Positions 1-64,000 of a stretch of DNA of 64,000 bases are shown here, piece by piece; positions within the stretch are counted from its first letter, which is position 1; each line of letters opens with the position of its first letter. The translations under genes were made by a program, and so were the position numbers. Source of the stretch: Lewinella sp. 4G2 (GTDB lineage Bacteria > Bacteroidota > Bacteroidia > Chitinophagales > Saprospiraceae); NCBI RefSeq assembly GCF_001625015.1, contig NZ_LVWJ02000014.1:868001-932000 (forward strand), read 5' to 3'. Under the pieces are notes generated by a model. It had not been told where the DNA came from. It saw nothing but the letters and a program-made list of their open reading frames with translations, and did not search any database.

Positions 1-3000
1 TGTTATCGTCGGGGCAGGAGACGGGTGTTGTCGTAAAGGTGCCGGTAATGGCCGCGGGGTCTTCCAGTACGAATGAGTCCATAAAGGCTGGCTCACAATT
101 ATTGGCGTCCGTAATGGTTACCGAGTAAGTCCCTGCGGAGAGACCACCGAGGACATTGTTCTGAGTAATTACGCCAGGGTTGGTGCTGTACTCGTAATTG
201 TAGGTCCCATCCATGTTAGGTGTACCGCCACTCGCAGTGAAGGTCAGGCTACCGTCCGCATCTCCGGGGCAGGTGGGGTTGACGGGTGTGACGCTGAGGA
301 GTTCCACTGGGGTCGGGCTGGCCACGATTCCAATCTGCGCGTTTTCACAACCATTGGAGGTGGTCACCACGATGCCGTACAGCCCAATGGCCAGATCACT
401 AATCGTAGCGTTGCTACCAATCGGATTATCGGGGTCGACGAAGGTAGAATCCGGATTCAACCGGAACCATTCAATACCCGTAACCGTCTCGCCGGGGGGC
501 GGGGTGATCGTCGCGGTAAGCATGCCGTCCGTATCGCCGGGGCAAGAAATAAAGCTGAGCGGAATCGGATCAATTTGCGCTGCCGCTGGTGCGGAGATTC
601 GGAAGGAATCGAGGATCTCACACATATTGGCGTCCGTAACGAAAAGGACGTAGTTGGAGTCGGGTTCGAGACCGTCAATGAAGGGCCCGGGGGTAATGGT
701 GTCAAAAGCCATGTCGAGGCTATCATTCGTCCAACGGTAGGTATAAGGCATCGTTCCACCGGAGACGGCCGCCGTTGCCTCCCCACCCATTTGGGGGATA
801 CAAGTCGCGTCGCGAATGACCAGGTCTTCGTCGAAGACCAACTCTTCGGGAGAGGTAATTTCAAAAGTATCCGTAAAGGAACAGCCGGCCGGGTCCTCAT
901 CCCGCAGCGTAATCGAATACATGCCTGGGCCCAGATCGTCAAAAGCGGTAGGTACGGTAATATCCGTCACCTCTACGTCGGCACTGGAAATGCCAGAGGA
1001 TAGCTCGATCAGGGTAAAGAAGAAGTTACCCACCTGCGGCGCACCGGATGTGCTACCGACTACCTCGATGATACCGTCATTGGCGCCAAAACACTGAACG
1101 TTGGTCAGCGTCTCGGTGATCAGCAGGCTCTTGTTAGCGTCCACCGTAAAGTTGGAGGTGGTCATACAGCCGGACTGGTCCGTAACCGTAACGGCGTAGC
1201 TACCGGGCAGAAGTCCGGTGCGGTTGGACATGGTCGTATTAAGGTCGGTACCCAAGCCTCCTGGCCAGGCAAAGTCGAAGGAACCGTCGCCACCGTCGGC
1301 GGTGATGGTGATAGAGCCATCCGCCGCCCCGTCACAGGTAGCGGCACTGACGGCATCGGCGGGGTTATCCGGCCGGACCGTAATGGGCAGCGGTTGGCCC
1401 AGGAACTGGCTGACGTCCGTCATACACCCCTCGGGCGAGGTCACCGTCACCTCGTAAGAGCCGGACTCCAGCCCGGTCAGGACGTTGCTCGTTTCCGTGC
1501 GCCCCTCCCAGGAGAAAGTGTAACCGGCGGCTACGGGGTTATTCACCTCAACGCTGTTGGCAAAGACCTGGACCTGGATGGCTCCGTCATCCCCACCGTT
1601 ACAGGTTGGCCGGTTGAGTGGTTGGATGACCAGGTCAAGGCTTAGCCCTTGATTGATGGTGACCGGGCGTAATTCCTCCGTGCCGGCACCGTTAACGATC
1701 CGGACTTCGTACATCCCGTTGGGCAAATTATCGAAGGTGGTGGAAGCGGGGACGGTAGCTACGGTGCGGGCATCCATAAAGGTTCCCCCTGGCAGGCTGC
1801 GAATGTCAAAAGTGATGGGCCCTGGAGTATTGGTCACGTCAACCGTGATGGTTCCATTATCGTCCATGTCACACACTTCATCCGTCTTGGATACCTCGAT
1901 CCCGAACTGCATGGCCAGGATGGTGATGTTACCATTGTTGAAGTTGATATCGCTGGTGGTACCCATTGGTGGCCCGTCCAAGCGGGTGAACTCGGCGGGA
2001 GCGGAAGGTTCGTCGCGGACGGGGCTCACGTCGCCGCCGTTTCCGATGAGGTCGAAGCAGATCTCGAAAAGCACTTCTCCGTCGGGGATGTCGGCCGTAC
2101 CGTCTCCACCGATGATGTTGAGGATGTAAATCACGTTACCCGGAGGGCGATTTCCACCGGCAGTCATAGGTCCATTTTCCAGGAAACCCGTTACGATGGC
2201 AGGGTTGACGTTCGTCGAACCCGTATAGGTAAGGATGGCCGGGTCGTAATCCATTTCAAACTGGAAGCCGGAGACGTCGGTGAAGTTATCTACGGTGACA
2301 GGGAAGCAGACGTTCGTTCCCGCCGTGCCGCTGGCGGTGGGGAAGGTGATCGTCACCGGATCGTTACAACCATCCGCGTGGGATACCACGACGGTCTCCA
2401 ACTCACACGAGATGTTGTCCATGATGCTGATGCGGTAATCACCGGCCGTTGGCACCTGGTACTGCACGAGCCCGTTGTGATTGACGGTATTAGCGGGATT
2501 GTTCAACTGCGCCCGTTGCCCGGTGACGGTATTTTCGATGGTGATGGTATAATTCGCATCGCCGGAAAACTCAGGCTCCCCTCCCAGTACGTTGAAGAAG
2601 CCGTTGCAGCCGGAGAAGGAATTGGAGGCCGGTAGATTTTCGACCGTGATGGCGTTGAGGTATACGACGCGGAAGGTTTCTTCCAGGGCAACGTCGACAC
2701 ACGGACCATTTTCCTGATAGAAAGCAATACCGTTCACTACCGTATCAAAGGTGATGGGAGCGATGTAAAAGTCAACCGGGCTGGGGCGGCCGCCCATGGG
2801 GAAATCCGTGCCGAAAGCCTCTGCCGTAGCGAAGTTGTTGAAAAGGTTAAGGGTGTAGTCACCGGACAGGTTACCATTCGGGACAGCTACGACGAGTTCA
2901 CCGGTGAAGATGAATTGGCCACCGTTCGCCACACAGGGGTCAGCTCGGATATCATCCCGGGTAGGCCCGCTGACGGTGGGGGGGCATTCGTAAAAGGCCC

Positions 3001-3352
3001 ACCCAACTCCGGAAAATGCGGTTTGATTCGGTACTCCGGAAAGGTCTTCCGTTCCCTCATCGTGGTTGATGCGGAAACGGTCCTGCGCGCAGAGGTAGAT
3101 GGCATCCGGCCGGTCATCGAAATCTACCCGGTCACTGGCGTCGATGTTTTCACCGAAGCTGTTGCTCTGCATGTCGAAGTCGAAGAAGTCCTCAACGTCG
3201 CCCGCATCGTTACAGTCCATTTTTTGGCCCAGGGGGTAGGTGCTTGGTTTGTCGCCGGGGATGATAGCGTGCGGCACCTGTGCGAAGGCTGCTACCGAGC
3301 AGAGGAGGGCAAAAAGTAGGGTAGACGAACGAAGGGTAAAGCCTGTGAGCAT
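1..3352 (-). CDS. Large SprB-repeat surface protein, C-terminal part outside window
   Basis: Open frame on the minus strand from the ATG at 3352 to the left edge, at least 1117 codons with no stop in the places checked. The N-terminus (MLTGFTLRSSTLLFALL..AFAQ) is a Sec signal peptide with cleavage near AFA-Q. The next about 300 residues form a globular head (for example FSGVGWAFYECPPT). From about residue 300 onward there are at least eight PKD/SprB-type repeats, seen as G-Y-x-V-x-I-T-D-x-x-x-C: GTYSVTITDANNC near 100-135, GSYAVTVTDQSGC near 1165-1215, GSYEVTVTSPEGC near 1420-1475, plus more degenerate copies near 370, 620, 920, 1700 and 2430. In the family such proteins are long gliding adhesins or T9SS cargo; the sorting domain would be beyond the window. 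Adhesin function is inferred from the repeats. It is monocistronic, with 211 bp to the next gene. Confidence 0.85.
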   Translation of the reverse strand, partial: MLTGFTLRSSTLLFALLCSVAAFAQVPHAIIPGDKPSTYPLGQKMDCNDAGDVEDFFDFDMQSNSFGENIDASDRVDFDDRPDAIYLCAQDRFRINHDEGTEDLSGVPNQTAFSGVGWAFYECPPTVSGPTRDDIRADPCVANGGQFIFTGELVVAVPNGNLSGDYTLNLFNNFATAEAFGTDFPMGGRPSPVDFYIAPITFDTVVNGIAFYQENGPCVDVALEETFRVVYLNAITVENLPASNSFSGCNGFFNVLGGEPEFSGDANYTITIENTVTGQRAQLNNPANTVNHNGLVQYQVPTAGDYRISIMDNISCELETVVVSHADGCNDPVTITFPTASGTAGTNVCFPVTVDNFTDVSGFQFEMDYDPAILTYTGSTNVNPAIVTGFLENGPMTAGGNRPPGNVIYILNIIGGDGTADIPDGEVLFEICFDLIGNGGDVSPVRDEPSAPAEFTRLDGPPMGTTSDINFNNGNITILAMQFGIEVSKTDEVCDMDDNGTITVDVTNTPGPITFDIRSLPGGTFMDARTVATVPASTTFDNLPNGMYEVRIVNGAGTEELRPVTINQGLSLDLVIQPLNRPTCNGGDDGAIQVQVFANSVEVNNPVAAGYTFSWEGRTETSNVLTGLESGSYEVTVTSPEGCMTDVSQFLGQPLPITVRPDNPADAVSAATCDGAADGSITITADGGDGSFDFAWPGGLGTDLNTTMSNRTGLLPGSYAVTVTDQSGCMTTSNFTVDANKSLLITETLTNVQCFGANDGIIEVVGSTSGAPQVGNFFFTLIELSSGISSADVEVTDITVPTAFDDLGPGMYSITLRDEDPAGCSFTDTFEITSPEELVFDEDLVIRDATCIPQMGGEATAAVSGGTMPYTYRWTNDSLDMAFDTITPGPFIDGLEPDSNYVLFVTDANMCEILDSFRISAPAAAQIDPIPLSFISCPGDTDGMLTATITPPPGETVTGIEWFRLNPDSTFVDPDNPIGSNATISDLAIGLYGIVVTTSNGCENAQIGIVASPTPVELLSVTPVNPTCPGDADGSLTFTASGGTPNMDGTYNYEYSTNPGVITQNNVLGGLSAGTYSVTITDANNCEPAFMDSFVLEDPAAITGTFTTTPVSCPDDN

Positions 3353-3563
3353 ACTGCGGGATATTCGGTTGGTAGTCGCCACCTTCCACCTGGAGCAAAG
3401 GGGAGGACGACACCTAAAGCAAGCCTACACCAGTGGTGTTCGGTGCGGGCGGGTGAAGGTACAGGTTTGGTAACGACGTATTGGCCGGGCCTAGTCTATT
3501 CACTGGTGCCGGAAGGAGGCTCTTAACCTTTACTTAGTGGAGTCTTATGCATAAGTGTGTTGC

Positions 3564-4172
3564 CTACCGCGTGCGGGGCCGGCGGCGCTTTCCACCGTAG
3601 CCGCCCGTATTCTGGGCGCCCCCACCCCGGCGTTGGGCGGCCTTGACCTGGCCGGATTGCTTCAGGGCCTGATCCATCATGTCGATCTGCTCCTTGAACT
3701 GGGGGATGGTAATTTTGGCTTCCTTAACCTTTTTGAGGTACTTCTTCGCGGCGTTGAAGTTCCGGCGGCGGTACTCGAACTGGCACAGTTGCAGGTTCAC
3801 CATCGCGCCTTCGGTGGCGCCGAGGTTCATCTGCTCCGCCTTTTTGATCCACTCTTCGGCCGTCTTCAGGTCCTCGCGGCTCAGGGCGATGTTACCCCGC
3901 AGCAGGTAGTAGTTGCCACGGTTGGGGCCGTAGAGCCATTCTGGTTTAGCCGTCAGGTTCAGGATTTGCTCCGCTTTGTTGATGTCCTGCGTCTGGAAGG
4001 CCTGGGCCGCCGGGGCGATCGTACCCAAAAAGATGTACCCGGCCAGTAGGATAAGGCCGGTAAGGACAAAGAAAATGCCGTACCAAACACCAAGCGTCGC
4101 CCAGAGGGCAATACCGCCAATGAGGCACAGCGCGATGAGGGCAAAACGAACGTAGGGAGGGATGACGAACAT
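3564..4172 (-). CDS. Two-TM protein with TPR-like helices and basic tail
   Basis: 202 aa. Residues about 7-27 and 30-53 are two hydrophobic helices (FALIALCLIGGIALWATLG and an adjacent segment). They are followed by helical repeats resembling TPRs (YYLLRGNIALSREDLKTAEE; LQLCQFEYRRRNFNAAKKYL), about residues 85-170. The C-terminus is a Gly/Arg-rich basic tail ending GGKRRRPRTR. A membrane anchor with a cytoplasmic TPR platform is the plain reading; no enzyme motif is visible. It lies 86 bp downstream of tatC in the same direction and may be cotranscribed. The basic tail could bind RNA, DNA or membranes, which is inference only. Function unknown. Confidence 0.8.
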   Translation of the reverse strand: MFVIPPYVRFALIALCLIGGIALWATLGVWYGIFFVLTGLILLAGYIFLGTIAPAAQAFQTQDINKAEQILNLTAKPEWLYGPNRGNYYLLRGNIALSREDLKTAEEWIKKAEQMNLGATEGAMVNLQLCQFEYRRRNFNAAKKYLKKVKEAKITIPQFKEQIDMMDQALKQSGQVKAAQRRGGGAQNTGGYGGKRRRPRTR

Positions 4173-4257
4173 ACGAATAGTAGTATTTGGGAGCCGTTTC
4201 CGGCCGGGCCGGCAAAGATACCGGGCAATTTTTTAGTAGCGGCGTCTACCAGCGTTA

Positions 4258-5127
4258 TCAGTCCTCGATGGGGCCACCGATGTCTTCCTCATACTCTTTC
4301 TGCGCGCGTTTGGCCACGAAAATGGAGATTTCGTAGAGGGAGTAAAGTGGTACGGCGATCAAGATCTGCGTCACGATATCCGGCGGTGTCATCAGGCTGG
4401 CCAGGATCAAAATACCGATGATGGAATGCTTACGGTATTTCCGCATGGCCGCTGCCGTCACCAGCCCGAAGCGGGCCAGGAAGTAGATCAGCACGGGTAA
4501 TTCGAAGATGACCGCAGCTGGCAAGGTGAACATCGTCATGTAGCCAATGACGGAATCCATCGTCGGGATGTTGGCCGCGCCACCCACGGTAAAGTTGGTC
4601 AGGAAGTACATCCCGAAGGGCGCCACCACGAGGAAGCCAAAACTTATACCAATAAAGAACAGGATGGAACAGATCAGGATCACCCACCGGGTAGCCCGCT
4701 GCTCCTTCTCGTATAGACCCGGGCGCACGAAGGCCCAGAACTCATAAAAAACGTACGGAAAGGCAATCACGAACCCACCAATGAACGCCATTTTCACCGC
4801 CGTAATGAACTGCTCCCCCACCCCAATGGCTTGCACCAAAATATCTTCCTCCGGCGCAATGCAAAGGTTGCCACCCGTAAGTTCACAGATCACCTCATAA
4901 CTGATGAAGTCCGTCTTTAGTGGACCGAACAGCACCCGGGCGAAGTACCAATCCCGAAATAAAAAGAGCACAATTCCACCCAGCACGATGGCCACGAGGC
5001 TGCGCACCACGTGCCAGCGTAATTCCTCGAGGTGGTCCACGAAGGACATCTCCTTATCCTCGGGTGGTTGGGGCCGGCCATTCTCGTCCAGCTCCCAATC
5101 GTCAACGTTCATTTGGTCCAGCGGCAT
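4258..5127 (-). CDS. tatC: Twin-arginine translocase subunit TatC
   Basis: 289 aa, the usual size for TatC. This inner-membrane receptor binds twin-arginine signal peptides and works with TatA to move folded proteins across the membrane. Visible hallmarks are the N-terminal cytoplasmic SFVDHLEELRWHVVRS (residues about 28-43), six hydrophobic helices, the P-G-L-Y-E-K-E-Q loop after helix 2 (about 137), and the conserved FELPV in helix 4. The ATG at 5127 is used; an in-frame Met five codons later is an alternative. A copy of the dispersed 20-bp motif lies 15 bp upstream in gene orientation, and a TACTTTTG box lies about 100 bp upstream. Its neighbours include a Tat-signal lipoprotein (8575-9222), a plausible client. 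No tatA is seen in the window. Confidence 0.96.
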   Translation of the reverse strand: MPLDQMNVDDWELDENGRPQPPEDKEMSFVDHLEELRWHVVRSLVAIVLGGIVLFLFRDWYFARVLFGPLKTDFISYEVICELTGGNLCIAPEEDILVQAIGVGEQFITAVKMAFIGGFVIAFPYVFYEFWAFVRPGLYEKEQRATRWVILICSILFFIGISFGFLVVAPFGMYFLTNFTVGGAANIPTMDSVIGYMTMFTLPAAVIFELPVLIYFLARFGLVTAAAMRKYRKHSIIGILILASLMTPPDIVTQILIAVPLYSLYEISIFVAKRAQKEYEEDIGGPIED

Positions 5128-5142
5128 GCTAGTAATTTAAGA

Positions 5143-5162
5143 TGGGCGCTCACGCGGGTGCA
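5143..5162 (-). repeat. Dispersed 20-bp leader motif, copy upstream of tatC
   Basis: Minus-strand sequence TGCACCCGCGTGAGCGCCCA, one of about 11 copies in the window. It ends 15 bp before the tatC start and has the same orientation as the gene. Confidence 0.75.
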
Positions 5163-5225
5163 AGGCAAGTAGGTTAAAACAGTCGTCAACCCAAAGCCCG
5201 TGGATCGCCACTCAAAGTGGGGGAA

Positions 5226-5233
5226 CAAAAGTA
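5226..5233 (-). promoter_or_regulatory. Possible -7 box (TACTTTTG) upstream of tatC
   Basis: Read on the minus strand this is TACTTTTG, matching the Bacteroidota -7 element TAnnTTTG. It would give a leader of roughly 90 nt that contains the dispersed 20-bp motif at 5143-5162. No convincing -33 TTG at ideal spacing was found, so support is moderate. Confidence 0.4.
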
Positions 5234-5308
5234 CGACCAAAGAACGGCCCAACTCACAAAGGGATGCCCCGCCGAAGTAAAATGAAATTCCCCTGACGAG
5301 CAGGACCA

Positions 5309-6163
5309 CTATATCCGAAAGTCCGCCACCGCCGCCTCACTGTATTCCCACAAGCGCCGGGCGAGCTGCTCATTTCGGGCGATCGCCGATGGTTTCTGCA
5401 GGCACTGATTCTCATCGAAGTACCGCCCCGAAACATCCTTCACCTCCGGGCTGGTGGCCAGGTAAACGGAAGTGGAAGCCCCCTGCTCCGGCTTGATGGC
5501 AAAGGGTTTGTACATCGACCAGACCGCGCTCGTAAAGGCACCAGCCTTCTTGTTGGCCAAGCGGGTACCGACGACCCCAGGGTGGAGGCAATTCGTCGTC
5601 AGGTCCCTACCGAAGCGGCGGTCCAATTCCATCGTGAACAGCACGTTGGCCAGTTTGCTCTGGGCGTACGCTTCGCTGCCGTTGTAGCTCTTTTTTTCTC
5701 CCTTCAGATTGGTGAAGTCCAGCACCCCCTTTTTGTGAAGGGCACTGCTGACGTTGATCACCCGCGTACAGTGGCGGCAGCACTGAATGGCGGGCAGCAG
5801 ATTCAGCGTCAGTAAGAAGTGACCGAGGTAATTCACCGCAAACTGTAATTCGTATCCATCTTCACTGAGTTCGAGCCGGTCGGTATACACCCCGGCATTG
5901 TTGATCAGGACGTCCACCTTCGGGTGCTCGGCAAGAAACTCTTCCGTAGCTGCCTTGATCGATGCCATGCTCGCCAGGTCGATGGGCAGTGTATCAACGT
6001 TGTGGTTGCCCGTTGATTCCATGATCGCTTTGGCCACGTGTTGGGCCTTGGCGTCATCCCGGCAGGCGAGTACGACGTGGGCGCCCCGCCCCGCCAGCCG
6101 CTCGGCCGTAGCGCGCCCAATGCCATCGTTGGCTCCGGTGATGAGAACGGTTTTATCCTTCAT
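5309..6163 (-). CDS. Short-chain dehydrogenase/reductase, retinol-dehydrogenase-like
   Basis: 284 aa NAD(P)-dependent oxidoreductase of the classical SDR fold. The cofactor loop TGANDGIGRA is at residues 9-18, the structural NNAG near 88, and the catalytic pair is in YAQSK near 164 (Tyr and Lys), preceded by a Ser of the INVSSALH strand. The overall pattern (VVLACRDDAKA after beta-2, then LHPGVVGTRL) resembles the retinol dehydrogenase/WW-domain oxidoreductase branch common in bacteria; the substrate cannot be read from sequence. It stands alone between tatC and the GMC operon. Its 5' flank contains GTTAGCCTTGG, a weak -7-like box only 12 bp from the ATG. Confidence 0.9.
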   Translation of the reverse strand: MKDKTVLITGANDGIGRATAERLAGRGAHVVLACRDDAKAQHVAKAIMESTGNHNVDTLPIDLASMASIKAATEEFLAEHPKVDVLINNAGVYTDRLELSEDGYELQFAVNYLGHFLLTLNLLPAIQCCRHCTRVINVSSALHKKGVLDFTNLKGEKKSYNGSEAYAQSKLANVLFTMELDRRFGRDLTTNCLHPGVVGTRLANKKAGAFTSAVWSMYKPFAIKPEQGASTSVYLATSPEVKDVSGRYFDENQCLQKPSAIARNEQLARRLWEYSEAAVADFRI

Positions 6164-6319
6164 GTCTGCACCAAGGCTAACACGGCGGAAGGGGTGCAGG
6201 GTTGAGTTAGGGAAGTATTAAGGCACCGCTTCCGGGGTCGAACCCTTCCACCAGCCGGGCGGTAAGTCAGCTGCCGTACATAAATAGGCAAGCCAAAAAC
6301 GCTCCTTAACCACGTAGAA

Positions 6320-6351
6320 AAGCCCCTCCGCAGCGAACTACGAAGGGGCTT
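6320..6351 (-). terminator. Intrinsic terminator after the first GMC oxidoreductase gene
   Basis: Arms 6320-6330 and 6341-6351 form an 11-bp stem (AAGCCCCTTCG pairing, one mismatch) with a 10-nt loop. On the minus strand it is followed by TTTTC, and it lies 37 bp after the stop of the gene at 6388. Confidence 0.8.
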
Positions 6352-6387
6352 CCTCAATCTCTGATCCTCCCCAAACTGGGAGTGATA

Positions 6388-8112
6388 CTACATCAACCGA
6401 CCATCCTTTTTCATCGTCCGGTCCAGATAATCTACCGCGCGGGCGGTGAAGGCCATGTAGGTGATACTCGGGTTCTGGGTGCCGGAGGAGGTCATAAAGG
6501 AGCCGTCCGTCACGAAGACGTTCTTGGCGGCGTGTACCTGGTTCCACTTGTTGAGGACACTCGTCTTCGGGTCGCGGCCCATCCGGGCAGTACCCATTTC
6601 GTGGATGGCCGCGCCGGGAGCCGTCGGGTTGTTGTGGACCTTGACGTTCTTGCACCCGGCTTCGGTGAGCATCTCCTCGAGACAGGCTACACCGTCTTCC
6701 CGGAGTTTACTTTCGTTCTCCTTCAGCCCGGCGTCGAATACGAGTTTAGGGATGCCGTACTGGTCCACGTCGGTTTCGTGGAGGAAGAAGCGGTTTTCGT
6801 GGTAGGGCAGCAATTCACCGAAGCAGGTGGCGCCGATCCACCAGTCGTCTCCAGGAGAAGTAATGGCCTTTTTAAAGCCGGGCCCCAAAGGCGCATTCAC
6901 GGTATTTATCCTGGTCGCCCCACCCTGGTAACCGAAGCCGCGGATGTAGTCTTTCCGCTGCGTCGCCTTGTCCCCCAGGTTACGGAAGCGGGGGATGTAG
7001 AAGCCCCCGTTGGGCTTCCGCCCTTTGCTGTAACTGTCCTTGTGCCCGGTGTAGGTGCCGCTACCGCCCATGCCGTAGTGGTGGTCCATGATGTTGTGGC
7101 CCAACTCGCCGGAGTCGTTACCAAAACCGTCGGGGAAACGCTCGGACTTACTGTTGAGCATGATGGCCGTCGAGCCAATGGTACTGGCGTTGAGGAAGAT
7201 CACTTTGGCGAAGTACTCGCGGGTCTCCTTCGTATTGCCGTCAATCACGTTGACGCCGACGGCTTCCTTCGTTTTATCATCGTAAATGATGGAGTGGACG
7301 ATACTGTCCGCCATCAAGGTCAGGTTACCCGTATCGTTAGCGACGGGGATGGTCGAGCTCAGCGAAGAGAAGTAGCCACCGTAGGGGCAGCCCCGCCAGC
7401 AACGGTTACGGGCCTGGCACTGCCCGCGCGTCCCGTGGTGTAATTCCGGAATGTACTGGGTCAGGTTAGCCGTCCGGCCGGGCGTGATGCGGCGGACGTT
7501 CCACTTCGCTTCCACCTTCTGCTTGAAGTGGTCTTCCACGCAGTTCAGATCAAACGGGGGCAGGAATTCTCCGTCGGGCAGGTGGGCGAGGCCCTCTTTT
7601 TTGCCCTGCACCCCCACGAATTTCTCGGCGTAGGAATACCAGGGGGCAATATCCTTATACCGCACCGGCCAGTCGATGGCCACACCGTCGCGTTCGTTGG
7701 CCCCGAAATCGAGGTCACTCCATCGGTAGCAGTGGCGGCCCCACATGATGGAGCGGCCACCGACGTGCTCGCCGCGGATCCAGTCAAAGCGTTGAATCTC
7801 GTCGTAATCCCGCTCATCGTCCTTAACGATCCAGTGCTTATTGTCCTGCTGCACCCACCAGTGGAGGCGGTTTTGCTTGTAGTAGTGGGCGGCGATCTCT
7901 TCGCGCGGCACCTTACCCTGGTATTCGAGGTCCCAGGTGTCCAAATTGGCCGTGGGGTATTCGCCGTGCTTGACCATCCGGCCCCGCTCCAGCATGAGCG
8001 TTTTGTAGCCTTTGGTACAGAGTTCCATGGCGGCGTACCCACCGCTGATACCGGAGCCGACCACGATGGCGTCGTAGGTCACCTCATCTTTTCCTTGTGA
8101 ATTAAAATTCAT
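6388..8112 (-). CDS. GMC-family FAD oxidoreductase (first paralogue)
   Basis: 574 aa. A GMC-type flavoprotein dehydrogenase acting on a sugar, polyol or similar alcohol. The FAD dinucleotide loop VVGSGISGG is at residues 17-25. The central cysteine patch CQARNRCWRGCPYGG is near 245. The C-terminal signature HEMGTARMG with downstream GTQNPSITY supplies the His/Asn catalytic pair near residues 500-550. These match the gluconate 2-dehydrogenase/GMC oxidoreductase group rather than choline oxidases. It has no signal peptide of its own. It is nearly co-linear with the 574-aa paralogue at 9273 (both start MNFNSQG). The intervening gene is a Tat-exported small subunit, so export by piggybacking is likely (inference). 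Electron acceptor and substrate are unknown; no cytochrome c gene is in the window. Confidence 0.93.
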   Translation of the reverse strand: MNFNSQGKDEVTYDAIVVGSGISGGYAAMELCTKGYKTLMLERGRMVKHGEYPTANLDTWDLEYQGKVPREEIAAHYYKQNRLHWWVQQDNKHWIVKDDERDYDEIQRFDWIRGEHVGGRSIMWGRHCYRWSDLDFGANERDGVAIDWPVRYKDIAPWYSYAEKFVGVQGKKEGLAHLPDGEFLPPFDLNCVEDHFKQKVEAKWNVRRITPGRTANLTQYIPELHHGTRGQCQARNRCWRGCPYGGYFSSLSSTIPVANDTGNLTLMADSIVHSIIYDDKTKEAVGVNVIDGNTKETREYFAKVIFLNASTIGSTAIMLNSKSERFPDGFGNDSGELGHNIMDHHYGMGGSGTYTGHKDSYSKGRKPNGGFYIPRFRNLGDKATQRKDYIRGFGYQGGATRINTVNAPLGPGFKKAITSPGDDWWIGATCFGELLPYHENRFFLHETDVDQYGIPKLVFDAGLKENESKLREDGVACLEEMLTEAGCKNVKVHNNPTAPGAAIHEMGTARMGRDPKTSVLNKWNQVHAAKNVFVTDGSFMTSSGTQNPSITYMAFTARAVDYLDRTMKKDGRLM

Positions 8113-8174
8113 GCTCGATCTTTAAATAACTAAACCACTTCGTTTCAGGTATAGGGTGCCCAAAGTACGAAACA

Positions 8175-8193
8175 GGGCGCGGACGCAGGTGCG
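8175..8193 (-). repeat. Dispersed 20-bp motif, degenerate copy upstream of GMC gene
   Basis: Minus-strand CGCACCTGCGTCCGCGCCC, matching the consensus except at CAG, which reads CCG. It lies 62 bp before the GMC start at 8112, in gene orientation. Confidence 0.55.
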
Positions 8194-8490
8194 GAGCCGG
8201 GGATATAAAACGGGACCAACCAGCGTTGGGGAAGGGAGGCGACAAGTCGGATTTAGTTCCCCAAATTACCGGAACCGGCCTAGGATAAAGTGGCTGGAGA
8301 CCGACCTCTACCGAATTGGCTGGGCGTACCAATCGTTAGCATTAATCTGTGTCTACTCGTTGAAGACCGGGCGCTCGGAGTGGCTTCAACTTCCCAAGCG
8401 CGTCATCACCGGTAGGTTGGGGTTTATCCCAACCTGAAGTTTACTTACACAATTAGGAAGACAATCTCTCCCTCTTTCTTGCCCTTTGCT

Positions 8491-8511
8491 GCGCACCCGC
8501 GTCAGCGCCCA
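8491..8511 (+). repeat. Dispersed 20-bp motif, plus-strand copy without downstream gene
   Basis: CGCACCCGCGTCAGCGCCCA from 8492. It points away from the minus-strand operon and directly abuts the terminator hairpin of the subunit-3 gene. It is one of three copies not in a gene leader. Confidence 0.7.
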
Positions 8512-8516
8512 AACGA

Positions 8517-8552
8517 AGAAACGGTAGAGAGCTACTGCCCACTACCGTTTCT
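8517..8552 (-). terminator. Terminator after the GMC small-subunit gene
   Basis: Perfect 11-bp stem AGAAACGGTAG / CTACCGTTTCT (8517-8527 and 8542-8552), loop 14 nt. On the minus strand a T-rich CTTCGTTT tail follows. It lies 22 bp after the stop codon at 8575. Confidence 0.75.
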
Positions 8553-8574
8553 TACTATTCGAAAAAGGACTGGC

Positions 8575-9222
8575 TTAAATAGCCCAGGCCTTACCACCCG
8601 TCAATTCCTGGAGGTCACCGCAGGGGATGTACTCACCGGGTACGGGCAGGTATTCCAGCAGGCCAGACTCAACGGCTACCTCGGGGGTGTTGAAGTAGTT
8701 GCCAATGATCATGGACTTGAGGCCGAAATAGGCATCGCGTGCGGAAGGCCCGTCGCCCGGCTCAAAAGTTTCGCGGGGGACGTCTTCCCCACTCATGTCA
8801 ACGTCACCACGGGGGCCCTGCTTGTAGTGGAGGTCCTGGTCCTGGAGGTAGACGAGGGCTGCCTTCTGGTCGAGTTTAGCGAAGCCGCCGGGGTTATCGG
8901 CGTCCATCTTTTCCATGAGGCGGTTGAGGCCCTTCGTGAAGTTTTCCTGGTCTTCTTCGGAGTAGACGTCGCCGACCATCTTGTCGATCATCTGGGGGAC
9001 GCCAACTTCGACGGCACCGGGGTACTCGTCCTTGGGCAGCATGGCATCGGCCAGGCCCACGATGTAGGCGTACTGGGTAGCGTTGAAATAGCCGGGTTGA
9101 TAACCTTCTTCGAGCATGGCCTCGTCGCGCTTACAGCCCGTGAGTAGGGCGGAGGCAAGGGGGCCGGCCACGGCGGCGCCAGCGAAGTAGCTGGTATATT
9201 TTAGAATGTCTCTTCTGTTCAT
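8575..9222 (-). CDS. Gluconate 2-dehydrogenase subunit 3-family Tat lipoprotein
   Basis: 215 aa. The N-terminus MNRRDILKYTSYFAG carries a twin-arginine motif followed by a hydrophobic stretch and a lipobox ALLTGC (cleavage before Cys near residue 30), so it looks like a Tat-exported lipoprotein. The rest (IVGLADAMLPKDEYPGAVEVGV; QMIDKMVGDVYSEEDQENF) is the pattern of the small 'subunit 3' of gluconate 2-dehydrogenase-type complexes, which escorts a signal-less GMC flavoprotein. It lies between two such flavoprotein genes in one minus-strand block, with 50 bp to the upstream one. It probably serves one or both as partner (inference). Confidence 0.92.
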   Translation of the reverse strand: MNRRDILKYTSYFAGAAVAGPLASALLTGCKRDEAMLEEGYQPGYFNATQYAYIVGLADAMLPKDEYPGAVEVGVPQMIDKMVGDVYSEEDQENFTKGLNRLMEKMDADNPGGFAKLDQKAALVYLQDQDLHYKQGPRGDVDMSGEDVPRETFEPGDGPSARDAYFGLKSMIIGNYFNTPEVAVESGLLEYLPVPGEYIPCGDLQELTGGKAWAI

Positions 9223-9272
9223 CTTGATGTTAGTCTTAGTGGATCATTAGTCGTTGGGTTCGTCGACTAAAT

Positions 9273-10997
9273 CTAGATATTCATTTTCTTGAGTTCCTTG
9301 ACGGCGTGGTCCGCCGCCCGGGCCGTGAAGGCCATGTAGGTGAGGGAGGGGTTCACACAGGCCGAAGAGGTCATGAAGGCACCGTCCGTCATGTAGACGT
9401 TCGGGGCGGCCCAGAGGCGGTTGTGCTTGTCCACGACGGAATTGCGCTTGTTGGAGCCCATCCGGGCCATACCCATTTCGTGGATGCCGAGGCCGGGGAA
9501 GGAGTGGGCGTCGTAGGTATTGACGTCCTTGAAGCCAGCGGCCTCCAGCATTTCGGCGGCGTCGTTCTTCATCCGTTCCACCATCGCGTATTCATTTTCC
9601 TTCCAGGAAGCGTCGAAGCTCATGGTGGGGAGGCCGTCTTTGTCCAGGACGTCGCGGTTGATGGTCATCCTGTTGTCGGTGTAGGGGAGGGTTTCGGCGA
9701 AGGCCGTCATACCCATGTGCCAGGGGCCGGGCTCGACGATGGCCTTTTTGAAGCCGGGGCCCATCTGGACGTCCATTTCCCGGACGCTGCGCATCCAGTT
9801 CGTCCGGCTGCCGCCACCCTGGTAGCCCCAGCCGCGGACGAAGTCTTTCGACTTACTCTTCCGGTCGCCCAGGTTCTGGTAGCGGGGGATGTAGTACCCA
9901 TTGGGCTTGCGGCCTTTGTAGTACTTGTCGCCGTACTCATCCAATTTGCCGTTGGCACCGACGCGGAAGTGGTGGTCCATAATGTTGCCACCGAGCTCGC
10001 CGGATACGTCCATTTTCATTTCTTCTTCGTGCTCCGTGTTCATAACGATGAAGGAAGAAGGGATGGCCGACGCGCAGAGGAAGATGACCTTAGCGAAGAA
10101 CTCCAGATCCTCTCCGGTTTCCGTATCGCGGGCGCGGACGCCCTTGGCCTTGCCGGTGGACTTATCCATGATGAGGCTGTACACCGAGCTGTTGTTGCGG
10201 AGGTGCAAGTTGCCGGTCGCTTCGGCAACGGGCAGGGTGGAACTCACGCTGGAGAAGTAGCCGCCGTAAGGACAACCCCGGATACAGCGGTTCCGGTACT
10301 GGCACGCGCCACGGGTACCCTTGTGTACGTCCGGGTTGTAGGAAGTCAGGTGGGCTACACGGCCGGGCGTAACTGCCCAACCGAGGTTCTTTTCTACGCC
10401 TTTTTTGAAGTGGTCTTCGGCGCAGTTGAGGGGCATGGCGGGGAGGAACTTACCGTCGGGGAGTTGGGCCAGGCCCCGGAGCTCTCCGGAGATCCCGGCG
10501 AAGGTTTCCACGTAGTCGTACCAGGGGGCGATATCCTTATAGCCAATGGGCCAGGGGGTGCCGTGGCCGTCGCGGGCGTTGGCCTCGAAGTCCATCTCAC
10601 TCCAACGGTAGGAGTGGCGGCCCCACATGAGGGACCGGCCACCGGTGTGGTAGCCGCGCATCCAGTCGAAGCGGGCCTTTTCGTCGTCGTAGGGGTGTTC
10701 GCTGTCCTTGACGAACCAGTGCTTGTGGGCCTGGCGGATGGTGTAGCCCGTGCGGTTCTGTTTGGGGTAATGTTCGTCGATTTCGGCTTGGGGGACGCGG
10801 CCGTTGTAGTCCAGATCCCACGTATCCAAATTGGCGGTGGGGTAGTCTCCGTGCTTGACGCTGCGGCCCTTTTCCAGGACGAGGGTTTTGAGGCCTTTTT
10901 CCGTCAGTTCCTTGGCAGCCCAGCCGCCGGAGATACCGGTGCCGACAACGATGGCGTCGTAGGTGACCTGCTCTTCTCCCTGAGAGTTAAAATTCAT
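9273..10997 (-). CDS. GMC-family FAD oxidoreductase (second paralogue)
   Basis: 574 aa from the ATG at 10997. A longer frame to 11087 exists, but the paralogue begins with the same peptide MNFNSQG, which fixes the start. FAD loop VVGTGISGG is at residues 17-25. The cysteine patch CQYRNRCIRGCPYGG is near 245. C-terminal HEMGMARMG and SACVNPSLTY carry the His/Asn catalytic pair. It shares the paralogue's layout throughout, so the two arose by duplication. It is the first gene of a leftward operon with the Tat small subunit (8575) and probably the second GMC gene. Role: periplasmic alcohol or sugar oxidation feeding electrons to the membrane; substrate unknown. Confidence 0.93.
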   Translation of the reverse strand: MNFNSQGEEQVTYDAIVVGTGISGGWAAKELTEKGLKTLVLEKGRSVKHGDYPTANLDTWDLDYNGRVPQAEIDEHYPKQNRTGYTIRQAHKHWFVKDSEHPYDDEKARFDWMRGYHTGGRSLMWGRHSYRWSEMDFEANARDGHGTPWPIGYKDIAPWYDYVETFAGISGELRGLAQLPDGKFLPAMPLNCAEDHFKKGVEKNLGWAVTPGRVAHLTSYNPDVHKGTRGACQYRNRCIRGCPYGGYFSSVSSTLPVAEATGNLHLRNNSSVYSLIMDKSTGKAKGVRARDTETGEDLEFFAKVIFLCASAIPSSFIVMNTEHEEEMKMDVSGELGGNIMDHHFRVGANGKLDEYGDKYYKGRKPNGYYIPRYQNLGDRKSKSKDFVRGWGYQGGGSRTNWMRSVREMDVQMGPGFKKAIVEPGPWHMGMTAFAETLPYTDNRMTINRDVLDKDGLPTMSFDASWKENEYAMVERMKNDAAEMLEAAGFKDVNTYDAHSFPGLGIHEMGMARMGSNKRNSVVDKHNRLWAAPNVYMTDGAFMTSSACVNPSLTYMAFTARAADHAVKELKKMNI

Positions 10998-11161
10998 TTC
11001 GATGATCGGTTTTATCGGTTGAGTTGGTCCGTAACTGGTAGGTTCGGCATTCCAACTAAGCACTAATGCAGTTGTGTGGAGGTGCAATTTACTAAATTAG
11101 TTGAGACCCGCTTGGAGGTGGTGGCGTTCGTTCTCGCCCAGTCCCGCTCCACCCATTGCCT

Positions 11162-11181
11162 GGCACCTGCGGCAGCGCCCA
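11162..11181 (+). repeat. Dispersed 20-bp motif upstream of the CotH exoprotein gene
   Basis: GGCACCTGCGGCAGCGCCCA, in the same orientation as the CotH gene but 185 bp before its start, the largest distance among the leader copies. Confidence 0.7.
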
Positions 11182-11333
11182 TACCCGTTCAAACTGCCGT
11201 ATGGCGACTAAACGCGTCCCTTCGCCCACCGGTCTCTGTCGGCCGACCGTCAATAGGCCATCCTAATGATTGCTGGTGAGTGAGGCAATGCCAAGCGCAA
11301 CGTTCGTTGGGCTCAGGACGCCCCGTTGTCCGC

Positions 11334-11341
11334 TATCTTTA
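11334..11341 (+). promoter_or_regulatory. Possible -7 box before the CotH exoprotein gene
   Basis: TATCTTTA, close to TAnnTTTG, 25 bp before the ATG at 11367. A TTG at 11307-11309 lies 24 bp further upstream, slightly longer than the usual spacing. Confidence 0.35.
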
Positions 11342-11366
11342 CCGGCCGCTACCATCCGTAACCATT

Positions 11367-14300
11367 ATGTTGAGAATTGCTACGCTGCTACTTCTGTTCC
11401 TCGCCACCACCGCGGCCAGCGCTCAGGTACGGCTCAATGAAGCGGTGAACTCCAACGGCCAGTACGAGGATGAGGACGGAGACACCCCGGACTGGTTTGA
11501 ACTCCGGAACACCGGACCGGCGCTTAACCTGGCCGGCTGGACGGTGACCGACGACGAGGATGAGCCTGGAAAATGGGCCTTCCCCAACATCCTGCTCGGT
11601 ACCGACGAACACCTCCTCGTTTGGGCATCCGGCAAGGACCGCCCCGCGCCACCCACCTACCGCACGCTGGTAGCCGATGGCGACGAATGCCGGTACGTGG
11701 TACCAACCAGCGACGTAAGCACAGATTGGGTCAATACCGACTACGACGACTCGGCCTGGACGCGGGGCCGGACGAGTATTGGCTACGGTGACGGCGACTA
11801 CGCCACCCAACTGAATGCGGGTACCCTCTCCGTTTTCGTCCGCCAAACCTTTACCGTAGCGGACCCCGCCACCATCGAAGAACTGATCCTGAACGTGGAC
11901 TACGACGACGGTTTCGTCGCCTACCTCAACGGAACGGAAATTGCCCGCGCAAACATGGTGGGCACCCGGCCGGGCTACGACGAAGAGGCTACGCAGGTAT
12001 ACGAACGGCGGATGAATAATGGAGGCACGCCCAATGCTTTTCCCGTGGCCTTCCCGGCAGGGCGGCTACGTTCCGGCGAGAACGTACTGGCCATTCAGGT
12101 GCACAACACCCAACCCGGATCGAGTGACCTGACACTATCGGCATTCCTGACGGCGCGGTACAACCAACCGAGCCTGGAAGGGCAGCGGCCACCAACCATT
12201 CTGGGCTACGACCTCCGGGGCCCCCACACTAATTTCAAACTCAGTGCCGGCGGTGAAAACCTCTACCTGTTTAACCCCGCCGGCGAGCGGGTGGACCGCT
12301 TAAAAGTGGAGGGTATCGAGCGCGACCAATCCACCGGCATCCCACCCACCGGCGGCGAGGCCCGGACCTACGAGCGGACCACCCCCGGCGCCGCCAACCT
12401 GACCCCGGGTTACGTCGGCGAAGTGAACGGAACGGTGAATTTTAACCGGGAAAGCGGCCTCCACGCTCCCTTCTCCCTGGAACTGACTGCAGACGGTAGC
12501 GGTGACATCCACTACACCACGGATGCTTCGGAGCCGACAAAAGATTCCCCCCGCTATACCGGCCCGCTGGACTTGACGGAGACCACCGTCGTTCGGGCCC
12601 GGCTGTTTGACGGGGAGAAATTCCCCAGCGAGCTGGTCACCAGGACCTACCTCATTAACCCGGGGCACGACCTGGACGTGGTGTCCATAGTGGTTGACCC
12701 GCAGGCCTTTTTCAATCCCGTTACCGGGCTGTACGCGCAGGGCTTCGATGCGGAACCCAACCGGCCGTATTTCGGCGCTAATTACTGGCGGGACGATGAG
12801 CTGGACGCCAGCTTCAGTTTCTTTCCCGCCGATGACGGGGAGCAGTTCTCCCAGGATGTCGGCCTGCAGATCTTCGGTGCTTATAGCCGAAGTTTTGACC
12901 AGCGTTCGCTCTCCATCCACGCCCGCAACCGCTACGGATGTAACGAAATGGACTACCCTTTCTTCACGGACCGCCCCTACGATACCTACAAAAGCCTCGT
13001 CCTGCGGAGCTCCGGCCACGACTGGCGGGTCTCCAAGATCCGGGACGCGACCATGACGGGTTTGATGGACGGCTCCGGCGTGGACGTGCAGGCTTACCGC
13101 CCCGTCGTTACCTACATCAACGGTCAGTACTGGGGCATCTACAACCTCCGGGAAAAGGTGAACGAGGACTTTCTGGCCAGCCGCCACGGGGTCAATCCAG
13201 ATTCAGTAGACATTTTGGAAAGCACCGGTAACGTAGTGGAGGGCAGCAATACGGACTACCGCGCCCTCTTCGGTTTCGTGCGGGATAACGACCTGCAAGA
13301 GGAGGATAATTTCGCCCGGGTGGAGCGCGAGATTGACGTGGATAACTACATCAAATACAACGTAGCCGAAATCTACTACGCCAACCGCGACTGGCCGGTG
13401 AACAACATCAAATTCTGGCGGGCCCAACGGCCGGGCGCTAAGTGGCGGTGGATCCTTTTCGATACGGATTTCGGGCTGGATTTTTTCGGGACCGTCCCCC
13501 ACACCGTGAACGGCTTTGAATTTGCGCTGGACCCGGCGGGCCCTTCCGTATGGCCGAACCCACCCATCTCTACCCTCTTTCTGCGCCGGTGCATGGAGAA
13601 CGAAGGCTTCCGCCACCGCTTCATCAATCAGTTTGCGGATGAGTTGAACAGTCGTTTCCTGTTCAGTAACGTGGACAGTTTGCTCTCCGCCAACGAAGAC
13701 CGGATCGCTTCCGAGATGCCCCGCAATTTTGCCCGCTGGAACCTGCCCGATGAGTTTTCCGTCCGGGTAGATCAGATGCGCGGCTTCCTCCGCGAACGCC
13801 CCGCCGCCGTGAAGGGCCACGTCCTGGACTTTTTCCGTCTGCCCGCCTATCACCAAGTCGGTATTCTGCTCGACGACGAGCAGGAAGGTTACGTGCAACT
13901 AAATAGCTTATCGATCACCGAGTGTGAGTGGTCCGGCGACTACTTCGAGGAGGTGCCCATCCGGCTCACGGCCATCCCCCGGGAGGGTTACGTCTTCAGC
14001 CACTGGGAGTTGGGTTCCGAATCGATGGATGCCGAAATCACCGTTGACGTGAAGGAGGCGATGGAATTCAAGCCCATATTCAGGGAGGTCTCCACGGCTA
14101 TTCCTGGTCGGTCCGGCTTGGGTAGCCTGGCCAACGTCAGTCAGATTCAGTACGCCCCTAACCCCGGTTCGGCCACCGCCTGGGTGAGGTTACAATCCAA
14201 ATGCGGGACACAAGTGACGGTGGAACTCTTCGACGCCCGCGGCGTACGCGTGCGCACCATTGCCGCCAATGCTTTGGTTACCGACGAACGGAGTTTTACG

Positions 14301-14393
14301 ACGGACCTCTCCGCGCTGCCCGCCGGGACCTACCAATTGCGCGTGCTGGAAGCTGGCGGGGGAACGGTGGCTTACCCCTGGGTCATCCGATAG
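11367..14393 (+). CDS. Secreted CotH-family protein with lamin-tail, chitobiase-like and T9SS sorting domains
   Basis: 1008 aa from the ATG at 11367; the frame runs 29 codons further up, but the signal peptide MLRIATLLLLFLATTAASAQ starts here. In order: a lamin-tail-like domain (residues about 20-110, RLNEAVNSNGQYEDEDGD); a jelly-roll segment (about 120-280); a chitobiase-type beta domain (about 370-440, IHYTTDASEPTKDSPRYTG); a CotH kinase-like domain (about 450-820) with LRSSGHDWRVSKIRDATM, YINGQYWGIYNLREKVN and WRWILFDTDFGLDF; and a C-terminal type A T9SS sorting domain (about 930-1008, ending in GTYQLRVLEAGGG). In the family CotH phosphorylates proteins in spore coats; in secreted Bacteroidota proteins its role is unsettled. 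Cell-surface or released location is inferred. A lipid-anchored CotH relative is at 40620. Confidence 0.92.
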   Translation: MLRIATLLLLFLATTAASAQVRLNEAVNSNGQYEDEDGDTPDWFELRNTGPALNLAGWTVTDDEDEPGKWAFPNILLGTDEHLLVWASGKDRPAPPTYRTLVADGDECRYVVPTSDVSTDWVNTDYDDSAWTRGRTSIGYGDGDYATQLNAGTLSVFVRQTFTVADPATIEELILNVDYDDGFVAYLNGTEIARANMVGTRPGYDEEATQVYERRMNNGGTPNAFPVAFPAGRLRSGENVLAIQVHNTQPGSSDLTLSAFLTARYNQPSLEGQRPPTILGYDLRGPHTNFKLSAGGENLYLFNPAGERVDRLKVEGIERDQSTGIPPTGGEARTYERTTPGAANLTPGYVGEVNGTVNFNRESGLHAPFSLELTADGSGDIHYTTDASEPTKDSPRYTGPLDLTETTVVRARLFDGEKFPSELVTRTYLINPGHDLDVVSIVVDPQAFFNPVTGLYAQGFDAEPNRPYFGANYWRDDELDASFSFFPADDGEQFSQDVGLQIFGAYSRSFDQRSLSIHARNRYGCNEMDYPFFTDRPYDTYKSLVLRSSGHDWRVSKIRDATMTGLMDGSGVDVQAYRPVVTYINGQYWGIYNLREKVNEDFLASRHGVNPDSVDILESTGNVVEGSNTDYRALFGFVRDNDLQEEDNFARVEREIDVDNYIKYNVAEIYYANRDWPVNNIKFWRAQRPGAKWRWILFDTDFGLDFFGTVPHTVNGFEFALDPAGPSVWPNPPISTLFLRRCMENEGFRHRFINQFADELNSRFLFSNVDSLLSANEDRIASEMPRNFARWNLPDEFSVRVDQMRGFLRERPAAVKGHVLDFFRLPAYHQVGILLDDEQEGYVQLNSLSITECEWSGDYFEEVPIRLTAIPREGYVFSHWELGSESMDAEITVDVKEAMEFKPIFREVSTAIPGRSGLGSLANVSQIQYAPNPGSATAWVRLQSKCGTQVTVELFDARGVRVRTIAANALVTDERSFTTDLSALPAGTYQLRVLEAGGGTVAYPWVIR

Positions 14394-14434
14394 TCAGTAC
14401 GTACGCCCTTTCCTCAATCAATAAGTAGCGCGCA

Positions 14435-15535
14435 ATGGAAGATCAGGAATACCTACGCAAGTGGCGCCTCATCCTGGGAAAGGAGGCGGAAGACCCGGAC
14501 GGGGGCAGCGACGTCAACCTCCCCTCCCGCCTGGCCGGAATGGACGACACCCTGGAGGCGCTCTACGCCGGCCAGGACCGTAAGGGTGGCCTCGGCCGCT
14601 CCAGCCCCAACGTGAACCGCTGGTTGGGAGACATCCGAAAGTACTTCCCCTCCGATACCGTCCACCTGCTGCAACGGGACGCCCTGGAACGTTTAGGCCT
14701 CCAACAGATGCTGTTGGAACCGGAGTTGCTGGATACCATTGAGCCGGACGTCCACCTCGTCGGTTCCCTACTGAGCCTGAAAAATCTGTTGCCGGACCGT
14801 AGCCGGGAGTCCGCCCGCGCCGTTGTGATGAAGGTGGTCCAACAACTGGAGAAGCAACTCAAACGGCCCGTAGAGCAAGCCCTGGCCGGCCGCCGCCGCC
14901 AGCATAACCGCAACCGCCGCCCCCGGCCGAGCGACATCGATTGGGACCAGACGATCCGCCGCAACATGAAGCACTATCAGCCGGAATACAAGACGGTACT
15001 GCCGGTGGATCTGCGTGGCCTCAGCCGTTCCAAAGCCGGCCTGAAACACATCATTCTGCTGATTGACCAATCCGGGTCCATGGCTGCTTCGGTGGTGTAC
15101 GCCGGGGTCATCTCCTGCATTCTGGCGAGCATCTCCACGCTCAAAACCCACGTCGTCACCTTCGATACGAGCGTGGTGGACCTCACGGACCAATTGCCCG
15201 ATCCCCTCGAATTACTCTTCGCCATACAGCTGGGGGGCGGCACGGACATCGGTAAAGCGCTACGCTACGCCGAACGCCTGAATACGAACCCCCGCGATAC
15301 GGTACTGGTGCTGCTGAGTGACCTCTTTGAAGGCGGGCAGGTACAGGGCATGCTGGCGGCCATGCGGCGGTTACAGCAAACTGGCATCACAATTTTACCG
15401 CTACTGGCGCTGAGCGACGAAGGGGCGCCGGCCTACGATAAGGAGGTGGCCGCTGCGCTCATGGATATGGGGCTGCACCCCTTCGCCAGCACGCCGGGCA
15501 AGTTTGCGGACGTTCTGGCGGAGGCACTGTATTAG
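14435..15535 (+). CDS. VWA-domain protein of the YehP type
   Basis: 366 aa. N-terminal helical region opens with LRKWRLILGKEAED and includes GGLGRSSPNVNRWLGDIRKYF; a basic linker (GRRRQHNRNRRPRP, about 150) leads to a C-terminal VWA domain. The MIDAS is intact: DQSGSM near residue 212, FDTSVVDLTD near 245, and the Thr of LGGGTDIG near 270. Layout and motifs match what I recall of E. coli YehP, encoded with a MoxR ATPase (YehL), a SWIM protein (YehQ) and a DUF4132 protein (YehI). Here it follows the CotH gene by 41 bp, with none of those partners adjacent. A DUF4132 gene is 14 kb away at 29769. It may be a detached member of the same system (inference). Confidence 0.88.
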   Translation: MEDQEYLRKWRLILGKEAEDPDGGSDVNLPSRLAGMDDTLEALYAGQDRKGGLGRSSPNVNRWLGDIRKYFPSDTVHLLQRDALERLGLQQMLLEPELLDTIEPDVHLVGSLLSLKNLLPDRSRESARAVVMKVVQQLEKQLKRPVEQALAGRRRQHNRNRRPRPSDIDWDQTIRRNMKHYQPEYKTVLPVDLRGLSRSKAGLKHIILLIDQSGSMAASVVYAGVISCILASISTLKTHVVTFDTSVVDLTDQLPDPLELLFAIQLGGGTDIGKALRYAERLNTNPRDTVLVLLSDLFEGGQVQGMLAAMRRLQQTGITILPLLALSDEGAPAYDKEVAAALMDMGLHPFASTPGKFADVLAEALY

Positions 15536-15546
15536 TAGTTCGACGT

Positions 15547-16038
15547 CTAAAAGGTAGTGTCGATAATGCGCAGGCGCTTCTTCCTCCCCAGCTTGAATTT
15601 TTTCTGCCCGAGGAAACGATTCAGGATGTACCCCGTAGCGAAAGACCCGGCGCCTACGGCCAGTTGCCCGCCGGAGATCTGGGAATCCGGGTCGCCATCC
15701 GTGTTGTAGCCGAGGAGGCCGATGGTCGTCCACACGACGCCGAACGTCATCAAACTCAATCCAGCGGCCTTGCCGAAGGTGCTCCCCCGGTGGAGGGAGT
15801 GGATATTTTCCAGCAGGATGAAGCGGTCGTTGATCACGAGTGCCTGGATGTCCGGCCGCATTTCTTCGATGCGGCCTTCCTGCCAAAAATTATCGCCCTG
15901 CATTTTGAAGCGCAGCGTTTCTCCCTCGTACACCCGTTCCGTCCCCGCTTTTCCGACCTTCTCCAGCAGCATCACTTTCTGGGCGCTGCCGCAGGTGCAG
16001 AGAAATAGGACGAGGGTAAGGGCTAGCAAAAGGCGCAT
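15547..16038 (-). CDS. Small exported protein of unknown function, possible lipoprotein
   Basis: 163 aa. N-terminus MRLLLALTLVLFLCTCGSAQ is a signal peptide; either Cys could serve as a lipobox Cys, but GSA-Q also fits signal peptidase I. The middle (VYEGETLRFKMQGDNFWQEGRI; ALVINDRFILLENIHSL) resembles a small beta-domain. Residues about 88-135 are hydrophobic and Gly-rich (LSLMTFGVVWTTIGLLGYN), and the tail is basic. No family recognised. Codons 13-20 are a copy of the dispersed 20-bp motif (15980-15999) in the same orientation. It is convergent with the YehP-like gene, whose stop is 11 bp away. Confidence 0.78.
   Translation of the reverse strand: MRLLLALTLVLFLCTCGSAQKVMLLEKVGKAGTERVYEGETLRFKMQGDNFWQEGRIEEMRPDIQALVINDRFILLENIHSLHRGSTFGKAAGLSLMTFGVVWTTIGLLGYNTDGDPDSQISGGQLAVGAGSFATGYILNRFLGQKKFKLGRKKRLRIIDTTF
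15980..15999 (-). repeat. Dispersed 20-bp motif inside a signal-peptide coding region
   Basis: Minus-strand TGCACCTGCGGCAGCGCCCA, identical to the copy at 27836-27855. It encodes C-T-C-G-S-A-Q at the signal-peptide end of the 163-aa protein. Confidence 0.75.
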
Positions 16039-16111
16039 ATATCAAAAGGGATTGTAGCGTAAGCGGTAGGGTTGGTCTACGGGCGATAAAGATAAGGGCG
16101 CGCGGGAGCTA

Positions 16112-16876
16112 CTACGTGGCTAGAAAGTTAGTGACGAGACTGGACAATTCTTCCGGCCGTTCGGCGTGGACCCAGTGGCCCGCCCCTTCCACGGTAGCCA
16201 GGGTGGCGGCGGGGAAAAGGTCGTGGATGTAGTCCAGGTCCTCATCCCTGACGTAGCCGCTGCGGCCTCCGCGCAAGAAAAGGGCCGGCCCGGTAAAGGA
16301 GTCCCCGAAGTTACCGACGGGTCCGATCAGGTTCTCGTACTGGGCGGTGATAACGGGGAGGTTCATCCGCCACTGGTAGCCGCCGGCGGGGTTGCGGGCC
16401 AGGTTTTTTAGCAGGAAGAGCTGGATGCCGGGGTCAGATACGTAGGCGGCCATGAGGCGGGCAGCCTCCTTGCGGTCACTCACCTCGGCGGGGTCGAAGG
16501 CCTGGAGGGCGCTGAACACATCATCGTGCCCCCGCCGGTACTGCCGGGGTGCCATGTCGACGACGATCAGTTTGGCGACGAGGTCGTTACGGTCGAGGGC
16601 GAGTTGCATGGCCGCCTTCCCGCCCATGCTGTGGCCCATCAGGTAGACCGGGGGTAGCTCGAGGTGCTCGATGAGTTCGACCACGGCGTCGGCCATCCCT
16701 GCGTAAGAGAATTCATCGACGTGGGGGCTGCGCCCGTGGTTGGGAAGGTCCACCAGGATGACCTGGTAGTTCTCCGCCCACTGGCGGGCGAGGGTTTTCC
16801 AGTTGTCCAGCATCCCGAATAAGCCGTGGAGGATGACGAGGGGCTGGCCGGTGCCGAAGACTTTGTGGTGGAGCAT
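16112..16876 (-). CDS. Alpha/beta-hydrolase, YbfF-type esterase
   Basis: 254 aa from the ATG at 16876; the frame extends 53 codons upstream through non-conserved sequence. An oxyanion-hole LHGLFG is at about residues 17-22, and LPNHGRSP near 50. The nucleophile elbow GHSMGG lies near 87-92 and the catalytic His is in GAGHWVHAERP near 232. This pattern and length fit the bacterial YbfF/abhydrolase_1 esterases that cleave short-chain acyl esters; the real substrate is unknown. No signal peptide, so probably cytoplasmic. It is a single gene on the minus strand with a 73-bp gap to the next. Confidence 0.9.
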   Translation of the reverse strand: MLHHKVFGTGQPLVILHGLFGMLDNWKTLARQWAENYQVILVDLPNHGRSPHVDEFSYAGMADAVVELIEHLELPPVYLMGHSMGGKAAMQLALDRNDLVAKLIVVDMAPRQYRRGHDDVFSALQAFDPAEVSDRKEAARLMAAYVSDPGIQLFLLKNLARNPAGGYQWRMNLPVITAQYENLIGPVGNFGDSFTGPALFLRGGRSGYVRDEDLDYIHDLFPAATLATVEGAGHWVHAERPEELSSLVTNFLAT

Positions 16877-17212
16877 GGGTGGGCGGTTAGTGTAGTCAGG
16901 AACGCTAGGATTTGAATGAGGTAAGGATCGATTGGCTGGGATAGTTGAGTTTGGGAAATACGTAAACACAGAAAACATAAAAACCACAGAGTGGATGAGC
17001 GCCGCCGCTCTATTCTCCTTAATCCTCTTTGTCATCCTAAACTTCTTGTCGAAAAACTACCAAGATGATGACTTCGTACTCCCTCCACAGTAAGCGGTCG
17101 GTTTACGTAAAACAATCGTCCAATAATCACGTAGGAGAATAGACCAGCTGCGGTGTTGTAAGAAATACGGCCAATGGCAAACCCATACCGCATGTTTCGT
17201 CTTTAACCCTCC

Positions 17213-17743
17213 GTGCAAAGAGAACCCCGCATACTTGATCACCCCGGTCTGCATCCCCTCTGGGAAAGTTTGGAGCGGGAGCGCCGCCAACAGCAGTGGT
17301 TCGCCATCGCGCTGATGATCGCCGGGCTACTGGGCGCCATCGGTGGCGTGGTGGCGGGGAACATTCTCTTCCCCTTCGTCGGTGCCGTAGTGGCGACGCT
17401 TTCCCTCTTCTGGCTGTACCGGATCCTCAGCGAACAGCCCATCGCGGTACTGCGGCGGTGGCTGCGGGAGGAGCCCGAACGCTTCGCCTGGGTGTATACG
17501 ACCCACACGGAACGGATGCCCTTTGGTTTCAAGACCCAATCTCAGGGCACCCTTTACCTCGTCGAACCGGATGGAAAAACCCATTCCTACAGCCTGGAGC
17601 CCAAGGACCTCAAGCTGGTAGGTAAAACCCTGAACCGCGTCCTACCCCACGCCGAGTTTGGGTATACGGAGGAGCGGGATTTGCGATACCGGGGGGAGGT
17701 GACGCGGGTGAAGGGGCGGGGGGAGGGGGATTTGTTTTTTTAG
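17213..17743 (+). CDS. Two-TM protein of unknown function
   Basis: 176 aa with a GTG start at 17213; no in-frame ATG lies before the hydrophobic part. Residues about 28-50 and 52-70 are two membrane helices (FAIALMIAGLLGAIGG; FPFVGAVVATLSLFWLY). They are followed by a cytosolic domain with a basic stretch (LRRWLREEPERFAWVY) and a beta-rich region (GTLYLVEPDGKTHSYSLE). The C-terminus is Gly/Arg-rich with poly-Phe at the end. The arrangement resembles small membrane proteins with a PH-like domain, which is a guess. Codon use is GC-rich like the main genome, in contrast to the AT-rich gene that follows. Confidence 0.72.
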   Translation: MQREPRILDHPGLHPLWESLERERRQQQWFAIALMIAGLLGAIGGVVAGNILFPFVGAVVATLSLFWLYRILSEQPIAVLRRWLREEPERFAWVYTTHTERMPFGFKTQSQGTLYLVEPDGKTHSYSLEPKDLKLVGKTLNRVLPHAEFGYTEERDLRYRGEVTRVKGRGEGDLFF

Positions 17744-17849
17744 GGGGTGTGCTTTTGGTTTCTACTAGCTATATATCGGTCTTAAACCTCTCCCTCATAC
17801 TTATATTGTTGCCATGACGATAGAGGATAAACATGTTCTTATTAACTTT

Positions 17850-18353
17850 ATGAAAACGAAGAATATGACAATATTTACTCAGGCACTACTCTCTTTTGTT
17901 TGTGTATTTCTAGTACTAGGATGTACGACTACTGAAGATACCGTGCCACTTGATGATTTCACTGTAAAAGGAATCAAGATTTTAGAGCTTCCACTGTTTG
18001 ATAGTAGCGGCAATCCATGGGAGGATGATGGTAGTCAAATTGACTTGTATGCTACATTTTATCTAAGAGATTTGATTATAAGTACCGACACTATACAAGA
18101 CTTTAAAGTTGGTGAAGATGAACTAACATTACCGGAGACAATCGAGGTAAGACAAAGTGATGAAAAACTTAGATTCTCCCTCTTTGACTATGATCCTACA
18201 AGATTTTCACCATTAGGGTTTGGTGACTTTCGTGAAGTCTACGGGTTTACATGGTTTCCATCTTCAGGGCGACCAGCTAAGACGTCATCAGGAGCATTAC
18301 CTTTTAGAGATCCTTTTGAAGGGATACATATTGAACTTTTACCTTTAGATTAA
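17850..18353 (+). CDS. AT-rich putative lipoprotein
   Basis: 167 aa from the ATG at 17850; a frame from 17814 and a further Met at 17865 are alternatives. Signal peptide FTQALLSFVCVFLVLGC ends in a lipobox VLGC, so it is probably a lipid-anchored envelope protein. The mature part is acidic and has no recognisable domain, although the region IKILELPLFDSSGNPWEDDG with LYATFYLRDLII suggests a C2-like or beta-sandwich fold common in Bacteroidota lipoproteins. Base composition is clearly AT-richer than the neighbours to the left, as in the next two genes, suggesting acquisition. Confidence 0.7.
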   Translation: MKTKNMTIFTQALLSFVCVFLVLGCTTTEDTVPLDDFTVKGIKILELPLFDSSGNPWEDDGSQIDLYATFYLRDLIISTDTIQDFKVGEDELTLPETIEVRQSDEKLRFSLFDYDPTRFSPLGFGDFREVYGFTWFPSSGRPAKTSSGALPFRDPFEGIHIELLPLD

Positions 18354-18767
18354 ATGACACTTGACCATGTTTTTTATTTCATCTCCTGATTTATTCGTAT
18401 TATAAATATTTTGCTTGATATACTACACTTCAACTTAAGATAGCGTTTGCGAAACATTACAACTGCTAAAGTCTTAAACTTAAATTTTGCTAAGTTGAAG
18501 TCGGGTACCCTCTCTTATTTTAAGCGACTTAATGTTCTATGCAGAAAATCATGAAGTTTATACCTGTATCAAAGTGGTTTGGCATTTAATCCTTTGATAT
18601 TTTATAACAACGGTAGACATAAAAATAAAGTCGCGCTAAATTTCCCAAGCCACTGCGTTTCAGGTGTACTATCTTTGAATATTGTGAGAATGGAAGGATT
18701 CGGTAGCGGATTCCTCTGACCTTTTTGCAATGATTATCAAGTAAACAAAAGAGCGAATTATTCTCAT
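18354..18767. other. 414-bp AT-rich gap, no gene seen
   Basis: Nothing codes convincingly on either strand. It contains a lone GTTTGCGAAAC at 18444-18454, close to the ends of the repeat elements at 28 and 62 kb. Confidence 0.6.
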
Positions 18768-19391
18768 ATGAATCATGCACTACGTCTAATTATCATTATT
18801 TATTGCCTTACCAGCCAGACGCTCAGTGCCCAAACTTCACTAATAGTAGGGGTAGGATATGAAATAAACACTGTGTCAGGACCAAGTTCAATTGAAAATA
18901 GCTTTTTCAACGTGCCTACTAAGGATATGATATTTGATGCTCCAGTGGTGGAATTTATAGTAAGAAGAAGTCTTTCATCTTTTTCTGAAATTCAGCTTGG
19001 TTTATGCTACTCTCAACATCGTTTTATAGGTTTTCAGAGAGGAGGTATCAATCCTAGCGTGAACGAGTTTGGCTTCAGAAGATTTTCAGTCCAACCTCAA
19101 TATGTTTATAGTAGGTATGAAAACATAGGGCTGACTGTGGGGCTCGATATTACAACACTCTTTAATCACTATCGAGCTCCAAAAAGCCAGGGGAGAAGTT
19201 TTGTAAATGCTAAGCGTCCTGAGGATTTCAATACCCAATTTGGTGTGGTAGGTGGATTCACTTACGGGTTCAAAAGGTTTTCAGTAGGACTTCAAGCCAC
19301 CTTTGGTTTATTGTATCGTAAAGAGTATTCCAATTACATCAACGAAGTGAATTTTTATAGACTATCGTTTTGCTACAGTTTAAAAAAATAG
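18768..19391 (+). CDS. Putative outer-membrane beta-barrel protein
   Basis: 207 aa. N-terminus MNHALRLIIIIYCLTSQTLSAQ is a signal peptide cleaved at SA-Q. The mature chain has alternating amphipathic strands with Gly/aromatic turns (SLIVGVGYEIN; EIQLGLCYSQHRF; GLTVGLDITTLF; GVVGGFTYGFKRFSVGLQATFGL). It ends in YRLSFCYSLKK, which resembles a barrel-closing strand. This is the general picture of small PorT/OmpW-like barrels of Bacteroidota; no specific family can be named. AT-rich, as are its neighbours. Confidence 0.75.
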   Translation: MNHALRLIIIIYCLTSQTLSAQTSLIVGVGYEINTVSGPSSIENSFFNVPTKDMIFDAPVVEFIVRRSLSSFSEIQLGLCYSQHRFIGFQRGGINPSVNEFGFRRFSVQPQYVYSRYENIGLTVGLDITTLFNHYRAPKSQGRSFVNAKRPEDFNTQFGVVGGFTYGFKRFSVGLQATFGLLYRKEYSNYINEVNFYRLSFCYSLKK

Positions 19392-19601
19392 AGGTAGATC
19401 TCTAATATCATTTTTAGTTTGAGGCGGTGTATTTGTGTCTGACAGCCATGGTGACACGTGGCACTCTACACAATTCCATTGATTTTGTATGACTCCTCGC
19501 CTTTAAATAAACTCATCGAAGCGGAAAACTCGATTGGTAGACAGTCGGATGCTACTAGATAGCTTACATAACTAATTTGATCAAGCTGAATTATTCAAAA
19601 T

Positions 19602-20933
19602 TTATTCTTCCTCAACAATTACCGTATACACACTACGCAGCGAATCTAAAGTACGCTGATCAGGCACGTAGTCGTAGGAAGCTACAACGTTGAGAAAAAA
19701 CATATCATTGTAGGGTGTCGGAGAATTGAATATGACTGTGCGATCTAAATCACTGTTTTTGAGAGTTTGTAATCTTGCTACTAAATTTTCGTCGTGTTCT
19801 CTAGGGTGTAAACTTTCGTAAAAGTGAACAATGGGCGATACGAATCCCAATATAAACAACAACTTCCCTATTGGTAGTCGGTGCCATTTCTTCCAATCGT
19901 AAATTGCTTTCAGAGCCACACCGCTTGCAATGAATATGGCTGGAGCCGTGAAGTAAACGTAACCTTGCATCTTTGTGGCCACAAAGCTGAAAAATATTAA
20001 GGGAACGATTATCCAAAGCAGCAAGAATCGATATCGTTCAGGGTTCGATTTGGTCGCATAGTAGATTAACAAACCGATAGATAGGATCCATATCTCGCCA
20101 TAGTTATAGATAGACTTATCCAGGAAGAACAAATAGCCATTTTCGTGCCCTTCCAGGTATTGAGTAATGTGCTGGAAATTATGCGCTTGAGTAGCCAGAT
20201 AGACTTCTGGGAAAGAAGTATACGCATAGATCTGCCACGGTAACCATACTATTACGCTACAAACAGCAATTATTGCTGTTTCTAAAAGTACGTTTAGAAA
20301 TTTTCCATTTCTCAGTTCAAAGGCGATGTAGGCAAGCAAAATGGTGTAGGCAGGTAGCCACTTTACTAGTACTGCCAAACCTATGGTAACACCTATTAAC
20401 GCACACTTTAGATAACGACTACGCATTTTGCTTGCGGTAACTAGATAAGCTGCCACTGCTATCCAAAACATAAAATGAACATCAATGTGATCAGTAGCTT
20501 CAACACCTATTGATAGCTCATTGGATAAACCATGAATGGAAAAGAGTAAAGCCGCATAAAAACCAGAACCCTCATCAAAAAGACTTCTTCCGATTAAGAA
20601 AGTCAAGAATATAGCCATACTGACCATCAGGATCGAAGGGAGTCGTACTCCAAAAGTAGATCGTCCGAAAAAGTGGATTGAAGAACCAATTGTCCAAAAA
20701 GGAAGCGGTTGCTTATGCATCCATACGTGGCTTCTTGACCAGACTCCGACGTCAGTCCGAAGCACGGGATTTTGGTAAAGCGTTGGTCTGAGCCAAAGGT
20801 GATCTTCACTAATATTTGACGCAACTACGCCATGGTAGCGTTCATCCCAATCATTCAGTAGAGGTTGCTGATTTGATATATGTATTTTGATCAAGGCACT
20901 AAGTAGACATAGAATCAAGACTAGGTATTTCAT
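19602..20933 (-). CDS. GT39/ArnT-like membrane glycosyltransferase
   Basis: 443 aa polytopic protein with about ten hydrophobic segments. Shortly after helix 1 the first periplasmic loop carries NDWDERYHGVVASNI (residues about 27-41); an Asp/Glu in this loop is the catalytic site in dolichyl- or undecaprenyl-phosphate-sugar mannosyl/arabinosyl transferases (GT39/GT83). The next loop, RSHVWMHKQPLPFWTIGSS, matches the family's H-K-P-P-L motif. It likely transfers a sugar from a polyprenyl carrier to a lipid or protein outside the inner membrane; donor and acceptor are unknown. It ends the AT-rich island and is convergent with the barrel gene. Confidence 0.88.
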   Translation of the reverse strand: MKYLVLILCLLSALIKIHISNQQPLLNDWDERYHGVVASNISEDHLWLRPTLYQNPVLRTDVGVWSRSHVWMHKQPLPFWTIGSSIHFFGRSTFGVRLPSILMVSMAIFLTFLIGRSLFDEGSGFYAALLFSIHGLSNELSIGVEATDHIDVHFMFWIAVAAYLVTASKMRSRYLKCALIGVTIGLAVLVKWLPAYTILLAYIAFELRNGKFLNVLLETAIIAVCSVIVWLPWQIYAYTSFPEVYLATQAHNFQHITQYLEGHENGYLFFLDKSIYNYGEIWILSIGLLIYYATKSNPERYRFLLLWIIVPLIFFSFVATKMQGYVYFTAPAIFIASGVALKAIYDWKKWHRLPIGKLLFILGFVSPIVHFYESLHPREHDENLVARLQTLKNSDLDRTVIFNSPTPYNDMFFLNVVASYDYVPDQRTLDSLRSVYTVIVEEE

Positions 20934-21218
20934 GCTATTCAGGATTCTAGCGTCTAATTATTGACGGTATATCAGATGTAAGGCTGAATGAGTTGCAAGT
21001 AGGTAGCGATGTAAAGTCGTTATTTCAAAATCAACGGAACTCCTTAATAGTAATCACCCGCCGTAAAACTACGACTAGTAATATAGTCAAGATCAGTACT
21101 GCATTGTGCATCGCCACTCACCTTTAAGATTCACGCTCCCCGAAACAAAATCGCCGGAAGGCTACTTCTACTCCTACCCTGGCCGCGTCCTCGTCACCCC
21201 ACCAAAAACCAACCCACC

Positions 21219-21821
21219 ATGTCCTTCTGGGATTCCATCACCGAGCTATTTCGCAGTGCCGAAGAGAGCACGCCGGGCAACGCGGCCGTCCACGAACTCA
21301 TCGTGCGGGATGAGGAATATCTGGAGGGGTACGAGCAGTGGAAGCGGACCCACAACAGCCGTCGCCTCCTGGATTGGCTGGAGGAGCAGTACGCCACCCA
21401 CAAGGCCGGAGCACCGACGGACCAGGGAGTCGGCTTTCTGAACCTCTCCAGCAGCAAGGGTTTCGTGATCTACTTTAAGGAACTCAACTACCAACCGGAG
21501 GAGATCGCCTATTTCTTTGACTTCCTGAAGGAGCGCGTCCTCACCCTCAACTACCGGAGCGACATTTCGGACCGCCGCATCTTCAGCCGGCGGGACTGGG
21601 TGGAGACCCAGGAACGGCACTACCTCAAGCCCATCAACACCTTTGAGGAAGGGGAACTGCTGCACCAGGCCTTCGGCAACATCACCATTCAGCACGAACT
21701 ACGGGATGGGGTGCCCCACAACCTCCGCCTCCGGGCCACCTTTTACAGCGACGCGCTTTACGAAGAGGCTCATTCCTTTGGCGCCCTGATGATCGCTCTG
21801 GCGCACCGGTCCCCCGGCTAA
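21219..21821 (+). CDS. Conserved-looking soluble protein of unknown function
   Basis: 200 aa, no signal peptide or membrane segment. Sequence is alternating helix and strand with charged residues (VHELIVRDEEYLEGYEQWKR; LLDWLEEQYATHKAG; GFVIYFKELNYQPEEIAYFF; LRLRATFYSDALYEEAHSF). GC-rich, typical codon use for the genome, so very probably real. I do not recognise a family. The following exported DUF4174-like gene has its own leader with a 20-bp motif copy, so the two are likely separate units. Confidence 0.72.
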   Translation: MSFWDSITELFRSAEESTPGNAAVHELIVRDEEYLEGYEQWKRTHNSRRLLDWLEEQYATHKAGAPTDQGVGFLNLSSSKGFVIYFKELNYQPEEIAYFFDFLKERVLTLNYRSDISDRRIFSRRDWVETQERHYLKPINTFEEGELLHQAFGNITIQHELRDGVPHNLRLRATFYSDALYEEAHSFGALMIALAHRSPG

Positions 21822-21855
21822 CGCTTGCTCACCGAGTGCACCCTATTCCGAACTT

Positions 21856-21875
21856 TGCACCCGCGGAAGCGCCCT
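21856..21875 (+). repeat. Dispersed 20-bp motif upstream of the DUF4174-like gene
   Basis: TGCACCCGCGGAAGCGCCCT. It begins inside GAACTTTG (21850-21857), a -7-like box, with a TTG at 21825-21827, so the motif may mark the first transcribed bases of this gene. Confidence 0.7.
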
Positions 21876-21926
21876 AAGCCGCTGACTAACAGGGAACAAA
21901 TGGGGCTGAGCTTCCGTACTACTAGT

Positions 21927-22430
21927 ATGAAATCTATCTGCCTGAGTATCGCGTTGCTTTTTTGTTTTTCCTCCGCGGTGGAAGGGCAGTCCCTGAATGA
22001 ATTTCAGTGGAAATCGCGCCTAGTGCTCCTGTTTACGCCGGACCCGGGGGACCCACTTTTTGAGGAGCAGGTACGGCTACTTTACCTGCAGCGGGAAGCA
22101 TTCGAAGAGCGGGACGTGAAGTTCATGTGGATCACCCCAGACGGTAAATTTGAGAATACCGGGCGCTTTTTGGACGAGTCCTTCGCCCGCCAGTACTACG
22201 AACGGTTTGACCCCCGGCAGTATGAATTTACGATGATTCTCGTGGGGATGGACGGCAACGAAAAATTCCGCGCCACGAACCGATTGACGCCAGCCTCCGT
22301 CCTGGTAGAAATGATCGACGGCATGCCGATGCGGCAACGCGAAATCCTGCAGGGGTACGGGAATAAAAGCATGAGTGGCAAGGACCCTAGTAATCAGAAC
22401 CGCCCGGCAAGTACCCGCCGCAGCTTCTAA
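21927..22430 (+). CDS. Exported DUF4174-like protein
   Basis: 167 aa from the ATG at 21927. The frame continues 34 codons upstream, but those overlap the motif and a probable promoter, and the signal peptide MKSICLSIALLFCFSSAVEG starts here. After cleavage, FQWKSRLVLLFTPDPGDPLF starts the thioredoxin-like domain of DUF4174 proteins, continuing with FMWITPDGK, YEFTMILVGMDGNEKFR and a final helix around VLVEMIDGMPMRQREI. In the family these are periplasmic and of unknown function; no CxxC redox pair is present here. The tail is Ser/Asn/Arg-rich. Confidence 0.85.
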   Translation: MKSICLSIALLFCFSSAVEGQSLNEFQWKSRLVLLFTPDPGDPLFEEQVRLLYLQREAFEERDVKFMWITPDGKFENTGRFLDESFARQYYERFDPRQYEFTMILVGMDGNEKFRATNRLTPASVLVEMIDGMPMRQREILQGYGNKSMSGKDPSNQNRPASTRRSF

Positions 22431-22468
22431 ATCAGGGTGTAGATGCTGGGCAAAATTGATGCCCGAAC

Positions 22469-22996
22469 CTACCGTAACACGTTCCTAATCTGATACATCT
22501 TTGGTTTCCAGTAACTGGACGCCAAGATATCCTCGCGCATCACTCCGCGAGAGCTCGTAGCGTGAATTACCCACAACTCACCGGGTTGCGAGAGCACCAC
22601 CACCGATACGTGAAAGACGGAGCCACCAGGCTTTTTGTAGAAGACGAGATCTCCCGGCCGGGCCTCACTCGCGTTTATGACTTTACCCTGTTTTGCCTGA
22701 TCGCGTGACGTTCGGGCGATATCCAACCCCGCCCCCTGGTAGAGGTAAACGACGAGCCCAGAACAATCAAAACCTTCGTTGGGGCGGTTGCCGCCGTATT
22801 TGTAAGGAATACCAATGAGTTCCTGCGCGTGGGTGGTGATGTCCGACCGGATCCAGGAGTTGGGGTCTTCCGAACCCCGCGCTACCCGCGTGGGCTGTTG
22901 GGGGTTTCTGCCGATGGGGTCGGCGGGCTTGAAGAGGCCACACGAGGACAGCACGAACAGGCAGCACAACGACAGCAGGGCGGGGGTCAACTTCAT
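22469..22996 (-). CDS. NlpC/P60-family lipoprotein, peptidoglycan endopeptidase
   Basis: 175 aa. Signal peptide with lipobox LSSC (Cys about 19) indicates a lipid-anchored protein. The NlpC/P60 domain spans residues about 55-165: catalytic Cys in GFDCSGLVVYLY, His in SVFHVSVVVL, and third polar His in VIHATSSRGVM. Substrate channel elements IGIPYKYGG and ARPGDLVFYKK are present. It is predicted to cut peptide crosslinks or stems in the cell wall. Length is standard for Spr/NlpC-type lipoproteins. It is separated from recQ by a strong terminator, so transcribed alone. Confidence 0.94.
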   Translation of the reverse strand: MKLTPALLSLCCLFVLSSCGLFKPADPIGRNPQQPTRVARGSEDPNSWIRSDITTHAQELIGIPYKYGGNRPNEGFDCSGLVVYLYQGAGLDIARTSRDQAKQGKVINASEARPGDLVFYKKPGGSVFHVSVVVLSQPGELWVIHATSSRGVMREDILASSYWKPKMYQIRNVLR

Positions 22997-23045
22997 CGGG
23001 CGGTAGGCATACGGCGTTAAAATTTGGTAGCAGCGGGCAGCACGA

Positions 23046-23081
23046 AAAACGGGCTACGCTGGTGCAAACGTAGCCCGTTTT
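23046..23081. terminator. Strong intrinsic terminator between recQ and the NlpC/P60 gene
   Basis: Perfect 13-bp stem AAAACGGGCTACG / CGTAGCCCGTTTT (23046-23058 and 23069-23081), loop 10 nt, with T runs on either strand. It lies 74 bp after the recQ stop on the minus strand. Confidence 0.9.
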
Positions 23082-23154
23082 GGAGAAATTGCCGTCGAGG
23101 AAAGCAATTAGGATTGCGGTAACGTCGCCGGCAAGGGAGACGCACCAGTACCGG

Positions 23155-25371
23155 TTAATTCGCCATTTCGGTCAGGAACTTGATGCGGACCAATTTGATC
23201 TCGTCGATGGTTACGTCCTCCTCCTTCAGGGTTTGGAAGGCGATGTCCGGATCGTCGGTATCGGCCTGCATGAAATACTCATAGGTATCCTCCAGGCTGT
23301 ATTCATCCACCTCTTCTTCGATGTAATAATCGATGTTGAGTTTGGTGCCGGAATGGACGATGGAGACCATCTCTTCCAATAGCTCATCCATGGAAAGTTG
23401 GTTGCCCGAAGCGATGTCCTCCAGCGGAATCTTGCGATCTACGGCCTGGATGATGTTGACCTTTTTCTTCGACTTATTGGCCACCTGCTTGACGACGAAG
23501 TCCAGCGGGCGATCAATGTCGTTCTCCTCCACGTATTTCTCGATGAGTACGAGGAAGGGCGTTGCGTAACGGCGGGCCTTGTTGATGGAGATGCCGTTGA
23601 TGTTCTTCATCTCATCCAGCGTGATGGGATAGCGGGTAGCCATCTCGATCAGACTGGGGTCCTGAAAGATCACGAAGGGAGGGATGCCCAGGCGGGCGGA
23701 TTCTTTCTTCCGCAGGTCCTTCAGGGCGCGTAGTAGGGGTTCGTCCAGCGTGACGGCGCGGGCGTCGTCGGCGGCGGTACGGATGTCGGCGGCCAGTTCT
23801 TTCTCGAAATCGTGGTCAATCGGGATCTGGAAGCTGGTTGGCTTCTTGAGGAAGGCTTCGCCCTCTTCGGTGATCTTGATCGTACCGTAGCTCTCGATGT
23901 CCTTACGTACCAGGTTGTTGAGGAGGGCCTGGCGGAAGATAGAGCTCCACAGCACCTCGTCCTCTCCCTTGGCGACGCCGAAGCCTTCGCGGTTGACGAA
24001 CTTGTAGTCCTTCATCTGCTTCGTCTCCTTACCGAGCACGAATTCGATGAGCATCTTGAGGGGGTAGTTCTCGTCGAGTTGCTTGACGGCCTTGAGGGCG
24101 TGGACCATCTTTTCCTTCACCTCCACCCGCTCTTTGGGGTGGCGGCAGTTGTCGCACATTTCGTTGCAGTTCTTCTCGTCGTATTCTTCCCCGAAGTAGT
24201 GGAGGAGGAAGCGGCGGCGGCAGGCGGTGGTTTCGGAATAGGCCATCACCTCCTGCATGAGTTGGGCGCCCATCTCCCGCTCCATGAGCGGCTTGTCGCG
24301 GAGGAATTTCTCCAGCTTCAGGATGTCCTTGTAGGCGTAAAAGGCAACGCAGCGGCCGTTGATGCCGTCGCGCCCGGCCCGCCCGGTTTCCTGGTAGTAG
24401 TTCTCGATGGACTTGGGGATGTCGTAGTGAATCACGAAACGGACGTCCGGCTTATCGATACCCATTCCGAAAGCGATGGTGGCGCAGATGACGTCGACGT
24501 CCTCCATCAGGAACTGGTCCTGGGTGCGGGAGCGGGTCTTGGGGTCCAGCCCGGCGTGGTAGGGGGCGGCGCGGACGTCGTTTACCCGCAGTGCTTCGGC
24601 GATCTCTTCGGCGGCCTTCCGGCTCTGTACGTAAACGATGCCGGACTCACCCGGTACTTCCTTTACACACTGGATGATCTGGCGAATGGTGTAGTCCTTC
24701 TTCCCCTTGGGGCGGACTTCGTAGTAGAGGTTATCCCGGTTAAAGGAGGAAACGAAGGTGCGGTGGTCGTCCCCCATCCGCAGGTTCTTGACGATGTCGG
24801 ACTGCACCTTGGGCGTAGCCGTGGCCGTCAGGGCAATAATGGGAATATCGTGGCCGATAGCGTCGAGCATTTCACGGATGCGGCGGTATTCCGGGCGGAA
24901 GTCGTGGCCCCATTCGGAAATACAGTGGGCCTCGTCGATGGCAACGAAGGAGATATTGGAATCGCGGAAGAACTCGATGTTCTCCTCCTTCGTCAGGGTT
25001 TCCGGGGCGACGAACAGCAGTTTCGTATCACCGGAGCTGATGTCCTCCTTCACCTGCCGCATCTGGGTCTTGGAAAGGGAAGAGTTCAGGTAGTGGGCCA
25101 CGGAATCCTTATCGCTGTAGGACCGGATGGAATCCACCTGGTTCTTCATCAGGGCGATGAGGGGGGAAATGACGAGGGCGCAGCCGTCCATCATTAGCCC
25201 GGGGAGTTGGTAGCAGAGGCTCTTTCCGCCGCCCGTGGGCATAATTACGAAGGTATCTTTTCCTTCAAAAAGGGAAGTGATGATGGCCTTCTGGTTACCC
25301 TTGAATTGATCGAAGCCGAAGTAATCCTGTAAGGCTTGGTCGATGTGGTTCTTAACTGGTGTGGCGGTCAT
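23155..25371 (-). CDS. recQ: ATP-dependent DNA helicase RecQ
   Basis: 738 aa from the ATG at 25371 (a GTG four codons further up is possible). 3'-5' helicase for repair and restart of replication forks. Motifs: Q-motif FGFDQFKGNQ about 20, Walker A MPTGGGKSLCYQLPG about 45-60, DEAH box IDEAHCISEWGHDFRP about 150, motif VI QETGRAGRDG about 330. The RQC zinc site is built from C-RRRFLLHYFGEEY and CNEMCDNC (about 385-410), followed by the winged helix. An HRDC domain lies at about 525-610. An extra C-terminal region of about 125 residues ends with an acidic segment (EEEVDEYSLEDTYEYF). Length is longer than E. coli RecQ, as usual in Bacteroidota. Confidence 0.97.
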   Translation of the reverse strand: MTATPVKNHIDQALQDYFGFDQFKGNQKAIITSLFEGKDTFVIMPTGGGKSLCYQLPGLMMDGCALVISPLIALMKNQVDSIRSYSDKDSVAHYLNSSLSKTQMRQVKEDISSGDTKLLFVAPETLTKEENIEFFRDSNISFVAIDEAHCISEWGHDFRPEYRRIREMLDAIGHDIPIIALTATATPKVQSDIVKNLRMGDDHRTFVSSFNRDNLYYEVRPKGKKDYTIRQIIQCVKEVPGESGIVYVQSRKAAEEIAEALRVNDVRAAPYHAGLDPKTRSRTQDQFLMEDVDVICATIAFGMGIDKPDVRFVIHYDIPKSIENYYQETGRAGRDGINGRCVAFYAYKDILKLEKFLRDKPLMEREMGAQLMQEVMAYSETTACRRRFLLHYFGEEYDEKNCNEMCDNCRHPKERVEVKEKMVHALKAVKQLDENYPLKMLIEFVLGKETKQMKDYKFVNREGFGVAKGEDEVLWSSIFRQALLNNLVRKDIESYGTIKITEEGEAFLKKPTSFQIPIDHDFEKELAADIRTAADDARAVTLDEPLLRALKDLRKKESARLGIPPFVIFQDPSLIEMATRYPITLDEMKNINGISINKARRYATPFLVLIEKYVEENDIDRPLDFVVKQVANKSKKKVNIIQAVDRKIPLEDIASGNQLSMDELLEEMVSIVHSGTKLNIDYYIEEEVDEYSLEDTYEYFMQADTDDPDIAFQTLKEEDVTIDEIKLVRIKFLTEMAN

Positions 25372-25743
25372 TATGTTACGCACTTTGAATACTCTCCTTC
25401 AGTAAGGCCGGCGTGGAAAAAAGGTGGTTAGCCGGTAACCCAGAGTAACTGGAAGAAGAACTTTTTAAACTGTACTAGATGTCAGTAAAGTAGATGTGGA
25501 TAGGTAATGGGAGTAATGCGCTAGATGTCAATCTGAAGAAGAGTAGCGGAACTATCTCTTTCCGTAAATTACGGCGTTTTCTCGACATAACCCGGGTATC
25601 CACTGAACTATTACGTCCACCCTTTATGGGCCAGGCAGCGCTTTGTGACTGCCTTTCAGTGGGTTAGACGGCGAATTTTCGCTAATGTCACTCAGCGGCT
25701 AAACCGGGAGGTTTTTTTCGAGCCCGCAAAAATACACTTTTCC

Positions 25744-26718
25744 GTGCATAACCATAAGCTCATCACCGAAACGGCCCGCCGCACGCTGCGCATCGAAGCT
25801 GAGGCCCTGGCCGGCCTGGTGGAGGGGATCGACCACCGTTTCGCCGAAAGTGTACAGGCCATTTTTTCCAGCAACGGCCGCGTCGTCGTTGCCGGGATCG
25901 GTAAGACGGCCCTCGTTGCCAAGAAGATCGTCGCTACCCTCAACAGCACGGGCACCCCGGCTACCTTCCTCCACGCGGCCGACGCCATCCACGGCGATAT
26001 CGGGATGATCCAACCGGGCGATACCGTCATCGTCATCAGCCGGAGTGGGGAGACGGAAGAGATCAAGATGATGGCCCTGCTCACGCGGCAAATGGGGAAT
26101 ACCCTCATCGCCATGGTGAGCCGCCCCGAATGTAGCCTGGCCCAGCTCGCCGACCACCTGTTGCTGGCCCCCTTCGACCGGGAGGCCGACCCCAACGAAC
26201 TGGCCCCCACCACGAGTACGACCTTACAAATGGCCCTCGGTGATGCCCTGGCCACCGCCCTCCTGGCCCTCCGTGGTTTCTCCCCCGAAGACTTCGCCCG
26301 CTACCACCCCGGTGGCTCACTCGGCAAACAACTCTACCTCCGCGTGGCGGATCTGTACACCCACAACGAGCGGCCGGTCGTTCACCCCACCACTACTCTG
26401 CGGGCCACGGTGCTGGAAATGACGGCCAAGCGGCTCGGGGCAACGGCCGTCCTCGACCCCGACGATGACCGGTTACTGGGTATCGTTACCGACGGTGATT
26501 TACGACGCTTGCTCTCGGGGGAAGACGACCTGACGGGCGTCAACGCGGGCATCATGATGACGGCGGAGCCCAAAACCGTTCACTGCGATACGCTGGCCAT
26601 CCAGGCGTTGTCCATCCTGCGGGAATACAGCATCAGCCAGCTTCCGGTCGTGGACGAAAGCGGGGCCTACCTCGGGTTCCTGCACCTGCACGACCTCGTC
26701 CGGGAAGGATTGGTATAG
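25744..26718 (+). CDS. kdsD: D-arabinose-5-phosphate isomerase (KpsF/GutQ family)
   Basis: 324 aa if started at the GTG at 25744. This gives the family's normal length and places TACACTTTT, a -7-like box, upstream; a longer frame from a GTG at 25645 would be oversized. Converts ribulose-5-phosphate to arabinose-5-phosphate, the first step to KDO of lipopolysaccharide. SIS domain at residues about 35-180: GRVVVAGIGKTALVAKKI, STGTPATFLHAADAIHGD, VIVISRSGETEEIK, and LAPTTSTTLQMALGDALA. Two CBS domains follow (about 205-320), ending with YLGFLHLHDLVREG. Divergent from recQ. Confidence 0.93.
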   Translation: MHNHKLITETARRTLRIEAEALAGLVEGIDHRFAESVQAIFSSNGRVVVAGIGKTALVAKKIVATLNSTGTPATFLHAADAIHGDIGMIQPGDTVIVISRSGETEEIKMMALLTRQMGNTLIAMVSRPECSLAQLADHLLLAPFDREADPNELAPTTSTTLQMALGDALATALLALRGFSPEDFARYHPGGSLGKQLYLRVADLYTHNERPVVHPTTTLRATVLEMTAKRLGATAVLDPDDDRLLGIVTDGDLRRLLSGEDDLTGVNAGIMMTAEPKTVHCDTLAIQALSILREYSISQLPVVDESGAYLGFLHLHDLVREGLV

Positions 26719-26766
26719 GGAGAGTTCCCGAGCCACAAAGTTTACTATCTGCCGAAGGGCAGTCCA

Positions 26767-27759
26767 CTAGGGCACTTCTACGACGTTGAGGACGCGGGCG
26801 ATAATGTCCTCCTGCTTGATGTTTTCCGCTTCGGCTTCGTAGCTGAGGCCGATCCGATGGCGGAGCACGTCTTCGCAGACGGAGCGGACGTCCTCCGGCG
26901 TCACGTAGCCACGGCGTTCGAGGAAGGCCTGGGCTTTGGCGGCCAGGGCGAGGTTGATGCTCGCGCGCGGGCTACCGCCGAAGGTGATGAGTGGTTTGAG
27001 GTCGCTCAGCCGGTAGGCTTCCGGTTCGCGGGTGGCGAAGACGATGTCGATGATGTAGCGTTCGATCTTGTCGTCCATGTAGATATTCCGCACGCTGTCG
27101 CGGGCCTTCAGGATCTCCGCCGTAGTCGCCACGGGGTTCACCTTTTCGAAGCCCTGGCTGATGTTGCGGCGCATGATTTCGCGTTCGTCCTCCCGCGTCG
27201 GGTAGCCGATGGTGCACTTGAGCATGAAACGGTCCGTCTGGGCTTCCGGCAGCGGGTAAGTCCCCTCCTGTTCGATGGGGTTCTGGGTGGCGAGGACGAG
27301 GAAGGGCTCTTCCAGTTTAAAGGTTTCGTCACCAATCGTTACCTGCCGTTCCTGCATCGCTTCGAGGAGGGCGGATTGCACTTTGGCCGGCGCCCGGTTG
27401 ATCTCATCCGCCAACACGAAGTTGGCGAAAACGGGCCCTTTGCGCACGGTAAAATCGTTCACGGCCTGGTTGTAAATCATCGTTCCGACGATATCCGCGG
27501 GCAGCAGGTCCGGTGTGAATTGGATGCGGCTGAAGTCGGCCGAGATCGTCTTCGCCAGCGTGTTGATGGCCAGCGTTTTGGCGAGTCCGGGCAGCCCTTC
27601 CAGCAGGATGTGCCCTTTGCTGAGCAGCCCGAGCAGCAGCCGGTCCACCATGTATTCCTGCCCGACGATCACCTTGGAGGTCTCCTTACGGATCCGGTCC
27701 ACGACCTCGGAGTCGATGGCGATCTGTTGGTTAAGGGCGGCAATATCTACGGTGGCCAT
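26767..27759 (-). CDS. MoxR-family AAA+ ATPase
   Basis: 330 aa. Walker A in LLEGLPGLAKTLAINTLAKT (about 53-72), Walker B FVLADEINRAPAKVQSALL (about 115-135), sensor 1 LVLATQNPIEQEGTYPLPEA (about 158-177), arginine finger region DRFML, then the AAA lid ending with EDVRSVCEDVLRHRIGLSYE. MoxR ATPases act as chaperones for VWA-protein complexes, often with DUF58 and Bat proteins. Here no DUF58 is adjacent; the Bat-type genes are at 51.5-56.8 kb. It is convergent with kdsD (48 bp between stops). A copy of the 20-bp motif lies 76 bp upstream in its leader. Confidence 0.95.
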   Translation of the reverse strand: MATVDIAALNQQIAIDSEVVDRIRKETSKVIVGQEYMVDRLLLGLLSKGHILLEGLPGLAKTLAINTLAKTISADFSRIQFTPDLLPADIVGTMIYNQAVNDFTVRKGPVFANFVLADEINRAPAKVQSALLEAMQERQVTIGDETFKLEEPFLVLATQNPIEQEGTYPLPEAQTDRFMLKCTIGYPTREDEREIMRRNISQGFEKVNPVATTAEILKARDSVRNIYMDDKIERYIIDIVFATREPEAYRLSDLKPLITFGGSPRASINLALAAKAQAFLERRGYVTPEDVRSVCEDVLRHRIGLSYEAEAENIKQEDIIARVLNVVEVP

Positions 27760-27835
27760 GGGCGGATTTTTGTCTGGGGTGTGCGCGAAAATAAGGTTTC
27801 CTGCGTCTTTGCCCGAAACGCTCTATAAGGTGTTT

Positions 27836-27855
27836 TGGGCGCTGCCGCAGGTGCA
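27836..27855 (-). repeat. Dispersed 20-bp motif upstream of the MoxR gene
   Basis: Minus-strand TGCACCTGCGGCAGCGCCCA directly preceded by TTACCT, so the merged string TACCTTGCACC resembles a -7 box running into the motif. It is 76 bp before the start at 27759. Confidence 0.75.
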
Positions 27856-28130
27856 AGGTAAGGATAAGGGGGGAGGGATTGGGATCGACCTTTATTGGCT
27901 GGACTGTAAGGGCTCCTTTAATAATTTGCTCAATAGCTGATGGAAGAAAAGTGCTTACGGTACTACCTTAAATCATTGAACTGCAAGGGACGCCCGTGGC
28001 GGACTCAACACAAAAGGCAAAAAAACTCAAAAAAGGCGATGCCGTCCGTATCCAATCTTCTACTCTTCCTTACCAACTTATATTTCTTGTCGCTAATGGA
28101 GGATTATAATCCACACTTCTTAATCGTCTC

Positions 28131-29031
28131 TATCGCCCAATACTTCTTTGCGAAACTAAAAAACAGGCGGAGCCACAATCAAACTTTGAGCTAATAGCTG
28201 TCCACGCATGTTTCGCCAAGAGGATCAAGATGTTTGAGACGAAAGAGAAGGACGATACCGGCTTCTCTCCCCTCTCTATCGCCCTATACTTCTTTGCGAA
28301 ACTAAAAAGCAGGCGGAGCCACAATCAAACTTTGAGCTAATAGCTGTCCACGCATGTTTCGCAAAGAGGATTAAGATGTTTAAGACGAAAGAGAAGGACG
28401 ATACCGGCTTCTCTCCCCTCTCTATCGCCCTATACTTCTTTGCGAAACTAAAAAGCAGACGGAACTACAATCCAACTTTTAGCTAGTAGCTGTCCACGCA
28501 TGTTTCGCAAAGAGGATCAAGATGTTTAAGACGAAAGAGAAGGACGATACCGGCTTCTCTTCCCTCTCTATCGCCCTATACTTCTTTGCGAAACTAAAAA
28601 GCAGGCAGAGCCACAATCCAACTTTGAGCTAATAGCTGTCCACGCATGTTGCGCAAAGAGGATCAGGATGTTTAAGACGAAAGAGAAGGACAATACCGGC
28701 TTCTCTCCCCTCTCTATCGCCCTATACTTCTTTGCGAAACTAAAAAGCAGGCGGAGCCACAATCCAACTTTTAGCTAGTAGCTGTCCACGCATGTTTCGC
28801 AAAGAGGATCAGGATGTTTAAGAAGAAAGAGAAGGACGATACCGGCTTCTCTCCCCTCTCTATCGCCCTATACTTCTTTGCGAAACTAAAAAGCAGGCGG
28901 AGCCACTATCCAACTTTGAGCTTACAGCTGTCCACGCATGTTTCGCAAAGAAGATCAAGATGTTTAAGACGAAAGAGAAGGACGATACCGGCTTCTCTTC
29001 CCTCTCTATCGCCCTATACTTCTTTGCGAAA
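28131..29031. repeat. Tandem array of 146-bp units, six full copies and a partial
   Basis: Units begin with TATCGCCC at 28131, 28277, 28423, 28569, 28715, 28861 and (partial) 29007, exactly 146 bp apart each time. Every unit carries CTTTGCGAAAC (for example 28292-28302) and, about 53 bp later, GTTTCGCAAAG (28356-28366). It also has an AGAGAAG / CTTCTCT hairpin around GACGATACCGG. Copies differ by scattered point changes (for example GTTGCGCAAAG near 28649). Since 146 is not a multiple of 3, reading frames shift each unit; the short frames across it are not conserved proteins. It sits in the gap between moxR and the 137-aa/DUF4132 genes. The stretch 27856-28130 before it holds nothing recognisable. 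Confidence 0.95.
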
Positions 29032-29103
29032 TAAGTAAAGCGTCTACCCAACCTAGCGGCAATGCAAGAAGACTAAAATAATTCACTTTTTAGTTACATA
29101 CCA

Positions 29104-29134
29104 TTGTAGAATACTCAAATAAAGTATATATTTG
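29104..29134 (+). promoter_or_regulatory. Promoter for the 137-aa gene: TTG plus TATATTTG
   Basis: TTG at 29104-29106 and TATATTTG at 29127-29134, spacing 20 bp. This is an exact TAnnTTTG box at the spacing expected for Bacteroidota sigma factor. Predicted start near 29141, leader about 70 nt. It lies about 100 bp after the 146-bp array. Confidence 0.6.
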
Positions 29135-29208
29135 TTTCGTCGCTAGCTATTCAACACCAATTTGTTGTTACTCCAGCGATAGAATAACCCTCCCTTCAAC
29201 TTCATCCC

Positions 29209-29622
29209 ATGCAAGCCATCTCCATTCAACTCAAGCGACTTGGTAAGAAGAAGATCCGGCGGATAGATTACGAGTTGCCACCGGTGCAGGACCTGCGGGG
29301 ATTGCTCGAGGCGATCGTCCGGCAGGAGGTAGCCAAGTTTAATGCTAAACGGGAAGAGGTACAATTGATGCCCTTTCTCACACCGGGAGATATCGAACGG
29401 CAATCCCAGGACGGCAAGGTGGGCTTTGGTGACATCGCCAACCGCAATCTCGCGGAGGTCGAGCAAAGCATCGAGACCGCATTGCTGGCTTTTAAGGATG
29501 GTCTTTTCATCGTCTTCCATAATGACGTCGAGCTCCGTTCGTTGGAAGATCCGGTCACCCTGACGGAAGACAGCGAACTGGCTTTCTTGCGGATGACGTT
29601 TTTGACGGGGACTTTTTGGTAG
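29209..29622 (+). CDS. Unknown 137-aa protein preceding the DUF4132 gene
   Basis: 137 aa, soluble, no signal peptide. Begins MQAISIQLKRLGKKKIRRID with a strand-rich start resembling a ubiquitin-like or beta-grasp layout (IQLKRLG, then YELPPVQDLRGLLEAIVRQEV). Then follow VQLMPFLTPGDIERQSQDGK and a FKDGLFIVFHNDVELRSLED segment, and the C-terminus LTEDSELAFLRMTFLTGTFW. No family recognised. It has its own promoter and lies 146 bp before the 1675-aa DUF4132 gene in the same direction, so it may act with it (inference by proximity). Confidence 0.8.
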   Translation: MQAISIQLKRLGKKKIRRIDYELPPVQDLRGLLEAIVRQEVAKFNAKREEVQLMPFLTPGDIERQSQDGKVGFGDIANRNLAEVEQSIETALLAFKDGLFIVFHNDVELRSLEDPVTLTEDSELAFLRMTFLTGTFW

Positions 29623-29628
29623 TTTATA

Positions 29629-29697
29629 GTCTGTAGTCTATGGTCTACAGTCTGTAGTCGGCAGTCCCGCACTACAGACTATAGACTACAGACTATT
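29629..29697. repeat. Short palindromic repeat island TAGTCTGTAGTCTA
   Basis: Direct and inverted copies of AGTCTGTAGTCTA-like words on both arms (TATAGTCTGTAGTCTATGG ... CTACAGACTATAGACTACAG), able to fold back on itself. It fills the gap between the 137-aa gene and the next motif copy. Confidence 0.65.
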
Positions 29698-29710
29698 GAC
29701 CCTTTACCTC

Positions 29711-29730
29711 GCACCTGCGTCAGCGCCCAT
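29711..29730 (+). repeat. Dispersed 20-bp motif upstream of the DUF4132 gene
   Basis: CGCACCTGCGTCAGCGCCCA, preceded by CCCTTTACCT (a -7-like stretch), 38 bp before the ATG at 29769 and in gene orientation. Confidence 0.75.
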
Positions 29731-29768
29731 ATCCTACTCAATTACACGAACACACATAAACCAACACC

Positions 29769-32700
29769 ATGATCACATCGGAACAGGCGGATAAAGTATT
29801 TAAGGCGAATAAGGCGGCGGCACGAAAATTTTCCGTGTCGGACGTATTTATGGGCCGGTATAAGGAGTTGAGCGCCATCATTCGTAAGGGGTACCGTTTG
29901 AAGGGGAAGCGATCTCCAAAACAAGCTTATCTGGAGCATTTTCGGGCGGAGGAGAACCCTTGGGTGAGCTCTACCGGGGAGCGACTGGCCGAAGCACTCT
30001 TTGGGGAGCACGGCGCAGTTCACGCCAGCCGCGCCTGGGAATTACTGGGGCAGTTGCCCTACCAGACGGGGTACAGCCGCCGTCCGTTTCGATCCTCCGC
30101 CGCCGTGCATTCGCTGGAGAGGAAACTGAATTTCTTCCACCAGTGGGCCCAGGCTTGTGAGCAGGGGTTCCACCCGTTTACGGTAGCCGATACGATGCGA
30201 TACGCCGTGTACTACAGCCGGGAGACCACCGCCTTCAGCCCAATGATTGCCGCCGCTCTGGAAGCGGAGGGGCCACGGGGAGAGCTGCACGAACTGGCCT
30301 GGGACATCCTCCAGGGAGAAGACGAAATTGGTGCCGTAAACCGCGCGTTGATCCAGGGCCTACTGATGACCGACCAGCCGGAAAGCTGGGAAATGGTGGA
30401 AAAATTATTACTCGCCGCCCAGCGGGAAGAAGGTCTGCGGCAGACCATTTTTGAAACCGTAGACGAAGGCCACATTGGTGCCTTCCGCCACTTCATCGAA
30501 TTGATCCGGACACACGATCTGGCCCGCTTCAGTTCTGTCATCCGTGGCGTGGACGTCTGGTTTGGTTTCGGCTGGGAAGCCCCGAAGAAAAAGACGATCA
30601 ACCGCGCACTGGAGATCGCGGCGGCGTGCCTGCAGGACGTTGAGGCGACCAACCGCTACGCAAATTCTAAGGATAGCCTGGAGTTTTACGTGGCCTTGTG
30701 GTCCGTTGCCGTGCAGAACGTGCTCAACGTACTGCCGACGGCGGCCGACATCATTCTGAAGGGCAACCGGACCCAACAGCTTGGTGCGTGTTATTTGATG
30801 ATCCAAACCGGTTACAGCCACGATAGCATCAGCCAGTATTTCGAGGGGCAGTTTGGGCAGGATATCCTGTTGGACTATTACGTGACGCGCATCATGCCGG
30901 ACGACACGCCGATCAGCGACCAGATGATGGAGCAATTGATCGCCCACGCTCAGTCGCTACCGAAGGATGGAAAAACCTACGAATCTGGCGTCTTCGAATG
31001 GATGGCCCCGAAGCTTACGCCCGAATACTTCTACGACTTCCTGATCCGGGAGGGGCAGGACCACCAACGTCACCGTTTGGCGGAGGACCTGTCCGCCCTG
31101 CCGAGTAATTCCCGGGAGTCGCTTCTGCGCAAGTTGTTCCCCGACCATTATACCTGGTCGATGCGCTACGACACCAACAAGAATCGCAAGCCGATCGCGC
31201 CGGCCGACCAGGGGTGGACGCGCAAGGTCATGCACCAGGCAATTACCGACCGGAACACCTCCGTGATGGCGACGGGGTTAACGCTGCTCCGGTCCGTCCC
31301 GCTAACGGACACCGACGTGGAAGTCGTCACCGGCCTGCTCAAGCGAAAGGGGAAGGACCTACGCGGCTCGTTGATCCAACTCATCCTCGCCCAACAGGAA
31401 CCAAAAATCAAGGAATTCGAGAGCCGCTTGCTACAAGCGAAAACCGTGGACCAGCGCCTGGCGGGCCTGGAAGTCCTTAGTGTACTGAACGAACGGGGCG
31501 CCATGCCGGAGTACGTTGCAACTAGCGTGGCGACTTACCTCGAACGGGGTACTTTTTCCAAGAATGAATCCGTCCTGCTGGAACGTTTCAACCCGCCAGA
31601 AGAGCGGGATACCTTCTCGATAGCGAACGGCTTCGGGGTGGTGGATTACGATAATGTGCGTCCGCTGATCACACCACAGTTGAAGTTTAAGGCACCATCG
31701 TCCGGTGGGCTCCTCAGTAAAGTATTCGGAACCCGCCAGGTCTTTCTCTTCGCCAAGTTCGTGGATGCGGCTAAAATTCGGAGCGCCATCGAGGGCCTGG
31801 CCGCCGTCGTACGGGAGAACGCGACTTACGAGTACACGAGCGTTTATAATGATAGTTACGAGGAAACGTTCCTGTTACAGAACGCCATCAACCTCTTGCG
31901 GCCCAACCATACCTTTACCGCTCCGGTAGACCGGGTCAATGACCTGCCCCTCGCCGAAAAGTGGAAAGCCTGGTACGATGGTTCCGGCCTCAACGATTTT
32001 GAACTGCTCTTCCTTTACGCTTACCTGAAGGGGAAAGGCGGCAACATCGGTAAGACCTGGTACCGGCAGCTGCGGGACCAGTACTACCCCGAGATCAAGG
32101 ACGTAGACACACTGGTGGGCGAGCGGGGTGCCTGGGATACCCTGCGCAGTAACCTGTCAACCGTTGCCCACGCCTTTTACTACGCCTACGCGGACCTGGC
32201 CACGCTTGATCAATTCCAGGTCGATATGCTGGAAGATATGCTCGCCCGCTGGCCCAATGATCAACGGCGTAACATCACGACTAAATCCCGGTGGGGTTAC
32301 GATGAGACTTCCAAGTGGGTAGACCTAGTTACCCGACTTCACCCGGGCGTCTACAGTTGGCAGCCCCACGACCGTGGTCTGGGTACCGCGGAGCCAGCGA
32401 CCCTGAGTCAGTATTATGATTTAAACCAATTGATCTTTGCGGCCTCACGCAGTAGTGCCTACCCGCCGCAACCGCTGCACGAAACGATCAATACCCAACA
32501 GCACAGTGGCTACTACTCACGCAGTAGAGGAGATACCGTACTCGCCAGACTACTGCACAAACGCGGGAGCATAACGGCGGACGAACTACTCGTCCACGCC
32601 CTCATCGATTCCCATTTCCTGGGAAGTCTCCACAACGCCGAGGCCATCAACGCCAGGAATACGAACCCCACCGACCCGTGGCCGGAGGGTTTAGTGGATG

Positions 32701-34796
32701 ACCTCGCCGTCAACCTGCTCGCCGTCGAGTTGGACCGGGGCGACCTCGCCACCGAAGCCACGCCGTACACCAACAGCCTCAAGCGAGTGGAAGGTGCTAA
32801 TTACCTCGTAGAGCTAGCCGCGCGGATGGGAAAGGAAACCCTCCACCGGGGCTACAGCTACGGCAACGATACGACGCGCAAAGAGAGCTTCAGCGCCCTC
32901 ATCAAAAAGACCGTCCCGACGGAGGTGGACACGGTGGAAAGCTTCAACCAACAAGCCCGCGCCGTAAAGGTGACCGACAAACGCTGGTTGGAGATCGCCA
33001 TGTACGCCCCCCAGTGGGCCACGTGGATCGGGGAGATGTTGAACATCAAGGACTTGGAATCCGCCGTCTGGTGGTTCCACGCCCACGCCAGCGAATATTC
33101 CAGTGAGCAGAAGGCCGGTATCGTTGCCCGGTACAGCCCCATTGAAATGGCCGATTTCCGGGAGGGCGCCATCGACATCGACTGGTTCGCGGAAGTGTAC
33201 GATGCCGTCGGGAAGAAGACCTGGAAAATGCTGCACGACGCGGCGAAGTTCGTCACGGACGGAAATGGCCACCGCCAGGTTAAACTCTACTCCGGCATCA
33301 TGCTGGGCGAGACCAAGATCACCGAGACGCTCAAAAAGATCAAGGAGAAGCGGGATAAGGTGTACGTGAAAGGACTTGGGCTCGTCCCCCTCAGCAAGAA
33401 GATCCCGCGCAAGGATACCCTGAAGCGGTACGAGCTTTTCCAGCAATTCCTCCACGAGAGCAAGCAGTTTGGCAACCAGCGGCGGGAAAGCGAAAAGAAG
33501 GCCGTGGAGATCGGCATTGAAAACCTGGCCCGAAACGCAGGTTACAGCGACCCCGTCCGCTTCAGCTGGATCATGGAAGGCCAGGCTACCCGCGCCATTA
33601 TGGAAGAGTCCGTAGTGGAGATCGACCAGACGCAAGTCCGGTTGGTGATCGACGATTTTGGCAAAGCCGATATCCTGGTCACTAAGGCCGGGAAGAGCCA
33701 GAAGTCCATCCCCACCAAACTGCGAAAGCACAAGGACATTCTCCGCCTTAAGGCACACAAGGCTAAGTTGCGGAAACAGTACAGCCGGACCCTCAAGTCC
33801 CTCGAGCGAGCGATGGTGGACGGCCAGACCTTTACCGTGGAGGAGATCGCGGAGATCAACGACCACCCCGTGGTGAAGACGCTACTGGCGAAGCTCGTTC
33901 TCTTTCACCCCGAAAAGCAACTGACGGGTTTCTGGGCCCACGGCATGCTCATCGACGTAACGGGTAAAGCCCATGAGCTGGGCCGGGACGAAGTCGTCCG
34001 CATCGCCCACCCTACGGATCTCTACGCCACCGTGCAGTGGGATTTGTTCCAGCGGTACGCCTTCGACGAAAAGTTGGTGCAGCCCTTCAAGCAGATCTTC
34101 CGGGAGCTGTACCTACCTACGGCGAATGAGCGGGAGGAGCAGTACAAATCCAGCCGTTACCAAGGTAACCAGGTGCAGGTGAAGAAGACCGTCGCCCTGC
34201 TCACCAGCCGCGGCTGGACGGTAGACTACGATTCCGGTCTCCAGAAAGTGGACTACAAACGCGGCGTTGTCGCCTCCCTCTATGCCATGGCCGACTGGTT
34301 CTCCGCCGCTGAGATCGAAGCACCTACGTTGGAATACGTGGCCTTCCACAGCCGTTCGCACTACCGCGCCGTGGGGCTGGACGAGATCGATCCGATCCTC
34401 TTCAGCGAAACGATGCGAGACGTGGACCTGGTCGTCAGCGTCGCTAACGCGGGGCAGGTCGATCCCGAAGCGAGCCATTCCAGCATGGAGATGCGGGCTG
34501 CTCTGGCGCGGGAATCCGCCCGGCTCTTCCGCTTGGAAAACGTGGAGGTGAAGGAGCGATTCATCGTCATCGACGGGCTGCACGGTACCTACTCAATCCA
34601 CCTGGGTAGTGGGATGGTGAGCAAGAATGGTTTGCAATTGGGCATCATCCCCGTCCATTCCCAGCACCGGGGGCGGGTATTCCTTCCCTTTGTGGATGAC
34701 GACCCGAAATCAGCGGAAATCATTAGTAAGATGAAGCTGCTGGCGGAGGATGACCGGATTAAGGATCCGACGGTGTTGGCGCAGTTGATGAAGTAG
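29769..34796 (+). CDS. Giant DUF4132-domain protein (YehI/MolR-like)
   Basis: 1675 aa, cytoplasmic by composition, largest gene in the window. The first about 1100 residues are helical, HEAT/ARM-like (for example LAGLEVLSVLNERGAMPEYV; LLHKRGSITADELLVHALID). The DUF4132 region lies at about 1230-1480: GYSDPVRFSWIMEGQATRA, VRLVIDDFGKADILVTKAGK, then a basic helix SIPTKLRKHKDILRLKAHKA. A conserved C-terminal part follows with AHGMLIDVTGKAHELGRDEV, RIAHPTDLY and SSRYQGNQVQVKKTVALL, ending in a stretch with SSMEMRAALARESARLF and HGTYSIHLGSGMV. The E. coli relative, recalled as YehI, is about 1200 aa and encoded with MoxR/VWA/SWIM proteins. Here the YehP-like VWA gene is at 14435. Biochemical role unknown in the family. 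Confidence 0.92.
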   Translation: MITSEQADKVFKANKAAARKFSVSDVFMGRYKELSAIIRKGYRLKGKRSPKQAYLEHFRAEENPWVSSTGERLAEALFGEHGAVHASRAWELLGQLPYQTGYSRRPFRSSAAVHSLERKLNFFHQWAQACEQGFHPFTVADTMRYAVYYSRETTAFSPMIAAALEAEGPRGELHELAWDILQGEDEIGAVNRALIQGLLMTDQPESWEMVEKLLLAAQREEGLRQTIFETVDEGHIGAFRHFIELIRTHDLARFSSVIRGVDVWFGFGWEAPKKKTINRALEIAAACLQDVEATNRYANSKDSLEFYVALWSVAVQNVLNVLPTAADIILKGNRTQQLGACYLMIQTGYSHDSISQYFEGQFGQDILLDYYVTRIMPDDTPISDQMMEQLIAHAQSLPKDGKTYESGVFEWMAPKLTPEYFYDFLIREGQDHQRHRLAEDLSALPSNSRESLLRKLFPDHYTWSMRYDTNKNRKPIAPADQGWTRKVMHQAITDRNTSVMATGLTLLRSVPLTDTDVEVVTGLLKRKGKDLRGSLIQLILAQQEPKIKEFESRLLQAKTVDQRLAGLEVLSVLNERGAMPEYVATSVATYLERGTFSKNESVLLERFNPPEERDTFSIANGFGVVDYDNVRPLITPQLKFKAPSSGGLLSKVFGTRQVFLFAKFVDAAKIRSAIEGLAAVVRENATYEYTSVYNDSYEETFLLQNAINLLRPNHTFTAPVDRVNDLPLAEKWKAWYDGSGLNDFELLFLYAYLKGKGGNIGKTWYRQLRDQYYPEIKDVDTLVGERGAWDTLRSNLSTVAHAFYYAYADLATLDQFQVDMLEDMLARWPNDQRRNITTKSRWGYDETSKWVDLVTRLHPGVYSWQPHDRGLGTAEPATLSQYYDLNQLIFAASRSSAYPPQPLHETINTQQHSGYYSRSRGDTVLARLLHKRGSITADELLVHALIDSHFLGSLHNAEAINARNTNPTDPWPEGLVDDLAVNLLAVELDRGDLATEATPYTNSLKRVEGANYLVELAARMGKETLHRGYSYGNDTTRKESFSALIKKTVPTEVDTVESFNQQARAVKVTDKRWLEIAMYAPQWATWIGEMLNIKDLESAVWWFHAHASEYSSEQKAGIVARYSPIEMADFREGAIDIDWFAEVYDAVGKKTWKMLHDAAKFVTDGNGHRQVKLYSGIMLGETKITETLKKIKEKRDKVYVKGLGLVPLSKKIPRKDTLKRYELFQQFLHESKQFGNQRRESEKKAVEIGIENLARNAGYSDPVRFSWIMEGQATRAIMEESVVEIDQTQVRLVIDDFGKADILVTKAGKSQKSIPTKLRKHKDILRLKAHKAKLRKQYSRTLKSLERAMVDGQTFTVEEIAEINDHPVVKTLLAKLVLFHPEKQLTGFWAHGMLIDVTGKAHELGRDEVVRIAHPTDLYATVQWDLFQRYAFDEKLVQPFKQIFRELYLPTANEREEQYKSSRYQGNQVQVKKTVALLTSRGWTVDYDSGLQKVDYKRGVVASLYAMADWFSAAEIEAPTLEYVAFHSRSHYRAVGLDEIDPILFSETMRDVDLVVSVANAGQVDPEASHSSMEMRAALARESARLFRLENVEVKERFIVIDGLHGTYSIHLGSGMVSKNGLQLGIIPVHSQHRGRVFLPFVDDDPKSAEIISKMKLLAEDDRIKDPTVLAQLMK

Positions 34797-34800
34797 TTCA

Positions 34801-34912
34801 GTTGCAATTATCAAGTTGCGAGTTGCAAGTAGCGAGTGTCGAGTATCGAGTTGCGAGTACTCGACACTCGCAACTTTATTCTCGCAACTCGATTCTTGCA
34901 ACTTGACACTGG
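34801..34912. repeat. Low-complexity palindromic island of GAGTTGCGAGT words
   Basis: Repeats of GAGTTGCGAGT, GAGTGTCGAGT and GAGTATCGAGT followed by their reverse complements (ACTCGACACTCGCAAC), able to form a long hairpin. Similar islands lie at 53302-53440 and 54258-54312. Positioned just after the DUF4132 stop and before trkA. Confidence 0.75.
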
Positions 34913-34968
34913 GATTTGAGTTGCTTTAGGTATCGGCCGTACCTTCGCGCCATCCCAGAAGCAGCTGC

Positions 34969-36309
34969 ATGAACATCGTCATCGCCGGAGCCGGAGACGT
35001 AGGCTTCCACCTCGCCAAACTCATGGCTACCGAGAACCAGGACATTATCCTCATCGATAAAGACGAGGAGGTGCTGGAGTACGCCGGTAGCCACCTGGAC
35101 GTGCTGACGATTCGCGGGGATTCGACGAGTCTGGAAACCCTCGAACGCGCGCGCATCAGTTCGGCGGACCTCATGCTGGCCGTGACGACCTCCGAGAAGA
35201 CGAACATGATGACGGCCATCATCGCCAAGAAGCTGGGCTGCCGCCGCGTAGTGGCCCGGGTGGACAACGAGGAATACACCACGGCTGCCAACGAAAGCAC
35301 GATCTGTTCGCTGGGTATCGACCAGATCATTAGCCCCCGGCAGTTGGCGGCGGAAGAGATCGTCCGCCTCATCAAACAGTGTTCCTTTACGGACATCTTT
35401 GAGTTCGAGAACGGTAAACTCGTTTTACTCGGGACGACGCTGGACGACCACTCCCCGCTGGTCGGGCTGCGCCTTAGTGAGATGGACCAATTCGAGAGTA
35501 GCGTGGACCTGCACCCCATTGCCGTACTGCGGGGCAACGAAACCATTATTCCGAAAGGGTTTACTACGCTGCGGCGGGGGGACCATATCTACTTCATCAC
35601 CAAACCGGATCAGAAGAAGAACGTGGAGGCCTTCGTGGGCAAGAAGCAGCAGACCGTGCGCAGCATCCTCATCCTGGGCGGAACGGACCTGGCCATTTCG
35701 ACGGCGCGCTTACTCATGGATGAGTACCACGTCACGATCGTGGAAAAGAGCAAACGCCGCTGCCAATTCATTAATGAGCAGCTGAATAACGTCCTCGTCA
35801 TCAAGGGAGACTACAACAATGTGGACCTCTTGGAGGAGGAGGGGTTGGACCGCATGGATGCCTTCATCGCGCTAACGGGTAACGCGGAGACGAACATCAT
35901 CTCCTGCCTCACGGCGCGCAACCACGGCGTCTTTAAGACCATCGCCCAGGTGGAGAACAAGGCGTACATCCACATTAGTCAGAACATTGGCGTGGATACC
36001 CTCATTAATAAAAAGCTGCTCGCAGCCAACAGTATTTTCCACCACGTCCGGAAGGGAAACATCGAGGCCATCACCAGCCTCCAGGGCGTGGACGCCGAGG
36101 TGATCGAGTACGTCCTGACGAAGACCAACCAGCTCACGAAGAAGCCGCTGAAGAAGTTACACTTCCCCGATACCGCGTTGGTTGGTGGTATTATCCGCGG
36201 CGAGAAAACGATGATCCCGGACGGTGATACGCAGATGGAATTGGGCGATAAGGTGATTGTGTTTGCCCTACCTTCGGCCATCAAACGGCTGGAAGAGCTC
36301 TTTAGGTAG
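34969..36309 (+). CDS. trkA: Trk-type potassium uptake regulatory subunit TrkA
   Basis: 446 aa. Peripheral membrane NAD-binding regulator of the TrkH channel. Two RCK modules are visible: first Rossmann loop MNIVIAGAGDVGFHLAKL (residues 1-18) with IILIDKDEEVLE and DLMLAVTTSEKTNM; first TrkA-C near 140-225; second Rossmann-like ILGGTDLAISTARLL near 235 with IVEKSKRRCQF and ALTGNAETNII; second TrkA-C near 365-446. Length and duplication match the E. coli-type TrkA (458 aa). 98 bp upstream of trkH on the same strand, so one operon. Confidence 0.95.
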   Translation: MNIVIAGAGDVGFHLAKLMATENQDIILIDKDEEVLEYAGSHLDVLTIRGDSTSLETLERARISSADLMLAVTTSEKTNMMTAIIAKKLGCRRVVARVDNEEYTTAANESTICSLGIDQIISPRQLAAEEIVRLIKQCSFTDIFEFENGKLVLLGTTLDDHSPLVGLRLSEMDQFESSVDLHPIAVLRGNETIIPKGFTTLRRGDHIYFITKPDQKKNVEAFVGKKQQTVRSILILGGTDLAISTARLLMDEYHVTIVEKSKRRCQFINEQLNNVLVIKGDYNNVDLLEEEGLDRMDAFIALTGNAETNIISCLTARNHGVFKTIAQVENKAYIHISQNIGVDTLINKKLLAANSIFHHVRKGNIEAITSLQGVDAEVIEYVLTKTNQLTKKPLKKLHFPDTALVGGIIRGEKTMIPDGDTQMELGDKVIVFALPSAIKRLEELFR

Positions 36310-36407
36310 CCCTTGCGCACGGTGCTTGACCTACATCGGTTAAGAGTTATACGATTGAATAGTAGCCGCTCTAGCCCCAGCCCATCCTCAGTACTACCCG
36401 ACTGACC

Positions 36408-37856
36408 ATGATCAATTTCCGCCCCATCGCCAGAGTTGTCGCCATCCTCCTCGCCATCGTGGGGGTGATGATGTGGACGGGCATTCCCTTTAGTCTTTAC
36501 TACGGAGAAAGTGTGTGGCCCCTGCTCCTGGCCGGGCTCGGCAGTCTGGCGGCGGGTGGGCTTCTGTTTCTGGTGAAGAACCCAAAGGGAATTCCGATCC
36601 GTAAGCGGGAGGGTTACCTGATCGTCGTCCTGAGCTGGGCGGCGATGGTGCTATCGGGCATGGTCCCCTACCTTCTGAGTGGAGTGGTCTCGACTTTCCC
36701 CGATGCCCTCTTTGAAACCGTATCGGGGATGACGACGACGGGCGCTTCGGTGCTGACGGACATTGAGATTCAGCCCCGTGGTATCCTGTACTGGCGAAGT
36801 TTGACCCAGTGGATTGGGGGGATGGGGATCATCGTATTAACGGTCGCCATCTTTCCCCTCCTGGGTATTGGCGGTATCGAACTCTTTGCGGCGGAAGCGC
36901 CCGGACCGACGTCGGATAAGCTCCATCCCCGCATTAGTGAGACGGCCAAACGTTTGTGGTTCATTTACGTGGGCCTGACCGTTACGCTGTTCTTCTGCCT
37001 TTGGGCGGCGGGCATGAGCAAATACGAATCCGTCAATCACGCCCTGACAACGATGGCTACCGGTGGTTTCAGCACGAGAAATGCCTCGGCGGCGGCCTTT
37101 AGCCCGTTGATTCAGTACATCCTCATCCTCTTCATGTTTTTTGCGGGGGTGAACTACACCGTGCTGTACCTTTCCTTTAAGCGGCGGTTCAAGGAGGTTT
37201 GGAAAAGTGATGAGCTCAAAGCGTACCTAGTGATTGTGTTTGCGCTCACCGCCTTCTTTACCGCCAAGGTGTGGTACGCGACCGGTGGGACGAACCTGGA
37301 AGGTGCCTTCCGCGATAGTCTATTCCAAATAGTTAGCCTCATTACCACCACTGGATTCGTGACGGCGGATTACACCAGTTGGGCGACGAGCCTGACCATC
37401 ATCTGTTTCGTCTTGCTGTTTCTTGGTGCTTGCGCGGGTTCCACCTCGGGGGGCATCAAACTGATCCGCCATTTGGTCTTCCTCAAAAACTCTTACCTGG
37501 AGTTTAAGCGGATCGTCCACCCTTCGGCCATTGTGCCCTTGCGCGTTAATCAGGAGGTGGTGCCGGGTAAGATCATCACTCACGTATTCAACTTCCTCCT
37601 GTTGTACCTGCTGCTGTTCATCGTAGGTTCGGTCATCCTGGCTACGATGGGGCTTGATTTCAATACTTCTCTGGGGGCGATGGCGACGAGTTTGGGCAAC
37701 GTTGGCCCGGGTATTGGCGGGGTAGGCCCGGTCGATAATTTTGCCTGGTTGAGTCCGGGCATCAAGGTGTTTTTGTCGTTTGTGATGATTATTGGGCGGT
37801 TGGAGATTTATACGGTGTTGGTGTTGTTTACGCCGTTTTTTTGGCGGTTGAATTGA
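36408..37856 (+). CDS. trkH: Trk-type potassium channel subunit TrkH/TrkG
   Basis: 482 aa polytopic inner-membrane potassium transporter. The four pore-loop selectivity filters with their conserved Gly are visible: TTTGASVLTD about 112, ATGGFSTRNAS about 220, TTTGFVTADY about 313, GNVGPGIGG about 428. The gating-loop GACAGSTSGGIKLIRH near 345 is also present. About ten hydrophobic helices. Length equals typical TrkH/TrkG. Partner of the preceding trkA; together they import K+ for osmotic balance, fitting a marine life style (inference). Confidence 0.95.
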   Translation: MINFRPIARVVAILLAIVGVMMWTGIPFSLYYGESVWPLLLAGLGSLAAGGLLFLVKNPKGIPIRKREGYLIVVLSWAAMVLSGMVPYLLSGVVSTFPDALFETVSGMTTTGASVLTDIEIQPRGILYWRSLTQWIGGMGIIVLTVAIFPLLGIGGIELFAAEAPGPTSDKLHPRISETAKRLWFIYVGLTVTLFFCLWAAGMSKYESVNHALTTMATGGFSTRNASAAAFSPLIQYILILFMFFAGVNYTVLYLSFKRRFKEVWKSDELKAYLVIVFALTAFFTAKVWYATGGTNLEGAFRDSLFQIVSLITTTGFVTADYTSWATSLTIICFVLLFLGACAGSTSGGIKLIRHLVFLKNSYLEFKRIVHPSAIVPLRVNQEVVPGKIITHVFNFLLLYLLLFIVGSVILATMGLDFNTSLGAMATSLGNVGPGIGGVGPVDNFAWLSPGIKVFLSFVMIIGRLEIYTVLVLFTPFFWRLN

Positions 37857-38607
37857 TTTTCTGCTTCCGGCTTCCGGCCGGGATTTCTTCCGGTACGTCG
37901 ACCTTTAGGTCGACGCTTAACGTCACTGCTTCTCTACCACTTCTTTTCAGAAGAAAAGAAGCAAGATTCTTGTCCTGTAACCGTGGCTTGACGTGATTTT
38001 TATCTCTACGGCTCCCGGCCGGGTTTACTTCCGGTACGTCGACCTTTAGGTCGATGCTCAACGTCGCTTCTTCACTACCAATTCTTTTGTAGCCACCACG
38101 CAGTAGCAGCGCAGCTAACAGAAGCAAAAGCTTTAATCTGTTTCGTGGCTTAATTTACTTCCGGTACGTCGACCTTTAGGTTGATGCTTGACGTCACGGC
38201 TTCTCTACCACTTCTTTTGTGACCAAAAGAAGCAAAAGTCTTGTCCTGTAACCGTGGCTTAACGCGATTTCAGCGGCAGAAAGCTAAAATTTGCCAACTC
38301 GCTATCCGATTTTTGTTTTAAGCTTTAAATCTGCCGTTTGCATTTAATTTGTGGGCTACGCCTTAATCATTCGCGTGCTCACACAGTGCAAATTTCTTCA
38401 CGCTTTCTGCCGCTGAAATCACTACCACGGTTAAGGGACGGATAACTCCCAAGGCTCCAGGTATCCCGTCTAAAATCTAAAATCCAACCTCTAAAGTCCT
38501 TACAGGTATCCCGTCCAAAATCTAAAATCCAACGTCTAAAGTCTTTACAGTATCCCGTCCAAAATCTAAAATCCAACCTCTAAAATCCCGTCAGTATCTT
38601 AACCCCC
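37857..38607. repeat. Repeat-packed 750-bp gap after trkH
   Basis: No gene. Three copies of a 130-141 bp unit start at 37888, 38029 and 38159, each with TTCCGGTACGTCGACC followed by TTTAGGTCGACG (perfect GTCGACC/GGTCGAC hairpin, degenerate in copy 3). Then a 19-bp inverted repeat, GATTTCAGCGGCAGAAAGC at 38266-38284 and its complement at 38402-38420, encloses 117 bp. Last, three 45-bp tandem units (38459-38592) each read TATCCCGTC then AAAATCTAAAATCCAAC, ending 15 bp before the metalloprotease start. Confidence 0.85.
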
Positions 38608-39897
38608 ATGCGCCACCTCTTATTCCTAACCGTAATCCCCCTCCTGCTGCTCACCTGCCGCACCGCGCGGGAAGCCAGCCCCCGGGCCTACGCACAGGAT
38701 ACGGAGACAATCACTGACGGAGAGGTTACCTACTTCCGGTTTCGGCCGGACAGCGTGCAACGGCCGGATACCTTCGTTTGGGAGCGATTGACGCAACAGG
38801 ACCGTGCTTACTACCTGCCCGACCCCGACCACCCGGAGTACCTGCCGGAGCGGCGCGTCCGTCTTAATTTTCACGTAATGAATAGTGCGGATTCCATCTT
38901 CCCCATGCAGGGGGAGGTGGCCGTGAAATACGCGCAGGATGTCCTGAACTACACCAACGCTTTTATGCGGGATAACCCGGAAAACTGGCTAAACCCGGAT
39001 TCGATAACTCCGCCCGCCTTACCTACGCACATCAAATATGTGTTGGCGACCGATCCGGAAACCCAGGCGCCTGCCGTGTACGAGCACTTCGACGATGAGC
39101 ACTATGGATACATCCACAAGGGGCCGGGTATGAACCGGTCCGATATGGAGGTGGTGAAGAAGTACAACGTGCGGCCGGACGAGGAGCTCAACATCTACTG
39201 GATGGGGCCGCCCAAGGAAAAGATCGTGAACATGGGCGCGAAGAAAACCTCCGGCAGCGGCATCTACCTTGGCACTGCGCTGAAGGTGACGGACGTATTG
39301 TCCAAGGACGTCGCGCCCTGGTCCATCCGCCAGGTATTTTCCCACGAACTCGGCCACGCTCTGGGTCTCTACCACGCCTGGACGCGCAATGATGGTTGCC
39401 CGGATACACCCGTCCACGCCAATAAAGCCTGGAGCGCGAAGAAGCGGGGGCCCAACCTGACGAGTAACAACCTCATGGATTACAGCCCCGACCAGGAAGC
39501 TCTCACCCCCTGCCAAATCGCGCGTATGCACATCAAATTAGCCGATAAGACCACGCGCCAACGCGGCTGGCTCGAACCCGTCTGGTGCGATTACGAACCG
39601 GATGCACCAATCATCATCGCCGAAGACCTGGTGCTGAACGGAGCGCGCGATTACGCATCGGATCTCATCGTCCAACCGGGCGCTACGCTTACCATCAACA
39701 ACCGGGTCCACCTGCCGGAGGGTGGGAGCATCCGGGTAGCTGCGGGCGGGCGCCTCATCCTGGGCCCGGACGCCATTTTGCACAACGACTGCGGCGGTAC
39801 CTGGCGAGGGATTTTCATCGCGGAGGCAACTAGTATCGAAGGCTTAGCCACCGTCGAAACCCACTCTTCCGCTACCCTCCTCAACGTCGCGCCATGA
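38608..39897 (+). CDS. M43-like zinc metalloprotease lipoprotein
   Basis: 429 aa. Signal peptide with lipobox LLTC (Cys about 17). Zinc-binding site is HELGHALGLYH near residue 247 (HExxHxxGxxH), with Met-turn NNLMDYSPDQEALTPCQI near 294, as in pregnancy-associated-plasma-protein-like (M43) and other metzincins. Residues about 330-429 form a beta-helix-like tail (LIVQPGATLTINNRVHLPEG; GRLILGPDAILHNDCGG). Likely a surface or periplasmic endopeptidase (inference). The stop overlaps the start of the next gene (ATGA), so translation is coupled. No T9SS domain is visible. Confidence 0.88.
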   Translation: MRHLLFLTVIPLLLLTCRTAREASPRAYAQDTETITDGEVTYFRFRPDSVQRPDTFVWERLTQQDRAYYLPDPDHPEYLPERRVRLNFHVMNSADSIFPMQGEVAVKYAQDVLNYTNAFMRDNPENWLNPDSITPPALPTHIKYVLATDPETQAPAVYEHFDDEHYGYIHKGPGMNRSDMEVVKKYNVRPDEELNIYWMGPPKEKIVNMGAKKTSGSGIYLGTALKVTDVLSKDVAPWSIRQVFSHELGHALGLYHAWTRNDGCPDTPVHANKAWSAKKRGPNLTSNNLMDYSPDQEALTPCQIARMHIKLADKTTRQRGWLEPVWCDYEPDAPIIIAEDLVLNGARDYASDLIVQPGATLTINNRVHLPEGGSIRVAAGGRLILGPDAILHNDCGGTWRGIFIAEATSIEGLATVETHSSATLLNVAP

Positions 39898-40529
39898 GTA
39901 AAACTGTCCTCATCACCGGTGGCACGCGGGGTATCGGCCGGGCCTGCGCCGAGGCTTTTTTAGCGGCTGACTATGCGGTCACGATCGTCGCTCGTTCCTC
40001 CGCGGCGCTGACGGAGATGGCCACCCAACTCGGCGTGTTTACAATTGCGGCAGATCTTTCCAAGGAAACCGGCGTGGCGGCCGTTCCGATTCGTCCGTAC
40101 GACGTAGTCGTGCTCAACGCGGCGGCCTTCGCGCCGGGCACTTTACTAGATGCGGAGTCGGACACCTTCACGGAATTATTACCACTTAATGTACTCGCCA
40201 ATCACCACCTGGCTCGCCGTCTCCTTCCCGAGATGATCGCACAAAATGATGGCCACTTAATCGTCATCGGCTCCACCGGAACGGACAACTGGAAGGGCCA
40301 CATGACGGCCTACGTCGCTAATAAATACGCGCTTCGTGGCCTTTTTTACGGCTGGCAGCAAGAGTTGGCGCTGTCGCAGGTGCGGTGTACGTTGGTCGCG
40401 CCAGGGGCTACCCTGACGAGTAGTTGGGATAACGAAGAAGTACCAGAGGGAATCCTGATGCCGGAGGAGGTAGCGGGAGTGGTGTTGGGAGTGGTGGAGA
40501 AGGGGGAAGAGGGACGGGTTTGCCTTTAG
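39894..40529 (+). CDS. Short-chain dehydrogenase/reductase
   Basis: 211 aa classical SDR, slightly short. TGGTRGIGRA loop at residues 8-17, NAAAFAPG near 75, Ser of VIGSTGTDN near 127, catalytic YVANK near 140. The C-terminus with VAPGATLTSSW and PEEVAGVVLGVVEKG is typical of the 3-oxoacyl-ACP reductase-like group; the substrate is unknown. It overlaps the metalloprotease gene by 4 bp in an ATGA junction. The last codons run into a GC-rich minisatellite (40531 onward). Confidence 0.88.
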   Translation: MSKTVLITGGTRGIGRACAEAFLAADYAVTIVARSSAALTEMATQLGVFTIAADLSKETGVAAVPIRPYDVVVLNAAAFAPGTLLDAESDTFTELLPLNVLANHHLARRLLPEMIAQNDGHLIVIGSTGTDNWKGHMTAYVANKYALRGLFYGWQQELALSQVRCTLVAPGATLTSSWDNEEVPEGILMPEEVAGVVLGVVEKGEEGRVCL

Positions 40530-40530
40530 A

Positions 40531-40624
40531 ACGCTGCGCTTTGGAACGGCTTCGCCTTTGGGACGCTTCGCTTTAGGACGCTGCGCTTTGGAACGGCTTC
40601 GCCTTTGGGACGCTTCGCTTTAGG
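40531..40624. repeat. 47-bp minisatellite between convergent genes
   Basis: Two 47-bp units (40531-40577 and 40578-40624) built from 15-17-bp sub-units such as ACGCTGCGCTTTGG, ACGGCTTCGCCTTTGG and ACGCTTCGCTTTAGG. A partial third continues into the CotH lipoprotein gene, whose last residues KAKPS it encodes, and it starts 2 bp after the SDR stop. Confidence 0.85.
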
Positions 40625-41828
40625 ACGGCTTTGCCTTTAGGGCGGCGAAATAGGATTCTAGGTAGGTGTTGCGGAGGGTGATGAATTGCTTCATCCAGTT
40701 GATTTCCGTCATGAAATCGTTGTCGTCGTAGTAGGCTTCGGCGGTGGTGGGCCAACGGGAGAAGTTGCGTTCGGCGTAGGGTTGGAGTTGTTGGGCCAGG
40801 GCATCGATTTCGGCGATGAGATTGGCTGGAGAGAAAAGGTTTGAGTGAAGCTCCTCCCACCTTTCGTGCAGGGCTTTGCGGTACCATTCCTGTTGAAGGA
40901 GGCGGCGGAAGAGGATGGAGCGTTCCAGCTGGGCGGGGCGTTCGTTCATGTTGGCCTCGTTGTCGCCGTCGCGGCCGAAAGAATGGTCGTAATCCCAGGG
41001 TGCGACGCGGATGGGTTGGCCGGTCCGTTGGCGGTAGAGGTAGAAGTTTTTGAGGATACCGTCCTGGTTATTGGTGAGGAGGAGCAGGAGGTGCCAGTCG
41101 ATAAAGTTGTCCACGTCGATGGCTTGGTGAATGTCTTTATTGAAGGTGGCTGAATCCGCCTCAAGGATGAGCTGCCGCAGGTCTTCCAGTGCCGGGGAGC
41201 GATCGGCCTTGCTGCGTTTTGGGTAGGTCTGCTGGTGGAAGTTGTCGGGATTTTCCGCAACGATACCGTCGTAGGATTCGCGAAAAATTTGGGGTTCCTT
41301 AAAGATGAAGGCTCCGGGGTCACCCTTTTTTACGTTGAGGGTGGACCGGTCGAGCTTTTCCATTAGTACGTACAGCCCCGCGTAGTCGCCGTTGCGCTGG
41401 AGTTCAACGAAAGCCGTGCTGGCCGCCCGGTTATTTGGGTTCATCTGGCGGAAGAGTTGGAAGGAAAGTACGTGACGTAGAAAAGTCTTGTCGATGTAGT
41501 TGGCGTTGAGGATCCAGTCGTCGTCCGCGGGTAGTCCGGCGAGGGGAAGATCTTCCGGCAAGTCCAGTTCGTAAGAGTACTTGGAGAAGCGAATCGAGTA
41601 TCCGCCGCGCCGTTCGATGCGGATGGGGACCGTCGTTAGATTTGCTTCCGCGCCCTCAGCAATCTCCAGCGTCCCCGCTACCTTATCCCCTTTGGGGATG
41701 CTGTCCGGCACCGTGAGGCTCAACGTAGTCACGGCCAGGGCTGGGATTGGGGATGCTGCATCGGGTGTGGGGGTGCAGCCGAGTAAGCAAATGGCTAGCG
41801 TGATTAGGAGGAGGTATTTTTGGTGCAT
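40620..41828 (-). CDS. CotH-family lipoprotein
   Basis: 402 aa from the ATG at 41828. Signal peptide MHQKYLLLITLAICLLGC with lipobox LLGC indicates lipid anchoring. CotH domain: RRGGYSIRFSKYSYELDLPE near 90, DDWILNANYIDKTFLRHVLSF near 125, YAGLYVLMEKLDRSTL near 165, DNFIDWHLLLLLTNNQDGIL near 255, and VAPWDYDHSFGRDGDNEAN near 290, the kinase-like metal-binding segment. It is shorter than, and not closely similar to, the secreted CotH protein at 11367. Function: probable surface protein kinase or binding protein (inference). The C-terminal residues lie in a minisatellite. Confidence 0.9.
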   Translation of the reverse strand: MHQKYLLLITLAICLLGCTPTPDAASPIPALAVTTLSLTVPDSIPKGDKVAGTLEIAEGAEANLTTVPIRIERRGGYSIRFSKYSYELDLPEDLPLAGLPADDDWILNANYIDKTFLRHVLSFQLFRQMNPNNRAASTAFVELQRNGDYAGLYVLMEKLDRSTLNVKKGDPGAFIFKEPQIFRESYDGIVAENPDNFHQQTYPKRSKADRSPALEDLRQLILEADSATFNKDIHQAIDVDNFIDWHLLLLLTNNQDGILKNFYLYRQRTGQPIRVAPWDYDHSFGRDGDNEANMNERPAQLERSILFRRLLQQEWYRKALHERWEELHSNLFSPANLIAEIDALAQQLQPYAERNFSRWPTTAEAYYDDNDFMTEINWMKQFITLRNTYLESYFAALKAKPS

Positions 41829-41914
41829 GGAGACTTGTAGAGGTGTAAGCAGCAATTATGCACTAACTTATGACACTTGAATCAATCTATACGTGAGCCT
41901 AAACGTAGCAGCTA

Positions 41915-42448
41915 ATGAAATTGAATAGACTTTTGCCCTTCATAGTGCTCATTGGATTAGCTCACTGCCATGAAGTTAACAGGCCGGACGACCACCTAGG
42001 TTATTACGCTCAGATAGGTAGTAGCCCATTTACTAAGTATAATCAATTAGTTATCGTTCGAGATACGGAATTGCTATTCAGATATTATGAAATAGGTTTG
42101 CCATGGGTTACTCAGTCCTATGTCCTAGTACAAGGCGAATACAGGACTACGGACGATCAACTTCAGCTGAAATTTTCACCGGGGCAATTGTGTGTTTCCG
42201 ACGGACAAGAAACAGAATGCTTTGTAAAAGTTGAGGATGTTGAGCAATTCCTAACTGATACGGAGGTAGCGGATTTATTTAACTTTAAACATCAAGCTGC
42301 CAGCACGGATTATCAACTCGACTCTGCAGAATTGGAGTACTATCATTCAGCAATGGAGCAAATTGTCTTTAAGCATAAGCTAATGTTGGAGGTCGATTCG
42401 GCTGGTTTGAAACCACTTGAATTGGATGATTGTATCGTTTGCGATTGA
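41915..42448 (+). CDS. AT-rich putative lipoprotein, unknown
   Basis: 177 aa. N-terminus MKLNRLLPFIVLIGLAHC is a signal peptide with lipobox-like LAHC. The mature chain has strand-rich pieces (GYYAQIGSSPFTKYNQLVIV; LQLKFSPGQLCVSD) and ends LKPLELDDCIVCD. No domain recognised. Base composition is AT-richer than the surrounding genes, as for the following small gene, hinting at a short acquired segment. Confidence 0.65.
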   Translation: MKLNRLLPFIVLIGLAHCHEVNRPDDHLGYYAQIGSSPFTKYNQLVIVRDTELLFRYYEIGLPWVTQSYVLVQGEYRTTDDQLQLKFSPGQLCVSDGQETECFVKVEDVEQFLTDTEVADLFNFKHQAASTDYQLDSAELEYYHSAMEQIVFKHKLMLEVDSAGLKPLELDDCIVCD

Positions 42449-42572
42449 ATTAGTTCAAAATCAACCGTTGTGCCCAGTTATGTTCCCTCGATTGAAGTGG
42501 TGAGATCATAGAATTCGGGGGGGCAGGTATAAGATTATTAATAGCCGAGATTTACAATTAACGCCAACGAAT

Positions 42573-42815
42573 ATGTCTCTATTAAAAATAGGGTTCGGGC
42601 TTATAGGTTGCTTGGGAGCAAAATATCTGTTGCCCAACGTTCGCCGTGCTTGGAGGTTGGTGAAAAACTATCGTGATAACCATTATGGTGGTGGGTTAGG
42701 CGAGTATGTCCTATACGTCGATTTTGCGGTATGCGTACTTGGGTTGCTAATTTGTGTGGGTTTGATTATTCTTGCAGGTTTGGAGGCAATAGGATTAATC
42801 ACAGCAAATTTGTGA
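42573..42815 (+). CDS. Small membrane protein, unknown
   Basis: 80 aa. Helix at residues about 3-18 (LLKIGFGLIGCLGAKYLL), a charged loop (RRAWRLVKNYRDNH), and a second helix at about 48-75 (YVDFAVCVLGLLICVGLIILAG). AT-rich. It may be real but is short, with no recognised relative; 124 bp separate it from the preceding lipoprotein gene. Confidence 0.5.
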   Translation: MSLLKIGFGLIGCLGAKYLLPNVRRAWRLVKNYRDNHYGGGLGEYVLYVDFAVCVLGLLICVGLIILAGLEAIGLITANL

Positions 42816-42997
42816 TGTACTGCCACTTTTTTAGTAATTACCTTCCTATCGGTTTTGGAAGCCGCGAATTTTAATCGCCAGTGAATGCGTTTAAAAGTAA
42901 TAATACTTACCAAACGTCACAACCAGTCTATTCCTAATCCACATTAAGATCAACTTTCGATACTTGCGAATTAGACAGCTCCACGTCCCCATTGCAC

Positions 42998-43017
42998 AGC
43001 ACCCGCGGCAGCGCCCA
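42998..43017 (+). repeat. Dispersed 20-bp motif near a terminator
   Basis: AGCACCCGCGGCAGCGCCCA, immediately before the hairpin at 43028-43064. The next plus-strand gene starts 666 bp away, so this copy is not a leader. The arrangement (motif next to a terminator) repeats that at 8491-8552. Confidence 0.7.
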
Positions 43018-43027
43018 TCAGGAACAC

Positions 43028-43064
43028 AAAACCCCACCATCAGACGAACTGAGGGTGGGGTTTT
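43028..43064. terminator. Terminator after the DUF2853 gene
   Basis: 11-bp stem AAAACCCCACC / GGTGGGGTTTT (43028-43038 and 43054-43064), loop 15 nt, ending in T-runs on both strands. 50 bp past the DUF2853 stop. Confidence 0.85.
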
Positions 43065-43114
43065 ATAGACCAAACCGGTATTAAATTAAATACCAATGAG
43101 GAGGTAGTGAACTA

Positions 43115-43447
43115 CTATGCGTAGTGGTCTTCAGCACCGAGGTGCTTGCAAACGAGGTAGTAGAATACGCCGCGGAGCTTGAAGCGCTCGGTGTACTTGG
43201 CGCAAACGGCCTGTACGGCTTCCTGGCCCTTCTCGGCGTCCATGCCAAGTTTTTTGACGACGTAGCTTTTTACGACGCGGTCGAGCTCTTCCTTGTCGCT
43301 GCAGGCTACTTTGCTGGCATCGATGTTGTAGAGCGCGGGGCCGAGGCCTTTGGCGACCTTTTCGAGGAGGGCGCTGTCATTATCGGGCTCGACTTTGTCG
43401 AGGTGGGCCTGGAGGGCGGCTAGTTTTTCTTGAAAATTGTTCGTCAT
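43115..43447 (-). CDS. DUF2853-family protein
   Basis: 110 aa, the usual size of DUF2853, small all-helical soluble proteins of unknown function. Key segments: LAALQAHLDKVEPDNDSALLEKV, the central LGPALYNIDASKVACSDKEEL, VVKSYVVKKLGMD, and terminal VFYYLVCKHLGAEDHY. No signal peptide. It is transcribed alone, diverging from the DUF4129 operon and ending at a strong hairpin. Confidence 0.9.
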   Translation of the reverse strand: MTNNFQEKLAALQAHLDKVEPDNDSALLEKVAKGLGPALYNIDASKVACSDKEELDRVVKSYVVKKLGMDAEKGQEAVQAVCAKYTERFKLRGVFYYLVCKHLGAEDHYA

Positions 43448-43597
43448 GAATCGAATAGGTTTATTTGGCCCGGGGCCTCATGGAGAGGAGGGAGAAGGCC
43501 GGTTAAAAAGTTGTGTTTTGGTACAGTAGTCGCAAGGCCCCACGGGGCCGGAAAACGTGCTGTAAGGTAATTGTTGTAAGGTAATCACGCAAGCCAA

Positions 43598-43609
43598 TGT
43601 TTGCAAACA
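43598..43609. promoter_or_regulatory. Palindrome TGTTTGCAAACA between divergent genes
   Basis: Perfect 12-bp palindrome within AATGTTTGCAAACACATT, in the 235-bp gap between DUF2853 (leftward) and the DUF4129 operon (rightward). It is a candidate operator; no regulator is known. Confidence 0.35.
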
Positions 43610-43682
43610 CATTGTTTTGTTTGGTGAACTTCGCCGCCCGCCTTCCGCCGATCGGCCGGTGGCTAGTATCTTGGCCACAGTA

Positions 43683-44420
43683 ATGACCCCCACAAGCCTA
43701 AAAACCTACTTGCTGGCCCTACTCTACACCGTTTTGCTCCTGCCGGGAGCTACGGTAGACCTCCCCGCCCAGGAGGCAACCAACGGTGTATTTGCCCCCG
43801 GGCGCCACGCGGAATTGCGCGAAGAGGTGGTCTTCACCCCACCCGAAGAACAGGAAGAGGAGGTGGAGGAAGTAGAGAAAGATATTTCCACTTCCAACGA
43901 CTGGACATTTGGCGACTTCAAGGTTTCCCGCGAGATCGCATACGTAATGCTCGGGGTGTTGCTCCTCCTTCTCGGAATACTCGTGTACCGGATTCTGGGC
44001 GACGTGGAACTCCGGAAGCGTATCCGCGGCAACGAAGAGGAGCAGGACCAGATCATGATTGAGGAGATCGAGGAGGAAGCGCTCGTCGCCAGCGGCGTAT
44101 CGCTGAGTCTCCAGGAGCGCGCGGAAAAAGCCGGGCAGTTTGATATCGCCGTACGGCTCCTTTACATCCAATTACTGAAGGATCTGCAGGACAACGGGCT
44201 AATTAAGTACCGCCGCGACTACAGTAACCGCGATTACCAACGGCAAATGCGGGGCTCCGAATTGCTTGGAGAATTCCGGGAAGTGACGGTTGATTACGAG
44301 CGGTATTGGTACGGGAAGTATTCAATTGATGCTCTCAGCTACCGACTCGTGAAGCGGAAGTTTGCCGCGCTGACGAACCACATCCAACAGGCTTCCACAA
44401 CTACCCCGCCCCATGCGTAG
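43683..44420 (+). CDS. DUF4129-domain membrane protein
   Basis: 245 aa from the ATG at 43683; the upstream 22 codons of the frame cover intergenic DNA. A signal peptide (LKTYLLALLYTVLLLPG), then an acidic linker EEQEEEVEEVEKD, a membrane helix at about 87-108 (YVMLGVLLLLLGILVY) and a cytosolic DUF4129 domain (AVRLLYIQLLKDLQDNGL; YSNRDYQRQMRG; YERYWYGKYSID). DUF4129 proteins neighbour MoxR/DUF58/DUF4350 genes. The stop overlaps the next gene by 8 bp, indicating translational coupling. Confidence 0.88.
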   Translation: MTPTSLKTYLLALLYTVLLLPGATVDLPAQEATNGVFAPGRHAELREEVVFTPPEEQEEEVEEVEKDISTSNDWTFGDFKVSREIAYVMLGVLLLLLGILVYRILGDVELRKRIRGNEEEQDQIMIEEIEEEALVASGVSLSLQERAEKAGQFDIAVRLLYIQLLKDLQDNGLIKYRRDYSNRDYQRQMRGSELLGEFREVTVDYERYWYGKYSIDALSYRLVKRKFAALTNHIQQASTTTPPHA

Positions 44421-45696
44421 TGCCCGTACCTTCTTCCAGTGGGCGGCGCTTTGCGTGGTCCTATTTGCATCCGGTTGTGGGCTGGATTGGCGGGAGTCCT
44501 ACGACTATACGGATGATGACCCCTTTGATCTGTACGTGCTCCACCAACTTCTGCAGGCCCGCGATGGCGGACTGACCATGCTGCAGGATAGCCTGCCCGC
44601 CCTCTCGGCGGATGAAGAAGAAGTAGCCAATTACGTTTTCGTTGGTTCTTACGCCTACTACAACGAGAACGAGATCACCCACCTGCTGGACTTCGTAGAG
44701 CGGGGTAACAATGCCTTCATCGCGGCAGATGAGTTGCCCGAAGAACTGGCCGAAATGCTGTACGGCTCGGACTGCTACTTTAATTACGACGAATACGATT
44801 ATTCGACGACCTACGATGACGACTATTCCATCCGGCCGGGCTACCACGACACCGTCCAACTGACGCTCGAGACGGCCGGTGAACCCTACCAACTGGTACA
44901 CGTCTACGACTGGAAGCCTACCCGGGACCGGGTCAACTTCGTACCCGACTACCACCTTTGTGACCCGGAGATCGATAACGTAAGCCTCGGTACGGTGGAT
45001 ACGAACTTCATCGGGTACGTACGGCTGAACTGGGGAAAGGGTAACTTCTATTTCAATACCCAGCCGAAGTTCTTCACCAATTTCTACCTGGTTGATTCCA
45101 CCAGCTACCACTACGCGGAGGATGCGCTGGCGATCGCCCTGAACGACGGCCCGATTTACTGGGATGAAGCCTCACGAATCCCCCCCGCCGTAGCTCGGCA
45201 AAAGCGCGAAGCCAGGAACCGGCCGGCCCGCCAACTCACGGGGCGCAACCTACTCAGCGGTAATGAATCGCTGAGCTACATCCAGGATAACCCCGCCCTG
45301 GCGCTGGCCTGGTACTTGCTGCTGGCTTCGGTCTTGCTCTATGTTTTCTTCCGCGGAAAGCGGCGGCAGCGGATCATACCCATCATCAACCAACGGGAGA
45401 ATTCCAGCAAACGCTTTATCGATACGCTGAGCCGGCTCATCTATCAGAAGGGAAACCACGGGGCATTGGCTCGGCAGGAACTACGGAGTTTGCGCTTCCA
45501 CCTACAGGATAAATTTGGCATCCGGTGGCAACCCTCCGAACCGCTGCCGAAGAACTTTGCCGAACTTACCGGCGCTTCGGCCACGCTGATCGAGGGGGCT
45601 AACATTGAGATCAAAATTGTGCACGATAAACGGAGTATTGACGAGACAGCGCTCGTTCGATTCTACCGTGCCATTGAACCCATTTACCACCTTTAG
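44413..45696 (+). CDS. DUF4350-domain membrane protein
   Basis: 427 aa. N-terminus is a signal or lipobox (CVVLFASGCGLDW). A long periplasmic part follows with YLLHQLLQ-type and DELPEELAEMLY segments and acidic tracts (NYDEYDYSTTYDDDYS), about residues 30-290. Then come a membrane helix (LALAWYLLLASVLLYVFF, about 296-313), a basic cytosolic stretch RGKRRQRIIPI, and a helical tail. This is the layout of the DUF4350 proteins coded between DUF4129 and MoxR genes. Function as a unit is unknown; a chaperone complex with the MoxR ATPase is plausible. Confidence 0.85.
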   Translation: MRSARTFFQWAALCVVLFASGCGLDWRESYDYTDDDPFDLYVLHQLLQARDGGLTMLQDSLPALSADEEEVANYVFVGSYAYYNENEITHLLDFVERGNNAFIAADELPEELAEMLYGSDCYFNYDEYDYSTTYDDDYSIRPGYHDTVQLTLETAGEPYQLVHVYDWKPTRDRVNFVPDYHLCDPEIDNVSLGTVDTNFIGYVRLNWGKGNFYFNTQPKFFTNFYLVDSTSYHYAEDALAIALNDGPIYWDEASRIPPAVARQKREARNRPARQLTGRNLLSGNESLSYIQDNPALALAWYLLLASVLLYVFFRGKRRQRIIPIINQRENSSKRFIDTLSRLIYQKGNHGALARQELRSLRFHLQDKFGIRWQPSEPLPKNFAELTGASATLIEGANIEIKIVHDKRSIDETALVRFYRAIEPIYHL

Positions 45697-45739
45697 TCCT
45701 TTACCTACCCAGGGGACCACTACACAACCAACGGCAACT

Positions 45740-46924
45740 ATGCTTGAAGACGACGATAAAACACCCGGCTACGTACCGGCACCACGGGAAGAACCCGACG
45801 CCCCATCTACCCCACCCGTGAACCCCTATGCTCCGGCCGGGATGACGCCGGGCGAAGAGGGAGAAGGAACGTCCGACGCTGCTACCCGCGAACCGGCTGC
45901 CAGTGCGTCTGATTTGACTCATGACCCTATTCCAGCGTCGACTACTAATCCAGGATTCGTTGCTCAGGACCGTATCGACCTCAATGAACTACGGGAAGCC
46001 GCGAGCCGCGTCCGGTCCGAGATTGGAAAGCTGGTCGTGGGCCAACGGGAATTTATCGACCTGCTCATTGCCTCCTTACTCGCTGGTGGCCACGTGCTCG
46101 TGGAAGGAGTCCCCGGTATCGCCAAAACCCTTACGGCCCGGTTGCTGGCCAAAACGATTGCGGCGGATTACAGCCGGATCCAGTTCACGCCCGACCTCAT
46201 GCCGAGTGACGTGACCGGTACGACGATCTTCAACATGGGCACCTCCGAATTTGAGTTCACGAAGGGGCCGGTCTTCAGTAACCTCGTCCTGATTGATGAG
46301 ATCAACCGGGCTCCGGCCAAGACGCAGGCCGCCCTCTTCGAGGTGATGGCAGAACAGCAGATCACCGTGGATGGCCATACTTACCAGATGGAGCCTCCCT
46401 TCTTCGTGATCGCTACCCAGAACCCCATCGAGCAGGAGGGTACCTACCGCCTGCCGGAAGCGCAGCTCGACCGCTTCCTCGTCCGGATCATCATCGATTA
46501 CCCCAGCCAGGAGGAAGAGAAAGAGATCCTGTACCGCTTCCGGAGCGACTTCCAGCAATCCCAGCAGGACGACGTGGTGGCCGTCTTCACCCGCGAGCTC
46601 GTGGCCAAGTACGCTGCCCTCGTGGAGAAGGTATTCATCCGCGATGAGTTGCTCGATTACATTGCTGCCCTCGTCCACCGCACGCGTACTCACCCGGATC
46701 TTTACCTGGGCGCCAGCCCTCGTGCTTCCCTCGGTATTCTGCGCTTGGCAAAATCCGTAGCCGCCCTCGCCGGCCGCGACTTCGTTACGCCGGACGATAT
46801 CCAGGAAGTAGCTTACCCCGTCTTGAACCACCGCATCATCCTGACGCCCGAGCGTGAGATGGAAGGCATCAGTACGCGGGAGGTGATTGAGGAGATTGTG
46901 CGGGGGATTGAGATTCCCCGGTGA
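45740..46924 (+). CDS. MoxR-family AAA+ ATPase with acidic N-terminal extension
   Basis: 394 aa from the ATG at 45740. The first about 75 residues are a Pro/Glu/Thr-rich, disordered extension (DDDKTPGYVPAPREEPD), which canonical MoxR lacks. Walker A VLVEGVPGIAKTLTARLLA near 110, Walker B LVLIDEINRAPAKTQAAL near 175, sensor FFVIATQNPIEQEGTYRLPEA near 220, lid to the end. It completes the DUF4129-DUF4350-MoxR operon, with 43 bp to the DUF4350 stop. The other MoxR protein at 26767 is only an ordinary paralogue. Confidence 0.93.
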   Translation: MLEDDDKTPGYVPAPREEPDAPSTPPVNPYAPAGMTPGEEGEGTSDAATREPAASASDLTHDPIPASTTNPGFVAQDRIDLNELREAASRVRSEIGKLVVGQREFIDLLIASLLAGGHVLVEGVPGIAKTLTARLLAKTIAADYSRIQFTPDLMPSDVTGTTIFNMGTSEFEFTKGPVFSNLVLIDEINRAPAKTQAALFEVMAEQQITVDGHTYQMEPPFFVIATQNPIEQEGTYRLPEAQLDRFLVRIIIDYPSQEEEKEILYRFRSDFQQSQQDDVVAVFTRELVAKYAALVEKVFIRDELLDYIAALVHRTRTHPDLYLGASPRASLGILRLAKSVAALAGRDFVTPDDIQEVAYPVLNHRIILTPEREMEGISTREVIEEIVRGIEIPR

Positions 46925-47084
46925 TTCTCGATTCTCGATACTCGATTGGCGAGGACTGATTGGCTACCGCACGGCTTTGTCGCACTGCGTGCTCCCGCCT
47001 ATGTAATAGCGGTAGCTGAGCGAAGCGAACGCCAAAGCGGTAGCCAATCAGTCCTCACTTATCGAGAATCGAGAATCGCCAATC
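46923..47084. repeat. Large inverted repeat between the MoxR operon and hemB
   Basis: Arms GAGGACTGATTGGCTACCGC (46951-46970) and its exact complement at 47037-47056, flanked outside by GATTCTCGATTCTCGA and its inverse ATCGAGAATCGAGAATC. Loop 66 bp with a GC-rich sequence. It could act as a terminator-like structure or be a repeat element. Confidence 0.8.
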
Positions 47085-47127
47085 AATCTTCACCTTCTTA
47101 ATTATAACCCAACCAACCCCCTCCCCC

Positions 47128-48123
47128 ATGCTCTCTCGCCCCCGCCGCAACCGCCAGTCCGCTGCCATTCGTACGCTTGTGCGAGAGACAGAATTACTGC
47201 CTGGCCACCTCGTTCAGCCGATCTTTTTGCAGCCGGAACCGGATGCGCGCCTGCCCATTGAAAGCTTGCCGGGCACGTTTCGTTTGGGGATTGAGGAGGT
47301 CGTGCGGGAAGTGGGGGACTGCATTGCGCTGGGCATCCGTAGCTTCATCATGTTTCCGGCCGTTCCGGAAGCATTGAAGGATAAGCGAGGTACGTACGCG
47401 ACGAGTAAGGACAACTTTTACCTCCACGCCGCTACCCGGCTGAAGAAGGAGTATCCGGAGATCTGCCTGATTTCCGACGTAGCACTCGATCCGTATTCCT
47501 CCGATGGGCACGACGGCGTCATCAAAAATGGGAAGGTGGATAACGATGATACGTTACCGCTGTTGGAGGCAATGTCCGTAGCCCAGGCGCGGGCCGGTTT
47601 CGACGTCATTGGCCCCAGCGACATGATGGACGGCCGGGTGGAAGGCATCCGCCGCGCGCTGGACAACGCCGGCTTTACGGATACGGCCATCATGAGTTAT
47701 TCGGTGAAGTACGCCAGTGCTTTCTACGGCCCCTTCCGTGATGCGTTGGACAGTGCCCCCCGCTTGCTCGAGGACGTCCCTACCGACAAGAAGACCTACC
47801 AGATGGACCCGGCCAACCGTCGTGAGGCCCTCCGGGAAGCCGCGCTCGATGCGGCCGAAGGGGCGGATTACCTGATGGTGAAGCCCGCGATTAATTACCT
47901 GGACATCATCCGAGATCTCCACCAGGCGCATTCGCTACCAATCGCTGCTTACCACGTTTCGGGTGAGTGCGCTATGTTACTGGCCGCCGCCGAGCGGGGC
48001 TGGTTGGATTACGAGGCCGCGGCCACGGAAGCCTTGCTGTCGATCAAAAGGGCGGGGGCTGACGTCATCATCACCTACTTCGCCAAGGACTACGCGTCGT
48101 GGTGGAAGTCGGGCCGGATATAG
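47128..48123 (+). CDS. hemB: Porphobilinogen synthase (delta-aminolevulinate dehydratase)
   Basis: 331 aa, normal size. Condenses two 5-aminolevulinate molecules to porphobilinogen in haem and tetrapyrrole synthesis. Schiff-base lysine sites are visible in MSYSVKYASAFYGPFRDA near residue 195 and YLMVKPAINYLDIIRDL near 250. The metal site reads SDVALDPYSSDGHDGVI near 120-136: the three cysteines of the zinc enzyme are replaced (Ala, Asp, Asp), the signature of magnesium-dependent HemB. Stands alone between repeats and a CBS gene. Confidence 0.96.
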   Translation: MLSRPRRNRQSAAIRTLVRETELLPGHLVQPIFLQPEPDARLPIESLPGTFRLGIEEVVREVGDCIALGIRSFIMFPAVPEALKDKRGTYATSKDNFYLHAATRLKKEYPEICLISDVALDPYSSDGHDGVIKNGKVDNDDTLPLLEAMSVAQARAGFDVIGPSDMMDGRVEGIRRALDNAGFTDTAIMSYSVKYASAFYGPFRDALDSAPRLLEDVPTDKKTYQMDPANRREALREAALDAAEGADYLMVKPAINYLDIIRDLHQAHSLPIAAYHVSGECAMLLAAAERGWLDYEAAATEALLSIKRAGADVIITYFAKDYASWWKSGRI

Positions 48124-48143
48124 TCAGCCAGCCCCGATTACTC

Positions 48144-48566
48144 CTAGAATCTTTCCGCGTAGAGAATGGGTTCCGGGTATTCCTTTTTGAAGGAGTACCG
48201 GATGACGTCAAAAGCAGTGACGACGCCCTTCAATTTGTTGTCGAGGTTAACGACGGGAAGGGTTTTGAACCGACGGTCCATGAACAGTTCCGCTGCCGTG
48301 CCGACCTTGTCCTTAGGGGCGAGTTTGACGACTTTTCTGGTCATGACCTGTTCCACGAGCGCTTCTTCACAGCCTTCGTTGCCGCGGCAGTGTTGCCACA
48401 GGTCGTAGGAAGTGATGAGGCCGACGAGGTGCCGGTCTTCGTCGATGACGGGTAACTGTTGCAGCCGCTTTTGCTGCATGATCTCTAAAACGGTGCCTAC
48501 GGTTTGATTGGGTAATACGGTCGTTACTTTGGTAGACATTACGCTCCGCACTTCTTCGTTCATCAT
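48144..48566 (-). CDS. Tandem-CBS-domain protein
   Basis: 140 aa made only of two CBS modules: MSTKVTTVLPNQTVGTVLEI..LQQLPVIDEDRHLVGLITSYDL (residues 10-55) and VMTRKVVKLAPKDKVGTAAEL..FKTLPVVNLDNKLKGVVTAFDV (residues 73-125). CBS pairs bind adenine nucleotides and regulate a partner; with no attached enzyme or transporter here, the role is unknown. No signal peptide, soluble. Divergent from dtd. Confidence 0.9.
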   Translation of the reverse strand: MMNEEVRSVMSTKVTTVLPNQTVGTVLEIMQQKRLQQLPVIDEDRHLVGLITSYDLWQHCRGNEGCEEALVEQVMTRKVVKLAPKDKVGTAAELFMDRRFKTLPVVNLDNKLKGVVTAFDVIRYSFKKEYPEPILYAERF

Positions 48567-48682
48567 AAGTTCTGATGTTTGCGGCTCTTTGGGGGTGCTT
48601 TAAATTACGGTTTTTTAGCTCGCCGGGCAAGTCAGCCTTCGAATCTCTTTAATCAAGAATTTCCACCTTCCAATTAACTAAC

Positions 48683-49135
48683 ATGCGCGCATTGCTTCAA
48701 CGGGTTACCCAGGCTTCCGTCACCATTGCGGGGGAGGTTTCGGGCCAGATTGGTCCTGGCCTCCTCATCCTGATTGGTATTGAAGACGCCGATACCTCCG
48801 CGGATATCGACTGGCTCTGCAAAAAGATCAGTGGCATGCGCATCTTTGGTGACGAGGAAGGCAAAATGAACCGCAGTGTCGTCGACGTCGATGGCGGCCT
48901 ATTGGTCGTTTCCCAGTTCACTTTGTTCGCCAGTACGAAGAAGGGCAACCGCCCCGGCTTCACTCGCAGCGCCCGGCCGGAGGTGGCCATTCCGTTGTAT
49001 GAATCCTTCGTGAAAACCCTCGCGATCACCGCCGGCCGGCCCGTTGAGACGGGGGTATTTGGTGCCGATATGCAGGTGGCTTTGGTAAATGATGGGCCGG
49101 TCACGATTTGGGTGGATACTGGGGCGCGGGAGTAG
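48683..49135 (+). CDS. dtd: D-aminoacyl-tRNA deacylase
   Basis: 150 aa, the standard length. Removes D-amino acids (and glycine from tRNA-Ala) mischarged on tRNA. Starts [19 protein letters not shown]; the cross-subunit Gly-Pro motif is [11 protein letters not shown] near residue 138, and the [17 protein letters not shown] loop is near 78-95. Trans-editing of D-Tyr-tRNA and others. Not linked to other genes; the downstream gap is repeat-filled. Confidence 0.96.
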
Positions 49136-49731
49136 GGGGGGAATTTTGAGTGGACGGACATTATTTAGTGGAGGCCATGTGACGGTTTGTAGAGTGGGCC
49201 ACCTGACGGTGTGCCACCGCTAGGTAGGCCGGCCCTTCGGGACGGACAGTCTTGCAGCGCCGCAGGCCTCTCCTTCTCTCCAACCTCCCCCACTCCTGCG
49301 AAACCTATACTTGGCGGAATCGGTAAAACCTAACGGGCGAGTAGAGTGGGCCACCTGACGGTGTGCCACCGCTACGCAGGCCGGCCCCATCGGGACGGAC
49401 AGTCTTGCAGCGCCGCAGGCCTCTCCTTCTCCCCAACCTCCCCGACTCCTGCGAAACCTATACTTGGCGGAATCGGTAAAACATAACGGGCGAGTAGAGT
49501 GGGCCACCTGACGGTGTGCCACCGCTACGCAGGCCGGCCCTTCGGGACGGATAGTCGTATTGCGCCGCAGGCCTCTCTTTCTCCCCAACCTCCCCGACTC
49601 CTGCGAAACTTGTAGGTGTAAAACTTAGTTCCTCCATCTCCTCCTCTTACTCCCTGGCAACCGCCGGAGGCTTAACGCGGCCAGAGGCCACGTCTCCAGA
49701 ACCGCCGGCAACCTCCGGAGGCAACTCTTGC
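49136..49731. repeat. Three 152-153-bp tandem units plus palindromic tail
   Basis: No gene. Units marked by AGAGTGGGCCACCTGACGG start at 49191, 49343 and 49496. Each continues with GCCACCGCTA, then a GC-rich CGGGACGGAC segment, and ends in CTCCTGCGAAAC and TACTTGGCGG. The ends carry GCGAAAC as in the repeat elements at 28 and 62 kb. After them, 49657-49735 holds CCGCCGGAGG / CCTCCGGAGG palindromes. Confidence 0.85.
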
Positions 49732-50343
49732 CTAAGGCCGCGCGTACCCAAACCGCCGTCCCATCCCCACCTCATGGTAGGTATCCAACCCCGCAACCGT
49801 CATTGTTTCCAATAGGCTATGATCTACGTGGCCCGTTTCCGCGACGGCATCGTCGGGTAGGAAGATCTCCTGCACGCGGCCCACGATGAAGTAGGTTTCG
49901 ATGCCAGTGATCTTGTGCTCCTCCTCAAAGGTGAGGCCAATCTTTACGTTTGCCTCTTCCACGTAGGGGGCTTTGCAGCGTTCCGAATACAGAGGGGTGA
50001 GGCCGGTAGCGGCAAATTCCGATTCGCCCAGTGGGTAGTTCGCACTCGTCTGGTGGGCTTGTTCCAGGATGGCCGGGTGAATGGTATTGATCGTGAATTC
50101 CCCACTCGCCTTGATGTGGTGGTAGGTATGCCGCGGCACCGTCAGCGGACGCATGATGAAGCCCAGTAGTGGTGGTGAGCTGGCGCTGATGTGGACGAAG
50201 GAGCTAAAGACCCCCAGGTTCTCCTGCCCCCGGTACCCTTTTGTTCCTACCAAATGGACACCTCGTGGGCCAGGTAACGAATTCATAAAATGGCGGCGGT
50301 ACATCGATTCCTGAGCGAGGATGTCTTCAAGGCTGAGGTGCAT
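49732..50343 (-). CDS. Flavin reductase-like (flavoredoxin) domain protein
   Basis: 203 aa from the ATG at 50343; a longer frame runs into repetitive sequence. Has the FMN-binding split-barrel pattern of the flavin reductase family: GVHLVGTKGYRGQENLGVFS (about 29-48), FVHISASSPPLLGFIMRP (about 50-67), TYHHIKASGEFTINTIH and ESEFAATGLTPLYSER. No partner monooxygenase is adjacent, so it may serve as an NAD(P)H:flavin oxidoreductase or flavoredoxin; the exact role is unknown. Soluble. Confidence 0.88.
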   Translation of the reverse strand: MHLSLEDILAQESMYRRHFMNSLPGPRGVHLVGTKGYRGQENLGVFSSFVHISASSPPLLGFIMRPLTVPRHTYHHIKASGEFTINTIHPAILEQAHQTSANYPLGESEFAATGLTPLYSERCKAPYVEEANVKIGLTFEEEHKITGIETYFIVGRVQEIFLPDDAVAETGHVDHSLLETMTVAGLDTYHEVGMGRRFGYARP

Positions 50344-50435
50344 GGGGAGTGGTTTGGGGTGGAACGCCTTTGGTTGGGAAAGGTTATAGTTCGTTGGTGC
50401 TTTGGATTCAAAGCACCAACAAACCAAAGCACCAA

Positions 50436-51371
50436 TCAAGGCTGCGTAATCATCCCCGCAATATTGGCCAGCGCCCCGCGGATCATCGTCACCTGTTCCT
50501 CCACCCCGGTAACGCCGTGGCGGGCGACCAGGTAATCAATGTCATTGTAAACGACCTTGACGTCACCGTTCTCCTCCTCGAAGACGAGCATCTTTTGGGG
50601 GAGGTCGAGGCCAATCGTTCTTTCATTCTCGATTAGCGGGGTACCCAGATTCGGGTTACCGAAGACAACCAGGTAGGTTGGGCGCAAGGTCATGAAGAAC
50701 ATGGCTGCATTTTGCTGGTGGTCGACTTCGGTAATCAGGGAAAGGTTGGGGTTGCTGTCAATCACCTGTTTCAGCTTGGCAACGGTCTCCGCTACGGTGT
50801 TCTGGCTGGTTAACTCGATCAGTCCTTCGTTGACGGTGACGGCGCTACGCTCCGCAATGGTTTCGGTGGTCGCACCCATTGTGGTGGCGAAATTGGTCAG
50901 GGCCGTGGAGATCATCGGCAGCGTCGATACATTGCCTACGCCGTGGCGATTGGCCAGGTAGCTCGTATTGTTGTAGGCGACGATGATGTCATCATCTTCC
51001 GCCTGGTATACCAACATTTTCTGGGGCAGATCGATCCCGGCGCGTTGATTAGCCAACATCAAAGGTGTACCTAATTGCGGATTACCGAAGTAGACAACCG
51101 TAGTCGGATCGATGGTAGTACCAATCCCGGCGGCATTGGCCTGGTGGTCAATCTCCGCGGCCACGCTGATGTTCAGGTTTGCGTTCAGTGCTTCGAGAAG
51201 GGGTGAGTAGACGCTGGCAAAAGTCTGGCCACGGTACTCAGCGTAGTTCAACCCGGTAACGTTGCCGGGCACGTCATCAGTAATGGGCTCCGGATCGTCA
51301 TCATCCTCACAAGCGGAAAAGGACACGGCCAGGAGCAGCAAAAGAAAGAAAGGCGAAAGCGACTTGATCAT
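50436..51371 (-). CDS. Lipoprotein with two DUF302 domains
   Basis: 311 aa. Signal peptide with lipobox FSAC (Cys about 21) and an acidic linker CEDDDDPEPITDD. Two DUF302 domains: about 50-165 (GTPLMLANQRAGIDLPQKML; IIVAYNNTSYLANRHGV) and about 185-305 (GTPLIENERTIGLDLPQKML; VKVVYNDIDYLVARHGV). Each also has D-HQ-NAA, a conserved acid-His pair. DUF302 is a small alpha/beta fold of unknown function; the tandem copy came from duplication. Envelope-located by its lipobox. Monocistronic. Confidence 0.9.
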   Translation of the reverse strand: MIKSLSPFFLLLLLAVSFSACEDDDDPEPITDDVPGNVTGLNYAEYRGQTFASVYSPLLEALNANLNISVAAEIDHQANAAGIGTTIDPTTVVYFGNPQLGTPLMLANQRAGIDLPQKMLVYQAEDDDIIVAYNNTSYLANRHGVGNVSTLPMISTALTNFATTMGATTETIAERSAVTVNEGLIELTSQNTVAETVAKLKQVIDSNPNLSLITEVDHQQNAAMFFMTLRPTYLVVFGNPNLGTPLIENERTIGLDLPQKMLVFEEENGDVKVVYNDIDYLVARHGVTGVEEQVTMIRGALANIAGMITQP

Positions 51372-51557
51372 GAGTCGGTTGGTTTAGCGGGGTTCAGCCT
51401 CCTAACGGAAACGTCCCCAACCGATGTTCGGTATAGCATTCTCTAAACCAATTGGTAGACAGTCACCAATTAACATCCTGCCCAGATTATAAACTTGGAC
51501 GTAAGGCCGCTCCAAAAGACGCAGCGACTACCGTACCAAGTACTACCCGACTTACTA

Positions 51558-53294
51558 CTACCCAACTACCCCTTCCGTATCAATAATCAGCGCCTTCGCC
51601 GCGGCGTACATCTCCCCAAGATCCTCCGCCCCGGTCTGTCCGGCGTAGAGGGCCATTTCGCAGCGTTGCAGGAGGGCATCGTAGCGGGCCGTCAGGCTTT
51701 CGTCCGCCCCGGCACTCCGCAGTTGTTCGCCAATATTTTTGCGGCTCAGGTCGGCCATGGGGAGCTGGAACTTATCCCGTAGGTAACCGAGCAGGGCCCC
51801 CTCAACGGCGTCGTAAAAGGGCTTAGGCTCCACGGCTTTAAGGTGTGTCTCGGCGGACTGCAAGCGCCTAGTCGCAGCCTTAGCTGCGGCGGCCCGGGCT
51901 ACCTCGGCGGGGTCCCGGTTAGCGAGGGTATCCTGGTAGCGGGACCACACCACGACGCCAGCAGCTCCCAGTACCGGAAGTAAAAACAGGAGCCAATAGG
52001 GAAGCCCCTTACTTGGGTCATTCCCGTAGGTCCGGCCGGCCGGCAGTTCAGCTACGCGCAAGAGAGAAATGGAAGGCTCCACGCTCGTCGTATCGAAATC
52101 GTAATTGGTCTCCCCCGTCCCACCGGTCACGGCTACCCGGAAGGTTTCCGGCGCCAGGGTGACGTAGCGCGATGAGTCCACGTTGAAGTAGGTCAGGGCT
52201 GGGTTCAGGACAAAGTCCCCTCCCCGCTTCGGTACGATTTTATACTCAATGATCTTGCGCCCGATGATGCCCGAAGGGCTATCCAGCAACTCTTCCTGCA
52301 ACACCTTAGGGGCGTAGATTTCCCAGTTTTTACGGTCCACCGGGTCGAAAGCATTGACGCGCTTGATGTCGCCTTCTCCCACGACGGTCACGCGCATCGT
52401 AAGGGCATCGTCGGTCGTCATCTGGTCCTTGTCGGTCGTCACGTCCAGGCGGTAGGTACCGACACCGCCACTGAATCCGGGCGGTTGGGGTTGGGGGAGC
52501 TCTTCAACGTCCACGTACAGGGTGTCCGTACTCAGGGCGATCTGTTCCATGAAGCGGCGGGAGGACGACCCCACGTTGCGGTACCGGACCACGCCGATGA
52601 TCATATCGTAGGGCGTGATGGCCAACCGGCCGATCTTGGTGGGGAAGAGGGCGATGCTACCCAGCGTCCGCACTTCGTATTCCCGGCCGTTCTCAATCGT
52701 ATTGCGGGGCCGGCCGTCGTACTGCCGCCGGGGCTGATCAAAAAAGCCGTCGAAGGTCGGCTCTTTCATGATGTTGCGGCTCACCACGTTATTGGTCGTG
52801 TACAGATTGAGGTTCAGAATGATCTGTTGCCCCACGTGGGCCGTCGTCGTAGACAGTTCCGCGCGTAGCACATTGGCTTCCGCAATCCCGTCCGCCCCCG
52901 CGCTGGCGGGTAGCACTTCGATGCGTTGGGAATTGGACCGCCACGTCCTACCCCGCGCTCGGATGGTAGCCGGGCCGATCGTTAGTTCCCCTTCTTTCTT
53001 AGGTTGCAGTAGCCAACTATAAGTCTGGTTACTGGAGGCCACCCCGTTAATGATCGTCGTCCGCATCGCGCGGCTCGGTCCGTTCAGCACTTTAAAATCT
53101 TTGAAACTGGGTGGGGCCAGGTCGGTTCCCTGCGCATTTGTGAGCGTCACCGCAAACTCTACCGTGGAGTTCAGCAACATCTGCCGCTTGTTGAACTTGG
53201 CCGTGAAGGAAACGTCCACCTGGTTCCCCTGTCCGGGGAGAAGGGCGCTCAGTAGCATCAGGGTAGCTAAGAGTAAAAGCGGGGTTTTACGCAT
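51558..53294 (-). CDS. batD: BatD-family protein
   Basis: 578 aa from the ATG at 53294, where the signal peptide MRKTPLLLLATLMLLSALLPG begins. Ig-like repeats of the BatD periplasmic part, residues about 22-430: VDVSFTAKFNKRQMLLNSTV, TYSWLLQPKKEGELTIGPAT, QIILNLNLYTTN. Then a membrane helix (LLFLLPVLGAAGVVVWSRY, about 455-475) and a cytosolic helical tail. BatD belongs to the Bat (aerotolerance) system of VWA and TPR proteins with MoxR in Bacteroidota. It is last in a leftward operon after the TPR gene. Confidence 0.9.
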   Translation of the reverse strand: MRKTPLLLLATLMLLSALLPGQGNQVDVSFTAKFNKRQMLLNSTVEFAVTLTNAQGTDLAPPSFKDFKVLNGPSRAMRTTIINGVASSNQTYSWLLQPKKEGELTIGPATIRARGRTWRSNSQRIEVLPASAGADGIAEANVLRAELSTTTAHVGQQIILNLNLYTTNNVVSRNIMKEPTFDGFFDQPRRQYDGRPRNTIENGREYEVRTLGSIALFPTKIGRLAITPYDMIIGVVRYRNVGSSSRRFMEQIALSTDTLYVDVEELPQPQPPGFSGGVGTYRLDVTTDKDQMTTDDALTMRVTVVGEGDIKRVNAFDPVDRKNWEIYAPKVLQEELLDSPSGIIGRKIIEYKIVPKRGGDFVLNPALTYFNVDSSRYVTLAPETFRVAVTGGTGETNYDFDTTSVEPSISLLRVAELPAGRTYGNDPSKGLPYWLLFLLPVLGAAGVVVWSRYQDTLANRDPAEVARAAAAKAATRRLQSAETHLKAVEPKPFYDAVEGALLGYLRDKFQLPMADLSRKNIGEQLRSAGADESLTARYDALLQRCEMALYAGQTGAEDLGEMYAAAKALIIDTEGVVG

Positions 53295-53301
53295 GGGAGC
53301 G

Positions 53302-53440
53302 AAGATAGGGAGTTGCGAGTGTCGAGTTACAATTGGCGAGTTGCAATTGGCGAGTGTCGAGTTGCAAGTATCAAGTTGCAAGTCTCGCTACTCGCAACTT
53401 ACTACTCGCAACTTGATACTCGCTACTCAATACTAACTCA
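53302..53440. repeat. GAGTTGCGAGT-type palindromic island
   Basis: Repeats of GAGTTGCAATTGGCGAG and AGTTGCAAGTATC, followed by complementary GCTACTCGCAACTTACT words, in the gap between the TPR and batD genes. Same word family as at 34801 and 54258. Confidence 0.75.
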
Positions 53441-54220
53441 CCATTCCTTATCACTCCGACACCCCTGCGCATCCCCCTTCCGTAGCCGCTTCATGGTTTC
53501 CTTCTCGGCCTGAGCGGCGATCTCGAGTTGGCGTTCGGCTTCGGCGCGGCTCATGCGGGCATCCTGCGGCGTGGCGTCGGGTTGGCCTTCGGTGCTGGAT
53601 TGGCCTTCCTGGCTGTCGGCGCTGTCCTGTTGCTGGCCCTGTTGTTGTTGCTGTTGGTCCTGGTTTTGCTCGCCCTGTTGTTGCTGGCCGTTTTCCCCGT
53701 TCTGAGGGTTGCCGTCTCCACCCTGTTGGTCCTGTTGTTCTTCGCTGTCGCCGGATTGCGAGTCCTGATTTTGCTGTTGCTGCTGTTCTTCCTGGGCCTG
53801 GATCTGGCGGATGGCCTTGCTCAGATTATACTTGGTTTCCTTGTCGTCCGGGTTGATGCGCAGGGAGCGTTTGTAGCTTTCCACCGCCTCCTCGTATTGT
53901 TGTTGCTGGTACTGCGCGTCGGCGAGGTTGCGGTAGGCGCGGGAGCTCACTTCGTCGTCGGTAGCCAGGCTGGCGGCCTCTTCGTAGCGCTTGGCGGCCT
54001 CCTCGAATTCCCCCTGCTCGTAGAGGGCATTGCCGAGGTTGTAGTTGCCTTTGGCGCTGTTCTCGTCGGCCAATGCTTCGTCGTATTCCTTGCGGGCTTC
54101 GGCGTAATTTTTGTCCTTGTAGGCTTGGTCTCCCCGCCGGAGGGCACGGTGGCTGGCCTGGGCGTCCACGGCGGTGTAGCTGAGGAGGAAGAGAACCAGT
54201 AGGGTCAGTATTTTCTTCAT
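53438..54220 (-). CDS. Bat-type TPR protein with Gln-rich low-complexity region
   Basis: 260 aa. Signal peptide MKKILTLLVLFLLSYTAVDA, then TPR repeats (ALRRGDQAYKDKNYAEARKE; YNLGNALYEQGEFEEAAKRY; YRNLADAQYQQQQYEEAVES) at about 25-140. A Gln/Gly/Asp/Ser-rich stretch (about 145-215) is followed by a basic C-terminal helix. Fits BatC/BatE-like proteins of the Bat operon. 143 bp separate it from batD, and 20-bp motif and palindromic islands lie upstream. Low complexity makes the exact fold of the central region uncertain. Confidence 0.85.
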   Translation of the reverse strand: MKKILTLLVLFLLSYTAVDAQASHRALRRGDQAYKDKNYAEARKEYDEALADENSAKGNYNLGNALYEQGEFEEAAKRYEEAASLATDDEVSSRAYRNLADAQYQQQQYEEAVESYKRSLRINPDDKETKYNLSKAIRQIQAQEEQQQQQNQDSQSGDSEEQQDQQGGDGNPQNGENGQQQQGEQNQDQQQQQQGQQQDSADSQEGQSSTEGQPDATPQDARMSRAEAERQLEIAAQAEKETMKRLRKGDAQGCRSDKEW

Positions 54221-54233
54221 CGGTTAGTTGTTT

Positions 54234-54253
54234 TGGGCGCTGACGCGGGTGCA
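54234..54253 (-). repeat. Dispersed 20-bp motif upstream of the Bat TPR gene
   Basis: Minus-strand TGCACCCGCGTCAGCGCCCA, 13 bp before the ATG at 54220, gene orientation. Confidence 0.75.
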
Positions 54254-54257
54254 GGGT

Positions 54258-54312
54258 TATTGGGACGAGTTGCGAGTTGCAAGTATCGAGTTGCGAGTAT
54301 CGAGTTGCGAGG
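54258..54312. repeat. GAGTTGCGAGT-type repeat run
   Basis: Direct repeats of GAGTTGCGAGT and AGTATCGAGTTGCG, in the gap between the esterase stop (54319) and the TPR start (54220). Confidence 0.7.
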
Positions 54313-54318
54313 GATGTT

Positions 54319-55797
54319 TTAGTACCTGGTCATTATTTGCTCCAGTACCCTCCTCCCGGAATACCCCGAGCAGTGCCCTTCCATCGGTACGAATTCGATA
54401 ACGGCATCCGACTTGGGGCGGGAGGTGGTTTTCAGAAAAGCGTCGTATTCCCGTAACGCATTGTTGAGGTAGTAATTATCCATATCACCCATCCACACGT
54501 AGACTTTACCCTGGAGTTTTGGGCCGAGGGTAGTCCAATTCTTTTTGGTGTACTGGAGGAGGTCGTACTGGCGCCAGTGTTTGACGGCAGTGGGGTCGAT
54601 CTTTCCCGTGACGGGGTCGAAAGCGGGTTTGGGGTAGCCGTCTTCACCTTTGGCGCTGTACAGAGCGTTCCAGGCGCCCCACTGCCCACGGCTGGTGTTG
54701 TAGGTGCCGGTTGGGGCCGTCACGTTTTCGTCGGTCACCTCCTGGCGGATGGACAGGGTCGGGTCGCCGTAGATATCCCGGCTGGAGGGGCGTTCGTAGC
54801 CACTCGCGTTGAAAAAGGCGTTGGGGTCCTCGTACAGGTTGATGAGTTGCATCCGGCTGAAGGTGACCGGGTCCGGGCTGTAGGAGTAGCACCCGCCGAA
54901 GACGTCCGGATAAAAGGTTTGCAGCGCCAGGCTTACCCATCCACCGGTGGAGCAACCGTCTACGAAGCGGTGGTCCGAACCCGGGAGGGCACGGTACTTT
55001 GCTTCCAGCTGAGGGATGAGTTCTTTAATCAGGGCATCCCCGAAGGGGCCGCTGTTGGCGGAATTCAATTGGTAGTTGTCACCGTAGGGCCCGTCGCTAT
55101 CTAAATAGACGGAAATGATCTGCGGCCCCGCGCCGGAGGTATACCATTCCATGAAGGACTCGTTACCCAAAATCCTTTGCACCCGCGTGTAGCGCCCACC
55201 GTATCCAGCTACGTTGTAGCGGATTGGATAACGCTTGCCGGGGTTATCCGCGTAACCAGCGGGCAGCAATATGGCCGCTTTAACCGTGACGTCGCGACCG
55301 TGAAAGTCGGAGAGGGCGGCGCTACGGAAGGAGAACTCTTTGAGCAGGTCCGTCTCTTGAAAAACCGGTGCTCGGGTGGCCTTGGTGAGGGACAAATTCG
55401 CCTGTTTGAAGGGCGCAAAAGTGACGGTCTTTTCCGCACTCTTGAGGACGTACGGGAAGCCATCCGCCGCCCCGAATTCCTTCTGGTCGAACTCCGCCCA
55501 AACGGTGTAGGCGCCGGCGGGAAGATCGGCCAGCGCAACGTCGTTGTTGCCGACCCAGTCCGCCGTGGGTTTGACGGTGACCGGCCCCCGATCGAGGCCC
55601 TTTAGCTGGGTACCGTAGGCGAGCGTGCGGCCACCTTCCGCACGCAATTTGAGGATTAGCCGGCCTTCCGGACGGACCTCCGCTTGCAAACCAGCGCCTA
55701 CGCTGATGGTAAATGAAGGCGTGGCGGATTGGATCTGAGCCCTGGATTGACACCCAAAAAGTAGGAGGATGGAGAGGAACAAAGGGTGCCGGATCAT
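54319..55797 (-). CDS. Exported esterase (putative esterase/Fes-like family) in the Bat operon
   Basis: 492 aa. Signal with lipobox-like LLFGC (Cys about 16) suggests a lipid-anchored protein. N-terminal beta domain (about 25-190), then an alpha/beta-hydrolase domain with the nucleophile elbow DGCSTGGWVSLAL near 288 (C-S-T-G-G) and terminal catalytic His in VPMEGHCSGYSGRR near 478. Enterochelin-esterase-like and PF00756-type proteins have this layout; the substrate is unknown. It overlaps the VWA gene by ATGA, so it is translated with it. An esterase at this place is unusual for Bat operons. Confidence 0.88.
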   Translation of the reverse strand: MIRHPLFLSILLLFGCQSRAQIQSATPSFTISVGAGLQAEVRPEGRLILKLRAEGGRTLAYGTQLKGLDRGPVTVKPTADWVGNNDVALADLPAGAYTVWAEFDQKEFGAADGFPYVLKSAEKTVTFAPFKQANLSLTKATRAPVFQETDLLKEFSFRSAALSDFHGRDVTVKAAILLPAGYADNPGKRYPIRYNVAGYGGRYTRVQRILGNESFMEWYTSGAGPQIISVYLDSDGPYGDNYQLNSANSGPFGDALIKELIPQLEAKYRALPGSDHRFVDGCSTGGWVSLALQTFYPDVFGGCYSYSPDPVTFSRMQLINLYEDPNAFFNASGYERPSSRDIYGDPTLSIRQEVTDENVTAPTGTYNTSRGQWGAWNALYSAKGEDGYPKPAFDPVTGKIDPTAVKHWRQYDLLQYTKKNWTTLGPKLQGKVYVWMGDMDNYYLNNALREYDAFLKTTSRPKSDAVIEFVPMEGHCSGYSGRRVLEQIMTRY

Positions 55798-56819
55798 ATC
55801 TCAAACTTTTCGGCCACGCGGCGGTCCTTGCGGCCCAGGGAGAACTCGATGAGGAGCAGGAGCACGGCCGGGGCGAGGAAGTAGTAGAAGTAGCTGTCGT
55901 AACTGGAGAAGGACTGGCTTTCGAACTCCTGTTTTTCGATACGGTCCACCCGGGCGCGGATGGCGGCGGCGAGGGCGCCACTATCGCCGCTGAGGGGGAA
56001 GTACTGTCCACCGCCGGCCGACGCAATGTCTTCCATCGTGGCGGGGTTGGCGACGGTGGTCGCGGCGGCCCCACCGGCTGCGCGGACGACGTCCTGCCGG
56101 CCATCGGGCAGGTCGATGCGCATGAGGCTACTCTTGTCCGTACCCACCCCGATGGTGTAGATGAGGAGGCCTTCCTCGTGGGCTTTCCGGGCGGCGGTGG
56201 CGGCGGATCCGTCGTGGTCCTCCCCGTCGGAGATGAGGATGAGGGCGCGGTGGTTGGCACTTTCTTCGTCGAAGGCCCGCTCGGCCTGTTCGATGGCATC
56301 CCCCAGGTTGGTACCCTGGGCGCTGATCTGATAGGGCCCCGCCGCGGCGATGACGGACTTAACGAAGGCGTAATCCGTCGTCAGCGGCGCCTGCATGAGG
56401 GAGGTGCAGGTGAAGAGTTCGACGCCGATGTTGTTGCCCGTCAGTTCATCCACCAGGGCGTTGGCGAAGTAGCGGGAGCGTTCCATCCGGCTGGGTTGGA
56501 CATCCTCGGCGAGCATGGAATTGGAAATGTCCATCCCGATCACGACATCGATACCCCGCCGCTTGATCTCTTCCCGCTCGGCGGACCACTGCGGGTTGGC
56601 CATCGCGAACGACAGCAGGGGGATGGAGAGCAGCAGGAGGGCAAACTTCGTCCACGGCAAGCGCCGGTTAACGCCCGGGGCGAGGTGGTCGATCAGGGCG
56701 CGGTCCGCAAAGCGCTCGAGGGCGGCCCGGCGGCGGTTCCAGTACCACAGGAAGAGGACCAGCAGGACGGGGATCAGCGCCAGGAGCCAGAGGTATTCGG
56801 GATTTTGGAGACGGAACAT
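55794..56819 (-). CDS. Bat-type VWA membrane protein (BatA/BatB)
   Basis: 341 aa from the ATG at 56819; a longer frame covers repeats. An N-terminal membrane helix (YLWLLALIPVLLVLFLWY) and a second hydrophobic stretch near 55 (FALLLLSIPLLSFAMANP) precede a VWA domain. The MIDAS DVVIGMDISNSMLAED is near 85-100 (DxSxS), with Thr in QGTNLGDAIEQAE near 166 and LILISDGEDHDGSA near 190. A C-terminal helix (YYFLAPAVLLLLIEFSLG) follows. Only one VWA gene is present, whereas many Bat operons have BatA and BatB. It is first gene of the leftward operon. Confidence 0.9.
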   Translation of the reverse strand: MFRLQNPEYLWLLALIPVLLVLFLWYWNRRRAALERFADRALIDHLAPGVNRRLPWTKFALLLLSIPLLSFAMANPQWSAEREEIKRRGIDVVIGMDISNSMLAEDVQPSRMERSRYFANALVDELTGNNIGVELFTCTSLMQAPLTTDYAFVKSVIAAAGPYQISAQGTNLGDAIEQAERAFDEESANHRALILISDGEDHDGSAATAARKAHEEGLLIYTIGVGTDKSSLMRIDLPDGRQDVVRAAGGAAATTVANPATMEDIASAGGGQYFPLSGDSGALAAAIRARVDRIEKQEFESQSFSSYDSYFYYFLAPAVLLLLIEFSLGRKDRRVAEKFEI

Positions 56820-57021
56820 GGGGTTGGGTTGGGTGGGTAAGGTACGGAAGGAGGGCTTTTGATTGGCGATTCTCGATTCTCGATTAGCGATTCTTGATTT
56901 GGCTGCCGCACGTTGAAGCGGCGGCAGCCCAAAGCACCAAAATACCAAAGCACTAAAATCCATTCCTAAACAACCCGCCATACCACAGGTTATCTCTCCG
57001 GACTCAAAAAAAGCCTTACCC

Positions 57022-57849
57022 ATGACCACCTACGATCAGATTCAGGAATGCCTCGCTTTTATTCAGCAACGTTGCGATTTGAAGCCGCGGCTGGGCATCA
57101 TTTTGGGGACGGGGCTGGGGTCGCTCGGGGAAGAGATTGAGGTGGAGCGGGAGTTTGTTTACGGTTTGCTGCCATACTTCTGTGCGTCGACGGTTGTCTC
57201 CCACCGGGGGAAGTTGATTCTGGGTACGTTGCACGGGGTGCCCGTCGTGGCGATGTCGGGTCGGCTCCACTATTACGAGGGCTTTAGTATGCAGCAATTG
57301 ACCTTTCCCGTGCGGGTGATGGCGGCGCTGGGGATTGAGAAATTGGTCATCAGCAACGCGAGTGGGAGCGTCAATCCGGACATTGAGGCGGGGGACGTCA
57401 TCTTTTTGCGGGACCACATCAATATGCAGCCCGAGAACCCGCTGCGGGGGGAGAACGACAGCCGGCTCGGTCCGCGCTTTCCGGATATGCTGCACGCTTA
57501 CGACCGGGACTTGAACCAGTGGGCCATTGAGCGGGTCGCGGACCACGGGCTGAAGGGCCACGAAGGCGTCTACCTCGCCCTCCCCGGCCCCAACCTGGAG
57601 ACGCCAGCGGAATACCGGATGGCTAACATCATCGGGGCGGATTGTATCGGGATGAGTACCGTACCGGAAGTATTGGTGGCCCGCCACTGTGGCCTGCCCG
57701 TCTTCGTGATCAGCGTCGTTTCGAATAAGTGTTTCCCCATTGCGGAGATCCAACCGACTACGGTGCAGGATGTGATCGATACCGTCCAGGCGGTGGAGCC
57801 GAAGTTGCGGGGCTTCGTCAAGGATCTGGTGACCAAGCTTACTGAATAG
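57022..57849 (+). CDS. Purine nucleoside phosphorylase
   Basis: 275 aa, trimeric (PNP/MTAP) family length. Cleaves purine nucleosides with phosphate in salvage. Motifs: LGIILGTGLGSLGEEIE (about 25-41) with phosphate-binding Gly/Ser, VSHRGKLILGTLHGVPV (about 60-76), SGRLHYYEGFSM near 80, SNASGSVNPDIEAGDVIFL near 113, and the purine-binding ALPGPNLETPAEYRM with MSTVPEVLVARHCGL. Divergent from the VWA gene, with a GATTCTCGATT repeat run between them. Confidence 0.95.
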   Translation: MTTYDQIQECLAFIQQRCDLKPRLGIILGTGLGSLGEEIEVEREFVYGLLPYFCASTVVSHRGKLILGTLHGVPVVAMSGRLHYYEGFSMQQLTFPVRVMAALGIEKLVISNASGSVNPDIEAGDVIFLRDHINMQPENPLRGENDSRLGPRFPDMLHAYDRDLNQWAIERVADHGLKGHEGVYLALPGPNLETPAEYRMANIIGADCIGMSTVPEVLVARHCGLPVFVISVVSNKCFPIAEIQPTTVQDVIDTVQAVEPKLRGFVKDLVTKLTE

Positions 57850-57857
57850 TTATCGAC

Positions 57858-57886
57858 TTGAATCGCTTGGTTTCGTCCTACCTTTG
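57858..57886 (+). promoter_or_regulatory. Promoter TTG / TACCTTTG before the small membrane protein
   Basis: TTG at 57858-57860 and an exact TAnnTTTG box TACCTTTG at 57879-57886, 18 bp apart. The expected start (about 57893) lies after the ATG at 57886, so that ATG cannot be used and the start moves to the GTG at 57931. Confidence 0.55.
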
Positions 57887-57930
57887 TGCCGGATCGGCTG
57901 AAGCCGACCGTTACTTCCAATTGCCACGCC

Positions 57931-58098
57931 GTGCCGAAACAATCCACCCGCCACAAGTATAAATCCCGCCGGGAGAAGGACGCCGAGCGTTTTCGGATTG
58001 GCCGGATACTGGGTTACGGGTTGCTCATTTTCGCCATCCTGATGTTGATCCGCAACTGGGAGGATTACTATAATTACTTACGGACCTACTGGATGTAG
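57931..58098 (+). CDS. Small single-TM protein, unknown
   Basis: 55 aa from a GTG at 57931, chosen because the -7 box sits over the upstream ATG. Very basic N-terminus (PKQSTRHKYKSRREKDAERF), then a helix of about 18 residues (RILGYGLLIFAILMLIRN), and a short aromatic tail (YYNYLRTYWM). Cytosolic basic, outer tail presumed. Such small membrane proteins often regulate or assist a larger complex; no partner is evident. Possibly specific to the group. Confidence 0.6.
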   Translation: MPKQSTRHKYKSRREKDAERFRIGRILGYGLLIFAILMLIRNWEDYYNYLRTYWM

Positions 58099-58142
58099 AC
58101 GCTCGCTCATTACCGCTTTTCTTCGCTCCTTTCCTACTTGCT

Positions 58143-58162
58143 TGGCACCTGCGGCAGCGCCC
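58143..58162 (+). repeat. Dispersed 20-bp motif upstream of the endonuclease III gene
   Basis: TGGCACCTGCGGCAGCGCCC, 115 bp before the GTG at 58278, gene orientation, with TACTTGCT just upstream. Confidence 0.7.
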
Positions 58163-58277
58163 GATTAGCGCATCTTATTTGATTAATTGCTATCCATATT
58201 TCATTGCACCGAGCTGACTAACAATGAGCTAGCACGAACAATTGCCGCCCGTTTGCGCCTTCACTAGAAAGTGCATT

Positions 58278-58970
58278 GTGAAGACTGATACCCAAACAAC
58301 TGAAACGACGAAGCTGGATTACCTGGTCGATACGCTGCAAGCGGAATACGGCCGGCAGACGCGGTACAGCACCAAAACGGCCGTGGACCAACTCATCGCA
58401 ACCACGCTGAGCCAGCGGACGACCTACGCCGACGAACGCGCGGCCTACAACAAATTACTGGAGACGTACGGCGACTGGGAAGGCGTGGCCGCCGCCCCGG
58501 TGGAGGGTATCGAAGCCTGCATCCAGACCAGCCGTTGGCCGGAAGTGAAGGCGCCGCGGATCAAGGAGTTGCTGAACATCATCAAGAACGATTACGGGAA
58601 AATGGATATGGAGTTTCTCCGCGACATGCCCGTGGAGGAAGCCCAGGAATTGCTGATGAAACTGCCGGGCGTGGGCCACAAAACATCCACGTTCGTACTG
58701 CTCTTTTCCCTACGCCGTCCGGTGCTGCCGGTGGATACCCACGTTCACCGGGTAAGCACCCGGTTTGGGATTCTACCGCCAAAAATCAGCCAGGCAAAAT
58801 CGCACGCGGCCCTACTGGAGATGCTACCAGCCGATGCGGATGAGTTGCTCAATTTCCACAAACTACTCTTCAAGCACGGGCAACGGGTGTGTACTTATTC
58901 TTACCCACGCTGCTCGGACTGTATCGTGGCTGAACGCTGTGATTACTACCAGAATAAGACTGGCGGGTGA
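58278..58970 (+). CDS. nth: Endonuclease III (DNA glycosylase/AP lyase)
   Basis: 230 aa from the GTG at 58278 (a TTG at 58242 is possible). Removes oxidised pyrimidines in base-excision repair. Helix-hairpin-helix LMKLPGVGHKTSTFVLLFSL holds the catalytic Lys, and the Asp is in LPVDTHVHRVS shortly after. A [4Fe-4S] cluster is ligated by C-x6-C-x2-C-x5-C at RVCTYSYPRCSDCIVAERC near the C-terminus. Typical length about 211-230, complete. Confidence 0.96.
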   Translation: MKTDTQTTETTKLDYLVDTLQAEYGRQTRYSTKTAVDQLIATTLSQRTTYADERAAYNKLLETYGDWEGVAAAPVEGIEACIQTSRWPEVKAPRIKELLNIIKNDYGKMDMEFLRDMPVEEAQELLMKLPGVGHKTSTFVLLFSLRRPVLPVDTHVHRVSTRFGILPPKISQAKSHAALLEMLPADADELLNFHKLLFKHGQRVCTYSYPRCSDCIVAERCDYYQNKTGG

Positions 58971-59030
58971 CAACCGGCGTTGGGCTAAGGGGTTTCCTTT
59001 GCGGCCCCAATAGCCAATAAGTTTACGCCC

Positions 59031-59723
59031 ATGTTTTTACGGATACTTTGCCTCAGCCTTACTCTCGCAACCCTGGTTTCTTGCGGGAACGACAGTAACC
59101 ACGCCAACGTTGAAGACGATGGCCAAGTCAACTTTTACCGCCGCCACGCGCAGGACGCCGATGGCAATTACCTCAAAGACAGCCTCACCTACCCCGGTAA
59201 CCAGCCGCGGGATGAAAATGGCGTCCTCCAACCCGAGCCGGTGCCGGATTGGACTTTCACTGACCAGATGGGTCAGCCCTTCAGTAATCAGGATTTACGC
59301 GGTAAAGTCCACGTCGTGGATTTCTTCTTCACTTCCTGCCCGACGATCTGCCCGAAGGTGAAGGGCCAGATGCTGCGCCTCGAAGAAGAGTTTGGTGATC
59401 ATCCAGACTTCGCCCTCGTCTCCTTCACCGTGGACCCTAAGCGGGACACCCCCGAACACATGAAGGCCTACGCCGAGAAGCTAGGCATCGAGGATATGGA
59501 GCGGTGGCGCTTCATCAATGGCGACAAGTTTGAGGTGTACGACCTTGATGAAAAGTACCTCAGCATTGCCGAAGAGAACATCAATGCGCCCGGTGGTTTC
59601 GACCACACGGGTTACATCGTGCTGGTGGACCGGGACGGCTTCGTCCGCTCGTACGCCAACGGCACCATGCCCGAGGAGGTGGATTATTTGATGGATGATA
59701 TTCGCTTGTTGTTGGAGCGGTAG
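59031..59723 (+). CDS. SCO1/SenC-family copper-binding lipoprotein
   Basis: 230 aa. Signal peptide with lipobox LVSC (Cys about 19). The SCO thioredoxin-like domain, residues about 75-225: copper site TSCPTICPKVKGQM (CxxxC) near 102 and the third ligand His in GFDHTGYIVLVDRDG near 200. These proteins deliver Cu to cytochrome c oxidase CuA or act in redox sensing. An N-terminal insert with HAQDADGNYLKDS precedes the domain. No oxidase genes are in the window. Confidence 0.95.
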   Translation: MFLRILCLSLTLATLVSCGNDSNHANVEDDGQVNFYRRHAQDADGNYLKDSLTYPGNQPRDENGVLQPEPVPDWTFTDQMGQPFSNQDLRGKVHVVDFFFTSCPTICPKVKGQMLRLEEEFGDHPDFALVSFTVDPKRDTPEHMKAYAEKLGIEDMERWRFINGDKFEVYDLDEKYLSIAEENINAPGGFDHTGYIVLVDRDGFVRSYANGTMPEEVDYLMDDIRLLLER

Positions 59724-59786
59724 GGTTAGCAAAACCTTGAGTAAGTTGTCTAGGTGTTAGTTTTCATAGTGGCTACACAAGACTAA

Positions 59787-59818
59787 TTGAGCAAATTTAG
59801 AATAGGCAACTACCTTAT
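59787..59818 (+). promoter_or_regulatory. Possible promoter TTG / TACCTTAT for the toxin-antitoxin pair
   Basis: TTG at 59787-59789 and TACCTTAT at 59811-59818, spacing 21 bp, 34 bp before the antitoxin ATG. Reasonable but imperfect -7 box. Confidence 0.4.
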
Positions 59819-59851
59819 CTTACAGATCGTTAGTACTCAAAAGCAATAGTT

Positions 59852-60076
59852 ATGGGCTTCCACGTTCAACTGCCATCGGATATAGCTGCAACTGAATTTG
59901 ATCTGAAAATGATTTTTGCTAGTAAATTATTCGACGAAGGTCTGATTACTTCTGGCCAAGGAGCGAAAATGGTAGGAACTACCCGTAAGACATTTGTAGA
60001 GCTCTTAGGCAAATATGGAGTAGCTGCTTTCCAGGTGGATGAAGCTGACCTCTTAGAAGATATTGCTAATGCTTAA
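59852..60076 (+). CDS. UPF0175-family antitoxin
   Basis: 74 aa. Contains the UPF0175 (VapB-like) pattern: ATEFDLKMIFASKLFDEGLI and SGQGAKMVGTTRKTFVELLG, a helix-turn-helix-like DNA-binding helix pair, ending with FQVDEADLLEDIANA. In the family it pairs with DUF3368 PIN-domain toxins, as here; the two genes overlap by 8 bp. It probably represses the operon and blocks the toxin. AT-rich, so likely acquired. Confidence 0.85.
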   Translation: MGFHVQLPSDIAATEFDLKMIFASKLFDEGLITSGQGAKMVGTTRKTFVELLGKYGVAAFQVDEADLLEDIANA

Positions 60077-60530
60077 GCGCATTGTGATTGCGGATGCGAG
60101 CACCATTATCGGTCTGGCTTACATCGATAGTTTAGATATCCTTGAAGGATTATACGGCCAGATAGAAATTACATCGGTAGTAAGAGATGAAGTGGATATG
60201 CCGCTACCCTCATGGGTCAAAGTCAATGATGAGTACAACGCAACCGTATTTCAAACTTTGGTCCCGAATCTTGACGATGGGGAAGCAAGTGCAATCGCCC
60301 TAGCCTTAGCTCAAAAAGATTCGCTGCTGATTATAGACGAGAAAAAAGGTAGAAAGTTTGCTGTCAACCTGGGGCTTCAAATAACTGGCGTCATTGGTGT
60401 AATAATTAAAGCCAGAGAGGTTGGTATAATATCCTCTGGTAAGAGCAAACTTGATGGATTGATGGACAAAGGATTTAGGTTTTCACAAAAGATATATCAG
60501 CTAGCGTTGGAGAAAATGGATGAGGCGTGA
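60069..60530 (+). CDS. DUF3368 PIN-domain toxin
   Basis: 153 aa from the ATG at 60069, overlapping the antitoxin stop. PIN-fold acidic residues: VIADASTIIGLAYI near residue 8 (first Asp), TSVVRDEVDMP near 37 (Glu/Asp), DDGEASAIALALAQKDSLLIIDE near 76-95 (Glu and Asp). DUF3368 proteins are PIN ribonucleases paired with UPF0175 antitoxins. Acts by RNA cleavage in the family; the target here is unknown. AT-rich composition. Confidence 0.85.
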   Translation: MLKRIVIADASTIIGLAYIDSLDILEGLYGQIEITSVVRDEVDMPLPSWVKVNDEYNATVFQTLVPNLDDGEASAIALALAQKDSLLIIDEKKGRKFAVNLGLQITGVIGVIIKAREVGIISSGKSKLDGLMDKGFRFSQKIYQLALEKMDEA

Positions 60531-60698
60531 TTAACCTATCTCGTGATTTAGCGCCACAATCTGATCGAGTCAAAAATTTATGATGGTCGAATATTTTCTA
60601 GGAAGCTTCCCAAGCAGAATGTTGGACGCATCGCAAAATGGTGGGTAGTCATCTTCAAGCGTAATGGCCTACCCGTTCCAACTCTCCCCCCAACCCCC

Positions 60699-60706
60699 TA
60701 CCTTTG
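60699..60706 (+). promoter_or_regulatory. -7 box TACCTTTG upstream of nadC
   Basis: Exact TAnnTTTG match, 72 bp before the ATG at 60779; no clear -33 TTG at the best spacing. Confidence 0.45.
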
Positions 60707-60778
60707 CGGCGCCTTAAAAGCTTGTTCGGGTCTTTGACGTCCTGAGTAACAAGCGCTTTACCAAATAGCACGACCGCA

Positions 60779-61633
60779 ATGACTGAAACGCTTCGCCAAC
60801 GCATCCTCCAATTCATCACCGAAGCCTTGGCTGAAGACGTCGGCCCCGGCGACTTTACGAGTGAAGCGACCATCCCCTCCGATAAGCGGGACACGGCGCG
60901 GCTACTGGTTAAGGATGTTGGCGTACTGGCCGGCGTGGACGTAGCCAAGATGATCTTCATGGCCGTGGACCCGACGGCGGAGTTCGACCAGCGAATGAAC
61001 GATGGCGACCTGATGCACGTCGGCGACGAAGCGTTCTTCGTCACCTGTAACTCCCGCGCCCTGTTGCGTGCTGAACGGCTCGTCCTCAACACGATGCAGC
61101 GGATGAGCGGGATCGCTACCCTTTCTAACCGTTACGCCTTCGAGGTGGAAGACCTGCCGGTTAAGGTGCTCGACACTCGGAAAACAACCCCCAACCTCCG
61201 CTTCCTGGAGAAGTGGGCCGTTCGCTTGGGTGGTTGCCACAATTACCGTGATGGCCTGTACGACCGGATCATGATCAAGGACAACCACATTGACGCGGCC
61301 GGCTCCCTTACCGGCGCCATCGAAGGGGTACAGACCTTCTTCCGGGAGAATAATATGCAGCTGCCGATTACGGTGGAAGTCCGAAACCTGGTGGAGCTTA
61401 TGGAAGTCCTCAACGTAGGCCAGGTGGACCGCATCATGCTCGACAATTTTGAGCTACCCATCTTGAAGGAGGCCGTTCAACACATTGGCGATCGGTTTGA
61501 ATCCGAGGCTAGCGGCGGCGTCAATTTGAAGACGATCCGCGACATTGCCCTGACCGGGGTGGAGTACATCTCCGTTGGCGCCCTCACCCATGGCGCTACG
61601 TCGCTGGACCTTAGTTTGAAGGTGGTGAAGTAA
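60779..61633 (+). CDS. nadC: Nicotinate-nucleotide pyrophosphorylase (carboxylating)
   Basis: 284 aa, family length. Converts quinolinate plus PRPP to nicotinate mononucleotide in de novo NAD synthesis. Motifs: EDVGPGDFTSEATIP near 20-34, ERLVLNTMQRMSGIATLSN near 98, DTRKTTPNLRFLEKWAVRLGG near 135 (substrate-binding Arg and Lys), MIKDNHIDAAGS near 168, and the C-terminal SGGVNLKTIRDIALTGVEYIS strand. Single gene; no nadA or nadB nearby. Confidence 0.96.
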   Translation: MTETLRQRILQFITEALAEDVGPGDFTSEATIPSDKRDTARLLVKDVGVLAGVDVAKMIFMAVDPTAEFDQRMNDGDLMHVGDEAFFVTCNSRALLRAERLVLNTMQRMSGIATLSNRYAFEVEDLPVKVLDTRKTTPNLRFLEKWAVRLGGCHNYRDGLYDRIMIKDNHIDAAGSLTGAIEGVQTFFRENNMQLPITVEVRNLVELMEVLNVGQVDRIMLDNFELPILKEAVQHIGDRFESEASGGVNLKTIRDIALTGVEYISVGALTHGATSLDLSLKVVK

Positions 61634-61989
61634 CTCGTTGCGACGAGCTAGTGAAGACTTAACGAACGGGTGCAATTCAGGGTTAGATATTGGTGAGTGG
61701 TCCGGCGAGCGTATTCAATCCGTACGGACAGGACTGCCCTGATTGTGCATCCCCAACCATTCCCCTAGCCAAAGGAACCGGCCAGCTCTCCGAGTGCAGA
61801 GCCGGCCGGCCAGATAACTTTCCTGCTGTTTGTTGAAAGAGTGTGCCAGTTCAAAATCGAGTGAGCGTGCACTTAGGGAAGCCCCTACATCAGAAAGAAA
61901 GGGTAAGGAAAAACTGCGTGGGGATAGAGCCACACTAGGTTAAAAAAAGTCTTGGTGGGTATTGCTGAACCGTTGGTTCACGGGAATCT
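61634..61989. other. Gap between nadC and the repeat pair, no gene seen
   Basis: Contains a GC-rich near-palindrome GGCCAGCTCT..AGAGCCGGCC at about 61778-61805, of the type that may end transcription. Nothing else recognisable. Confidence 0.5.
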
Positions 61990-62089
61990 GTTTCGCAAAG
62001 GAGACTAAGGCGGAAGAGAGGTTTAAGAAGCATGACGTGCGGTCACGACTTCTCTTTCGTCTTAAACATCTAATACTTCTTTGCGAAAC
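61990..62089. repeat. 100-bp palindromic element, copy 1
   Basis: Ends are an exact 11-bp inverted pair, GTTTCGCAAAG (61990-62000) and CTTTGCGAAAC (62079-62089). Inside lie GTTTAAG / CTTAAAC and a CGTG..CACG core, so the element can form a long imperfect hairpin. The right arm CTTCTCTTTCGTCTTAAAC matches the minus strand of the 146-bp units at 28 kb. Confidence 0.85.
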
Positions 62090-62159
62090 TTGATGTGGAT
62101 GTAGCTGCAGTTGCTGTAGCACCTTACTGCGCAAGGGGTTTAGCTATGATGCTTCCTTG

Positions 62160-62259
62160 GTTTCGCAAAGGAGATTAAGGCGGAAGAGAAGTTTAAGAAG
62201 CGTGACGTGCGGTCACGACGTCTCTTTCGTCTTAAACAGCTAATTCTTCTTTGCGAAAC
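62160..62259. repeat. 100-bp palindromic element, copy 2
   Basis: Same length and ends as copy 1 (GTTTCGCAAAG at 62160-62170, CTTTGCGAAAC at 62249-62259) with a few base changes. It starts 170 bp after copy 1 and lies 15 bp past the ssb stop at 62275, so it may end that transcript. Confidence 0.85.
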
Positions 62260-62274
62260 TTGATGTCCTTACAG

Positions 62275-62760
62275 CTAGAAAGGCAAGCCATCTCCGTCTG
62301 CTTCTTGCAGTACGACGGGTTCCGCCGGCAATGTATTCTGCATGGCCGGGGCGGCGGGTTCGTTGAGCACGGGGGCGGCGTTGCGCTGGTTGAGGGGACT
62401 CTGCTGGTTCCGCTGGCCGCCATCCCTTCCGTTGGAGAGGAAGGTGAAGCCTTCGATGATGATCTCGGGAGTGGACCGGTCCTGATCATACTTATCCTTC
62501 CACTTTCTGTACTGCAGCCGGCCGACGACGGAGAGCTGGTCGCCCTTACTGACGTACTGTTCTAATAGATCAACCACCTTTGGCTGAAAGGTCTTGAGAC
62601 GGTGCCAGCTGGTTTCGGTGACGCGGTCGCCGTTGCGGTTCTTGTAGACGTAGTTCGTCGCCAACGATAGTTCGAGGAGGCTGCCGCCGTTATCAAAGTT
62701 ACGCCGCTGGGGTTCCTGGCCGATGCGGCCAACGAGATTGATTAAATTATTAGAGTTCAC
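62275..62760 (-). CDS. ssb: Single-stranded DNA-binding protein with acidic tip
   Basis: 161 aa using the GTG at 62760 (VNSNNLINLVGRIGQEPQ); the frame extends upstream into a terminator of the other ssb gene. OB-fold residues about 5-110 include TSWHRLKTFQPKVVDLLEQYVSKG-type and LSVVGRLQYRKWKDKYDQDR segments. The C-terminus is a linker with QRNAAPVLNEP, ending ADGDGLPF, the acidic protein-interaction tip typical of replicative SSB. Tandem with a tail-less paralogue upstream. Confidence 0.92.
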   Translation of the reverse strand: MNSNNLINLVGRIGQEPQRRNFDNGGSLLELSLATNYVYKNRNGDRVTETSWHRLKTFQPKVVDLLEQYVSKGDQLSVVGRLQYRKWKDKYDQDRSTPEIIIEGFTFLSNGRDGGQRNQQSPLNQRNAAPVLNEPAAPAMQNTLPAEPVVLQEADGDGLPF

Positions 62761-62828
62761 GAGGAATTGGTTTAAGAAGAGTTGAAAGAGAAGGTTACCG
62801 TTGCCGCCGTCGAGCCAGTTTCGCAAAA

Positions 62829-62860
62829 CCAGCCCCCCACCGCTCAAAGCAGGGGGCTGG
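62829..62860 (-). terminator. Terminator between the two ssb genes
   Basis: 9-bp stem CCAGCCCCC / GGGGGCTGG (62829-62837, 62852-62860), followed on the minus strand by TTTTG. It lies 86 bp past the upstream ssb stop (62947). Confidence 0.75.
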
Positions 62861-62946
62861 GCAAAACGGTTGCAAAATGGATTTTGGTGGCTGACGTGGT
62901 TGGTAGGCCGGGATATTTGATATCAGTAAGCTGGCTTCGAAATCAC

Positions 62947-63450
62947 CTAGGCAGCCGGCTGCTTAGCGCTCCGACGGCTAGCCGTCCGCTTGCGGCTGGA
63001 AGCTGCGGTAGCCTGGGGACGGGTAGCCGCCATGCTTTCAATCTGCTCGATCTCCGCCTCGATGGCTTCAACGTTGGATTCCCCGAACTCACTGGCAACG
63101 GGTGACGGTTGCGACTTACGGCTGGCGCCCAGAAAGGTGAATTCACTGGCAATCACTTCGGGGGTGATGCGGGACTGCTCGAACTTGTCCGTCCACTTCC
63201 GGTAGCGCATCGCACCGACGATGCTGATCTGGCTGCCCTTCTCCAGGTGCTCCACGAAGAGTTCCGCCAGTTTGCCGTAGGCTTTGATGCGGTGCCATTC
63301 GGTGCGGGTCACCTTTTTGCCCTGCTTGTTGCGGTAGTACTCGTTCGTGGCGAGATTGAAGGTGCAGGATACATCGCCGGAAGGCAGTACGAAGGTGGTA
63401 GGAGTAGCGCCGAGGTTGCCGGTGAGGTGGATGTAGTTACGTACGTTCAT
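62947..63450 (-). CDS. Second single-stranded DNA-binding protein, basic Ala-rich tail
   Basis: 167 aa from the ATG at 63450. OB-fold part MNVRNYIHLTGNLGATPTTF to about 110, with RTEWHRIKAYGKLAELFVEH and ISIVGAMRYRKWTDKFEQ. In place of the acidic tip, the tail is basic and Ala/Ser-rich (AASSRKRTASRRSAKQPAA), like histone H1-type tails. It lacks the tip that recruits partners in replicative SSB. It and the tipped paralogue (62275) are both leftward and separated by a terminator, with about 190 bp between. Likely specialised, for example for nucleoid packing or uptake (inference). Confidence 0.9.
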   Translation of the reverse strand: MNVRNYIHLTGNLGATPTTFVLPSGDVSCTFNLATNEYYRNKQGKKVTRTEWHRIKAYGKLAELFVEHLEKGSQISIVGAMRYRKWTDKFEQSRITPEVIASEFTFLGASRKSQPSPVASEFGESNVEAIEAEIEQIESMAATRPQATAASSRKRTASRRSAKQPAA

Positions 63451-63799
63451 AATGAGATAAGTTTGGTGGCCGCACCCGGTAAGGTTTAAGTGGATGCGAT
63501 CCGTTAAGTGTGAATGATGTTCGCCGCCCAATCAGTAGGCATGGGTGACATCCCTTCCAATCGGTGACGATGCAAAGGTGAACGCACTTCCAAACGGTAG
63601 TCGTTATTTAATCGAATACTTGCGAATATAGGCGTTTACGTACGTTTGTTGAGGTTGAATTGATAGAATAAGTGATTGATTAAGAGGGTGTTAGGTCTTC
63701 GTGGGTAGTTTGAAGGTTTTTTGGAATTTAGACGTTAGATTTTAGATCTTAGTGTGCCTAACCAAATAGCGTTGACAGATTAATAATGAAGTCGCGCCA
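63451..63799. other. Gap between the ssb genes and the right-edge gene
   Basis: No gene seen. Only the word TAGACGTTAGATTTTAGATCTTAG near 63729-63752, similar in type to the 45-bp units at 38459-38592. Confidence 0.5.
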
Positions 63800-64000
63800 T
63801 TACACACGACGGTTTTTAAATTTTTCCTCAGTTAGGTACTTGACACCGGCGGGGAGTATTTGCCCACGCCCCTCACGGGCATACTTGCCGGGCGTGGGTA
63901 AATACTTCACGACGGTTGGGCACAGGTCTTCATTCACTCCCTGGCCGTCCTTGATCAAGAGCGCATAGCGGTAGCCTGGCTGATCCGATCGCCAGCCGGC
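63800..64000 (-). CDS. C-terminal part of an unidentified gene, cut by the window edge
   Basis: Minus-strand frame with stop TAA at 63800-63802, open to the right edge (66 codons). It reads ...RYALLIKDGQGVNEDL, CPTVVKYLPTPGKY, AREGRGQILPAGVKY and LTEEKFKNRRV. The beginning lies outside. I do not recognise it. Codons in the middle are a 16-bp inverted repeat (63856-63871 and 63890-63905, one mismatch). The plus-strand frame over it (63786-63968) is its shadow. Confidence 0.6.
   Translation of the reverse strand, partial: AGWRSDQPGYRYALLIKDGQGVNEDLCPTVVKYLPTPGKYAREGRGQILPAGVKYLTEEKFKNRRV

Follow-up and report, generated by a model that had tools for sequence, protein, structure and literature searches.

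What does an exactly periodic array of 146-bp repeats do in front of a DUF4132-type gene of Lewinella sp. 4G2, and does it belong to that gene at all? The array was picked out in a first-pass annotation of 64,000 nucleotides of contig NZ_LVWJ02000014.1 (positions 868,001 to 932,000; this whole stretch is here called the window, and its numbering is used unless a locus handle is given). That annotation linked the array to the 137-aa and DUF4132 genes that follow it, and took its strict spacing as a sign of recent expansion or of selection.

The array consists of tandem inverted doublets

The array is located between two divergent genes, encoding a MoxR-type AAA ATPase and the 137-aa protein respectively, and ends 177 bp upstream of the latter (Table 1). 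Tandem Repeats Finder identifies a period of 146 at 28127-29031 (6.2 copies, 94% matches, 0% indels, score 1628), and the units align exactly 146 apart with constant length. The exact periodicity reported in the first-pass annotation was thus confirmed, the array proving even slightly longer than described. Its unit is a 93-bp inverted doublet (two 41-bp arms and an 11-nt loop) followed by a 53-bp spacer. The inverted words CTTTGCGAAAC/GTTTCGCAAAG previously noted in the unit are exact in 10 of the 13 arms, with one mismatch in each of the other three (28210, 28648 and 29022), and the AGAGAAG/CTTCTCT hairpin is likewise present. These observations support a non-coding tandem expansion of an inverted-repeat unit. 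Of the two explanations offered for the spacing, tandem expansion therefore stands, and selection is not needed because tandem duplication by itself keeps the period.

Each of the six doublets bears distinct substitutions. Within the array, substitutions were found in 8 of 383 conserved arm cells, 4 of 139 variable arm cells, 1 of 66 loop cells and 14 of 318 spacer cells; the counts are small and the comparison raw, and this is at most a weak hint that the conserved arm cells are under constraint. When folded as single-stranded DNA, one array doublet gave z = -3.9 against dinucleotide shuffles. For the whole 146-nt unit folding was only modest, with z of about -2 for the RNA of each strand and -2.6 for DNA. 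No Rfam match at gathering score was obtained in the window, and the array has no match in phage or plasmid collections. A CRISPR was rejected, as the spacers are copies of one another and the words are inverted.

A good promoter had been claimed to follow the array. A TAnnTTTG motif (29127-29134) with an upstream TTG at 29104 does occur between the array and the 137-aa gene, and we take TTG/TAnnTTTG to be the Bacteroidetes promoter type. A sigma-70 scan of 27700-29300 returned 2 sites against 1.7 expected, none of them in front of the 137-aa gene, so that the assignment rests on the presumed Bacteroidetes consensus. No intrinsic-terminator-like site was found in 27700-29300.

Table 1 Features of the array, its neighbourhood and related arms in the window. 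Each doublet of the array starts with the first base of its plus arm.
Feature	Position	Strand	Remarks
Solo D-type arm	17015-17055	-	Overlaps start of a predicted gene
MoxR-type AAA ATPase gene	26767-27759	-	Flanks array
ACACAAAAGGCAAAAAAACTC-like stretch	28008-28036	+	Similarity by eye
Whole array	28116-29032	.	13 arms: one leading minus arm and six plus/minus doublets, period 146
Leading arm, subtype A2	28116-28156	-	Distal part unlike the A2 arms within the array
Doublet 1	28210-28302	+	A1 arm 28210-28250 (+), loop 28251-28261, A2 arm 28262-28302 (-)
Spacer, 53 bp	28303-28355	.	Co-amplified with doublet; also before doublet 1 and between later doublets
Doublet 2	28356-28448	+	Arm matrix and array alignment; folded as single-stranded DNA
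Doublet 3	28502-28594	+	Arm matrix and array alignment
Doublet 4	28648-28740	+	Arm matrix and array alignment
Doublet 5	28794-28886	+	Arm matrix and array alignment
Doublet 6	28940-29032	+	Its minus arm closes the array; no spacer after
Promoter-like motif (TTG, 20 nt, TATATTTG)	29104-29134	+	Before 137-aa gene, downstream of array
137-aa gene	29209-29622	+	Flanks array; no Pfam match at E<=0.001
DUF5724/DUF4132/DUF7737 gene	29769-34796	+	Follows 137-aa gene; scanned in two pieces
Doublet, A2-type plus arm and A1-type minus arm	61990-62089	+	Arm matrix
Second doublet, beside the 61990-62089 doublet	62160-62259	+	Arm matrix

Arms of the same family are dispersed in the genome

The 41-bp arm consists of a head, which is either GTTTCGCAAAG (type A) or TTTTC[GT][AG]CAAG (type D), plus variants, and a purine-rich body of 30 nt with a near-invariant phased G. 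The body can be written as ten triplets, roughly RAG NNW RAG RNG NNW RAG RNG NNW RAG RAG, with G at arm positions 11, 14, 20, 23, 29, 32, 38 and 41 in 153 to 157 of the 158 arms described below. Third positions of the body carry approximately 1.6 bits of information, compared with 0.8-1.1 for the others, and in several triplets bases one and two are highly variable.

A search of the genome (5.2 Mb, 21 contigs) with one unit yielded 96 matches at E<=10, many covering only unit positions of about 1-37 and 79-125, which correspond to the arms. A sequence-only arm model (R1) gave 149 matches at E<=1 among the best 150 of 2771 candidates, and at least 138 at E<=0.01 with the best 150 candidates scored. 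Using a weight matrix, we located 158 arms in 43 clusters within the window and 35 further stretches (382 kb in total), and none in mononucleotide-shuffled DNA; the matrix was trained and refined on the same stretches, and the count of 158 is not independent of it. As the stretches were chosen around earlier hits, with about 5 kb counted twice, the density is not that of the genome. Seven of the 158 arms score below 30. The arms are spread over at least three contigs, and their variable positions are diverse, unlike a recent burst from one master copy. The first-pass annotation had named a common genome-wide repeat with no expression as an outcome that would refute it, and in distribution the unit is indeed a common repeat.

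Doublets, and arrays at other loci

The matrix hits include 54 tail-to-tail pairs, heads outward and separated by a loop of 5-27 nt, which contain 108 of the 158 arms. The other 50 are solo or same-direction arms, and 6 of the 43 clusters are a single arm. Types A and D mix: a D and an A arm may share one direction at a distance of 65-133 bp, D arms are found beside or around A doublets, and arrays are built of doublets of either type. The two arms of many A doublets belong to two subtypes (A1 and A2) with a recurring difference, as judged by eye.

Paired arms agree at variable positions less than arms of different clusters do (0.34 versus 0.41; 0.3% of 2000 draws were as low). This lower agreement implies that there is no compensatory pairing, although the A1/A2 difference may contribute. 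Pairing at variable arm positions is not kept, and palindrome avoidance or a fixed left/right difference would each explain this. A hairpin RNA with covariation is hence unsupported by the comparison of paired arms. On their own, arms show hardly any folding: over 142 of them the RNA energy averages -2.6 kcal/mol and reaches -6.7 at the lowest. Three doublets of the genome fold as single-stranded DNA into long imperfect hairpins (z of -3.9, -7.8 and -3.9). Target-site duplications of 2-7 nt around the 54 doublets show no significant excess over shuffled flanks, the strongest length being 3 nt (3 seen, 1.0 expected, 8% of shuffles having as many) and other lengths lying at chance.

Arrays with other units occur in eight further stretches, with periods of 110-147. 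Alternating-orientation tandem arrays of 2.8 or more copies were found in the window and at five other loci (L013, L018, L020, L021 and L022). The whole window unit, including its spacer, has matches of 80-84% in the array at C14:538594-539309, and two pieces at the edges match at 88% over 82 bases and at 82% over 49; a unit has thus been copied between distant loci. Nine proteins encoded beside the five other arrays comprise RecA, RsmG, an SNF2 helicase, an ABC ATPase, a cytochrome c, a 6-phosphogluconate dehydrogenase-like protein, ThuA and two without a match, and the flanking genes are unrelated both mutually and to the DUF4132 module.

Some heads are bordered on the outside by one more common word, GCTGCTCCTACG or in mirror form CGTAGGAGCAGC (L014:4082-4093 and 4270-4281, L022:4250-4261, L024:4422-4433), which looks as if another repeat layer encloses the doublet.

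Position of the arms relative to genes

Genes were predicted with a simple codon-score caller trained on the same genome, and arms were divided into A and D by their head letters, so that a few mutated arms may be misfiled. Of the 71 D-type arms, 24 follow a gene's 3' end at no more than 40 nt and on that gene's strand, compared with 7.1% of random non-coding placements (binomial p = 6e-11 with arms treated as independent, which arms within an array are not). One further D arm is at a 3' end on the opposite strand, three are at 5' ends, and the remaining 43 lie more than 40 nt from any predicted gene boundary. The antisense strand of the D body contains about 42% C and 2.5% G over its 30 nt. 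For the 28 first arms lying 0-40 nt behind a stop codon, the distances modulo 3 are distributed 12/10/6, and no frame preference is apparent. A coding reading was rejected on the basis of this result together with the conserved third body position, the period of 146 and the presence of arms on both strands.

With arms divided into A and D by a slightly different rule, 15 of the 43 clusters are between convergent genes, 15 between tandem genes and 8, including the window array, between divergent genes. Copies are mostly extragenic, the other 5 clusters overlapping a predicted ORF and some such ORFs being weak.

The closest congener carries a different version

Relatives of the 137-aa protein occur in six of the 21 genomes of the genus, and the only one found in the contig collection is from Neolewinella aurantiaca (49% identical), which makes Neolewinella, or a neighbour of it, the probable genus. 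By this protein (74% identical) the closest congener is the genome denoted G002. The arm model matches none of 20 congeners at E<=0.01 (best 150 candidates at most per genome), nor does the whole unit at E<=0.001. A degenerate arm pattern with up to 2 mismatches has 115 matches in the 4G2 genome and 0-6 in each of the others, most in G002. Indeed, G002 has its own version of about 20 copies, with the head GTTTCC[AG]GA[AG]G and a similar triplet body. A model of 18 G002 arms has 22 matches in G002, none in 4G2 and at most 2 in any other genome (best 150 candidates at most per genome). Of 18 arms in G002, 4 lie within 60 nt behind a 3' end on the same strand and 1 on the other strand, 4 are at a 5' side and 9 are at neither.

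The orthologous intergenic region of G002 has the same gene order without the window array. Together with the unrelated genes beside the other arrays, this speaks against the proposed link to the 137-aa and DUF4132 genes: the array is accounted for without invoking its neighbours, and most likely it sits between the two divergent genes as a passenger.

We compared seven 4G2 sites (the window array and clusters 3, 9, 22, 31, 35 and 39) with their G002 counterparts by eye, mostly with synteny on one flank. Inverted pairs of CACAAAG-type arms are present in G002 at clusters 31 and 35, and one such arm without a clear partner lies in the counterpart of the window intergenic region, making three of the seven sites. 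At cluster 3 G002 bears arms of its own dialect, cluster 9 is rearranged, and nothing comparable was seen by eye at clusters 22 and 39. The G002 CACAAAG-type arms are found at L122:2160-2290, L101:1240-1420 and L035:2140-2230, and in L122 and L101 the inverted pair lies inside outer TTACGCA/TGCGTAAGGTCAGT-like ends. In 4G2 itself, the ACACAAAAGGCAAAAAAACTC-like stretch listed in Table 1 is perhaps a decayed CACAAAG-type repeat, such as the sister genome has in this same intergenic region.

The motif CACARAG-N(1-3)-CACARAG occurs in 11 of the 21 genomes of the genus (36 copies in G001, 33 in G017, 25 in G018, 23 in G002 and no exact copy in 4G2), and CACARAG likewise recurs with a spacing of about 9 bp. 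With up to 2 changes allowed, copies are present in stretches of 4G2 (for example L031:13692 and L066:3873), so that the evidence falls short of a clean replacement between the CACARAG and arm families. Similar CACAAAG/GCAGAG palindromes occur in many bacteria; a literature search with four such strings found none in open-access text.

At one orthologous site 4G2 and G002 both bear an arm, in the same orientation and just upstream of the same gene. Five of 14 arm-bearing stretches of G002 map to arm-bearing stretches of 4G2, where about 1 is expected (an estimate from 7% coverage), but only one of the five is the same site, and we do not count the overlap as strong evidence. No precise empty site could be made out, the intergenic DNA of the congener being too diverged. 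In G015 (L104-L106), a few arm-like stretches with the head TTTGCCGGAAG or TTTGCCGGAGG were seen; these are perhaps a third version of the arm.

Further afield, 199 genomes of the family gave four marginal matches to the arm model (best 32 candidates at most per genome), which by eye look coding or low-complexity and were not accepted as arms. A phage origin was also rejected: seven viral contigs match the degenerate pattern once each, six of them scoring 10 or less by the arm matrix and the seventh (32.9) lying within an open reading frame, probably by chance.

Probable origin and possible role of the arm family

We consider it probable that a dispersed extragenic element, specific to this lineage and resembling REPINs and BIMEs, has been amplified in tandem to give the array. 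The doublets would be mobile but non-autonomous, some cellular enzyme moving them, and the arrays may lengthen through slippage, through unequal recombination or by rolling-circle copying where repeats are inverted. More tentatively, a shared use, most simply as a transcript-end or antisense-blocking sequence, might lie behind the strictness of the body pattern and the location at gene ends. The arm family works like a REPIN or BIME without being classed as one, and we infer its movement. Several results speak against the REPIN/BIME-like reading: the search for a mobilising enzyme had no success, target-site duplications are not in excess, no precise empty site was made out, the variable positions are diverse, and 43 of the 71 D arms lie away from gene boundaries. 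REPs and REPINs have about 100 or more extragenic copies, usually as inverted doublets; here there are at least 149 by the model and 158 by the matrix, and doublets hold the majority of arms by raw count. Like BIME-2, the family forms tandem units with alternating repeats, in the window and at five other loci. It is nevertheless not filed as a true REP, because it has no GTAG/CGTC tag, the arms hardly fold alone and there is no copy near the six Y1 transposase genes. Searches of open-access titles and abstracts, subscription papers being outside their scope, found no description of the arm repeat.

Published systems offer partial parallels. REPINs, as outlined for Pseudomonas fluorescens SBW25, are REP doublets that form hairpins (PMC3116915). 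The likenesses to that outline are extragenic inverted doublets as the unit, tandem near-identical doublets including their flanks, near-copies of arrays at distant loci, and solo copies as possible remnants; unlike it, the arms here are 41 bp and not themselves palindromic, lack the REP tag, were found with no cognate RAYT, and include one type with a 3'-end bias (PMC3116915). BIME-2 arrays share the regular spacing, alternating orientation and several tandem units, whereas head and body differ here from the REPs in the part of the published table considered, and no RAYT is nearby (PMC2817692). Within the same phylum, the BrickBuilt element of Porphyromonas gingivalis is outlined as a repeat of intergenic regions that is confined to one species and combines inverted ends with a tandem portion, but its 23-bp tandem unit lies inside one element, with 19 elements in one strain, whereas here doublet plus flank form the tandem unit, in 43 clusters (PMC4596501). 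A possible parallel is offered by intrastrand triplex motifs, which in the outline given of them are repeated, prone to unusual DNA structure and abundant in some bacterial genomes (PMC4666352).

Among the other explanations, a function at gene ends is possible, at modest weight. The arms would then be Rho-use sites or hairpins stopping antisense or read-through transcription, an arm behind a stop codon presenting a C-rich, G-poor strand to transcription from the other side, and doublets would serve convergent genes. The single orientation of D arms behind 3' ends, the antisense composition, which is consistent with a Rho-use site, and the three well-folding doublets argue for this, as does one apparently identical convergent pair (left gene by search, right gene by eye) with inverted repeats of different families in both species. 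On the other hand, clusters are not mainly convergent, paired arms are less alike at variable positions and show no compensatory pairing, and the interval around the window array holds no terminator-like site. We retain the idea at modest weight because the 3' bias is weaker in G002 and the window array itself lies between divergent genes; if true, it has consequences for how these bacteria determine where transcription ends. A stronger form is doubtful, namely that these are undescribed gene-end elements of the Lewinella group: triplet-patterned, 9-bp-phased inverted arms that retain their body pattern between sister species, with a genome-wide exchange of the head dialect or of the whole family, at partly the same sites. 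Such a system for marking transcription boundaries, or for recognition, would turn over fast and co-evolve with an unknown protein.

Readings based on a known class of mobile DNA have less in their favour. A classical MITE, in which a DDE transposase moves what deletion has left of an insertion sequence and the arms are its terminal inverted repeats, is unlikely: the outward-facing heads, short non-coding interior, dispersed copies and recurring difference between the arms of A doublets would suit it, and BrickBuilt, described as a minisatellite-holding MITE, is a precedent in the phylum (PMC4596501), but the 54 doublets show no clear target-site duplication and nearly a third of the arms are solo or same-direction. 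The search for a parent element covered the Y1 family. A true REP/REPIN moved by the RAYT (Y1) transposase of the genome is decidedly unlikely, despite the copy number, the inverted doublets, the BIME-like arrays and six Y1_Tnp genes. None of the six has an arm within about 1.5 kb (stretches of 3.5-4.5 kb; best score 9.3, threshold 15), where REP copies flank the RAYT gene; single arms are not the 20-40 bp imperfect palindromes that REPs are (n = 142); the heads, GTTTCGCAAAG, TTTTC[GT][AG]CAAG and variants, carry no terminal GTAG or CGTC; and Y1 genes occur in 20 of the 21 genomes of the genus, the 4G2 arm version in one. A structured RNA finds neither an Rfam match in the window nor compensatory changes between paired arms. 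It is very improbable that the array belongs to the DUF4132 module, whether as multi-site regulatory DNA or as an RNA array, for which its place 177 bp upstream of the 137-aa gene speaks, since the closest congener lacks it upstream of the same genes, the family also adjoins unrelated genes and the array lies upstream of the likely promoter. An assembly artefact can hardly be credited: tandem repeats of such length can be mis-assembled in copy number, but the doublets differ from one another, the contig is 4.17 Mb long and related arrays occur at other loci.

The REPIN/BIME-like reading thus places in a Bacteroidota lineage a REPIN-like repeat population that shows neither the tag nor the adjacent RAYT gene of known REPs. 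What is most interesting lies outside the array coordinates, namely the phased pattern of the arms, their location at gene ends and the divergent version carried by the closest congener. This last lends itself naturally to comparison, as a way to ask what keeps the G phasing in place and what is responsible for moving or maintaining the repeats.

Other repeats in the window

A second, unrelated intergenic array is present at 49189-49609 (period 153, 2.8 copies, 94% matches). At its start it is similar both to the consensus of a 206-bp array (L022:6453-7243, G000:C14:1176952-1177742) and to an arm-adjacent stretch in L031. Heptamer-type low-complexity repeats (TAGTCTG, CGAGTTG, ACTCGCAACT and others), often as inverted neighbours, were also observed at 29639-29700, 34800-34906, 53315-53434 and 54266-54311.
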